Source: Planktomarina sp. (GTDB lineage: Bacteria > Pseudomonadota > Alphaproteobacteria > Rhodobacterales > Rhodobacteraceae). Taken from it: a DNA stretch of 37,097 nt. The DNA lies in NCBI GenBank assembly GCA_020630015.1, contig JAHDCF010000028.1, positions 1 to 37,097 of the forward strand, written 5' to 3'. Positions 1 to 37,097 of this stretch are shown here, piece by piece (positions within the stretch are counted from its first letter, which is position 1; each line of letters opens with the position of its first letter). The notes below the pieces were generated by a model. It had not been told where the DNA came from. It did not search any database and was given only the letters and a program-made list of their open reading frames with translations. Position numbers and translations under genes: made by a program.

Positions 1-376
1 CGTTGATGGGCACGGCGTCTTTGTTTTTGCCCTTTTTGCGGTACTGTTCTTCGATCTTCCATTCGATGGGCAACCCGTGACAGTCCCAGCCGGGAATATA
101 GCGGCTGTCGAACCCCAGCATTTGGTGCGACCGCACGATCATATCTTTGATCGTTTTGTTCAACCCGTGCCCAATGTGCAAATGCCCGTTGGCATATGGC
201 GGCCCGTCGTGCAATGTGAATGGCTTGCGCCCTTCCTTTTTGCGCAGGCTGCCATAGACATCGATTTCGTTCCAATGATCCAACCACGCCGGTTCACGTT
301 TCGGAAGGCCTGCACGCATTGGAAAATCAGTTTTAGGAAGGTTCAACGTATCTTTATAATCAGGCGTCTCAGCCAT
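1..376 (-). CDS. ileS: Isoleucine--tRNA ligase, N-terminal part (runs off the left edge)
   Basis: Cytoplasmic class I aminoacyl-tRNA synthetase that charges tRNA-Ile. Only the first ~125 residues are in the window. The visible protein starts [20 protein letters not shown], typical of IleS, and carries the class I signature HIGH at residues 67-70 within [12 protein letters not shown], followed by the IleS-typical [10 protein letters not shown]. The KMSKS loop, editing domain and zinc-binding C-terminus lie outside. The start is the ATG at 374-376. Bases 377-584 upstream hold no gene I can support and probably contain its promoter. The family is unambiguous; only the truncation limits description. 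Confidence 0.96.
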
Positions 377-584
377 GGGGCATCTCATCTTTTGGAAGGG
401 GGTTTGATCGTTTCGCGGCGGGATGGTTCCAGCGCCTTGGCCCGGCCACTGTTACACCAGCGCCGGGGATATAATTCGAATAATGATCAAAGCCTGTGTC
501 ATGTTGAAGGTGTGTATATGGCGGACACGAGCTTGGTTCAATGGGGCAGTTCGGATTGCATCGCTTTGCATTCCAAAGGCCGCA

Positions 585-1586
585 TCACTTTGATGAAACA
601 AACCCCGCCAGTGCCCGCCCAAGTATCCCAGTGACACTGGGTTTGTCTTCTTTGATGAAGGGCAATGGGCGACACACCTCAATCGCGGCGACACCCACCC
701 GTGCGGTTAGGGCACCATTGACCAAACCTTCCCCAAAACGACGGCTGAGCTTGCCAAGAATACCACCACCCGCAACCGATCCCAGCATATCGTCCCCAAA
801 GGCAACTGCCCCGGTTGCGACAAGATGGGCCAAAACGGATTTGGCAAGGCGCCAACTTCCAAATACGCCCCCTCGCCCCCCATATATTTCCGCAATCATT
901 CGGATCATGCGAAGGTTGGCCGTTAAGGCGGCAACCACATCAGCAAGGGCCAAAGGTACAAGGGCAGTCACCGTGGCCACCTGACGCGCCGCTGCTTCAA
1001 CTTGTTTGATCGCAGCCGCATCAAGCGGTGCCAAAACCGAAGATTCTGCAACGGCGAGAAGACCATCTGCGTCGAAAACCTCTGCTTGTTGATCGTTCAA
1101 ACGTGACAAGCCCCATTCGGCATCTGCACGCCCCTTATAAAGGCGTTGCAATTCACCCGTCACGCCTTGCGCCGCTTTCAAATCATCATCGGCCAACGCC
1201 GAAACCGCCCGCGCCTGAAGCGCATCCACCCGCCGCAATCGGCGCAATGCCAACCATTCCCGCAGCGCAACCAACAACAATACAAAAACGAAAAGACCGA
1301 TCAGACCAGCGGCGATCATGCCCAATATCGGACGCGTGGCCAAAAGCCCCGTAACATAGTTCCAGGCAGCCAAAGAAAGAACGAATGTAAAAAGGGCCAA
1401 TCCCAACCGCCAAATCCAAGCGGTTAAGGTGCCGCGTGGTTGACTGGCCAATTCCGCGGCAACAACAACCGGCGATGTCGTCACCATGTGTTCTTCCACC
1501 TCTGGCACGGGGGGGGCTTCTGCCGGGGTTTCGGTGGGCGGATCGTCCAGTTCGACCACCACGGGGCCTTTTTTGCGTTTCGTCAT
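585..1586 (-). CDS. ycjF: YcjF family (DUF697) inner-membrane protein
   Basis: About 333 residues. It has an acidic, proline-rich N-terminus (residues 1-45), then two adjacent hydrophobic segments at roughly 55-75 and 85-105, then an Ala/Leu-rich C-terminal region with a Gly-rich patch (VAGGGILGKLSRRFGEGLVNG), as in YcjF/TIGR01620 proteins. Function is poorly defined; YcjX-YcjF pairs are known as envelope-stress-associated genes in enterobacteria. I chose the ATG at 1584-1586 (MTKRKKGP) over the in-frame start ten codons earlier because GAAGAGG lies about 6 bases upstream and this start leaves a 10-base gap after ycjX rather than an overlap. Co-transcribed with ycjX. Family call is by sequence character and the neighbour. 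Confidence 0.85.
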   Translation of the reverse strand: MTKRKKGPVVVELDDPPTETPAEAPPVPEVEEHMVTTSPVVVAAELASQPRGTLTAWIWRLGLALFTFVLSLAAWNYVTGLLATRPILGMIAAGLIGLFVFVLLLVALREWLALRRLRRVDALQARAVSALADDDLKAAQGVTGELQRLYKGRADAEWGLSRLNDQQAEVFDADGLLAVAESSVLAPLDAAAIKQVEAAARQVATVTALVPLALADVVAALTANLRMIRMIAEIYGGRGGVFGSWRLAKSVLAHLVATGAVAFGDDMLGSVAGGGILGKLSRRFGEGLVNGALTARVGVAAIEVCRPLPFIKEDKPSVTGILGRALAGFVSSK

Positions 1587-1596
1587 TTCGGCCTCT

Positions 1597-3003
1597 TCAA
1601 GACAGCTTATCGCCAATTAAAAATTGCAGCGCTTTATCCAACCTTATGTGTGGCGGGCCATCACCTGGCCCCACATCCATTACGGGTGGGGCAAACCGCA
1701 TCGCAGCGAAATCCCCATCTTCCCAAGCATCCGCGCCTGAACGGGCTTCGGCCAACAAAGCACTGGGTGATGCCGGCAATTCCCCAGGGTAAAATGCCGT
1801 CGCCTTACCGGTGTCCAACAAAGTTCCTTTAACGGCGGGCAATCCATCCCCAACCTCTGTTTCAGTTGTGGTGCGCAATGCCGCAATGGCCATGGCCGCC
1901 GTTTCGGCCCCGTTAAACCCTGCACGATCACGCGCGCCTTGTGTCAGTGCCTCTGCCAAGGCGGCCAAGGCGCTGTGTTGGCTGTGGTGCAAATGATCTG
2001 CCTTTGTGGCTGCGAATAATATTCGATCCACACGTTTTCCCAACAAAATCTCATTCAAAAAACCATTTCGGCCGGGGCGAAACGCTGACAAAATCTGCCC
2101 CATTGCATCTTCAAGATCTGCCACCGCCGCCGGGCCATGTGCCAATGATTTCAAAACATCAATCAGAACGATTTGGCGGTCGAGTTTTGAAAAATGATCT
2201 CGAAAAAACGGTTTTACAATTCGGGATTGATAGGATGCGAACCTGCGCGCCATTTCGCGTCGTAAACTCCCACGCTTATCCTTGCCTGCCGGCATCGGCG
2301 CAAATGTTAAGGCGGGGGATCCAGCCAAATCACCGGGCAAAAGAAATCGACCCGGGGTGCAATCTGCGAAACCATCCTCGCGCGCTTGCTTCAAGTAATC
2401 CGCAAAAAGACCCGCCAATTTTCCAGCGGTGACATCATCAAATTTTTTATCGCCATCAACGTCAGACAGGGCTTTCAAAAAAGACTTTGCCTGGGGTCTG
2501 GACTCGGCTTTGGAAAGAACCTCTTCCACCCAATCGTCATAGGATTTATCCAACAAAGCCAAATCCAAAAGCCATTCCCCGGGGTAATCAATAATATCTA
2601 AATGTACCGTTCGGGGGCCGGTGAAGCTGCCGATCAGGCCGCCGGGTTGAACGCGAAAAGAAAGGCGCAGCTCACTTATGGTTCGGGTTCCATCCGGCCA
2701 ATGCGGCTTCGGACCTAGAAGAGCATCTAGGTGTGATTCATAATCAAATCTGGCCACTGTATCATCTGGTTGCGGCTGCAAATACGCCGTCTTTATCGCC
2801 CCGGTCGCCGCTGCAGACAGCTGCGGCATGCGACCCCGATTCAAAAGATTGGCAACCAATGATGTGATAAAAACTGTTTTCCCTGCGCGCGACAGGCCCG
2901 TCACCCCCAATCGCACAACCGGATCAGTAAAGGGTGATGTAACAAGATCGGTCACACCTTCAACGGTGCGTCCTACTTGTGTTGTGATGGTGCTGATAAC
3001 CAT
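1597..3003 (-). CDS. ycjX: YcjX family (DUF463) P-loop NTPase
   Basis: About 468 residues from the ATG at 3001-3003 (MVISTITTQVGRTVEGVTDL). An upstream start at 3081 is possible, but the extra 26 residues look unconserved. A Walker A motif GLSRAGKT lies near residue 40, directly followed by VFITSLVANLLNRGRMPQL. DIIDYPGEWLLDL resembles the Walker B/switch region of YcjX proteins, and FAATKADHLHHSQH resembles the TKAD base-recognition motif of GTPase-like NTPases. YcjX is a predicted nucleotide-hydrolysing protein of unknown exact role, nearly always paired with ycjF as here (10-base gap). It diverges from truA across 126 bases. Confidence 0.88.
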   Translation of the reverse strand: MVISTITTQVGRTVEGVTDLVTSPFTDPVVRLGVTGLSRAGKTVFITSLVANLLNRGRMPQLSAAATGAIKTAYLQPQPDDTVARFDYESHLDALLGPKPHWPDGTRTISELRLSFRVQPGGLIGSFTGPRTVHLDIIDYPGEWLLDLALLDKSYDDWVEEVLSKAESRPQAKSFLKALSDVDGDKKFDDVTAGKLAGLFADYLKQAREDGFADCTPGRFLLPGDLAGSPALTFAPMPAGKDKRGSLRREMARRFASYQSRIVKPFFRDHFSKLDRQIVLIDVLKSLAHGPAAVADLEDAMGQILSAFRPGRNGFLNEILLGKRVDRILFAATKADHLHHSQHSALAALAEALTQGARDRAGFNGAETAAMAIAALRTTTETEVGDGLPAVKGTLLDTGKATAFYPGELPASPSALLAEARSGADAWEDGDFAAMRFAPPVMDVGPGDGPPHIRLDKALQFLIGDKLS

Positions 3004-3071
3004 ATCGCCCCCAAATTTCTGCCCGAACAGACATAAGCCCTCGTATGTTACATGCAAAGGCCCTTGGGGAA

Positions 3072-3089
3072 GGGAAAGCATGCTTTCCC
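3072..3089. promoter_or_regulatory. Perfect 18-base palindrome between ycjX and truA
   Basis: The sequence GGGAAAGCATGCTTTCCC is a perfect inverted repeat lying 41 bases before truA and 69 bases before ycjX, which diverge. As RNA it could form a 7-bp stem with a CATG loop. No T-tract follows, so it is not a simple terminator. It may be an operator or an RNA leader hairpin for truA. No regulator is assigned. Confidence 0.35.
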
Positions 3090-3129
3090 CGCATGGACAG
3101 TTTGCCAGCGCCGCGATACCAAGTCTCTC

Positions 3130-3900
3130 ATGCCCAGATATGCCTTAAAAATCGAATATACCGGTGCCGGTTTTGCCGGTTGGCAACGCCAGACGGACCT
3201 TGCCACCGTTCAAGGTACGGTTGAAATGGCATTGGCAAAATTGGAAGAAAACGTACCTTCCATTGCCGCGGCGGGAAGAACAGATGCCGGTGTTCATGCT
3301 TTGGGCCAAGTCGCCCATTGCGATATGGCCAAAGATTGGCAACCAGAACGGCTGATGGGGGCGTTGAATTTTCATCTAAAAGAATATTCGGTATCAGTCG
3401 TGGATTGTTGTCACGTAGATGATGACTGGCATGCGCGTTTTTCGGCCGTCGGGCGCACTTATGTATTCCGATTGGTGGCGCGCCGTGCACCTTTGACACA
3501 CGACGCCGGGCTTGCCTGGCATATTCGCCATTCCCTTGATGTTAAAGCGATGCAAGAAGGTGCAAAATACCTGATTGGCCATCACGATTTCACAACCTTT
3601 AGGTCAGTCATGTGTCAGGCAAAAAGTCCGATAAAATCATTGGATCATTTGCAAATAACCCAGCATCCTTATCCCCAAGGCACTGAATTCAGATTTCATT
3701 TGGCAGCACGCAGTTTTTTGCACAATCAAGTTCGCAGCTTTGTGGGAACTTTGGAACGGGTTGGATCAGGAAGCTGGTCACCATTCCGTGTAAAGGAAGC
3801 ATTGGACGCCAAAGATAGATCCGCTTGCGGGCCTGTTTGCCCGCCGCATGGATTGTATCTTGAAACGGCGAAATACAGCCCCGACCCTTTCAAAGGTTAG
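3130..3900 (+). CDS. truA: tRNA pseudouridine(38-40) synthase TruA
   Basis: 256-residue cytoplasmic enzyme isomerising uridines 38-40 in the tRNA anticodon stem. It starts [20 protein letters not shown], typical of TruA. The catalytic motif [15 protein letters not shown] puts the nucleophilic Asp at residue 52. The later segments HDFTTFRS and [13 protein letters not shown] match the family core. The ATG at 3130 is chosen because homology begins there, although the frame is open upstream to 3052. The 3' end overlaps the convergent DUF3726 gene by 4 bases (3897-3900), so the two transcripts must overlap at their ends. Confidence 0.96.
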
Positions 3901-4412
3901 TCATTGTCCGTAAGGCCTGCGCCCGCGCCGCCAAGACGACTTTCCTCAGTTTCCGGTACATATGTTTTCGCCGCCCATGCGTTCAAAGCATCCCAATGGG
4001 CATCCGAAATCGTGCCACGGGCACCCAGCATCGATGGGTGATCACCGCAGGTCAGCACAATGCCATCCAAGGCTTCATCACATCCTGCACCGAAAAATTG
4101 CGCCATTGCTTGCAACAATGGCCCATTCTTAACCCCACGCAAAGACACCTTTGGAACACCGCTTTTTAGCGCATCAAAGACAGATGGCCCATCACGAAGC
4201 AAAACAAAATTCGAAAACACCAATGGATCAAACGCCAGCTGTGCGACCCCTGAACAATCTTCACGGCAGGCTGTTAGAAAATCTTCAATCACTTCGGGGG
4301 ATGGGTTCGCGGCAATCACCTTCGCAACCACCTGTGCCTGACCGATTGGAACATTGGCACCACGGGCGGCTTTTAACACCATCATTTCTGTTTCATTTAC
4401 CGATCTGGTCAT
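3897..4412 (-). CDS. DUF3726 family protein of unknown function
   Basis: 171 residues, no signal peptide and no membrane segment, so probably cytoplasmic. I recognise the N-terminal pattern [22 protein letters not shown] and the C-terminal end [21 protein letters not shown] as DUF3726-like. The middle ([29 protein letters not shown]) has no catalytic signature I can name. It is the last gene of the five-gene operon; its ATG overlaps the stop of the 550-residue gene by 4 bases (4409-4412), implying translational coupling and probably a shared task. It also overlaps truA tail to tail by 4 bases. The family name is from memory; function unknown. Confidence 0.8.
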
Positions 4413-6061
4413 GACGCGAAAACCGGCATCCAGAAATCATCGTTTGCCGTTCCATCTGCCAACTCAGATGCCAATGGCGCACCCGACATCAAGGTAATCC
4501 GCGTCCAAAGCTTTGATTTCGGATCGAACTTACCGGCGCCAAAAAATGATAATTTACACCGCAACATATCGATGGGTGCTGTATCGGCATCAATAAGATT
4601 ATCCCGGATTTCAGAATATGGATTTCTGGACAAAGCCTGCATTCTGCAAACCGCGAATCTGTGGTGCGGATTGCGTGTCAAAAATTTCCAAATTGGGCCG
4701 GTTTGACCATCCAAATCATCAGACAACGCTCTAACCCGGCGGGCGATATCAAGGGGGCTTTCTTGATCGGCGCCGGGTTCTTCGTGGCGCTGGCCGATGC
4801 GCGGTTCCAATTTGGCCTCTGAAACATACCAGAACTGCGCGGTTGTTTTGAGATCGGAAAAATCAAGATCAGCGATTTCAGGCCAATGATTTTCGATGAT
4901 CGCTTGCACATCCGCGCAATCCATTTGGCCGTCTAATTCAGGTTCGAACGGATTGGCCATACATTCAGTAATCGGATCCACCAAATCACCGAATGGTTCC
5001 AACATCCAGGCTATCGCCAATTCCTCTAACTCTGGTGAAATTTTTGCCGCCTTATCCTGCAAATTGGCTAAAGCATCAGGGTGCATTAACGCATCGACAT
5101 CAAGGTCATCTGTCAATTCCGCCCAACCGGATCGCGTGGCTTCGATCGCGGCTTGGGCTTCTGGATCGGGCACATTCCATTCGATTAAATGCGCCGACAC
5201 GCGTGCAATCAATTCAACCAATTTATTGGCTTGGTCGGTTTGAACCTTGGTCGATAAAACTTGTGCCAGTGCTGTTTCACGACTGGCCATCCAAGAATGC
5301 AATAACAACGGATGAGATACCAAAAACGGAGCCATCCCCAACCCTGTTGAGTTTCCAATTCCAAGGAATTTTTTGATAGCTATGGGAAGGTCTGCCCCAC
5401 CGACATGCTCTATCAAGCGGTGCGTAAAATGCCGGATAAGCCAGACCGTCAGCATTTCGGCCATAAAAGGCCCGCTGAGGCCGGGGCGATTTTCGATATC
5501 GCGACGATCGGCGATCCCAAATTTTCCATTTCCATAAACGGCTGTGGTCCGCATTAAATATCCGGTGCGCACGATGTCATCGATCGGCAGATCCGTCCCA
5601 TCGCGCAAGGCCGTGACGATCGTGTCAAAAAGACGCACAGATTTATTTGCCCGCGATATACACAAATCTTTCTGAGAGTATCGCCCACCCTCTTGTCGCG
5701 GCGCATTTTCGGCAAGTCGCGCCCGTTCACCAGCATCAGGAATGCCATCGTACAAGACAAATGCAGCATCCCAGCGATCTGCAATAACCCGATCAGTGCG
5801 AAATTCCGGATCAATGGGTTGGGTGATCGCAAACAAGGAATAAGGTTGCCCCCCAAGTTCAATGGTGAAAACGGTCTGTCCGTATCCGTCTTCATCCATA
5901 TTCCAAAACGTTTCAGAAACGGTACTTTTTTCAGCAATCAAATTGCGCAGCAATGTGCGAAGAAATGACATACGTGTCGGATACATGACGCCCATTTGCG
6001 ACAGTCGCATCACCCTATTGGGATCGCGCAATCCATTTGGAAGATGGCAAAGATCTTTCAT
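4409..6061 (-). CDS. Conserved-looking 550-residue protein of unknown function
   Basis: I do not recognise a characterised family. The protein has no signal peptide and no clear membrane segment. Distinctive features are the N-terminus LPNGLRDPNRVMRLSQMGVMYPTRMSFLRTLLR, a central GIGNSTGLGMAPFLVSHPLLLHSWM near residues 235-260, an acidic Ala/Leu-rich region at ~310-400, and a C-terminal MLRCKLSFFGAGKFDPKSKLW near 510-530. These sharp Gly/Pro/aromatic motifs look like conserved positions of an enzyme or binding protein rather than a scaffold. It overlaps by 4 bases both the M19 gene upstream (6058-6061) and the DUF3726 gene downstream (4409-4412), so the three products are probably made in step. 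Real coding is certain; role unknown. Confidence 0.88.
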   Translation of the reverse strand: MKDLCHLPNGLRDPNRVMRLSQMGVMYPTRMSFLRTLLRNLIAEKSTVSETFWNMDEDGYGQTVFTIELGGQPYSLFAITQPIDPEFRTDRVIADRWDAAFVLYDGIPDAGERARLAENAPRQEGGRYSQKDLCISRANKSVRLFDTIVTALRDGTDLPIDDIVRTGYLMRTTAVYGNGKFGIADRRDIENRPGLSGPFMAEMLTVWLIRHFTHRLIEHVGGADLPIAIKKFLGIGNSTGLGMAPFLVSHPLLLHSWMASRETALAQVLSTKVQTDQANKLVELIARVSAHLIEWNVPDPEAQAAIEATRSGWAELTDDLDVDALMHPDALANLQDKAAKISPELEELAIAWMLEPFGDLVDPITECMANPFEPELDGQMDCADVQAIIENHWPEIADLDFSDLKTTAQFWYVSEAKLEPRIGQRHEEPGADQESPLDIARRVRALSDDLDGQTGPIWKFLTRNPHHRFAVCRMQALSRNPYSEIRDNLIDADTAPIDMLRCKLSFFGAGKFDPKSKLWTRITLMSGAPLASELADGTANDDFWMPVFAS

Positions 6062-7050
6062 GAGCTTTCCTTCCCATCCGGTTTGAAAGCAGCTTCAATA
6101 AAACGCATCCAATTTTTTCCCATGATGCCATCCACATCCTCTGATGAAATGCCATTCTTGACCAAAGATTTTGCGATATCGGGATAATCCCTGTTGTCTT
6201 TGAACCATTTGGGTTGATCCGGAAAGGCAACTGCAGGCACCGGAACTTTGCGCCAATGCCCATTGCGCATCCAATTTACAACACTGTCAGGTTGGCCCTG
6301 ACACAAATCTGACCCAAACCCGAACATGTCTGCACCATGGTCGGCGATCAATTCCATAACCATTTGGGAAAACTGTTCCATACTGCAATCTGACCCGTCA
6401 GCCAAATGATGGGGGTAAAGTGAAAAACCCATCATTCCGCCGCTTTGTGCCAACGCTTTTATCAATTCAGGCTGAAGGTTGCGCGGCGCAGCATGCCATT
6501 GATACGGGTTGGCATGTGTCACGGTTACCGGACGATGGCTGTGCGCGATCACATCCATGGCCGTGTGATGGCCAGCATGGGACAGATCAACCACCATTCC
6601 AACGCGATTCATTTCTGAAACCGCTTCTCGGCCGAATGCGGTTAACCCGCTGTCGACAGGTTCGAAACATCCCGCGCCTAACAAAGATTGTTGATTATAA
6701 GTGATTTGGCAAAATCGAATGCCCAATTGATGCAAGATTTCGATCCGGCCAAGATCAGCACCAATCGCCAATGGGTTTTGTAACCCAAACATGATTGCCG
6801 TCTTATTTTTTGCCTTGGCGTCCAGAATATCCTGCGCTGTGGTGGCACGGTGAATCAGGTCTGGAAAGCGTTCGAACCACGCATTCCAATCCTGCAAGTT
6901 TTGCACAACACCAAGAAAATCTTCGTGGTAACCAACGGTCATGTGCACGGCATCAACCGAACCTTCACGCATTTGACGAAAGACGGTTTCCGACGGGGCC
7001 ACATATTGCAAACAATCAATGATCATAACCGCAGTGATCACAGCGGCCAT
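6058..7050 (-). CDS. Peptidase M19 (renal/membrane dipeptidase) homologue with a degenerate metal site
   Basis: 330 residues with an M19 TIM-barrel pattern. Residues aligning with active dipeptidases: the N-terminal HxD metal motif is replaced by IDCLQY (residues 11-16); the bridging Glu is Gln91 (FGLQNPLA); His158 (VVDLSHAGHH), His179 (TVTHANPY), Arg190 (APRN) and Asp248 (FGSDLCQG) are kept. Site 1 of the di-zinc centre therefore looks lost, so a different reaction or a mononuclear enzyme is likely. From memory, a Pseudomonas M19 homologue near the dimethylglycine demethylase genes (PA5396) has similar changes, which would make this a distinct subfamily. It follows the LysR gene by 14 bases and overlaps the next gene by 4. 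The ATG at 7050 is used; a second ATG lies 8 codons in. Confidence 0.85.
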   Translation of the reverse strand: MAAVITAVMIIDCLQYVAPSETVFRQMREGSVDAVHMTVGYHEDFLGVVQNLQDWNAWFERFPDLIHRATTAQDILDAKAKNKTAIMFGLQNPLAIGADLGRIEILHQLGIRFCQITYNQQSLLGAGCFEPVDSGLTAFGREAVSEMNRVGMVVDLSHAGHHTAMDVIAHSHRPVTVTHANPYQWHAAPRNLQPELIKALAQSGGMMGFSLYPHHLADGSDCSMEQFSQMVMELIADHGADMFGFGSDLCQGQPDSVVNWMRNGHWRKVPVPAVAFPDQPKWFKDNRDYPDIAKSLVKNGISSEDVDGIMGKNWMRFIEAAFKPDGKESS

Positions 7051-7064
7051 GGGAATTGCAAGTC

Positions 7065-8060
7065 TTAGGCGGCTGGTTTTACGCTAACGTTGGAAAAAAC
7101 TTGATCAACGATGTCGGCAAAGGCATGGGCCAATTCTGAATTTTCGCTGTCTTTTCGCACGCCCAAGAAACACGCGCGATTACGCCACAACCGCCGCTTA
7201 CTGGCCAATTGCAGTGTCCCTGAATCCAAATCAGCACGGAAAAGTGGGGCCATACCCACACCCACGCCACGACCAGCCTTCAACGCTTTCAAATAGGATT
7301 CAAAACTTGGATAAGGTTCCTTAGAAATCCCGGGGATGGGCAGATCGGGATCCCGTCCCAAAAATGCCATCCAATCCCCACCGTGATCGGGATTTTTCAT
7401 CGTTAACAAAGGTTCATTTTCAAACCCAGCCACATCAAGCCCGGATTGCGGAATTGGATAATGGGGCGCGCAAACAGCGATGACCTCTTCGCCAAAAAGG
7501 GTCTTTGAATTGTAACCTGGTTTTGGCCTTTTCCCGAGGTGACAGCTTACATCCGGCGCACGATCCAATCCGGCATCCCCAACGAAATTGAAACCGCACC
7601 CAAGACCGCGCAATTTTGATAGATGGGGACGCAAAACTGATGCAATTCCCCAGACAGAAAACTCAATATTTAATGTGGGGCGATCAGATTTCGCCAATGG
7701 TGTGCGCCCACTTTTTTCCAGCGATGAAACTGAAGTCAAAGCTTGCGTCTGCAAGTCATTTGAAGCGGAAGATGCGTTTTTATAAAGCGCGTCACCAGCA
7801 GACGTTAACACCACACGCCCATGGGTTTGAGAAATCAAAGGCACCCCCACCAACCCTTCCAAACGCGAAATTTGTTTTGCAACCAAAGTATACGGCACAT
7901 TCATTTCGGTCGCGGCTTTTGTTATTGAACTTTGATCAACAACCTGGACAAAATTTACCAACAAATGCGCCGGCAATATTTGTTTTTTGTGCGATGCAGT
8001 GGCTTCCACGTTTCGCACATTCGTTGCAAGACTTGGTTTCAAGTTCTTTAAATCAGACAC
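7065..8060 (-). CDS. LysR-type transcriptional regulator
   Basis: 331 residues. A winged helix-turn-helix lies at about residues 30-90 (FVQVVDQSSITKAATEMNVPYTLVAKQISRLEGLVGVPL), followed by a linker and an effector-binding domain (VIAVCAPHYPIP, LLTMKNPDHGGDWMAFLG, FESYLKALKAGRGVGVGMAPLF). About 25-30 residues before the HTH are an unusual extension. The start is GTG at 8058-8060 with AAGGGGGCG close upstream, a convincing ribosome site. Unlike many LysR genes it is not divergent from its likely targets but sits inside the operon, 21 bases after the lead gene and 14 before the M19 gene, so it may autoregulate the whole unit. Effector unknown. Confidence 0.9.
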   Translation of the reverse strand: MSDLKNLKPSLATNVRNVEATASHKKQILPAHLLVNFVQVVDQSSITKAATEMNVPYTLVAKQISRLEGLVGVPLISQTHGRVVLTSAGDALYKNASSASNDLQTQALTSVSSLEKSGRTPLAKSDRPTLNIEFSVWGIASVLRPHLSKLRGLGCGFNFVGDAGLDRAPDVSCHLGKRPKPGYNSKTLFGEEVIAVCAPHYPIPQSGLDVAGFENEPLLTMKNPDHGGDWMAFLGRDPDLPIPGISKEPYPSFESYLKALKAGRGVGVGMAPLFRADLDSGTLQLASKRRLWRNRACFLGVRKDSENSELAHAFADIVDQVFSNVSVKPAA

Positions 8061-8081
8061 GCAACGCCCCCTTTTTCAACT

Positions 8082-8636
8082 TCACGCCGTCAAATAAGCC
8101 ACATCACCTCGTGCGCGCAGACGTTGGCCATAGGCCAGTAAGAATTCATCCACGCGATCTGCTGTCAGGGAAATCGCCTGCATGGCTGGCCCCTGATTTC
8201 CGTCGCTTAATGCATGCAGATATGCACTGAGATTGGTTAACGGTAAGAAAACGTCAGACAAAGAATCTGAATTTGAATCTGGGTGGGATGGTTCAAAAAC
8301 AGCAAGGGCGCCGCCAGCCGTCACCCTAAACTTCACGATGCATTTGCTTTTATCGATACGCTGAAGATGAAAGTCTTCCAAAATGAGGGGGCCAAATTTT
8401 TTCATCATTTGCCGGCGAAAAGGTTTGTTCCCGGCTGCATTAATAAATGCCGACACCAGCCCGCACACAAAATGAGCCAATCCAGAACGCAGTTGCATGA
8501 TGGCGGATTGTTGTGAGGGAAAATCTGATTGAAGATTGATCCCGTTACCTCGCAAACTCAAACTTCGCACAGCCAATCCACTTGCGCGCAATTCGACTTG
8601 GAATGTGGCCCATATTGTACCTGTTATGCCGCCCAT
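8082..8636 (-). CDS. Hypothetical protein, lead gene of the M19/DUF3726 operon
   Basis: 184 residues that I cannot assign to a family. The start ATG at 8634-8636 has GGAGA with an 8-base gap, a good ribosome site, which supports real coding. The sequence is a mixed alpha/beta-looking soluble protein with a basic stretch NKPFRRQMMKKFGPLILEDFHLQRIDKSKCIVKFRV (about residues 68-103) and no signal peptide. The frame is open without strong bias conflicts on the other strand. It is 21 bases upstream of the LysR gene and is preceded by a TTAA-N7-TTAA element at 8687-8701. Function unknown. Confidence 0.65.
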   Translation of the reverse strand: MGGITGTIWATFQVELRASGLAVRSLSLRGNGINLQSDFPSQQSAIMQLRSGLAHFVCGLVSAFINAAGNKPFRRQMMKKFGPLILEDFHLQRIDKSKCIVKFRVTAGGALAVFEPSHPDSNSDSLSDVFLPLTNLSAYLHALSDGNQGPAMQAISLTADRVDEFLLAYGQRLRARGDVAYLTA

Positions 8637-8686
8637 AACTATATCTCCGATTTTTATCGTTCTTTCTTCGACATGATCGGCGTCAG

Positions 8687-8701
8687 TTAACCAGAGATTA
8701 A
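8687..8701. promoter_or_regulatory. Candidate CtrA-binding site (TTAA-N7-TTAA)
   Basis: TTAACCAGAGATTAA matches the alphaproteobacterial CtrA consensus TTAA-N7-TTAA exactly. It begins 51 bases upstream of the lead gene of the 8636-3897 operon, in the region shared with the divergent NCS2 permease. A further isolated TTAAC half-site lies near 8725. About one such match is expected by chance in 70 kb of 50% G+C DNA, so position is the main argument. Confidence 0.4.
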
Positions 8702-8811
8702 TTCACGGACAAAAATGGGCAAAATTAACGCTTGAACCCAAAAAAAGTTACAATTCTTACAAAAAATACTCGCTTTGTGAAATTGTTTGAGGCAGCAAAT
8801 CGGACAGCATG

Positions 8812-8842
8812 TTGACGTTGGGACAGCGTCATCCGCTATATT
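8812..8842 (+). promoter_or_regulatory. Candidate sigma-70 promoter of the NCS2 permease gene
   Basis: TTGACG at 8812-8817 and TATATT at 8837-8842 resemble -35 and -10 boxes. The 19-base spacer is longer than ideal. Transcription from about 8849 would give a leader of some 84 bases that begins just before the first stem of the structured leader. Unverified. Confidence 0.4.
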
Positions 8843-8854
8843 CTGTGACGCAGA

Positions 8855-8932
8855 GCCCGGCTGTGCCACAGCAAGATAAAAAATTCGGGCACATAAACGG
8901 GGATGGACCCCTAAGAATGAAGGGATAAAATT
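8855..8932 (+). promoter_or_regulatory. Structured 5' leader with two mutually exclusive hairpins before the permease
   Basis: GCCCG (8855-8859) can pair with CGGGC (8886-8890), enclosing a small hairpin formed by the inverted repeat GCTGTGCCACAGC (8860-8872). Next, GGGG (8899-8902) can pair with CCCC (8908-8911) around ATGGA. The same CCC plus the following T (8909-8912) can instead pair with AGGG (8921-8924), the probable Shine-Dalgarno of the TTG start at 8933. The two pairings exclude each other, the layout of a translational riboswitch or thermosensor. A purine-type ligand would fit the downstream transporter. I could not match it to a known class with certainty. Confidence 0.4.
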
Positions 8933-10243
8933 TTGGCTTCTGTTGATTATGGAAACCCAAACGCCACGCCGCCAATTGCGCAGGCCGTGCCTTTGGGATT
9001 GCAGCACGTTTTGGCGATGTTTGCGTCAAACGTTACGCCATCAATTATTGTGGCCGGTGCCGCCGGTCTTGCATTTGGTGGACCTGAACAAATCTATCTG
9101 ATTCAAATGGCAATGCTCTTTGCGGGTGTTGCAACACTGTTTCAGACTGTTGGCATCGGCCCAATCGGGGCAAAATTGCCAATCATGCAAGGCACAAGCT
9201 TTGCATTTGTGGGCGTCTTGGCGGGTGTCGCTGCAACCCAAGGTCTGGGTGTGGCATTGTCGGCCTGTATCGTGGCGGGTGTGATCCACTTCCTGCTGGG
9301 TGGTGTGATCAAGCACCTGCGCTTTATGTTCCCACCACTGGTTACCGGTTTGGTGATCTTGGCCATCGGTCTTTATCTGATCCCAGTTGCGATCAAATAT
9401 GCCGCTGGTGGTGCCGCGAAGTTCCAGATGGAAGCTGAAAGCTTTGGCTCATTGATGCACTGGTCTGTCGCATTGACCGTTGTCGTGGTTGCACTGCTTT
9501 GTAAGTTCCTAACAAAAGGCTTGATTTCAAATGCAGCGATTTTGATTGGTCTTCTGGCAGGATACATTGTTGCCTTTGCGTTCGGAATGGTGAACTTCGG
9601 TGCAGTTGGCAAAGCAGCATGGGTGAACATTCCAAAAGTTCTGCCCTATGGATTTGAATTCAGCTTGGGTGCCGTCATTGGTGTGACGCTCGTCTCAATC
9701 GTGTCTGCGATTGAAACCGTGGGCGATACATCAGGAACAACCAAAGCAGGCGCGGGCCGCGATGCGACCGACGAAGAAATCGCTGGTGCAACATATGCTG
9801 ACGGTTTGGGCACGGCGGTTGCTGGTGTATTTGGCGGCTTGCCGAACACATCATTCAGCCAAAACGTTGGTATTGTCGGCATGACCGGCATTATGTCGCG
9901 TCACGTTGTAACTATCGGCGGTATTATTCTGATCATCTGCGGTTTGATGCCAAAGATCGGCGCTGTTATCGCATCCATGCCGTTACCCGTGCTGGGTGGT
10001 GGTGTGATCGTGATGTTCGGCATGGTGGCCGCGGCAGGTATGAACATGCTGTCTGACGTGACAATGTCGCGCCGCAACATGATCATCATCTCCGTCTCGC
10101 TTGCCGTTGGTCTGGGTTTGAATTTGGTGCCATCTGCGGTGCAGTATTTGCCAGGGATCTGGAAAACACTTGCGACATCTGCAGTTGCGCCAACCGCTTT
10201 GCTGGCGGTGGTTCTGAACTTGGTGTTGCCACACGACGAATAA
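8933..10243 (+). CDS. NCS2 family nucleobase permease (xanthine/uracil type)
   Basis: 436-residue polytopic inner-membrane proton symporter for a nucleobase. About a dozen hydrophobic segments are visible. Family landmarks: LGLQHVLAMFASNVTP with the conserved His in TM1, MQGTSFAFVG in TM3, IETVGDTSGTTKAG with the substrate-binding Glu of TM8, and the signature NTSFSQNVGIVGMTG of TM10. The QNxG form is that of xanthine/uric-acid transporters rather than the uracil UraA form, so xanthine or urate is the better guess. The start is TTG at 8933 with AAGGG 8-9 bases upstream; no better ATG precedes the TM1 homology. It is monocistronic, with a structured leader before it and a terminator after it. 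Confidence 0.92.
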   Translation: MASVDYGNPNATPPIAQAVPLGLQHVLAMFASNVTPSIIVAGAAGLAFGGPEQIYLIQMAMLFAGVATLFQTVGIGPIGAKLPIMQGTSFAFVGVLAGVAATQGLGVALSACIVAGVIHFLLGGVIKHLRFMFPPLVTGLVILAIGLYLIPVAIKYAAGGAAKFQMEAESFGSLMHWSVALTVVVVALLCKFLTKGLISNAAILIGLLAGYIVAFAFGMVNFGAVGKAAWVNIPKVLPYGFEFSLGAVIGVTLVSIVSAIETVGDTSGTTKAGAGRDATDEEIAGATYADGLGTAVAGVFGGLPNTSFSQNVGIVGMTGIMSRHVVTIGGIILIICGLMPKIGAVIASMPLPVLGGGVIVMFGMVAAAGMNMLSDVTMSRRNMIIISVSLAVGLGLNLVPSAVQYLPGIWKTLATSAVAPTALLAVVLNLVLPHDE

Positions 10244-10264
10244 AACCAGTCGTTTTCAAAAAAG

Positions 10265-10292
10265 AAACCCCGCAGGTCACTGCGGGGTTTTT
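10265..10292. terminator. Bidirectional intrinsic terminator between permease and choline-sulfatase genes
   Basis: CCCCGCA (10268-10274) pairs with TGCGGGG (10281-10287) around a 6-base loop, followed by TTTTT. The AAA before the stem makes it usable on the other strand as well. It lies 22 bases after the permease stop and just beyond the end of the convergent betC gene. Confidence 0.9.
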
Positions 10293-10314
10293 CATTTCTG
10301 GAACAGTATTTGGA

Positions 10315-11817
10315 TCAGATCTTTGGAAATCTGAAACGTTCAGCAACCTCGGTCCAATCACTTTTGTTGCGCACATATTGCTGGCTGGCATCTGATGGCG
10401 GATTATAGTCCCAATCTTCTGATGCCCCTGCCTGCATCGCGGCATTCAACGCAAAACGTGTTTGCTGATTTCTTATGATCTTGTCGGTCAATTCGGCACT
10501 GTCCCAACGCTGTTCCACTTCGCGCGCAAAGCCTTCGGCGATGGGGGCATAGGCGGGGTTCTCTGCAAGGTTGGTGCGTTCCCACGGATCATTGGCAATG
10601 TCATACAGCTGCGGTTCATCCATATCACAGTGGATATACTTCATATCGCCCCGTCGGATCATAAATACCGGCGCGCCTGTCATTTCGGCGCAATATTCGC
10701 CAATGGCCTCTGACACGCCATCATCTTGACCACTGGCCAATGTCATCAAAGATCTTCCCGCGACAGGTTCGCCAAACATGGTTTCATCGCCCCCGCCAAT
10801 GTCTACCATTGTCGGTAAAAGATCGACGAGGGAGCATGCGTTTGTGGTGTGCCCCTTCGCAACACCAGGACCGGCCATAATCAACGGCACCCGGGCAGAG
10901 TGCTCAAACATTGTCATCTTATACCAAAGGCCCTTTTCACCCAACATATCGCCGTGATCAGCCGTGACGATGATGATGGTATTGTCCAGCTGACCCATCT
11001 CCTCCACGGTTTTGACTAAGGCGCCAACCTTACTGTCGAAATAGCTGACATTCGCATAATACGCGCGGCGTGCTGCACGAACCTCTTCCTCTGTCAGGGG
11101 TTTATCGTAAGCCTCAATCGCTTTGAGAACACGTTTCCCATGGCCATCTGAGGCATAGGTCGGATCATCCGGCATATCGATTTCATCGTCCGAATATAAA
11201 TCCCACCATTCAGGGCGCGCGACATAGGGATCATGCGGGTGAATGAAGGACGCCACCATGCACCACGGCTTGGTGTCATCCCGGCCATAGTCAAACAACC
11301 TGCGGCGGGCGGCGAATTCCACCTCGTCGTCGTAATCAATTTGATAAGTGGCCATGGCAACGCCACTTTCTTTGACGACATCCATATTGTGATACCACTT
11401 ATCAATTCTTTGATCGTGGTTTTTCCAATCGGGGGTCCAGGCAAAATCGGACGGATATATATCTGTTGTAATGCGTTCTTCGAAACCATGCATTTGATCA
11501 GGCCCAACAAAATGCATCTTGCCGGACAAACAGGTCGAATACTTCAACGATTTCAAATAATGCGCAAAGGTGGGAATGGACGCAGGAAATTCACTGGCGT
11601 TATCATAAGCACCAATTTTTGTGACGTGTTGCCCAGACATGAACGAAAACCGCGATGGGGCACAAAGCGGACTATTGCAATAAGCCGCATCAAACCGCAT
11701 GCCACGTTCCGCCAATGCATCCATATGGGGTGTCTTCACAACGGGATGGCCATAGGTGCCTGTGAAATGCGGCGCAAGTTGATCGGCCATGATCAACAGG
11801 ATGTTAGGTTTTGTCAT
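10315..11817 (-). CDS. betC: Choline-sulfatase
   Basis: 500-residue sulfatase hydrolysing choline-O-sulfate to choline and sulfate, feeding glycine betaine synthesis. The sulfatase motif CAPSR is at residues 52-56, where Cys52 becomes formylglycine. NILLIMADQLAPHFTGTYGH carries the N-terminal metal-binding Asp. VTADHGDMLGEKGLWYKMTMFEHSARVPL is typical of choline sulfatases, as are GKMHFVGPDQMHGFEERITTDIYPSDF and the usual length of ~500. No signal peptide is visible, as expected for the cytoplasmic enzyme. Its usual partners (betI, betA, betB, choX) are not in the window. The start ATG at 11815-11817 has GGGGACC upstream. Confidence 0.92.
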   Translation of the reverse strand: MTKPNILLIMADQLAPHFTGTYGHPVVKTPHMDALAERGMRFDAAYCNSPLCAPSRFSFMSGQHVTKIGAYDNASEFPASIPTFAHYLKSLKYSTCLSGKMHFVGPDQMHGFEERITTDIYPSDFAWTPDWKNHDQRIDKWYHNMDVVKESGVAMATYQIDYDDEVEFAARRRLFDYGRDDTKPWCMVASFIHPHDPYVARPEWWDLYSDDEIDMPDDPTYASDGHGKRVLKAIEAYDKPLTEEEVRAARRAYYANVSYFDSKVGALVKTVEEMGQLDNTIIIVTADHGDMLGEKGLWYKMTMFEHSARVPLIMAGPGVAKGHTTNACSLVDLLPTMVDIGGGDETMFGEPVAGRSLMTLASGQDDGVSEAIGEYCAEMTGAPVFMIRRGDMKYIHCDMDEPQLYDIANDPWERTNLAENPAYAPIAEGFAREVEQRWDSAELTDKIIRNQQTRFALNAAMQAGASEDWDYNPPSDASQQYVRNKSDWTEVAERFRFPKI

Positions 11818-11926
11818 CTGGTCGGGTCCCCGTCTTTGATAAGACTTTTATGAACCAGATTCGCTGCCACACGCCATTCTGGCAACGTCAATTCACCGTC
11901 GCGAACCGAACCAAATGATCAGAAAT

Positions 11927-12631
11927 TCACCCCTCACGGGCCGCTGCGATCATTTGATCCATTTGGGCCTTTTCCATATATCCGGGATTTACTTGATCCC
12001 CGATGATAAAAGCAGGCGTTCCGGTGAAACCCAATGATCGCGCCATCTGATTGCTTTCATCAATGTGGGCATCAACCGCGGGTGAATTCATATCCGCCAG
12101 CAGTTTTTCAACATCCATATCCAATTCTTTGGCTAACTGACGCACCGTTGCCGGGGTTGCACGTCCACCACCATTCATCAAACCCCAATGAAATTCTTCA
12201 TACTTACCTTGGTTCCGGGCCGCCAATGCAGCACGAGCGGCATAAACACTGCCTTCCCCCAAAATGGGCCATTCGCGCATAATGACCTTTACGCCTGAAT
12301 CTTCACCCAAAATATCTTGTAAAATTGGGCCTGACCGACGGCAAAACCCACAATTATAATCAAAGAATTCAACAATCGTTACGTCCCCATCGGGATTACC
12401 GATCACGGGGCTTGTCGTGCTTTTTTGCAATTCAGCAACCACTAACGATGCGCCTTGGGCCTGTTGCGCACGTTCGCGTTGTTCAAGGATGGCAACCGCC
12501 TCCATCACGATTTCAGGGTTTTCACGAATAGCTTGCAAGGCAATCGCTTTCATCTCGGCCTCGCTAAGATCATGCGATAATACTGAAAACGGCATAATCG
12601 CCAGAATCAAACTTCCCAATAAAGCGCGCAT
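11927..12631 (-). CDS. DsbA-family periplasmic thiol-disulfide oxidoreductase
   Basis: 234 residues. An N-terminal signal peptide (MRALLGSLILAIMPFSVLSH) points to export to the periplasm. An N-terminal helical region EAEMKAIALQAIRENPEIVMEAV is typical of the Com1/ScsC-like group. The thioredoxin-fold active site is CGFC at residues 94-97, different from the CPHC of DsbA, with the cis-Pro loop GTPAF near residue 205. It probably oxidises or isomerises disulfides in exported proteins; the Gly-Phe dipeptide suggests a redox potential unlike E. coli DsbA. GAGGGG sits 7-8 bases before the ATG. No partner DsbB or DsbD is in the window. Confidence 0.92.
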   Translation of the reverse strand: MRALLGSLILAIMPFSVLSHDLSEAEMKAIALQAIRENPEIVMEAVAILEQRERAQQAQGASLVVAELQKSTTSPVIGNPDGDVTIVEFFDYNCGFCRRSGPILQDILGEDSGVKVIMREWPILGEGSVYAARAALAARNQGKYEEFHWGLMNGGGRATPATVRQLAKELDMDVEKLLADMNSPAVDAHIDESNQMARSLGFTGTPAFIIGDQVNPGYMEKAQMDQMIAAAREG

Positions 12632-12807
12632 AAGTGATACCCCTCATTTATGTCTGGCCCTTGATGCATGAACACGACCCAATGTTCCACCCAGATTTGA
12701 ACCTCTAAGATCAAAACATTGTGGGTTATTTAAAACGCGTCATGGTTCACGCTTGACCACCAATTTATTTCCGGCCACATCAATCTGCCTAGTAAAAGGT
12801 TCAAGAT

Positions 12808-13839
12808 TTGGACTGCAGCATCGTCATACCTTACAAAGATCGCATCGATCTTTTGCGTCACACACTTCATGGCTTGTGCCTTCAAGACACAAAGCGCCCA
12901 TTTGAAGTCATCGTGGTTGACGACGGATCTGAGGTGCCACCTGAATGGTCTTTTGCGCAGTCAAATTTGCCTGTCAAAACGGAGTTTATTCACCAAAACA
13001 ACAGAGGCAGCGCAGCTGCACGAAATGCCGGATGGTTGGCGGCAAAAGGAAAAATCGTAATCTTTCTGGATTGCGACCAAATCGTTGAGCCCACATTTGT
13101 TGAACAACATTGCCGCGCATTTGAAGTTGTTGACAGGCCTTTTTTACAATTGGGCACCCGTCGAAATTTACTTCCAGAATCTGCGGTAAACCCAAAAGAT
13201 ATGTCCGACGCCAGTTTCTTAAGGGACGAACGCATGAGATTTTTCATGCACAGTTCGTTGAACTTGGGAAACATTGAAATTGCTTGGCATCTTTGTTTTT
13301 CCCACAACATTTCGGTTCACAAGGAAAACCTAATTAGGTTCGGGGGATTTGATACTGGTTTTAAAGGTTGGGGATTTGAAGATTGCGAAATTGGATATCG
13401 CTTCAAACAATTTGGAATACCGTTGGCCCTAAACCCAATGATTTCGACCTTTCATCAGAACCACAATCAATTCATGTCGAAAGACAAATTCCAAAAATGG
13501 AAAGCCAATCTGGATTATTTCTTAGACAAGTATTCTGACCCTGATCTTCATGTCCAAAAAGCATTGATCGGAAGTACAGATCCAACCCGCCATGATGCAC
13601 ATAAATGGGACACATCTCTAAAACAGATGGAAAATCTTTTACGACTTGCAAAAAACAGGCCATTACCCGCACCGTTTGCCGAAACGCAAAAATTTGAAAA
13701 TACAAAGGCGTTACGTCTTTTGGTTGGATCCGGAGAGGCAGAAACCACGCGCGCCATCGTATCGCGCGCCGACACGGAAACCATCATTTCGACACAGCTT
13801 GATCCAGACTTTCAAGAGATACGCCTTTTCTTTGCTTAA
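12808..13839 (+). CDS. Family 2 glycosyltransferase
   Basis: 343 residues with a GT-A fold. Landmarks are CSIVIPYKDRIDLLRHTL at the N-terminus, VIVVDDGS with Asp38-Asp39, NRGSAAARNAGW, the metal-binding triad in FLDCD (residues 88-90, DCD in place of DxD), and the galactosyltransferase-like C-terminal motif GWGFEDCEIGYRF. It transfers a sugar to an unknown acceptor, likely a surface polysaccharide or glycolipid. The start is TTG at 12808 with AAAAGG 8 bases upstream. The gene stands alone without other polysaccharide genes, and sampled lines are 35-47% G+C, below much of the window, hinting at transfer. The last ~80 residues are less family-like. Confidence 0.88.
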   Translation: MDCSIVIPYKDRIDLLRHTLHGLCLQDTKRPFEVIVVDDGSEVPPEWSFAQSNLPVKTEFIHQNNRGSAAARNAGWLAAKGKIVIFLDCDQIVEPTFVEQHCRAFEVVDRPFLQLGTRRNLLPESAVNPKDMSDASFLRDERMRFFMHSSLNLGNIEIAWHLCFSHNISVHKENLIRFGGFDTGFKGWGFEDCEIGYRFKQFGIPLALNPMISTFHQNHNQFMSKDKFQKWKANLDYFLDKYSDPDLHVQKALIGSTDPTRHDAHKWDTSLKQMENLLRLAKNRPLPAPFAETQKFENTKALRLLVGSGEAETTRAIVSRADTETIISTQLDPDFQEIRLFFA

Positions 13840-13883
13840 GGCTTCTGCTTGACGTTGGATACACGCGTTCGCCTAATCCCTTC

Positions 13884-14564
13884 ATGTGTGGAAGATTCGC
13901 AGCCGGTCATCTGACCCAAGATCAAATGCGTGAAATCGTGGAAGGTTTTTTGCGCGGCCCATTTGTGGTTGATCCAACAGCGCCCCTTCCGGTTGATGGG
14001 TTTAACGTCAAACCCACAAATCAAATCGCTTGCGTATTGCGCAACGAATTCGGAACAGAGATTACATCAGCACGCTGGTGGTTTGTTCCGCATTTTCACA
14101 CTGGTCCAATTTCTGATTGGAAGCTGACAACGTTTAATGCGAAGATCGAAACGGCATTTGAAAAACCCACGTTTAGAACAGCCTGGAAACAACATCGCTG
14201 CATCATTCCTGCCCTTGGGTATTATGAATGGACAGGCCCCAAAGGGCAAAAACAACCTTGGTACATCACAACCCAGCGCAACACCAAAACCCTGTTCTTT
14301 GCCGGCTTATATTCAAGGGTTGGCGATATGAAAACGTGCACCATCCTGACACGCGCGGCGGATCCTGCGATACAGGATCTGCATCACCGCATGCCAGTGA
14401 TTTTAACGGACGCTGAAGCCGATCCATGGTTGGATCATGATCCAGATGTTATTGACACGTTGGGAACACATTGGGGTGATCGTTTTTTGTTTCACAAAGT
14501 GGAAAAGATCGGCCGGGATGACAACGGGCCACATCTTATAGAACCGCTTGCGACCCTTTTATAA
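13884..14564 (+). CDS. yedK: SOS response-associated peptidase (SRAP/YedK/HMCES family)
   Basis: 226 residues. The protein begins MCGRF; Cys2 becomes N-terminal after Met removal and crosslinks to abasic sites in single-stranded DNA, protecting the genome during replication. Other conserved positions are the Asn in NVKPTNQ, the Glu in ALGYYEW and the His in HHRMPVIL. The length is standard for bacterial SRAP proteins. I see no alphaproteobacterial LexA box (GTTC-N7-GTTC) just upstream. It starts 44 bases after the glycosyltransferase gene and may share its transcript, but the functions are unrelated. Confidence 0.94.
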   Translation: MCGRFAAGHLTQDQMREIVEGFLRGPFVVDPTAPLPVDGFNVKPTNQIACVLRNEFGTEITSARWWFVPHFHTGPISDWKLTTFNAKIETAFEKPTFRTAWKQHRCIIPALGYYEWTGPKGQKQPWYITTQRNTKTLFFAGLYSRVGDMKTCTILTRAADPAIQDLHHRMPVILTDAEADPWLDHDPDVIDTLGTHWGDRFLFHKVEKIGRDDNGPHLIEPLATLL

Positions 14565-14589
14565 AACTATCAGTCCAGAAAGGGGAAGT

Positions 14590-14666
14590 TGGTGGCGCTA
14601 CAGGGACTTGAACCCCGGACACGCGGATTATGATTCCGCTGCTCTAACCAACTGAGCTATAGCGCC
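14590..14666 (-). tRNA. tRNA-Met(CAT), elongator type
   Basis: Read on the minus strand, a complete 77-base cloverleaf: acceptor GGCGCTA/TAGCGCC, D-arm GCTC...GAGC, anticodon arm GCGGA-ATCATAA-TCCGC with anticodon CAT, T-arm CGGGG-TTCAAGT-CCCTG, discriminator A and an encoded CCA. The first acceptor pair is normal Watson-Crick, so it is not the initiator. A CAT anticodon could also be tRNA-Ile2 (lysidine-modified), but the anticodon arm resembles alphaproteobacterial elongator tRNA-Met. Confidence 0.93.
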
Positions 14667-14753
14667 ACTGGAGGCGTCAAATAGGCATGAGAACCGACCT
14701 CGTCAAGCAGAATCCGAGTTGCAATTTCAACCTTGTTTGATCAAGCCTGTGTT

Positions 14754-16172
14754 ATGGAACTGATTAACGCACTTAGAAACGAATTGGGCACCGCCTATGT
14801 GCTGGTGGATCAAGACACTTTGCCTTGGTCGAAAGATTGGATGGGTGTTTATCATTGGTCACCTCTTGCTGTTGTGCGCCCGTCCGACACGCATGAGGTT
14901 TCAAAGGTGGTTCAGCTTTGCAATGCCCACAATGTGGCCATGGTACCTGTTGGAGGAAATACCGGGCTTACTGGGGCAACCCAAGCGCAAGATGCAGTTA
15001 TGATCAGTTTGGACCGCCTGAATGAAATTCACCGAATTGATCCTGACGCAATGACAGCTGTGGTTGGTGCCGGCGCAATCTTGCACAACATTCATGAAGC
15101 TGCAGATGCCCATGATCTTATATTTCCGCTTTATTTTGGTGCGCGTGGATCGGCCATGATTGGCGGCAATCTTTCCACCAATGCAGGTGGTTCAAATGTT
15201 TTGCGTTACGGAAATACCCGCGATTTATGCCTTGGTTTGGAAGTTGTCTTACCGGACGGAGCCATAATGGACGTGATGAGCGAGTTGCACAAAGACAATA
15301 GTGGTCTAAACCTCAAACATCTTTTTATCGGTGGGGAAGGTACTTTGGGCATTATCACCGCCGCTGTCTTGAAACTTTATCCAAAACCGTTGGCTTATGC
15401 CACGGCAATGGTTGGTTTGCGCGATTTGCGATCTGCCTTGCCCTTGTTGAACAGACTTCAAAGGGAAACGGGATCTGGGGTAGAGGCATTTGAGTTCATG
15501 CCGCGCCGATATATTGAAAGACATCTGCAAAAAACTGACGGGGCAATTGAACCCTTCGAAGGGGCCCATGAGATTAACATTTTGGTGGAAATCGCCACGA
15601 CCCGGTCAACCGACCTTGAGCCAGAAACAGATGGCACCCCGCGGCTGACAGCGATATTGGAACGCTCTTTGGCTGACATGATCGAAAACGATGCCGCGCA
15701 AGATGCCGTGATCGCCCAAAATGAAAACCAACGTCGTACAATGTGGGAACGCCGCGAAGCAGCGGCCGAAATCACGTTGGGTGAAAAATCTTCAGTCGAT
15801 ACCGATGTTGCCGTAAGCCTTTCGAATGTGCCTGTCTTTTTGGAAAGGATTTCCCCGATCGTCGCTGAAATCGATCCAACCGGCCAAGAGTTTTATATCG
15901 CCCATCTTGGGGATGGAAATCTACACTACACCTATTTCGCCTCTTCTGATGATTTGGGTCTGAGAGATCAGGTGATGGAGGCGATCGAAAATGTTGTGTT
16001 GGAACTGGGGGGCAGTTTTTCTGCCGAACATGGGATCGGAACGTCAAAGCTAAATTCCATGGCCCGTCGGAAAAATCCCGCCGCCCTTGCCCTTATGCAA
16101 AAAATCAAAGCTTCCTTCGATCCAAAAAACTTGATGAACCCCGGCAAGGTTTACCCAACTGAAAATGGATGA
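14754..16172 (+). CDS. FAD-binding D-2-hydroxyacid dehydrogenase (GlcD/D-2-hydroxyglutarate dehydrogenase family)
   Basis: 472 residues from the ATG at 14754 (MELINALRNELG); a TTG seven codons earlier is possible. The FAD-binding PCMH domain shows PVGGNTGLTGA near residue 70, GGNLSTNAGGSNVLRYGN near 145 and FIGGEGTLGIITAAVLKLYPKP near 195. The C-terminal FAD-oxidase domain has HLGDGNLHYT (metal and substrate binding His) and FSAEHGIGTSK. It oxidises a D-2-hydroxyacid such as D-2-hydroxyglutarate or D-lactate, passing electrons to a flavin acceptor. The exact substrate cannot be read. It overlaps the following methyltransferase gene by 8 bases, so the two are co-transcribed. Confidence 0.9.
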   Translation: MELINALRNELGTAYVLVDQDTLPWSKDWMGVYHWSPLAVVRPSDTHEVSKVVQLCNAHNVAMVPVGGNTGLTGATQAQDAVMISLDRLNEIHRIDPDAMTAVVGAGAILHNIHEAADAHDLIFPLYFGARGSAMIGGNLSTNAGGSNVLRYGNTRDLCLGLEVVLPDGAIMDVMSELHKDNSGLNLKHLFIGGEGTLGIITAAVLKLYPKPLAYATAMVGLRDLRSALPLLNRLQRETGSGVEAFEFMPRRYIERHLQKTDGAIEPFEGAHEINILVEIATTRSTDLEPETDGTPRLTAILERSLADMIENDAAQDAVIAQNENQRRTMWERREAAAEITLGEKSSVDTDVAVSLSNVPVFLERISPIVAEIDPTGQEFYIAHLGDGNLHYTYFASSDDLGLRDQVMEAIENVVLELGGSFSAEHGIGTSKLNSMARRKNPAALALMQKIKASFDPKNLMNPGKVYPTENG

Positions 16173-17250
16173 ACTGTCTGACATCTTTCTTGTGGGAACC
16201 CCAGGTCTTGAAGAATTTCTTCTACAAGAGGTGAAGCAGTTGGGGTTCACTGCGCCAAAACGTGTAGACGGCGGCGTAACGATCAAAGGCGATTTGGCCG
16301 ATGTTTACCGTGCAAATTTGCAGTTGCGTGGTGCAACAAGGGTTTTGTTGCGTATCGCTTCGTTTCGCGCGATGCATTTGGCGCAACTGGACAAACGCGC
16401 GCGAAAGGTGAATTGGGCAAAGTATTTATCGCCAAACAGCCCCATACATGTCGAGGCAAGTTGCAAGAAATCAAAGATATATCACAGCAAAGCAGCCGCG
16501 GCGCGTGTTGAAGGCGCGATCGTAAAAGAGCTTGGCGGACAAATTTCCAAAGACGCACCCGTCACGGTGAAATTGCGCATCGAAGATGATCTTTGCACCA
16601 TAAGTATCGACACAACCGGTGACAGCTTGCACAAAAGAGACCTGAAAGGGGCCGTTGGCAAAGCACCGCTTCGCGAAACACTTGCCGCGATGTGCCTGCG
16701 CGCTGTTGGGTTTGATGGAACTCAAACATTGGTTGATCCCATGTGTGGATCGGGCACATTTCCAATAGAAGCCGCTGAAATTGCATATGGGTTGTGGCCG
16801 GGGCGCGCGCGAAAATTTGCTTTTGAACATTTGGCACGCGGCACTGTGCGACCAACCCCGCCCCTTGCCCAGAAGCCCGCCGTAAAATTCTTCGGGTTTG
16901 ATCGCGATGCCGGTGCGATTCAATCTGCGCAAAAGAACGCGCACAACGCAGGGGTTTCGGACGCGACCGTTTTTAATTGTCAGGCAATTTCAGAGCTTCA
17001 ACCGCCCGAGACACCACCGGGTATATTTTTGGTAAACCCGCCTTACGGTGCCCGCATCGGAAACCGAAAACCACTTTTCGGATTGTACTCAACTTTAGGG
17101 CGCGTCGTATCAGAAAGATTTGAAGGCTGGCGATTTGGTATGGTCACATCAGATCAAGGTTTGGCCAACGCCACAGACTTAAAATGGACCGATACCCATC
17201 GGTTCATCAATGGTGGTTTGCAAGTGTCGCTTTACATTGCGGACTTGTGA
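16165..17250 (+). CDS. THUMP-domain class I SAM-dependent rRNA (guanine-N2) methyltransferase, RlmL/Trm14 type
   Basis: 361 residues. The N-terminal half is a ferredoxin-like plus THUMP RNA-binding module (GTPGLEEFLLQEVKQLG ... THUMP through ~150). The C-terminal Rossmann domain has LVDPMCGSGTFPIEAAEIA (SAM-binding motif I, ~190-208), FGFDRDAGAIQSAQKNA, and the catalytic VNPPYGARIGN, whose NPPY is typical of N2-guanine methylation. It is half the size of E. coli RlmKL and corresponds to the RlmL half. The target is likely 23S rRNA m2G. It starts inside the end of the dehydrogenase gene (8-base overlap). Confidence 0.92.
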   Translation: MDELSDIFLVGTPGLEEFLLQEVKQLGFTAPKRVDGGVTIKGDLADVYRANLQLRGATRVLLRIASFRAMHLAQLDKRARKVNWAKYLSPNSPIHVEASCKKSKIYHSKAAAARVEGAIVKELGGQISKDAPVTVKLRIEDDLCTISIDTTGDSLHKRDLKGAVGKAPLRETLAAMCLRAVGFDGTQTLVDPMCGSGTFPIEAAEIAYGLWPGRARKFAFEHLARGTVRPTPPLAQKPAVKFFGFDRDAGAIQSAQKNAHNAGVSDATVFNCQAISELQPPETPPGIFLVNPPYGARIGNRKPLFGLYSTLGRVVSERFEGWRFGMVTSDQGLANATDLKWTDTHRFINGGLQVSLYIADL

Positions 17251-17256
17251 CGTGCC

Positions 17257-18063
17257 TTAGTGAGCCGGGGCAATCACAGGATCAAGCAAGCTGCGCCCAC
17301 CGTCCACAGTGAGAACCTCACCCGTCACAAAAGAAGAGCTGTCTGAGCACAAAAATTGCACCGCTTCTGCGACTTCATTTGGCCCGGCGATCCGCGACTG
17401 AGGTGTTTGCGCAATTATTTGTTCACGATATCCATCATTTTCGCGAATACGTTCTTGCAAACTTGCCGACATGACTGAACCAAATGCAACCGCATTCACT
17501 TTGATACGTTCAGGCGCCAATGCAACGGCCAATGACCGTGTCATTTGGTCAAGCGCCGCACATGAGATGGAATATGCCATTAATTCGGGTCGTGTTCGGT
17601 GCGCCGCGATCGAACTTAGGTTTACAATCGTTCCGATGCAAGATTTGTCGCTGTCTTTGCCTTGTTTCACCATGCGACGTGCCACCAATTGCGACAATCG
17701 AAGGCTTGCATGCAAGTTCTGATCCAACATCAATGACATTGTATTGTCGTCGGGGTCCAAAGGATCAGTCATGCGTACCTGACGCGCGGCGTTCACCAAT
17801 ATATCAACTTGGTCAAAAGCGTCTAAAGTCGCTGACAATAAATTGGCGATGGTCAGTTTTTCACGCAAATCACCTGCAAAAAGTCGGACATTGCCGTCTT
17901 CGTTTTTGATATCATCCGATAATTCATCTTTCAGACGTGCTTCATCCATGTCTGCAAACATGACGTTGGCACCTTGATCAGCCAAATGTCTTGCAATTGC
18001 CAAGCCAACGCCATTAGCGGCCCCAGTTACAATCGCCGTCTTACCTTGCACCGAAAATGACAT
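17257..18063 (-). CDS. Short-chain dehydrogenase/reductase (SDR) with a changed active site
   Basis: 268 residues. The Rossmann motif TGAANGVGLAIARHL is at 13-27 and D40 follows beta2. The usual NNAG is NAAR (~91-94). Catalytic Ser is in VNLSSIAA (150/151) and Tyr is at 164, but the YxxxK lysine is Cys168 (YSISCAA), read as TGT on the coding strand. The C-terminal FVTGEVLTVDGG is canonical. Without the lysine, normal SDR oxidoreduction should be impaired, so it may be a low-activity, altered or structural member. I chose the second ATG (18061-18063) because AGGGG lies 6 bases before it and directly abuts the first ATG. It is 22 bases after the RsmC-like gene. Confidence 0.88.
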   Translation of the reverse strand: MSFSVQGKTAIVTGAANGVGLAIARHLADQGANVMFADMDEARLKDELSDDIKNEDGNVRLFAGDLREKLTIANLLSATLDAFDQVDILVNAARQVRMTDPLDPDDNTMSLMLDQNLHASLRLSQLVARRMVKQGKDSDKSCIGTIVNLSSIAAHRTRPELMAYSISCAALDQMTRSLAVALAPERIKVNAVAFGSVMSASLQERIRENDGYREQIIAQTPQSRIAGPNEVAEAVQFLCSDSSSFVTGEVLTVDGGRSLLDPVIAPAH

Positions 18064-18085
18064 GTGCATCCCCTGACTGTTCGAT

Positions 18086-19003
18086 TCACCCGCGCTTTAT
18101 AAGACGATTTCCCTTGGGGTGACAGGCTTTGAACACTTTGAACGCACCAGTTCCATCGATTTCTTGAATCGACCTAAAAGTTTCATTCAAAACATCTTCA
18201 TAAGGCAAATGGCGGTTTGCAACCATCCAAAGACAACCACGGGATGTCAGGGATGCTGCCGCTTGTCGAATAAACATTTGGCCCAGATCAGGGGTCCCCT
18301 TTCGCCCTTGGTGAAAGGGTGGATTCATGATGACGGTATCATAGTGGCCAACCCATTGGGTGACATCGGCCCAATGAAATTTCGCCCTTGGGTCAGAAAT
18401 ATTGCTTTTTGCGCAAGTCAAAGCGATGTGATTTGCCTCAACCAAATCTAAATGGGTGACCTGATCATGGTTCAGAATTGCACGCGAAAGAAATCCCCAG
18501 CCCGCCCCAAAATCGGCAACCCGGGGTCCCGAATCAATTGGCAAAACATCCGCCAGCAAGACAGACGCCGGATCAGGCCCATCGGCGGAAAAAACACCCG
18601 GCAAGGTAACCAAGCCTTGGCCGACCTCGCCAGGTGATGCCATCCAATCTTGAAACAATTCAGGTTTATTTTGTGGATCAACCCAAAACAAACGCCCGTG
18701 TGCTTTTGTGATGTTACCGCCGATAGGAACGAACTTCCTCACGGCCTTGAAATGACTTTCAATACCGTCTGTTTTCTGACCATCAACCACAACACAGTTC
18801 GAGGATATGCAAGCACGTGCGATGTAATCACGCGTTTGATTTTTTGATCGTGTGCAACACACGATAACAACATCAAACCGGTCATTCGGCAATTCTGGTA
18901 CTGTGTGAAACCCTTGATCAGTGAAATAGTCAAAATCGGACTTGTCAGGATGTACTACTGTTGCAGTCAAACCTGAAAAATCGAAATCCTTGGGCGGATG
19001 CAC
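18086..19003 (-). CDS. RsmC-like 16S rRNA guanine-N2 methyltransferase
   Basis: 305 residues from the GTG at 19001-19003. A degenerate N-terminal domain (to ~140) precedes a Rossmann SAM domain with VADFGAGWGFLSRAIL (motif I), DLVEANHIAL, and the catalytic MNPPFHQGRKG typical of RsmC (m2G1207 of 16S rRNA). The GTG leaves the protein short. In the same frame, coding sequence continues upstream (LRLSLARRAGLEIASDASVL) and resembles the start of Rhodobacterales RsmC, back to a CTG at 19064-19066 next to AAAAGGA. The true start may thus be CTG, giving 326 residues, close to E. coli RsmC (343). It lies just after clpS on the same strand. Confidence 0.87.
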   Translation of the reverse strand: MHPPKDFDFSGLTATVVHPDKSDFDYFTDQGFHTVPELPNDRFDVVIVCCTRSKNQTRDYIARACISSNCVVVDGQKTDGIESHFKAVRKFVPIGGNITKAHGRLFWVDPQNKPELFQDWMASPGEVGQGLVTLPGVFSADGPDPASVLLADVLPIDSGPRVADFGAGWGFLSRAILNHDQVTHLDLVEANHIALTCAKSNISDPRAKFHWADVTQWVGHYDTVIMNPPFHQGRKGTPDLGQMFIRQAAASLTSRGCLWMVANRHLPYEDVLNETFRSIQEIDGTGAFKVFKACHPKGNRLIKRG

Positions 19004-19070
19004 AACAAGAACAGATGCATCAGATGCAATTTCTAAACCTGCACGACGGGCGAGGGAAAGTCGCAGCGAC

Positions 19071-19394
19071 CTATTCCTTTTCCATGGTGCATTGCAAAGG
19101 ATGTTGGTGTTGACGCGCCAAATCCATGACTTGAGTTACTTTCGTTTCAGCGATCTCATGACTGTAAACCCCAACAACAGCCAATCCCTTTTTATGAACC
19201 GTAAGCATCAATTCAAAACTTTCCTGATGCGTCATCCCAAAGAAACGTTCCAAAACATGAACAACAAATTCCATTGGGGTATAGTCATCATTCAGGATCA
19301 AAACCTTATAAAGTGGTGGTCGCTTGGTTTTCGGGCGTTCTTCCAGTTTGACACCAATATCGCCATCACCTTCCCGGTCATCATCCATTGTCAT
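19071..19394 (-). CDS. clpS: ATP-dependent Clp protease adaptor ClpS
   Basis: 107 residues. ClpS delivers N-degron proteins to ClpA-ClpP. The core [27 protein letters not shown] carries the NDDYTPME motif that binds N-terminal hydrophobic residues. [24 protein letters not shown] carries the conserved VHxxG segment and the ClpA-contacting region. The acidic N-terminal tail [19 protein letters not shown] is of the usual flexible type. The frame is open far upstream, but homology starts at this ATG (19392-19394), with a weak GGTGA before it; the ATG two codons later is an alternative. No clpA is adjacent; the downstream neighbour is the RsmC-like gene. It diverges from the HAD gene. Confidence 0.94.
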
Positions 19395-19488
19395 ATACAA
19401 AGTCACCGGTGCGCAATCCTGTGCCATATCCAAATAATCTGTAGGCAAGTATATAAAGCCTTGTTCACCTATGAAAAGGGGCAACAGA

Positions 19489-20172
19489 ATGATCGAAGTT
19501 GTGGGCTTGGACGCAGACGACACCTTGTGGCAGAACGAAGAGTTTTTCCGCATGACCCAGGAAGAGTTTCGCAAGTGCCTTGATCCATATACCGACACCA
19601 CGTTGTTGGAAGACAAACTTATCGAAGTCGAACGCCGAAATATTCAAAGATATGGATATGGCATCAAGGGATTTATGCTGTCGATGATTGAAACGGCGGT
19701 CGAAGTCACGAATGCAAAAGTTCCTGGTCGCGTCATCAAACAAATATTGGATTTGGGGCACGATATGTTGGATCATCCGATTTACGTCTTGCCGGGTGTA
19801 TCTGAAGTTTTGCCAAAATTGGCACAAACCTATCGCGTGGTGTTAATCACAAAGGGGGATTTGTTGCATCAAGAACAAAAAATCGCCCGATCTGGGTTGG
19901 CAGACTTTTTTCATCAAGTCGAAATCGTGAGTGAAAAAGACAAAGAAACCTACGCGCGGATATTTGGCAAACAGATCAACAAAGCGGTCATGGTTGGGAA
20001 TTCATTGAAGTCTGATATCCAACCTGCACTGTCCGCGGGGGCCGCTGCAATTCACATTCCAGCCAAATACGAATGGGCCTTGGAACGTGCAAATCTTGAT
20101 TGGGAAAACCCCGATCTCTTTCAGGTTGAACGCTTTGATGAACTGGCCGAACTTTTGCCCAAGATTCGCTGA
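19489..20172 (+). CDS. HAD-superfamily hydrolase
   Basis: 227 residues, predicted cytoplasmic phosphatase of a small phosphometabolite. The HAD motifs are visible: motif [10 protein letters not shown] with nucleophile Asp8 and acid/base Asp10; motif II VLITKGD with Thr; the lysine of motif III around SEKDKETY; and motif [18 protein letters not shown]. An alpha-helical cap (residues ~20-90) places it in subfamily I with YjjG-like members. The start ATG at 19489 has AAGGGG with an 8-base gap, better than the in-frame ATG at 19471. It diverges from clpS. Substrate unknown. Confidence 0.92.
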
Positions 20173-20280
20173 AAATTTGTCACAATCTGTTCAAAGGTGC
20201 CTATTTGGTGGATGTTTTTGCTTCAGCTACTAAATCTGACCGATCTTTGCCCTAATAATGCCCAAATTGATTTATTTTTT

Positions 20281-20294
20281 CAATGAATTCATTG
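20281..20294. promoter_or_regulatory. Perfect 14-base palindrome upstream of the D,D-carboxypeptidase gene
   Basis: CAATGAATTCATTG is a perfect inverted repeat 52 bases upstream of the ATG, in a strikingly A+T-rich 173-base intergenic region. It may be an operator overlapping the promoter. No regulator can be named. Confidence 0.3.
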
Positions 20295-20345
20295 TGTTAG
20301 CTTACCGTAAGACCAATTGGGGACAAACCCCGAATAAACGGCAGA

Positions 20346-21929
20346 ATGAGGCAGGTAGACGTGATAAAACGTCTTTTATTCCAAGCGCTGGGCGCTGTGG
20401 CTTTGCTATCTCTTCCCTTAGCTGACTTGGCTAAGGCAGCGCCTTATGCTGCCATGGTCATGGATGCGAGAACGGGGAAGGTTTTGCATTCGCGCAATGC
20501 TGACACGCGCCTTCATCCGGCATCACTGACCAAGATGATGACGCTTTATGTTGCATTCGAAGCCATCGAACGTGGTGAAATCAGCGCATCTAAAAAAGTC
20601 AAAATTTCACGCAACGCAGCCGCCGAACCCCCGTCGAAGCTGGGGTTGCGGGCTGGTTCCCGGATTGAACTAAGATATTTGTTGCGGGCCGCAGCAGTAA
20701 AATCTGCAAATGATGCTGCGACGGCAATTGGTGAGGCAATTTCAGGATCCGAGGCCGCCTTCACACGCCGCATGACCCAAACCGCACGCGCAATGGGTAT
20801 GAAACGCACAACATTTAAGAACGCACATGGGTTAACTGCCGGTGGCCATCTGTCAACTGCACGCGATATGTCGATTTTGGGACGTCACATGATTTATGAC
20901 TACCCTGAATATTATCACCTGTTTTCACGACGCAAAGTTGATGCCGGTCTTCGTACCGTTTCCAATACCAACATTCGTTTGTTGGATAATTACAAAGGTG
21001 CCGATGGTATCAAGACAGGGTACACGCGCGCCGCAGGATACAACCTTGTGGCTTCGGCGGAACGCGGTCGCGAACGCGTGATTGCAACTGTTTTCGGTGG
21101 AAAATCCACGGCAACGCGTAACGCCCGTGTTGCTGAATTGTTGAATATGGGATTTGGGCGCGCACCGACATGGGCACGTGTTCGAAAACCCGCAAGACCC
21201 AAATATATTGCACCTTCTAAACGTGAACCTGCCCGAGTGCGGGTGGCCTCTAACGCCCCTGCCCCCAAAGGGATTGAACAAGCACGAGCCAATGGTGGTG
21301 CGCCGAAACCCGCGGCTAAAACAGGTCGGGTGATCAGAACGGTGACAGCTGTGAAACGCACCATTCGCCCGCAGGCACGTCCTGTTGCGGCCGAAGTTTT
21401 GGTCGCTCAGGTTGATACAAACAACATTAACAAAGCCATTCTTGAGGCAAACACGGTTACAGATATCCAAGCGACCTCTGCCTCGTTGCCGCGTTCCATC
21501 AAACCCGTGGCCCGGCCCAATGATCTAATACGTGTTGTTGCCGCGCCTGCACCGGAAGAGAAGGTTGCACGTGCAATTGTTCAGCCTGTCATCACACCAA
21601 AAGTTCGCCCCGCAGCGGCGACCCAACAAACCGCAAAGGTACAACCAACGGCGACCCGTCTGGAGATTGTGCCCAAACAAACTTCAAATGCGGGTAATTC
21701 TTGGGCGATTACACTTGGAAAATACGATTCCCGATACAGCGCCGAACGCGTTTTGGTTCGCATGGCATTGGCAGAAACAGGAACCCTTTATGGTGCGCAG
21801 CGCCGTGTGAAACAGCGTAGCAATGGTTATGAGGCCCTGTTCACCGGTTTAAGTCGTGACAACGCCGATCTGGCTTGTCGTCGATTAAAGGCGCAAAATC
21901 ATACCTGCCTGACAATCAGCCCCTCTTAA
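20346..21929 (+). CDS. dacC: D-alanyl-D-alanine carboxypeptidase (S11) with C-terminal SPOR domain
   Basis: 527 residues. A signal peptide (VIKRLLFQALGAVALLSLPLADLAKA) exports it to the periplasm, where it trims the terminal D-Ala of peptidoglycan stem peptides. Penicillin-binding motifs are SLTK (Ser60-Lys63), SAN (Ser120-Asn122) and KTG (Lys223-Gly225). After the catalytic domain comes a long Ala/Pro/Arg-rich linker (~275-440), then a SPOR-like domain (~448-525, WAITLGKYDSRYSAERVLVRM) that should bind denuded glycan at the septum, linking the enzyme to division. This architecture is common in Rhodobacteraceae. The ATG at 20346 is used; a GTG five codons later, behind AGGTAGAC, is a possible alternative. 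Confidence 0.92.
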   Translation: MRQVDVIKRLLFQALGAVALLSLPLADLAKAAPYAAMVMDARTGKVLHSRNADTRLHPASLTKMMTLYVAFEAIERGEISASKKVKISRNAAAEPPSKLGLRAGSRIELRYLLRAAAVKSANDAATAIGEAISGSEAAFTRRMTQTARAMGMKRTTFKNAHGLTAGGHLSTARDMSILGRHMIYDYPEYYHLFSRRKVDAGLRTVSNTNIRLLDNYKGADGIKTGYTRAAGYNLVASAERGRERVIATVFGGKSTATRNARVAELLNMGFGRAPTWARVRKPARPKYIAPSKREPARVRVASNAPAPKGIEQARANGGAPKPAAKTGRVIRTVTAVKRTIRPQARPVAAEVLVAQVDTNNINKAILEANTVTDIQATSASLPRSIKPVARPNDLIRVVAAPAPEEKVARAIVQPVITPKVRPAAATQQTAKVQPTATRLEIVPKQTSNAGNSWAITLGKYDSRYSAERVLVRMALAETGTLYGAQRRVKQRSNGYEALFTGLSRDNADLACRRLKAQNHTCLTISPS

Positions 21930-23506
21930 CTCAGCGCTGCATTCAGCAATGTCTGTGTATACGGATGCTGTGGGTCATCAAAAACCTGCTGCGCCGACCC
22001 CATTTCGACAACATCACCATTTTTCATCACCAAAACACGATGCGAAAGGGCGCGCACGACCTTCAAGTCATGTGAGATAAACAAGAAGCCCAATTGGTAT
22101 TTTTTCTGAAGATCACGCAACAAATCTACAATTTGAACCTGAACCGTACGATCCAATGCGGAGGTGGGTTCATCTAATATCACCAACCTTGGCTTCAATA
22201 TCATGGCCCTTGCCACCGCGATCCTTTGTCGTTGCCCACCTGAAAATTCATGGGGATAGCGATCCATGGTGGATGGATCCAATTCCACCTCTTCAAGAAT
22301 TTTCGCGACTTCGGTTCGTTGCTCAGCTTTAGATAGGTCAGAATGAACGCCCAAACCTTCTGAAATGATTTCAGCAATCGACATGCGCGGGCTTAAGCTT
22401 CCGAATGGATCTTGGAACACAATCTGCATGTCCTTACGCAAAGGGCGCATTTGTGTTCGATTGAAATTGTGAATGTCGCGACCCAAAAAGGTGATCCGAT
22501 TTTTGCTGGAAATCAATCGCATGATCGCCAAGGCCAACGTCGTTTTGCCCGACCCCGATTCACCGACGATGCCTAATGTCTCCCCTGCCCTAACGGATAA
22601 GGTGGCGTCATTTACTGCTTTTACATGCCCCACAGTTCGGCGCAGTAATCCGCGCTGAATAGGAAACCAAACTTTCAAATTTTCGGTTTCCACCAATACT
22701 TCGGATGTTTCATCAATCGGATCCGCGGTTCCGATGGTATCAGCCTCCAACAGCATTTTGGTGTATGGATGGCTGGGGTTATCAAAAATTTCGTGCGTTT
22801 TGCCGGTTTCAACAACCACGCCATCCTTCATCACAACAACCCGGTCTGCAATGCGTCGCACAACACCAAGATCATGCGTGATGAACAGCAAAGACATATC
22901 TTCGGTCTTTTTCAGATCTGATAACAAATCCAAAATCTGAGCCTCGATCGTGACATCCAATGCTGTTGTGGGTTCATCCGCAATCAACAAATCGGGACCA
23001 TTGGCAAGCGCCATGGCGATCATGACACGCTGTCTTTGCCCACCCGACAATTGATGCGGGTATGATTTCATCCGAATGATCGGATCAGGTATGCCCACTT
23101 TTTCCAGCAAATCGACGATACGGTCTGCTTTTTCCTGTCCCTGCAAACCTTGATGCAGGGCAAGGCTTTCCCCAAGTTGCTTTTCCAAAGTGTGCAATGG
23201 GTTCAAGGATGTCATTGGCTCTTGGAATATGAAACTGATGTCATTTCCGCGAATACGACGCAGGGTCTTTTCGTCTGCCCCTATTAATTCTTCGCCGTTA
23301 TATCGCACAGAACCTTGCACCTGCGCATTTTCTGGCAACAACCCAACGGTCGAAAGCGCCGACACAGACTTCCCTGAACCGGATTCACCCACAATTGCCA
23401 CGGTTTCGCCCCGCGCCACGTGCAGATCAACATCCTGTACGGCCTGCGTTACCTGCCCTGCCTGCCGAAACCCAACATTCAGGTCGCGGATTTCAAGAAC
23501 GTTCAT
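21926..23506 (-). CDS. yejF: Dual-domain ABC transporter ATPase of an oligopeptide/microcin C-type importer
   Basis: 526 residues with two complete ATPase halves. Half 1: Walker A GESGSGKS (~40), signature LSGGQRQR (~155), Walker B LLIADEPTTALD. Half 2: Walker A GESGSGKT (~315), signature FSGGQRQR (~425), Walker B LVILDEPTSALD. Both keep the switch His (FITHDL, FISHDL). This fused arrangement is that of YejF, which powers the YejBE permease. Its ATG overlaps the stop of yejE by 4 bases (23503-23506), the last link in a yejABEF operon. Substrates of Yej systems are oligopeptides and peptide antibiotics. Confidence 0.95.
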   Translation of the reverse strand: MNVLEIRDLNVGFRQAGQVTQAVQDVDLHVARGETVAIVGESGSGKSVSALSTVGLLPENAQVQGSVRYNGEELIGADEKTLRRIRGNDISFIFQEPMTSLNPLHTLEKQLGESLALHQGLQGQEKADRIVDLLEKVGIPDPIIRMKSYPHQLSGGQRQRVMIAMALANGPDLLIADEPTTALDVTIEAQILDLLSDLKKTEDMSLLFITHDLGVVRRIADRVVVMKDGVVVETGKTHEIFDNPSHPYTKMLLEADTIGTADPIDETSEVLVETENLKVWFPIQRGLLRRTVGHVKAVNDATLSVRAGETLGIVGESGSGKTTLALAIMRLISSKNRITFLGRDIHNFNRTQMRPLRKDMQIVFQDPFGSLSPRMSIAEIISEGLGVHSDLSKAEQRTEVAKILEEVELDPSTMDRYPHEFSGGQRQRIAVARAMILKPRLVILDEPTSALDRTVQVQIVDLLRDLQKKYQLGFLFISHDLKVVRALSHRVLVMKNGDVVEMGSAQQVFDDPQHPYTQTLLNAALS

Positions 23507-24609
23507 TGAAATACCTTCCGCGGATCAAACGCATCACGGATGCCTTCAAAGATAAAAACCATCAAAGACAGCATAGTGGCGAACACGAAGAACGCCGTGA
23601 ACCCAAGATGCAAGCTTTGTAGGTTTTGTTTGGCCTGTTGGGTAAGTTCCCCCAACGATGGCGCGGATGTCGGTAACCCGTATCCAAGGAAATCAAGCGT
23701 CGCCAAAGATGACACAGCACCCGTAACGATGAATGGAAGAAAAGTTAGGGTTGCCACCATCGCATTTGGTAAAATGTGACGCATCATAATTGTCCAGTTT
23801 GAAACGCCCAGGGCCTGTGCCGCACGAACATACTCAAAGTTCCGCGCCCGCAGGAATTCGGCCCGGATCAAACCAGTTAACGCGGGCCAACCGAAAAAGA
23901 TTGATAAACCCACCAACAACCAAAAACTGCGCCCCAAGATCGCAGTCATGATGATGATCACATAAAGGGATGGTATAGCGGTAAAAATTTCCAAGAAACG
24001 CTGGAACAACAGATCGACCCAGCCCCCAAAGTATCCTTGAATTGCACCCGCGATAATCCCGATAACCGATGCAGCTGCCGTCACAATCAAAGCAAAAAGC
24101 ACTGATAAGCGAAAACCATAAATAACACGGGCCAGAACGTCGCGCGTGGTGTCATCGGTCCCCAACCAATGGTCACTGTCAGGCGGTGAAGGGGCCGCCT
24201 GCCCCAAGTTGTTGATCGTATCATAGCTATAGGGAACCAACGGCCAAATCGCCCATCCCTTTAGAATTGGTTCCCCGGATATCACGCCGTCTTGTGCATC
24301 ATCGATGACACCCAGTGGATCGTCAAAGCAATCAATTGATCCTCCAGAAATGATCAGGCAATCAACTTCTTCGGTTCTGTAATTCGCTTCGGTTCGGAAA
24401 TCCCCACCAAAGGTTTGTTCAGAATAAAAATTCCAAATCGGGGTGTAATACTCACCCTGATACTTTACCAAAATCGGCTTATCGTTTGCCAAGAATTCAG
24501 CAAATAAGCTGAGCACAAACAGGATCATAAAAATCCAAAGGGACCAATAAGCCCGTTTATTGGTCTTAAAGTTCTTCCAACGACGTTGATTAATGGGGGA
24601 CATTCTCAT
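23503..24609 (-). CDS. yejE: ABC transporter permease YejE
   Basis: 368-residue inner-membrane permease of the YejABEF peptide importer. One membrane segment is near the N-terminus (YWSLWIFMILFVLSLFAEFLA) and about five lie in the C-terminal half after a ~110-residue periplasmic loop. The BPD permease EAA-loop is RAAQALGVSNWTIMMRHILPNAMV. HWLGTDDTTRDVLARVIYGFRLS is typical of OppC/YejE proteins. The ATG directly follows the yejB stop codon (TAAATG), and yejF overlaps its end, so translation is probably coupled. Confidence 0.95.
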   Translation of the reverse strand: MRMSPINQRRWKNFKTNKRAYWSLWIFMILFVLSLFAEFLANDKPILVKYQGEYYTPIWNFYSEQTFGGDFRTEANYRTEEVDCLIISGGSIDCFDDPLGVIDDAQDGVISGEPILKGWAIWPLVPYSYDTINNLGQAAPSPPDSDHWLGTDDTTRDVLARVIYGFRLSVLFALIVTAAASVIGIIAGAIQGYFGGWVDLLFQRFLEIFTAIPSLYVIIIMTAILGRSFWLLVGLSIFFGWPALTGLIRAEFLRARNFEYVRAAQALGVSNWTIMMRHILPNAMVATLTFLPFIVTGAVSSLATLDFLGYGLPTSAPSLGELTQQAKQNLQSLHLGFTAFFVFATMLSLMVFIFEGIRDAFDPRKVFQ

Positions 24610-25698
24610 TTAACCGCGCGCCTCAAAATCAATGCGTGGGTCGATGAATACGTACATCAAGTCCGATATAATTCCCACAACCAATCCCAGCAAACCGAAC
24701 GCAAACAACGTGCCGAACACAACGGGATAATCCCGCGCTACGGCAGCTTCAAACCCAAGTCGTCCAAGCCCATCAAGGCTGAATAGGGTTTCAATGATTA
24801 ACGATCCGCCAAAAAAAACACCGATGAAAAGGGATGGGAAACCCGCAATGACGATCAACATGGCGTTGCGGAATACGTGACCATACAGCACCCGTTTTTC
24901 AGAAAGACCTTTTGCCTTGGCCGTCACAACATATTGCTTGTTAATTTCATCCAAGAAAGAATTCTTGGTCAAAAGGGTTAATGTTGCAAAACCCGATATC
25001 GACAACGCAATTGTCGGAAGGGTTATGTGCCAAAAATAATCTACAATTTTCCCAAACATTGTCAGATCATCAAAGTTTTCTGACGTGAGCCCCCTTAACG
25101 GAAATATTTGCCAATACGAACCACCTGCAAAAAGGATCAACAAAAGCAAAGCGAATAAAAAACCCGGTATCGCATATCCAATGATGATTGCGCCACTGGT
25201 CCAAGTGTCAAAGGAACTTCCATCCTTGATGGCCTTTTTTATGCCCATTGGGATGGACAAAAGATAAATCAACAGTGTGGACCACAATCCCAATGACAGT
25301 GAAACTGGCAACTTTTCGATGACCAAATCCACAACAGTAATCGACCGGAAATAACTTTCTCCAAAGTCGAACTGCATATATTTCCACATCATATTGATGA
25401 AGCGTTCCAACGGTGGTTTGTCCAACCCGAACTCTTTTTCAAGCTGTAATATATATTCCTCAGGCAGGCCCCGAGACCCAGCATATCGTTCGCTTGCGCC
25501 GCTGGTCTCTTCGGCAATGCCAGCATCGCCAGAGGTGCCAGAGATCGCACCAAATACGTCACCTTCGCCTTCAAGACTGGCTAAAACCTGTTCTACTGGC
25601 CCGCCAGGCACGAATTGCGTCAGCGCAAAATTGACAATCATGACACCAATCAGGGTCGGTATAACCAACAACAATCGGCGGAGGATATAAGCACCCAT
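24610..25698 (-). CDS. yejB: ABC transporter permease YejB
   Basis: 362-residue inner-membrane permease, the OppB-like partner of YejE. It starts MGAYILRRLLLVIPTLIGVMIVNFALTQFVPGGPVEQ, the standard opening of the family. A Gly/Ser/Glu-rich insertion (~42-75) between the first membrane segment and the loop is characteristic of YejB. The EAA loop is VTAKAKGLSEKRVLYGHVFRNAML, and the segment ending FSLDGLGRLGFEAAVARDYPVVFG is typical. It lies 4 bases after yejA and abuts yejE. Confidence 0.95.
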   Translation of the reverse strand: MGAYILRRLLLVIPTLIGVMIVNFALTQFVPGGPVEQVLASLEGEGDVFGAISGTSGDAGIAEETSGASERYAGSRGLPEEYILQLEKEFGLDKPPLERFINMMWKYMQFDFGESYFRSITVVDLVIEKLPVSLSLGLWSTLLIYLLSIPMGIKKAIKDGSSFDTWTSGAIIIGYAIPGFLFALLLLILFAGGSYWQIFPLRGLTSENFDDLTMFGKIVDYFWHITLPTIALSISGFATLTLLTKNSFLDEINKQYVVTAKAKGLSEKRVLYGHVFRNAMLIVIAGFPSLFIGVFFGGSLIIETLFSLDGLGRLGFEAAVARDYPVVFGTLFAFGLLGLVVGIISDLMYVFIDPRIDFEARG

Positions 25699-25702
25699 TA
25701 GG

Positions 25703-27604
25703 TTACAGCGCGCCTTCAGCTTTCAGCTTGGCGGCCTTTTCTTCATTAAACCACCAAAAATCCAGTTCACCACGCGCGAAAGGCGGCAGAGGATCAGGGT
25801 AATCATATTGATCCCAATACGCCACGGTATGAACGTTTTTGTACCATTGCATCACGGCAAAGCGCTTTGCACGCAAAACCCGATCCAATGCTTTCACACC
25901 TGCGGTTAATTCTTCCGTTGTGGATGCGGCGATAACAACATCAACCAAACGGTCAACGGCGGGATCTGAAAGCCCCATCAGATTACGGGAAGACCCTTCC
26001 ATTGCTTCGGTGGCAAACCATTGTTTCAGACCCGACGATGGTTCATAACCAAGGTTGATCGAATGGGTTGCCATATCGAAATCATATTCACGCCGACGGT
26101 CTGTTTCCTGCGCTTGATCGACACGATCAAGTTTTGCATCAATCCCCAACGCTTTCAGATTTTCCACGTATGGATTGATGATGCGATCCCAAGCAGGTGA
26201 ACTTTCAAGAAATTCGATGGACAAAACTTCCCCATCTTTCCGGCGCATTCCATCATCCCCAACGATCCAACCCGCTTCGTCCAAAAGTGCAGACGCCTTA
26301 CGCAGGTTTTTTCGATCCAATTGCCGTTGGGAAGATGCGGCTGGAATGGTTGCATCGTTGGTCAAAAGACTTTCATCCAGCAAACCTTCATCCACCAAGG
26401 GTTTCAGTATCTCCAATTCCAACCCTTCGGGAACACCGGACGCACCCAAATGGGAGTTGTCCCAAAAGCCGTTTACCCGTTCATAAAGCCCATAAAACAA
26501 GGCCTCATTTGACCATTCGAAGTTGAACATCAGGGAAATCGCTTCCCTCACGCGGATGTCGTCGAACTTGTCTTTACGCAAATTGAAGATGAAACTTTGA
26601 CCCGGGGCTTTGCTTCCATCTGGCAATTCGGTTTTTATCACGTGGCCCTTTTCAATGGCCTCAAAATCATACGCGGTTCCCCATAAGCGTGATGTGTTTT
26701 CAGACCGAAAGGTATAGGCCCCGCCCTTAAACCCCTCAAACGCAAGTTGGCTGTCGCCAAAATACACGACTTTGATCTGATCAAAGTTGTTGCGTCCAAT
26801 ATTCAATGGCAAATCTTTGCCCCAATAATCCGGATTGCGGCGATATATGATTTCGTTGTCCGCTTTATGAGAAGCATAGACATAAGCCCCCGTTCCCGGT
26901 GGCGGTGTATCCCAGGTTTGATCAATACTGAGTTCATTTTCTTTGAAGTATTTCTGGTTCATCGGACCAATAATAGAGGCCAACCCAACACGATCGCGCA
27001 CGGGGCTGTCCTCGTTGAAAACGTATTTGATGCGATGATCATCAAGAACTTCGATTTCTTTCACAAAAGATCCGAACGCGGATCGAAAAGATGGCAGCCC
27101 CTCTGCCATAAACTTGTCAAAAGCAAATTTGATGTCATGTGCCGTGGCGGGCGTGCCGTCTGAATAGGTGATGTTTTTGCGAAGGTTAAAAATAACCCAA
27201 GATATATCTTTGGGATATTCCAACGTTTCGCATAACAAACAATAAGTCGCGTTAATATCGTCAGCGACAGAAACCATGATGTTTTCATCGCCAGAAGATG
27301 CCAGCGCCCCAACGTGGCCTTTGCGCGTATAGGGATTGAAACTGTTGAACGGGGCCCGCGCCCAAATGGAGATTTCCCCACCTTTCGGCGCGTTTGGGTT
27401 CACGTAATCCAGATGCTTGAAGTCAGCATCATATTTTAGGTCACCGAAGAAAGAATACCCATGGCTGACTGTCACACCTTCGTGACTGTCTGAAAGTGCT
27501 TTACCAGCCAATATCGCACCACCAGCAACAAGAAGCCCCCCCAACACAACGGATGTAAGACGGGTTTTGGATGCTCGTTTTGCAGCGACCTTTGATTGGG
27601 CCAT
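25703..27604 (-). CDS. yejA: ABC transporter periplasmic substrate-binding protein YejA
   Basis: 633 residues, SBP family 5. A cleavable signal or uncleaved anchor at ~15-38 (LTSVVLGGLLVAGGAILAGKAL) sends it to the periplasm. HGYSFFGDLKYDADFKHLDYVNPNAPKGG is the hallmark N-terminus of YejA-type proteins, and the later YEPSSGLKQWFAT and NLMGLSDPAVDRLVDVVIAA segments match the family. It captures oligopeptides for YejBEF. GGGGAGA lies 6 bases before the ATG. It is the first gene of the operon; its promoter should lie in 27605-27760, where an inverted repeat TGCACG-CA-CGTGCA (27743-27756) occurs. Confidence 0.94.
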   Translation of the reverse strand: MAQSKVAAKRASKTRLTSVVLGGLLVAGGAILAGKALSDSHEGVTVSHGYSFFGDLKYDADFKHLDYVNPNAPKGGEISIWARAPFNSFNPYTRKGHVGALASSGDENIMVSVADDINATYCLLCETLEYPKDISWVIFNLRKNITYSDGTPATAHDIKFAFDKFMAEGLPSFRSAFGSFVKEIEVLDDHRIKYVFNEDSPVRDRVGLASIIGPMNQKYFKENELSIDQTWDTPPPGTGAYVYASHKADNEIIYRRNPDYWGKDLPLNIGRNNFDQIKVVYFGDSQLAFEGFKGGAYTFRSENTSRLWGTAYDFEAIEKGHVIKTELPDGSKAPGQSFIFNLRKDKFDDIRVREAISLMFNFEWSNEALFYGLYERVNGFWDNSHLGASGVPEGLELEILKPLVDEGLLDESLLTNDATIPAASSQRQLDRKNLRKASALLDEAGWIVGDDGMRRKDGEVLSIEFLESSPAWDRIINPYVENLKALGIDAKLDRVDQAQETDRRREYDFDMATHSINLGYEPSSGLKQWFATEAMEGSSRNLMGLSDPAVDRLVDVVIAASTTEELTAGVKALDRVLRAKRFAVMQWYKNVHTVAYWDQYDYPDPLPPFARGELDFWWFNEEKAAKLKAEGAL

Positions 27605-27756
27605 GAAATTCTCCCCTTTTTTTGCATGGCGGTGTTTTCAGTCCGCCCTAAACAAATCTAGCGCGATAACAGCACTTGTCCTCAGGGAAGGCAACAAATC
27701 TAAACGCTTTGTGAACGCAGCGTGTGCTGTTTTTTTCAAACTTGCACGCACGTGCA

Positions 27757-27792
27757 TAAAAAAAGGGGCGCAATCTGCACCCCTTTTCGAAG
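27757..27792 (-). terminator. Intrinsic terminator of the cytochrome c gene
   Basis: On the minus strand, AAAAGGGG and CCCCTTTT flank an 11-base loop and are followed by a run of eight T (27757-27764 on the plus strand reads as A). It lies 14 bases past the cytochrome stop and upstream of yejA, and would insulate the yej operon. Confidence 0.88.
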
Positions 27793-27805
27793 TATCTTCA
27801 AGTTT

Positions 27806-28324
27806 TTACCCGCCGATGGTGGCTAGATATGCAATCAGGTTTGCACGATCTGCTGGTTTTGACAAACCTGCGAAACCCATCTTTGTACCCGGCGCATATG
27901 CCTTTGGCTTTTTCAAGAAACCGTCAAGGTTTTCCGCTGACCAAACATCAGCCACTTTGACCAGCGCGCCAGAGTAACCGAACCCATCAACCGAAGACAC
28001 AGCGCGATCAACCACTGCATACAAGTGAGGCCCAGTTCCGTTCACACCATCGTCCAAAGCGTGACAAGCTTGGCATTTTTTGAATACGCGTTCGCCTTTG
28101 CCAATGTCTGCAGAGGCAAGAAGCTCAGCCAAAGACGGGCCTTCTTCAACCGCGCCGGTGGCTTCTTCGCTGGCGCCTGTGTCAATTTTATAAGCCTGAT
28201 GGTGATCATCACCATGATGGCCTGGGGTATAAATCTTTTTTCCCACCCAGCTGCCCAACACCAGTACAAGCAGGGCACCACAAGCTGCGGCGGTGATTTT
28301 CGTCAATGTCATCGTGTCGAACAT
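27806..28324 (-). CDS. Membrane-anchored class I c-type cytochrome (cytochrome c-y/c552 type)
   Basis: 172 residues from the ATG at 28322-28324 (MFDTMTLTK), where family homology begins; an ATG four codons earlier also exists. An uncleaved N-terminal membrane segment (TAAACGALLVLVLGSWVGKKIY) anchors it. A flexible His/Asp/Glu-rich linker (~35-65) lets the heme domain swing between partners. The heme site is CQACH (~82-86), with the axial Met in GTKMGFAG (~145). It carries electrons from cytochrome bc1 to terminal oxidases in the periplasm. It diverges from the prephenate dehydratase gene and ends in a strong terminator. Confidence 0.93.
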   Translation of the reverse strand: MFDTMTLTKITAAACGALLVLVLGSWVGKKIYTPGHHGDDHHQAYKIDTGASEEATGAVEEGPSLAELLASADIGKGERVFKKCQACHALDDGVNGTGPHLYAVVDRAVSSVDGFGYSGALVKVADVWSAENLDGFLKKPKAYAPGTKMGFAGLSKPADRANLIAYLATIGG

Positions 28325-28442
28325 GTCGCGGTCCATTATTGGTCGTGCTTTCGAAACTCTCTAGTCTCTTCCCACGGGGTGTTGCAAGGTATAGAGGGCG
28401 CGACCAATCGCCCTTATTGAATTTTTTTGAAGGATAAGCGTC

Positions 28443-29276
28443 ATGTCTGGCAAAATTGCATTCCAAGGAGAGCTTGGCGCATACAGCCATGAGGCCTGTA
28501 TCGCAGCGCGCCCTGATCACATTCCCCTGCCTTGCGCCACTTTTGAAGACGTAATCAACGCTGTTCGCAGCGGAAATGCGGATTTGGCAATGCTTCCCGT
28601 TGAAAACTCCACTTATGGTCGCGTGGCAGATATGCATCGCCTTTTACCCGAAAGCGGACTTCATATCGTGGACGAAGCCTTCGTGCGCGTGCGAATCTGT
28701 CTTCTTGCCCTGCCGGGTGTGGCCATCGAGGATATCAAAGTTGCCAGAGGGCATTTGGTGATTCTGCCTCAATGCCGTGGGTTTTTGGATGCCCACAATA
28801 TTGCGGGCGAAGCTGCGGCTGATAATGCAGGTGCCGCAGCAGACATTGCAAACACGAATGACCGAACATCAGCCGCATTGGCATCGGAACTTGCAGGAAA
28901 GACATATGGCTTGGATGTGGTTGCCGCCGATATCGAAGATCAGGGGCATAACACCACACGATTTCTGGTGATGTCACCTGATGCTGATTTAAATCGGCGT
29001 TCCGACAACATGATAACCAGTTTTGTCTTTCAGGTGCGCAACATCCCCGCAGCCCTTTACAAAGCCATGGGCGGTTTTGCGACCAACGGGGTAAATATGA
29101 CGAAATTGGAAAGTTATATGGTTGGCGGCGCTTTCACCGCAACGCAATTTTATGCCGATATCGAAGGACACCCAGACGACGAACACGTAAAGCTCGCCAT
29201 GGAAGAACTCGGATTCTTTACAGATATGGTTCGTGTGTTGGGCACATATCCCGCATCACAATCGCGGGATATGTGA
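28443..29276 (+). CDS. pheA: Prephenate dehydratase
   Basis: 277 residues, monofunctional, converting prephenate to phenylpyruvate in phenylalanine synthesis. The catalytic domain (~1-185) starts IAFQGELGAYSHEA and contains LPVENSTYGRV and the conserved GHNTTRFLVM, whose Thr-Arg-Phe is catalytic. A C-terminal ACT domain (~195-270) has the region KLESYMVGGAF in place of the common ESRP, where phenylalanine feedback binds; this variant is frequent in alphaproteobacteria. No chorismate mutase domain is fused. It diverges from the cytochrome gene, a conserved alphaproteobacterial neighbourhood as far as I recall. Confidence 0.95.
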   Translation: MSGKIAFQGELGAYSHEACIAARPDHIPLPCATFEDVINAVRSGNADLAMLPVENSTYGRVADMHRLLPESGLHIVDEAFVRVRICLLALPGVAIEDIKVARGHLVILPQCRGFLDAHNIAGEAAADNAGAAADIANTNDRTSAALASELAGKTYGLDVVAADIEDQGHNTTRFLVMSPDADLNRRSDNMITSFVFQVRNIPAALYKAMGGFATNGVNMTKLESYMVGGAFTATQFYADIEGHPDDEHVKLAMEELGFFTDMVRVLGTYPASQSRDM

Positions 29277-29283
29277 TCGCAAA

Positions 29284-29736
29284 TCAACGCGTTTCAATAT
29301 CTTTGGCAAATTCAGCCACACGATTTTTGAAGCGATCCTTCAATGAATTCTGAGCCAACTTAAGTGATTGAATCAAAATCCGCGCAGGCAGGGTTTTTGG
29401 CTTCATATCGACGCCAATTTTCATGCGTGTTCGATCATTTGATAAGGCACGCAATTCCACATCCAGCAGCCCGTGCACACCAGATGAAATCGCCGTGGCC
29501 TTCACTTTTTCCGGTGTTTTAAGTTCATCGATCACTGCTTTTGCGTCGCGCTTGCGTCCGCGAAACGAAAAATTGATGTCCCAAGCCATACCTGCAGCAG
29601 CCTTTTTCAGCTCGTCTACGCGTTCGACCTTGGCACCTCGTTTCAACAAAGTTCTTTCGAACTGATCAAAATCTGAAACAGCCTCAAATACCTTTTCGAT
29701 TGGGGCTTCCACATCTTGTTGCGTCGATAATTTCAT
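29284..29736 (-). CDS. SRPBCC (START/COQ10-like) family protein
   Basis: 150 residues. The START-like hydrophobic-cavity fold is suggested by the opening MKLSTQQDVEAPIEKVFEAVSDFDQFERTLLKRG, the middle strand WDINFSFRGRKRDAKAVIDEL, and the C-terminal long helix ARILIQSLKLAQNSLKDRFKNRVAEFA. Members bind lipids or other hydrophobic ligands; the specific role is unknown. The ATG at 29734-29736 has GGAG 6 bases upstream; that GGAG is itself part of a TTG-started extension, which I reject. It converges on pheA with 7 bases between stops and sits 58 bases downstream of nudC on the same strand. Confidence 0.85.
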   Translation of the reverse strand: MKLSTQQDVEAPIEKVFEAVSDFDQFERTLLKRGAKVERVDELKKAAAGMAWDINFSFRGRKRDAKAVIDELKTPEKVKATAISSGVHGLLDVELRALSNDRTRMKIGVDMKPKTLPARILIQSLKLAQNSLKDRFKNRVAEFAKDIETR

Positions 29737-29794
29737 GTTGGGCTCCAACAGGGTTACTTATTCACTGTAACGGAACATAAGGACTAAATTCGTT

Positions 29795-30766
29795 TCAATC
29801 CAGTGTATCCGACAACCAACGTTGCAAAAGAAAATGCGCTATGGCCCCCTCGCGCGCGGGTTTGATGAATGGATGCACCCCTTCAAAGACCTCTGACATT
29901 TCTTCTCGGGTCACCCAAACCGCATCGTCAATCTCTTTCGGATCGATGGTTATTTGGTCGGTCAACGCCTCACCATGGCACCCCATCATCAACGATGCTG
30001 GAAAGGGCCAAGGTTGGCTTGCCAGATAAGATACTTCGCCAACCTCTATGTTGGTTTCTTCCAACACTTCGCGGCGAACGGCTGCTTCCATTGTCTCACC
30101 CGGCTCCATAAATCCCGCCAACAAAGAGTACATGCCATCCGGCCACCCCGGTGATCGACCAATAAGAACTGAATTTCCCTTTGTTATCAGCATTATAACG
30201 ACCGGATCGGTGCGTGGAAAATGGGATCGACCACAAGACGGGCAATCTCGTTGCCATCCCCCTTGGGCAATGTGAGATTTATCCCCACACATGGCACAAT
30301 ATCCATGGATTCTATGCCATTCAAACAGTCCACGTGCCATAACAGCCAGTTCCGCATCGCGTGCAGAAAGACGTGTCATACTGGCCCGCAATTCGGCAAA
30401 TCTGTGATCTTCTGGTAGGTTCGAATGACGTTGTTCTGACGCGTCCAAAAAAGCATCCAAATTATCTGGTATGTCTTCAGGTTCCCATCCAGATACATCA
30501 GCAGAAAAAAGTGGATTGCCGTTTTCTTCCAGCCCCAAGAAGGCCAATGCTTGAACCGGAAAATTCTTTTCGACATCGGCAAAACTTTGCCTGACCAAAG
30601 ACAGTGGCCCCGTGTCTGAGCCCATCAAAAGAGGCTTGGCACGCCAACACAATACCACTTGCGCATTTTCATGTTGCGAAAGACGGGTTTGATCGTCACG
30701 GCCGCGCAAATGGGCCGCGCGATTCAAACTTGATCCGCCAAAGGTAACTGTTTCTGCATTTTTCAT
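29795..30766 (-). CDS. nudC: NAD(+)/NADH diphosphatase (NudC), Nudix hydrolase
   Basis: 323 residues from the ATG at 30764-30766 (MKNAETVTFGGSSLNRAAHLR); a GTG 12 codons earlier is possible. It hydrolyses NADH to NMNH and AMP and can remove NAD caps from RNA. Features in order: N-terminal NudC domain, a zinc ribbon with CAMCG and CPSCGR, the substrate segment HFPRTDPVVIMLI, the Nudix box GFMEPGETMEAAVRREVLEE, and the NADH-specific motif SQPWPFPASLM. The length fits alphaproteobacterial NudC, longer than the 257 residues of E. coli. Confidence 0.94.
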   Translation of the reverse strand: MKNAETVTFGGSSLNRAAHLRGRDDQTRLSQHENAQVVLCWRAKPLLMGSDTGPLSLVRQSFADVEKNFPVQALAFLGLEENGNPLFSADVSGWEPEDIPDNLDAFLDASEQRHSNLPEDHRFAELRASMTRLSARDAELAVMARGLFEWHRIHGYCAMCGDKSHIAQGGWQRDCPSCGRSHFPRTDPVVIMLITKGNSVLIGRSPGWPDGMYSLLAGFMEPGETMEAAVRREVLEETNIEVGEVSYLASQPWPFPASLMMGCHGEALTDQITIDPKEIDDAVWVTREEMSEVFEGVHPFIKPAREGAIAHFLLQRWLSDTLD

Positions 30767-30853
30767 GCGAAACTCATGGCAGGGGGGATCCGGGATGTCC
30801 ACGTATCTTCGGACAACAGCTTGCTATATTGGTTTTTGCAACTTATCTGAACA

Positions 30854-30952
30854 GTTGAGAGGTTGGCGCGGGAAAGTGACTCGCCAACCTGGTCAGGTCC
30901 GGAAGGAAGCAGCCACAACGATACTCACTGTCGTCGTTGTCCAACCTCTCAC
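30854..30952 (+). ncRNA. ffs: Signal recognition particle RNA, small (4.5S) type
   Basis: The universally conserved tetraloop/bulge region GGTCAGGTCCGGAAGGAAGC occurs at 30891-30910. The ends pair: GAGAGGTTGG (30857-30866) with CCAACCTCTC (30941-30950). The size of about 97 bases is that of bacterial small SRP RNA, which with Ffh targets nascent membrane proteins. It lies just upstream of dnaX, the usual bacterial position. Ends are estimated. Confidence 0.96.
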
Positions 30953-31055
30953 CTTTATGGGTTGTTCGGGAAATCATTCGTTCGCACGTCAGTTTGCATA
31001 GACGGGTCCAAGATAGAGGTTTATCCTGAAAAAACTAAAAAAAAGGGATTCCTCG

Positions 31056-32798
31056 ATGACCGACCAACCCGCCTATCAGGTTCTGGCCCGCAAATACCGG
31101 CCAGAGACATTCGCTGATTTGGTTGGCCAAGGTGCGATGGTGCAAACGTTGCAAAACGCTTTTGCCGCCGGTCGCATTGCGCAAGCTTTTATCATGACAG
31201 GCATTCGTGGCACGGGCAAAACCACCACGGCCCGAATTATCGCAAAAGGAATGAACTGCATCGGCCCGGACGGTGCAGGCGGCCCAACCACAGATCCTTG
31301 CGGCGAATGCGAACATTGCACAGCCATCATGGAAGGGCGCCATGTGGATGTGATGGAAATGGATGCGGCCAGTCGGACAGGTGTGAATGATATTCGCGAG
31401 ATTATCGATTCAGTCGCTTATCGCGCGGCTTCTGCCCGGTATAAAATCTATATCATCGACGAGGTGCACATGCTGTCGACCTCGGCTTTCAATGCCCTAT
31501 TGAAAACGTTGGAAGAACCCCCGGAGCACGTAAAGTTCATCTTTGCCACAACCGAAATTCGCAAAGTTCCCGTAACAGTATTGTCTAGGTGCCAGCGGTT
31601 TGATCTTCGGCGCATCGAACCAGAAGATATGATGGCAATGTTGTCACGCATCGCCAAAGCCGAAGGTGCAGAGATCGGTGAAGAGGCATTGGGCCTGATC
31701 ACCCGGGCCGCTGAAGGATCAGCCCGTGATGCACAATCATTGCTGGATCAGGCAATATCTCATGGCGCTGGTGAAACAACCGTCGATCAAGTTCGGGCGA
31801 TGATTGGTTTGGCCGATCGGGGTCGCATTCTTGATTTATTTGACATGATCATGAAGGGCGATGCCGCAAGCGCGCTCACTGAACTTGGCCGGCAATACGC
31901 GGATGGTGCTGACCCAATGGTGGTATTGCGTGATTTGGCTGATGTCACCCATTGGACCAGCGTTATCAAAATCACACCAGAAGCGGCAGAAGATCCAACC
32001 GTTGCCCCCGATGAACGTGTTCGGGGTTTGCAAATGGCAGATGCACTTCCAATGCGGGTGCTCAGCCGTATGTGGCAGATGCTGTTAACCGCCCTTGATG
32101 AGGTCGGCCGGGCCCCAAATGCCATGATGGCCGCAGAAATGGCCGTTATTCGTTTAACCCATGTTGCCGATCTTCCAACGCCCGATGATTTGATCCGAAA
32201 GCTGAAAGATACCCCGCCGCCAGCGGGACCCAACCCAACCCAAACCGGCGGTGGCACACCGGCATCGCATGGGGCTGTGCATGCCCCATCTGCGCATCAG
32301 ACAACTTCAAAACCAAACGGCAGTGGAGGTGCGGCAACCGCCTTGGCCGTGGATCAAGATGCCTTGTCCCGGTTCGCAAGGTTCGAAGATGTTGTGGAAT
32401 TGGTTCGTCATCACCGCGATGTGAAACTTCTTGTCGATATTGAAACTGGCGTTCGACTTATCAGCTACTCCCCAGGTCGAATTGAATTTGAACCTTCGGA
32501 TACAGCCCCAAAAGATCTTGCCGCGAAACTTGGCAGCCGCTTGCAAATCTGGACTGGGAATAGATGGGCAATTTCAATTGGAACAGGCGGATCACCCACC
32601 ATTGCCGATGTTCGCGATGAAAAAGAATTGGCGTTAAAAGCGAAAGCAACCGATCATCCCATGATGCAAGCCGTAATCGAGGCTTTCCCGACTGCAAAAA
32701 TCATCAAAATTCGAACAGCCGCCGAAATCGCAGCCGAAGCACATGTCGATGCTTTGCCCGAAGTTGAAGACGAATGGGATCCCTTCGACGATGACTAA
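31056..32798 (+). CDS. dnaX: DNA polymerase III subunit gamma/tau
   Basis: 580-residue clamp-loader ATPase. Starts YQVLARKYRPETFADLVGQ, the standard opening. Walker A GIRGTGKT is at residues 49-56. The zinc module has Cys residues in MNCIGPDG...DPCGECEHC. Walker B is IYIIDEVHMLS, and the sensor/arginine-finger region is TVLSRCQRFDLRRI. Domain III follows, then a Pro/Gly/Thr-rich linker (~385-425) and a C-terminal tau domain that contacts the polymerase. I see no A-rich slippery heptamer that would mark a programmed frameshift to gamma. AAGGGA lies upstream of the ATG. It heads the dnaX-ybaB-recR order. Confidence 0.96.
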   Translation: MTDQPAYQVLARKYRPETFADLVGQGAMVQTLQNAFAAGRIAQAFIMTGIRGTGKTTTARIIAKGMNCIGPDGAGGPTTDPCGECEHCTAIMEGRHVDVMEMDAASRTGVNDIREIIDSVAYRAASARYKIYIIDEVHMLSTSAFNALLKTLEEPPEHVKFIFATTEIRKVPVTVLSRCQRFDLRRIEPEDMMAMLSRIAKAEGAEIGEEALGLITRAAEGSARDAQSLLDQAISHGAGETTVDQVRAMIGLADRGRILDLFDMIMKGDAASALTELGRQYADGADPMVVLRDLADVTHWTSVIKITPEAAEDPTVAPDERVRGLQMADALPMRVLSRMWQMLLTALDEVGRAPNAMMAAEMAVIRLTHVADLPTPDDLIRKLKDTPPPAGPNPTQTGGGTPASHGAVHAPSAHQTTSKPNGSGGAATALAVDQDALSRFARFEDVVELVRHHRDVKLLVDIETGVRLISYSPGRIEFEPSDTAPKDLAAKLGSRLQIWTGNRWAISIGTGGSPTIADVRDEKELALKAKATDHPMMQAVIEAFPTAKIIKIRTAAEIAAEAHVDALPEVEDEWDPFDDD

Positions 32799-32971
32799 GG
32801 AAAAACCCAAAGTCTGAGGGCAAATTCCGTCCATTTGGATTGCTGTTTCTTAAATTAGACTGAAAGGCTTTTGACCAAAAAAGACGATAAAGGTTTGATG
32901 CGATCCGCTCTAGACCTGTTGTTTTTTGTGGTTACCGCTTAGATAAATCAAATCAGGAACGGAGGCAAAAT

Positions 32972-33316
32972 ATGTTCAAAGGTTTGGGCCAGTTGGGCGA
33001 CATGGCTGGAATGATGAAAAAAGCGCAAGAAATGCAAACCAAGATGACGGATTTGCAAGACAACCTCGAAAATATCGAAGTGGTTGGCGAAAGTGGTGCC
33101 GGCTTGGTGAAGGCCACTGCAAATGCGAAAGGCGTTTTGCGCAGTCTTGATATCGATCCCACAATTTTTGACCCAAATGAAAAAGAGGTCGTCGAAGATT
33201 TGATTCTTGCAGCGATCAAAGATGCCCAAAGCCGCGCCAAAGATCGGATGGCATCCGAAATGGGACGCCTGCAAGAAGAGATGGGCCTGCCTGCAGATAT
33301 GAAATTGCCGTTTTGA
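32972..33316 (+). CDS. ybaB: YbaB/EbfC family nucleoid-associated protein
   Basis: 114-residue DNA-binding dimer. The start MFKGLGQLGDMAGMMKKAQEMQTKMTDLQ and the later VVGESGAGLVKATANAKGVLRSLDIDP and EVVEDLILAAIKDAQSRAKDRMASEM are textbook YbaB. It binds DNA and influences nucleoid shape and expression. GGAGG sits 8 bases before the ATG. It lies between dnaX and recR as in most bacteria; the 173 bases on each side hold no further gene that I can see, so each gene may have its own promoter. Confidence 0.95.
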   Translation: MFKGLGQLGDMAGMMKKAQEMQTKMTDLQDNLENIEVVGESGAGLVKATANAKGVLRSLDIDPTIFDPNEKEVVEDLILAAIKDAQSRAKDRMASEMGRLQEEMGLPADMKLPF

Positions 33317-33489
33317 TAGTGGGATGAAGCGTGTTCAAATTGGGGTGAAAATATTCACGCCCGCTTCAGGCTTCTTCCATCGTCTACATTGAAATTGATT
33401 TATTATTTCGAGGATACAACCGTTTCAACATTAGTTCTGGACGGCGAACGCGTTAACTGATTCTGTGGAAACAACGCAGGATCAAGCAG

Positions 33490-34083
33490 ATGTCAGATAC
33501 ACCCAAAGATCTTGAAAATTTGATCGACCTTATGTCGCGGTTGCCCGGGCTTGGGCCACGGTCCGCTCGGCGTGCCGTTTTGCACATGATCAAAAAACGC
33601 AGCCTTTTGATGACGCCTTTGGCGGATACCTTGGCACAAGTCGCCACAACGGTTCGCGAATGCCTTACCTGCGGAAACGTTGGAACCACAGATGTTTGCG
33701 AAATTTGTGAAAGCCCGAAACGCGCCAATGGCGAACTTTGTGTTGTGGAAGACGTTTCTGATTTATGGGCCATGGAACGTGCCGGCATATTCAAAGGCCG
33801 GTATCACGTTTTGGGGGGCACCTTGTCTGCATTAGATGCGGTCGGCCCCGAAGAATTGCGCATTCCAAAATTAGTCAGGCGGGTCCAAGAAGAAGAAATC
33901 ACCGAAGTGATCCTGGCATTAAACGCCACAATGGATGGACAAACGACCGCACATTACATCGCGGATCTTCTGTCGGATGTGCGTATCACATCCCTTGCAC
34001 AAGGTGTGCCAATTGGGGGGGAATTGGATTACCTCGACGATGGAACAATCAGTGCCGCGTTAAAAGCCCGAAAAGAACTTTAA
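33490..34083 (+). CDS. recR: Recombination mediator protein RecR
   Basis: 197 residues. RecR with RecF/RecO loads RecA at gaps in damaged DNA. It shows an N-terminal helix-hairpin-helix ([21 protein letters not shown]), a four-cysteine zinc finger (Cys58, 61, 70, 73; [16 protein letters not shown]), and a Toprim domain with [15 protein letters not shown] and [15 protein letters not shown]. The C-terminal [20 protein letters not shown] is the usual Walker-like end. Its stop codon overlaps a TTAA-N7-TTAA element. Confidence 0.96.
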
Positions 34084-34094
34084 CTCTCCTTTAA
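34080..34094. promoter_or_regulatory. Candidate CtrA-binding site (TTAA-N7-TTAA)
   Basis: TTAACTCTCCTTTAA followed by C gives two TTAAC half-sites in the exact CtrA spacing. It overlaps the recR stop codon and lies 65 bases upstream of the ATG of the 49-residue ORF, a position suited to promoter control. Computationally plausible only. Confidence 0.4.
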
Positions 34095-34158
34095 CGTGCC
34101 GATTTTCCGTCACATTTGAATGGGATTTGAAAGTCATTAAAGCCCTGGGGTGTTTGTA

Positions 34159-34308
34159 ATGAGAACAAAAACTGTTGCTCGCACAGTGACAATCGATCCA
34201 ACTTTGGCCGTTTTGGCATGTATCGGATTGGCGCTTGCTGTGGTGACGATGTGCCTGTCGTCACCCATGTCTGGCCCATCTGTACAGGAACTTTCTGTTC
34301 CGCGGTAA
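34159..34308 (+). CDS. Small 49-residue single-span membrane protein, hypothetical
   Basis: ATG at 34159, TAA at 34306-34308. The protein has a basic N-terminus (MRTKTVARTVTIDP), one strong hydrophobic span (TLAVLACIGLALAVVTMCL, ~15-33) and a short polar tail SSPMSGPSVQELSVPR. GGGG lies 8 bases before the ATG. It has its own upstream CtrA-type site and a strong terminator 20 bases downstream, so it looks like a free-standing small transcription unit rather than noise. The Cys residues inside the span are not in a clear lipobox. Function unknown. Confidence 0.6.
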   Translation: MRTKTVARTVTIDPTLAVLACIGLALAVVTMCLSSPMSGPSVQELSVPR

Positions 34309-34326
34309 GGATCAGGTCACTGAAAC

Positions 34327-34362
34327 GAAAACGCCCGGCCTGCCAGCCGGGCGTTTTTTATT
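34327..34362. terminator. Strong intrinsic terminator, usable in both directions
   Basis: ACGCCCGGC (34331-34339) pairs perfectly with GCCGGGCGT (34346-34354) around the loop CTGCCA, followed by TTTTTT and preceded by GAAAA. It sits between the small membrane ORF and the convergent DUF1013 gene. Confidence 0.93.
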
Positions 34363-34383
34363 TTCAGACCATTACGGGCGAAA

Positions 34384-35127
34384 TCAATCGTCGTCGTCGT
34401 CGCCTTTGTTATCGGGCAGATTAAAGAAACTGTCCGCATCAATCGGTTCTTCTTTTTCTTGCTCTTCTTCTTCGTTCAGCGTGAATGCCTCCAAACCTGA
34501 AATTGCACTTGGCATTTTCGGTTCAGGATCCATTCCAAGGCTTTGTTCTGTGCTGACCAATTTGCGACGCTCATCATCGGTCATGGCATTGCCTTCACGT
34601 TCACGCTTTGCATTTGCTTTTTGCACCGCGGCGTCCAGCTCTGTCTGTTTGCAAAGACCCAATGCAACCGGATCAATCGGTTGAATATTTGTGATATTCC
34701 AATGGGTTCTTTCACGGATTGCCTGAATGGTGGGCTTGGTTGTTCCAACCAGCTTTGAAATTTGACCATCACTTAATTCTGGATGAAATTTCACCAACCA
34801 AAGGATAGAAGCCGGGCGATCCTGCCGTTTTGACAATGGGGTGTACCGCGGACCACGGCGTTTTTCTTCGCCTTGTGCAGCCGCATAAAATTTCAACTTC
34901 AACTTATGAAGTGGATCTTTCTCGGCTTTGTCGATTTGTTCTTGATCCAACTGATTGTTTGCAATTGGGTCAAATCCTTTCACACCTGTGGCAACATCAC
35001 CATCTGCGATGCCTTGTACTTCTAATTCGTGCAGGCCAACAAAATCTGCGATCTGTTTGAAGCTGATTGTTGTGTTGTCCACCAACCACACGGCGGTGGC
35101 CTTTGCCATAATCGGTTTTCCAGACAT
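34384..35127 (-). CDS. trcR: DUF1013 family protein, TrcR-like cell-cycle transcriptional regulator
   Basis: 247 residues from the ATG at 35125-35127 (MSGKPIMAKATAVWLVDN) with AAAGGGCG upstream; the frame is open to 35307 but without homology. Two similar helix-turn-helix-like segments are visible: WLVDNTTISFKQIADFVGLHELEVQGI (~14-40) and WLVKFHPELSDGQISKLVGTTKPTIQAI (~110-137), suggesting an internal duplication. The C-terminal third is acidic and ends in DDDDD. The alphaproteobacterial family DUF1013 is annotated as the cell-cycle regulator TrcR from work in other species; I transfer that name with caution. It is monocistronic and ends at the strong terminator. Confidence 0.88.
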   Translation of the reverse strand: MSGKPIMAKATAVWLVDNTTISFKQIADFVGLHELEVQGIADGDVATGVKGFDPIANNQLDQEQIDKAEKDPLHKLKLKFYAAAQGEEKRRGPRYTPLSKRQDRPASILWLVKFHPELSDGQISKLVGTTKPTIQAIRERTHWNITNIQPIDPVALGLCKQTELDAAVQKANAKREREGNAMTDDERRKLVSTEQSLGMDPEPKMPSAISGLEAFTLNEEEEQEKEEPIDADSFFNLPDNKGDDDDD

Positions 35128-35254
35128 GAAACGCCCTTTCCTAAAACACATCTTTCCCGACGGCTGACGCCGGTCCCGGGTTTGAGCGGGACGAGTTACC
35201 ATTGTCGGGAAACTTGGGGACGGTATAAGGGCACAGACTGAAAAGGGGAAGCCC

Positions 35255-35887
35255 ATGCGATATCTTTTGTTTGTTGTACTGTTTTTGGCAGGGCCGGCAT
35301 GGGCCAAAGGCGAACGGTCGGGCGACTTTGATTATTACGTCTTATCGCTCAGCTGGTCGCCCAATTGGTGCCTGCGAGAGGGCAACGCACGCAATAGCCC
35401 GCAATGCGACAAAGACGCAGATTTCGGATGGGTGTTACATGGTCTTTGGCCCCAATTTGAAACAGGCTGGCCCAGTTATTGCCCAACAACTGAGCGCAAC
35501 CCTTCGCGTCGCATGACCAAAGATATGGCGGATATTATGGGAACCAGCGGCCTTGCTTGGCATCAATGGAACAAGCACGGTGTTTGTTCTGGATTATCGG
35601 CGAGCCAATATTACACCCTATCTCGAGAGGCTTTTGTAAAAGTGACAAGACCCGTTGTTTTTCGCCGCCTTCCAAAACCTGTCAAAATTTCAGCTCAGGT
35701 TATTGAAGACGCCTTTTTGAAAGACAATCCCAATTTGCATCCTGATGGGTTAACAGTCACGTGCAAACAAGGCGGAATTCAAGAGGTTCGAATTTGCCTT
35801 TCGAAAGATTTAACACCGCGCTTGTGTGGTCGGGATGTCATTCGTGATTGCACTTTGACCGACGCAGAACTTGCGCCAATCCCCTAA
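35255..35887 (+). CDS. Secreted RNase T2 family endoribonuclease
   Basis: 210 residues with a signal peptide (MRYLLFVVLFLAGPAWA), so periplasmic or secreted. The two catalytic segments are present: CAS1 VLHGLWPQF with His62, and CAS2 WHQWNKHGVC with His103, Lys107 and His108. The usual Glu between the CAS2 histidines is Gln104, which may lower activity. Several cysteines (39, 51, 76, 111 and C-terminal ones) can form the family's disulfides. It degrades RNA through 2',3'-cyclic phosphates, probably for phosphorus or nucleoside scavenging. RidA follows 11 bases later and is likely co-transcribed. Confidence 0.93.
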   Translation: MRYLLFVVLFLAGPAWAKGERSGDFDYYVLSLSWSPNWCLREGNARNSPQCDKDADFGWVLHGLWPQFETGWPSYCPTTERNPSRRMTKDMADIMGTSGLAWHQWNKHGVCSGLSASQYYTLSREAFVKVTRPVVFRRLPKPVKISAQVIEDAFLKDNPNLHPDGLTVTCKQGGIQEVRICLSKDLTPRLCGRDVIRDCTLTDAELAPIP

Positions 35888-35898
35888 AAGGACATCAC

Positions 35899-36240
35899 AT
35901 GATAGAACGTATCGGAACAACCGCCCGCGCAAGCAAAATTGTTAAGCATAACGGGGTGGCTTATTTGTCAGGTCAAGTGGCCGAAGGCGACACCATCCAA
36001 GATCAAACCCGCGACTGTTTGGCCAAGGTCGAAGCCTTGTTGACAGAGGCTGGCAGTTCAAAAGAACGCATGCTGCGGGCGACAATTTGGCTTTCAGATA
36101 TGTCTTACTTTGCTGGACTGAACGAGGTTTGGAATGCGTGGGTCCCCGAGGGCCACGCCCCTGCCCGCGCCTGCGGCGAGGCCAAATTGGCCCGCGAAGA
36201 ATTGATGGTTGAAATCATCGTTGATGCGGCGTGCGATTAA
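35899..36240 (+). CDS. RidA family (YjgF/UK114) protein
   Basis: 113 residues. RidA proteins hydrolyse reactive enamine/imine intermediates from PLP enzymes or act in pathway-specific deaminations. Visible landmarks are GVAYLSGQVAEG, ATIWLSDMSYFAGLNEVWNAWVPEGHAPARACGEAKLA and EIIVDAA. The key Arg is in PARACGEA (about residue 90), with the Glu near the C-terminus. The ATG at 35899 has AAAAGGA 7 bases upstream. The sequence MSYFAGLNEVWNAW places it in a divergent Rid subgroup rather than archetypal RidA. It overlaps the convergent quinone oxidoreductase gene by 4 bases. Confidence 0.9.
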   Translation: MIERIGTTARASKIVKHNGVAYLSGQVAEGDTIQDQTRDCLAKVEALLTEAGSSKERMLRATIWLSDMSYFAGLNEVWNAWVPEGHAPARACGEAKLAREELMVEIIVDAACD

Positions 36241-37097
36241 CCAGAAACTTTTAGAACGATCTTACCGATATGTTCGCCGCCTTCCATCCGCGCGTGGGCG
36301 GCGTCGGCATCCGCAAGATCGAACTGACTGTCCATAACAGGGGCGATTTTACCCGCACCCAATATGGGCCAAACATTGCTCAGCAAAGCCTGCGCGATAC
36401 GCGCTTTGGCCAAATCGTTTTGCGGGCGCAGGGTTGACCCCGTAAAGGTCAAACGGCGCATCATCAGGTGAACAAAATTCACCTCTGCCTTCGGCCCTTG
36501 CAGAAATGCAATTTGGACCAGGCGCCCATCATCAGCCAACGACTTAAGATTTCTTGCGATGTAAGGGCCACCCACCATATCCAAAATTACGTCAGCACCG
36601 CCAGCCGCTTTCACGACATCTTCGAAGGCTTCCTCACGATAATTGATCGCGCGTTCCACACCCAAATCGACACAAGCTTGGCATTTTTCGGCTGAGCCCG
36701 CAGTGGCAAAAACTCGGGCGCCAAAATGACGCGCCAATTGAATTGCGGTGGTACCGATACCGGAGGTACCACCATGCACCAGGAACGTTTCACCAGTGCG
36801 CAAGCCACCACGTTGGAAAACATTCGACCAGACTGTGAAAAATGTCTCAGGTAAACACGCGGCTTGATCCAACGGCATTCCATTGGGGATAGGAAGGCAA
36901 TGGGCCGCGGGCGTTGTCACATATTCAGCATATCCACCGCCTGGCAACAAAGCGCATACAACGTCACCAAGCTTCAATCCCGTAACACCGGCACCGATAC
37001 CCATGATCTCACCCGAACACTCAAGGCCTGGTAAATCGCTGGCGCCTTTCGGGGGATTGTACAGCCCGGCCCGTTGCAAGGCATCAGGACGGTTCAC
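36237..37097 (-). CDS. NAD(P)H quinone oxidoreductase / zinc-free MDR alcohol-dehydrogenase family (runs off the right edge)
   Basis: 286 residues visible; roughly the first 35-40 are beyond 37097, because the frame enters at VNRPDALQRAGLYNPPKGASDLPGLECSGEI, normally internal. Cytosolic NADPH-dependent reductase of the QOR/PIG3 (TIGR02824) type. The nucleotide-binding motif is VHGGTSGIGTTAIQLARHFGARVFATAGSAEKC; GLECSGEI and the end EGGEHIGKIVLKVSG are typical. No zinc-binding cysteines are present. PIG3-like quinone reductases have about 325 residues, which matches the missing length. It overlaps RidA tail to tail by 4 bases. Confidence 0.93.
   Translation of the reverse strand: MNRPDALQRAGLYNPPKGASDLPGLECSGEIMGIGAGVTGLKLGDVVCALLPGGGYAEYVTTPAAHCLPIPNGMPLDQAACLPETFFTVWSNVFQRGGLRTGETFLVHGGTSGIGTTAIQLARHFGARVFATAGSAEKCQACVDLGVERAINYREEAFEDVVKAAGGADVILDMVGGPYIARNLKSLADDGRLVQIAFLQGPKAEVNFVHLMMRRLTFTGSTLRPQNDLAKARIAQALLSNVWPILGAGKIAPVMDSQFDLADADAAHARMEGGEHIGKIVLKVSG

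Follow-up and report, generated by a model that had tools for sequence, protein, structure and literature searches.

A conserved M19, g550 and DUF3726 gene trio beside truA in Planktomarina sp. as a candidate core of an N-methylated-osmolyte catabolic module

Catabolism of homarine (N-methylpicolinate) has reportedly been assigned to an operon, homABCDER, which is said to have been described in Nat Microbiol in 2026 and to comprise five structural genes and a LysR regulator. In the accessible text of PMC13390433, where a 2026 homarine paper is cited, N-methylglutamate dehydrogenase (Mgd) takes part in homarine catabolism. The three genes on which this work centers are not named in the accessible portions of PMC13390433, PMC12817926, PMC9723723 and PMC9038784, and nothing was found under the names DUF3726, homABCDER or PA5396 in the literature searched. 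Here we analyze these genes in a 37,097-nt stretch of a Planktomarina sp. contig (the window), in which five minus-strand genes follow one another with gaps of 21 and 14 nt and then two 4-nt overlaps. The open reading frame coordinates agree with this tight arrangement, as the initial annotation had it, and the 3' end of the last gene overlaps the convergent truA by a further 4 nt:

3897..4412, minus strand: DUF3726-type protein, 171 aa, assigned from Pfam, predicted structure (pLDDT 91.6) and alignments
4409..6061, minus strand: g550, 550 aa, partner of the DUF3726 protein by adjacency and by fusion in a relative (pLDDT 92.4)
6058..7050, minus strand: M19-family protein with a remodelled active site, 330-aa open reading frame, likely start ATG at 7026
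7065..8060, minus strand: LysR-family regulator, 331 aa, GTG start, with a Pfam helix-turn-helix match
8082..8636, minus strand: u184, family unassigned, 184-aa open reading frame with tblastn matches in 3 loci
3052..3900, plus strand: truA, convergent neighbour and marker of the truA-linked branch; context, not part of the module

These frames are not chance occurrences, since g550 has matches in family genomes and homologues of the other four (M19, LysR, u184 and DUF3726) are in place in relatives. In most related M19 proteins the first residue corresponds to Met9 or to a position close to it, and the true M19 start is therefore probably the ATG at 7026, 24 nt downstream, which would widen the gap to the LysR gene to about 38 nt. 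A simple consensus scan of positions 3700-9000 yielded 4 promoter-like sites against a mean of 5.7 in shuffled sequences, that is, no excess.

The real unit within this array is formed by its last three genes, M19-like, g550 and DUF3726. Adjacency was assessed in 132 related loci (L031-L162; the shorter stretches L001-L030, which were read separately, lie outside this count), which comprise best matches and chosen loci rather than a random sample and include 4 near-duplicates. By match coordinates, g550 is immediately followed by a DUF3726 gene in 127 of them. We prefer this count to that obtained from open-frame edges (110 adjacent and 1 fused out of 132) and set aside a stricter motif-based one (49 next, 1 fused and 74 none out of 126), which mis-scored known cases. 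In L155, which scores as a miss, a DUF3726-type frame is located about 1 kb further on; a divergent frame of about 240 aa occupies the DUF3726 place in L077, L080 and L081, and L117 lies at the end of its contig. An M19 gene is found at most 200 nt upstream of g550 in 88/132 loci, and in 33/132 the 3 kb upstream contain none in the same orientation. Furthermore, g550 and DUF3726 are fused as one annotated gene in a Mesorhizobium 131-2-1 plasmid. The proposal that these three proteins belong together is thus borne out by a widely conserved gene order and one fusion. Conservation of gene order in related genomes had been set beforehand as a test, and it holds for M19-g550-DUF3726, not for LysR and u184. 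When the locus of the window is compared with the four nearest to it, LysR occurs in 2/5 (by tblastn at more than 80 bits, L084 has it; L051, L083 and L117 do not). The u184 gene occurs in 4/5, with tblastn matches only in L051, L083 and L084 among the 132 loci and none in L117. We consequently reject the five-gene unit with a dedicated LysR that had been envisaged at the outset, on the basis of this patchiness. The LysR protein itself has a helix-turn-helix match in Pfam (E=3e-13); u184 matches no Pfam family above cutoff.

In relatives the trio is also embedded in fuller operons. In Pararhizobium, Aminobacter, Mesorhizobium, Ruegeria TM1040, two Phaeobacter and Sulfitobacter, annotated operons follow the scheme LysR/ALDH/M19/[BCCT]/g550/DUF3726/[Ldh], in which the trio is accompanied by LysR, an aldehyde dehydrogenase (ALDH) and, in many cases, an Ldh-family oxidoreductase. 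Transporters of betaine or other type belong to these operons as well and vary between them (BCCT, betaine-type ABC or branched-chain-type ABC). The operon ALDH scores best, below cutoff, against alpha-ketoglutaric semialdehyde (2,5-dioxovalerate) dehydrogenases. A cluster annotated as sarcosine oxidase also adjoins the trio in Ruegeria, Phaeobacter and two Shinella. Its soxA-type alpha subunits group (100/100) with Mgd references and apart from glyA-linked sarcosine oxidase, where the Mgd references are labelled from mgs or dimethylamine-monooxygenase context and all Mgd and Sox labels reflect gene context rather than experiment. This tree disfavors sarcosine as the neighboring pathway in these genera; the placement of the two SAR116 alpha subunits in it is ambiguous. 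Such neighbors occur in only 5/132 loci, read with flanks of limited length, and heterotetrameric sarcosine oxidase and Mgd belong to a different family from all five window genes. The earlier guess of quaternary or methylated amines fits these operons, which include Mgd-type dehydrogenases and transporters of the BCCT or glycine-betaine ABC type. One of its original pointers, a nearby choline-sulfatase gene, proves weak, as close copies (78-82% identity) appear only in the flanks of L051, L083 and L084, read over about 9 kb or less; the other was that M19 relatives in Pseudomonas may be encoded close to dimethylglycine genes.

Mgd-type genes adjoin the full operons in Ruegeria, Phaeobacter and two Shinella, which may be a link shared with homABCDER; in the window genome the Mgd-like genes lie apart from the trio. 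By its reported gene count, homABCDER would fit these operons, its five structural genes corresponding to ALDH, M19, g550, DUF3726 and Ldh. The window differs from such a set in bearing only M19, g550 and DUF3726, with a non-conserved LysR, beside truA. We put forward, with about even confidence, that the trio forms the core of a module for the catabolism of an N-methylated osmolyte, that homarine is its best substrate candidate, and that the window carries a truA-linked branch keeping the trio only. In the full operons, a BCCT or ABC transporter would feed the module. The g550 and DUF3726 proteins would form one two-subunit enzyme, with the conserved C-terminal tail of DUF3726 probably entering g550, and the target of this enzyme would be the ring or quaternary nitrogen. 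A resulting amide would then be hydrolyzed by the remodelled M19 protein; in the case of homarine this could be an N-formyl group, because the route to N-methylglutamate involves the loss of one carbon. An ALDH of the alpha-ketoglutaric-semialdehyde type may pass the product towards N-methylglutamate, which Mgd would demethylate to glutamate. In the window genome, ALDH and Mgd-like subunits are encoded at loci other than that of the trio. R. pomeroyi DSS-3 is a consumer of homarine.

The M19 protein is the only member of the trio that scores above a Pfam cutoff. It matches the Pfam M19 profile over its whole length (residues 18-319; E=2e-71; 241 bits, the cutoff being 26). Canonical M19 dipeptidases keep an N-terminal HxD metal motif and a metal-bridging Glu, followed by two later His metal ligands and a catalytic Asp. 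The latter three correspond to H158, H179 and D248, which are invariant in 16/16 related proteins. In contrast, Gln91 aligns with the bridging Glu of 3id7 and is likewise invariant in 16/16, while the region of the HxD motif reads IDCLQY and the profile match begins only at position 33. Judging from these aligned residues, the protein has lost dipeptidase metal ligands. Its best solved relative, the 'amidohydrolase' 2i5g (whole-length, E=2e-53; presumably from P. aeruginosa), departs from canonical dipeptidases in the same way, since it has equivalents of His158, His179 and Asp248 and likewise carries Gln at the position of the bridging Glu. More distant M19 genes that lack g550 (in Azospirillum, Salipiger, Paracoccus and Agrobacterium) lie in varied settings that indicate no single substrate.

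The remaining two proteins are harder to place. A g550 match (E<=0.001) is found in 177/394 family genomes, counting the genome of the window itself and two weak matches, and also in SAR116, Rhizobiaceae, Acidimicrobiales, gammaproteobacteria and a haloarchaeon. Even so, g550 has no Pfam family above cutoff (the best single match among 40 relatives, in 1/40, reaches E=7.5e-4) and no recognized fold: its confident model (pLDDT 92.4) retrieves nothing at E<=0.001 with Foldseek from the PDB and viral models, its sequence, searched singly, has 0 PDB matches at E<=1, and its profile finds none better than E=1.4. If it catalyzes the committed step for an N-methylated osmolyte that is abundant in the sea, g550 would constitute a direct marker of a marine carbon and nitrogen flux. 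The window DUF3726 protein scores 18.5 bits against PF12525, under the gathering cutoff of 22.1, whereas its relatives reach E=5e-31 and 23 of 26 aligned members, the window included, match at E<=1; it shares with accepted members the position behind g550 and a C-terminal GAG tail. Its architecture consists of a helical N-terminal part, a short alpha/beta part and the conserved tail, and its profile finds nothing better than E=0.7 in the PDB. Several weak-to-moderate results suggest a shrunken subunit of the Ldh_2 type, a family of type II malate/lactate, sulfolactate, ureidoglycolate and delta1-piperideine-2-carboxylate oxidoreductases. The N-terminus aligns with neighboring Ldh proteins (hhalign P=5e-5, probability 67%, 58 columns), and 18 of the 20 top Foldseek matches are by title Ldh_2-type dehydrogenases, from about 8 different proteins; in these rows TM does not exceed 0.48 and no E-value is better than 0.007, and no match reaches E<=0.001. 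The haloarchaeal counterpart L078 matches Ldh_2 at 5e-9, just below cutoff, and aligns weakly with the DUF3726 profile (probability 10%). Unlike Ldh_2 proteins, DUF3726 has about half the length and lacks the SHG motif that carries their catalytic His; the motif is present in four operon Ldh proteins and absent from the window protein, and L075 has an out-of-register SHD. A bolder, and in our view doubtful, extension is that g550 has a new enzyme fold, seen here for the first time, into which the tail of this pseudo-dehydrogenase inserts, that the opening or reduction of an N-methylated ring or betaine by g550 proceeds by novel chemistry, and that the truA branch works on a second substrate.

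Other functions can be envisaged for the trio. It is most improbable that the operon serves peptide catabolism, with M19 a true dipeptidase assisted by accessory proteins. The strength of the Pfam M19 match is what speaks for it; we reject it on the altered metal ligands, the bridging Glu being replaced by Gln91 in 16/16 relatives and the HxD region falling outside the profile match, and the annotated stretches of relatives contain no transporter named as peptide-specific, several being annotated just as 'ABC transporter'. An unlikely but more serious contender is another quaternary amine in place of homarine, such as proline or hydroxyproline betaine, glycine betaine, carnitine or trigonelline. 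The transporter types do not single out homarine, and MttB or dimethylglycine-dehydrogenase-like genes are neighbors in some loci (L057, L073, L154), but the Mgd-type dehydrogenase clusters adjoin the trio in two separate lineages and point at N-methylglutamate.

The truA-linked branch raises a question of its own. The truA-linked g550 sequences form one group of 15 rows (14 truA-linked and L048; SH-aLRT 99), and throughout this branch, the window included, no operon-type transporter, Ldh or ALDH was recognized beside the trio. At E<=1e-180, the operon-type ALDH occurs in 2/26 genomes with a truA-type g550 and 0/16 without g550, and the congener G045 is among those that lack it, so that ALDH as an obligate partner of this branch is rejected. 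That the branch shares the substrate of the full operons is accordingly less certain, because these genes are not adjacent and the ALDH lies elsewhere in just 2/26 genomes. The trio may here have left the catabolic pathway for a housekeeping role, for instance repairing or clearing a damaged cofactor or modified amine, with catabolism confined to its ancestors or cousins. This somewhat unlikely alternative draws on the distinctness of the branch, its bare surroundings, the missing ALDH in 24/26 truA-type genomes at the threshold used, and the coexistence of both branches in some genomes (e.g. G294 and G320). Against it, pathway genes are often scattered, and truA-branch M19 proteins are still 60-78% identical to the Phaeobacter operon M19. 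For the catabolic reading, the branch means that counting g550 or DUF3726 alone would overestimate the complete pathway. The window M19 is 39-53% identical to catabolic-operon M19 proteins. No close Ldh (best 38%) or BCCT (best 33%) is found in the window genome, which nonetheless encodes, on another contig, an ALDH 80% identical to the operon ALDH. It also carries Mgd-like genes unlinked to the trio, among them alpha subunits of the soxA type that share 63% and 52% identity with that of Phaeobacter, as judged by identity and not by tree placement. The divergent permease by the locus scores as a xanthine permease.

The conserved unit in this region is a trio comprising the genes for the M19-like protein, the 550-residue protein (g550) and the DUF3726 protein, and its inner core is the g550-DUF3726 pair. 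The initial annotation had proposed a five-gene operon that included a LysR regulator and a 184-residue protein (u184), together with an examination of co-occurrence and gene order across genomes. This was carried out on 132 loci (L031-L162), made up of 40 genome-match stretches, 12 stretches from annotated plasmids and the top 80 from a set of at least 583 genome-contig matches. DUF3726 lies directly behind g550 in 127 of these loci, and M19 lies upstream of g550 at no more than 200 nt in 88 and at up to 3 kb in a further 10; 33 loci have no M19 on the same strand within 3 kb upstream, and in one the contig ends. In Mesorhizobium 131-2-1, g550 and DUF3726 form a single annotated gene. On the other hand, of the five loci formed by the window and its four nearest, two have LysR (a counterpart above 80 bits occurs in L084 only) and four have u184 (counterparts in L051, L083 and L084 only). 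Adjacency, fusion and the patchy occurrence of LysR and u184 thus retain the trio from the original proposal and remove the other two genes from the conserved unit. The module is real, conserved and poorly described: g550 matches at E<=0.001 were obtained in 177 of the 394 genomes of the family, the closest named relatives among the matches listed being Planktomarina MAGs.

The arrangement of the five ORFs (gaps of 21 and 14 nt, two 4-nt overlaps) was as originally described. The features of this part of the window are:

3897-8636, minus strand: genes for u184, LysR, M19-like protein, g550 and DUF3726 protein
8933-10243, divergent: permease, a xanthine permease by score (TIGR03173, above cutoff)
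10315-11817: choline-sulfatase (TIGR03417, above cutoff), followed by a DsbA-like gene

The dsb/choline-sulfatase neighbourhood is found again in L051, L083 and L084. A Pfam search of the five proteins assigned families to M19 and LysR, placed the DUF3726 protein (18.5 bits) slightly below the 22.1-bit cutoff and gave no family for g550 and u184. The M19 gene probably starts at 7026, since in most of its kin the protein starts at, or close to, the position equivalent to Met9.

Single-protein structure prediction, also suggested initially, yielded confident models for g550 (pLDDT 92.4, pTM 0.92) and DUF3726 (pLDDT 91.6). Against the PDB and viral models, the two sets compared, the g550 model had no Foldseek match at E<=0.001, and a new fold is an as yet unproven reading of it; the structure and chemistry of g550 are the prize still to be won. 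The DUF3726 protein may be a reduced, probably non-catalytic Ldh_2 subunit, as suggested by both its sequence and its model. By title, 18 of the 20 top PDB matches (about eight different proteins; best E-value 0.007) belong to the type II malate/lactate dehydrogenase group, and its N-terminus aligns to neighbouring Ldh-family oxidoreductases (P=5e-5, probability 67%). Across 59 rows its length is 161-248 aa and its tail carries GAG in all 59, with GAGAG within the last 14 residues in 53. The haloarchaeal counterpart (L078) scores slightly below cutoff against Ldh_2 (4.8e-9), but its own alignment to the DUF3726 profile is weak (probability 10%). The window M19 keeps H158, H179 and D248, residues that do not vary across 16 of 16 kin. 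It is unlikely to be an ordinary dipeptidase because Gln91, a residue shared with 2i5g, takes the place of the bridging Glu of dipeptidases and the HxD region is missing from the N-terminus.

In annotated relatives the trio resides in a fuller operon, in the order LysR, aldehyde dehydrogenase (ALDH), M19, (BCCT), g550, DUF3726, Ldh, followed by a glycine-betaine-type ABC transporter in Pararhizobium and Aminobacter and by a branched-chain-type one in Mesorhizobium; no Ldh gene adjoins the trio in the stretches from Sulfitobacter and Phaeobacter DSM 17395. 'Sarcosine oxidase'-type clusters lie beside the operon in Ruegeria TM1040, a Phaeobacter plasmid, two Shinella and two SAR116 loci. References were labelled from gene context as N-methylglutamate dehydrogenase (Mgd; L177, with mgs genes and a glutamate-ligase gene, and L180, with dimethylamine monooxygenase) or sarcosine oxidase (L178 and L179, beside glyA). 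In a 12-row alpha-subunit tree, the Shinella proteins group with L177, and those of Ruegeria and Phaeobacter with L176 and L180, every one of these forks having 100/100 support, and the two sets unite at 92/96; the SAR116 subunits fall on the Mgd-reference side of the midpoint root, yet outside both sets. The operon ALDH scores highest, below cutoff, against alpha-ketoglutaric semialdehyde dehydrogenases, which would fit oxidation of a five-carbon semialdehyde to N-methylglutamate.

A published homarine-catabolism operon, homABCDER, reportedly comprises five structural genes and a regulator, and the module is probably a side branch of this recently published kind of pathway. Citing a 2026 paper, PMC13390433 states that Mgd participates in homarine catabolism, and PMC12817926 describes uptake of homarine by R. 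pomeroyi at a mean lifetime no longer than 2 h. Following substrate uptake, g550-DUF3726 would attack the ring or nitrogen, M19 might hydrolyse an amide, ALDH, judging by its family, would oxidise the semialdehyde, and Mgd would demethylate N-methylglutamate, as linkage and the statement in PMC13390433 suggest. Since one carbon is dropped between homarine and N-methylglutamate, an N-formyl intermediate as M19 substrate is chemically plausible, if speculative.

The window trio adjoins truA, as do those of many Rhodobacterales. A quick tree built from 65 g550 proteins (23 of 62 inner branches unresolved) places the truA-linked proteins together in a single group of 15 rows (14 truA-linked plus L048; SH-aLRT 99), separate from the 20 rows where operon-type ALDH or Ldh is present; 31 rows fit neither label. 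Some genomes, such as G294 (L053, L054) and G320 (L055, L056), hold both branches. The leading guess is that the window trio carries out this chemistry too, drawing on ALDH and Mgd provided from elsewhere in the genome, and the main rival is that its role has been altered. The window's own genome encodes an operon-type ALDH (80% identity) on a different contig and soxA-type subunits at 63%, 52% and 45% identity to the Phaeobacter one, and has no close Ldh (best 38%) or BCCT (best 33%). Operon-type ALDH at E<=1e-180 occurs anywhere in the genome in 2 of 26 genomes with truA-type g550, picked by identity of at least 51% rather than by individually checked linkage, versus 0 of 16 without g550. 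Together with 12 partial matches to further ORFs of the same kind, the three full-length alpha subunits of the soxA type (L181-L188) make the organism look like a methylated-amine specialist.

A distant version of the module, with g550 at 25-27% identity, is present in Sinorhizobium meliloti pSymB, Aminobacter and Neorhizobium (L077, L080 and L081), and probably acts on a different substrate. Its partner of about 240 aa carries SRRHAG in its tail and a DE/DND-rich stretch later on, and the module is accompanied by M19 and an ABC transporter, by IclR in L080 and by RidA in L080 and L081. On a haloarchaeal plasmid from Natrinema (L078), g550 and its Ldh_2-like partner occur with ALDH and a BCCT transporter, which is likely to reflect transfer between domains. 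In Azospirillum (L192), a distant M19 (34%) lies beside genes for an FAD oxidoreductase and the ethanolamine ammonia-lyase EutBC.
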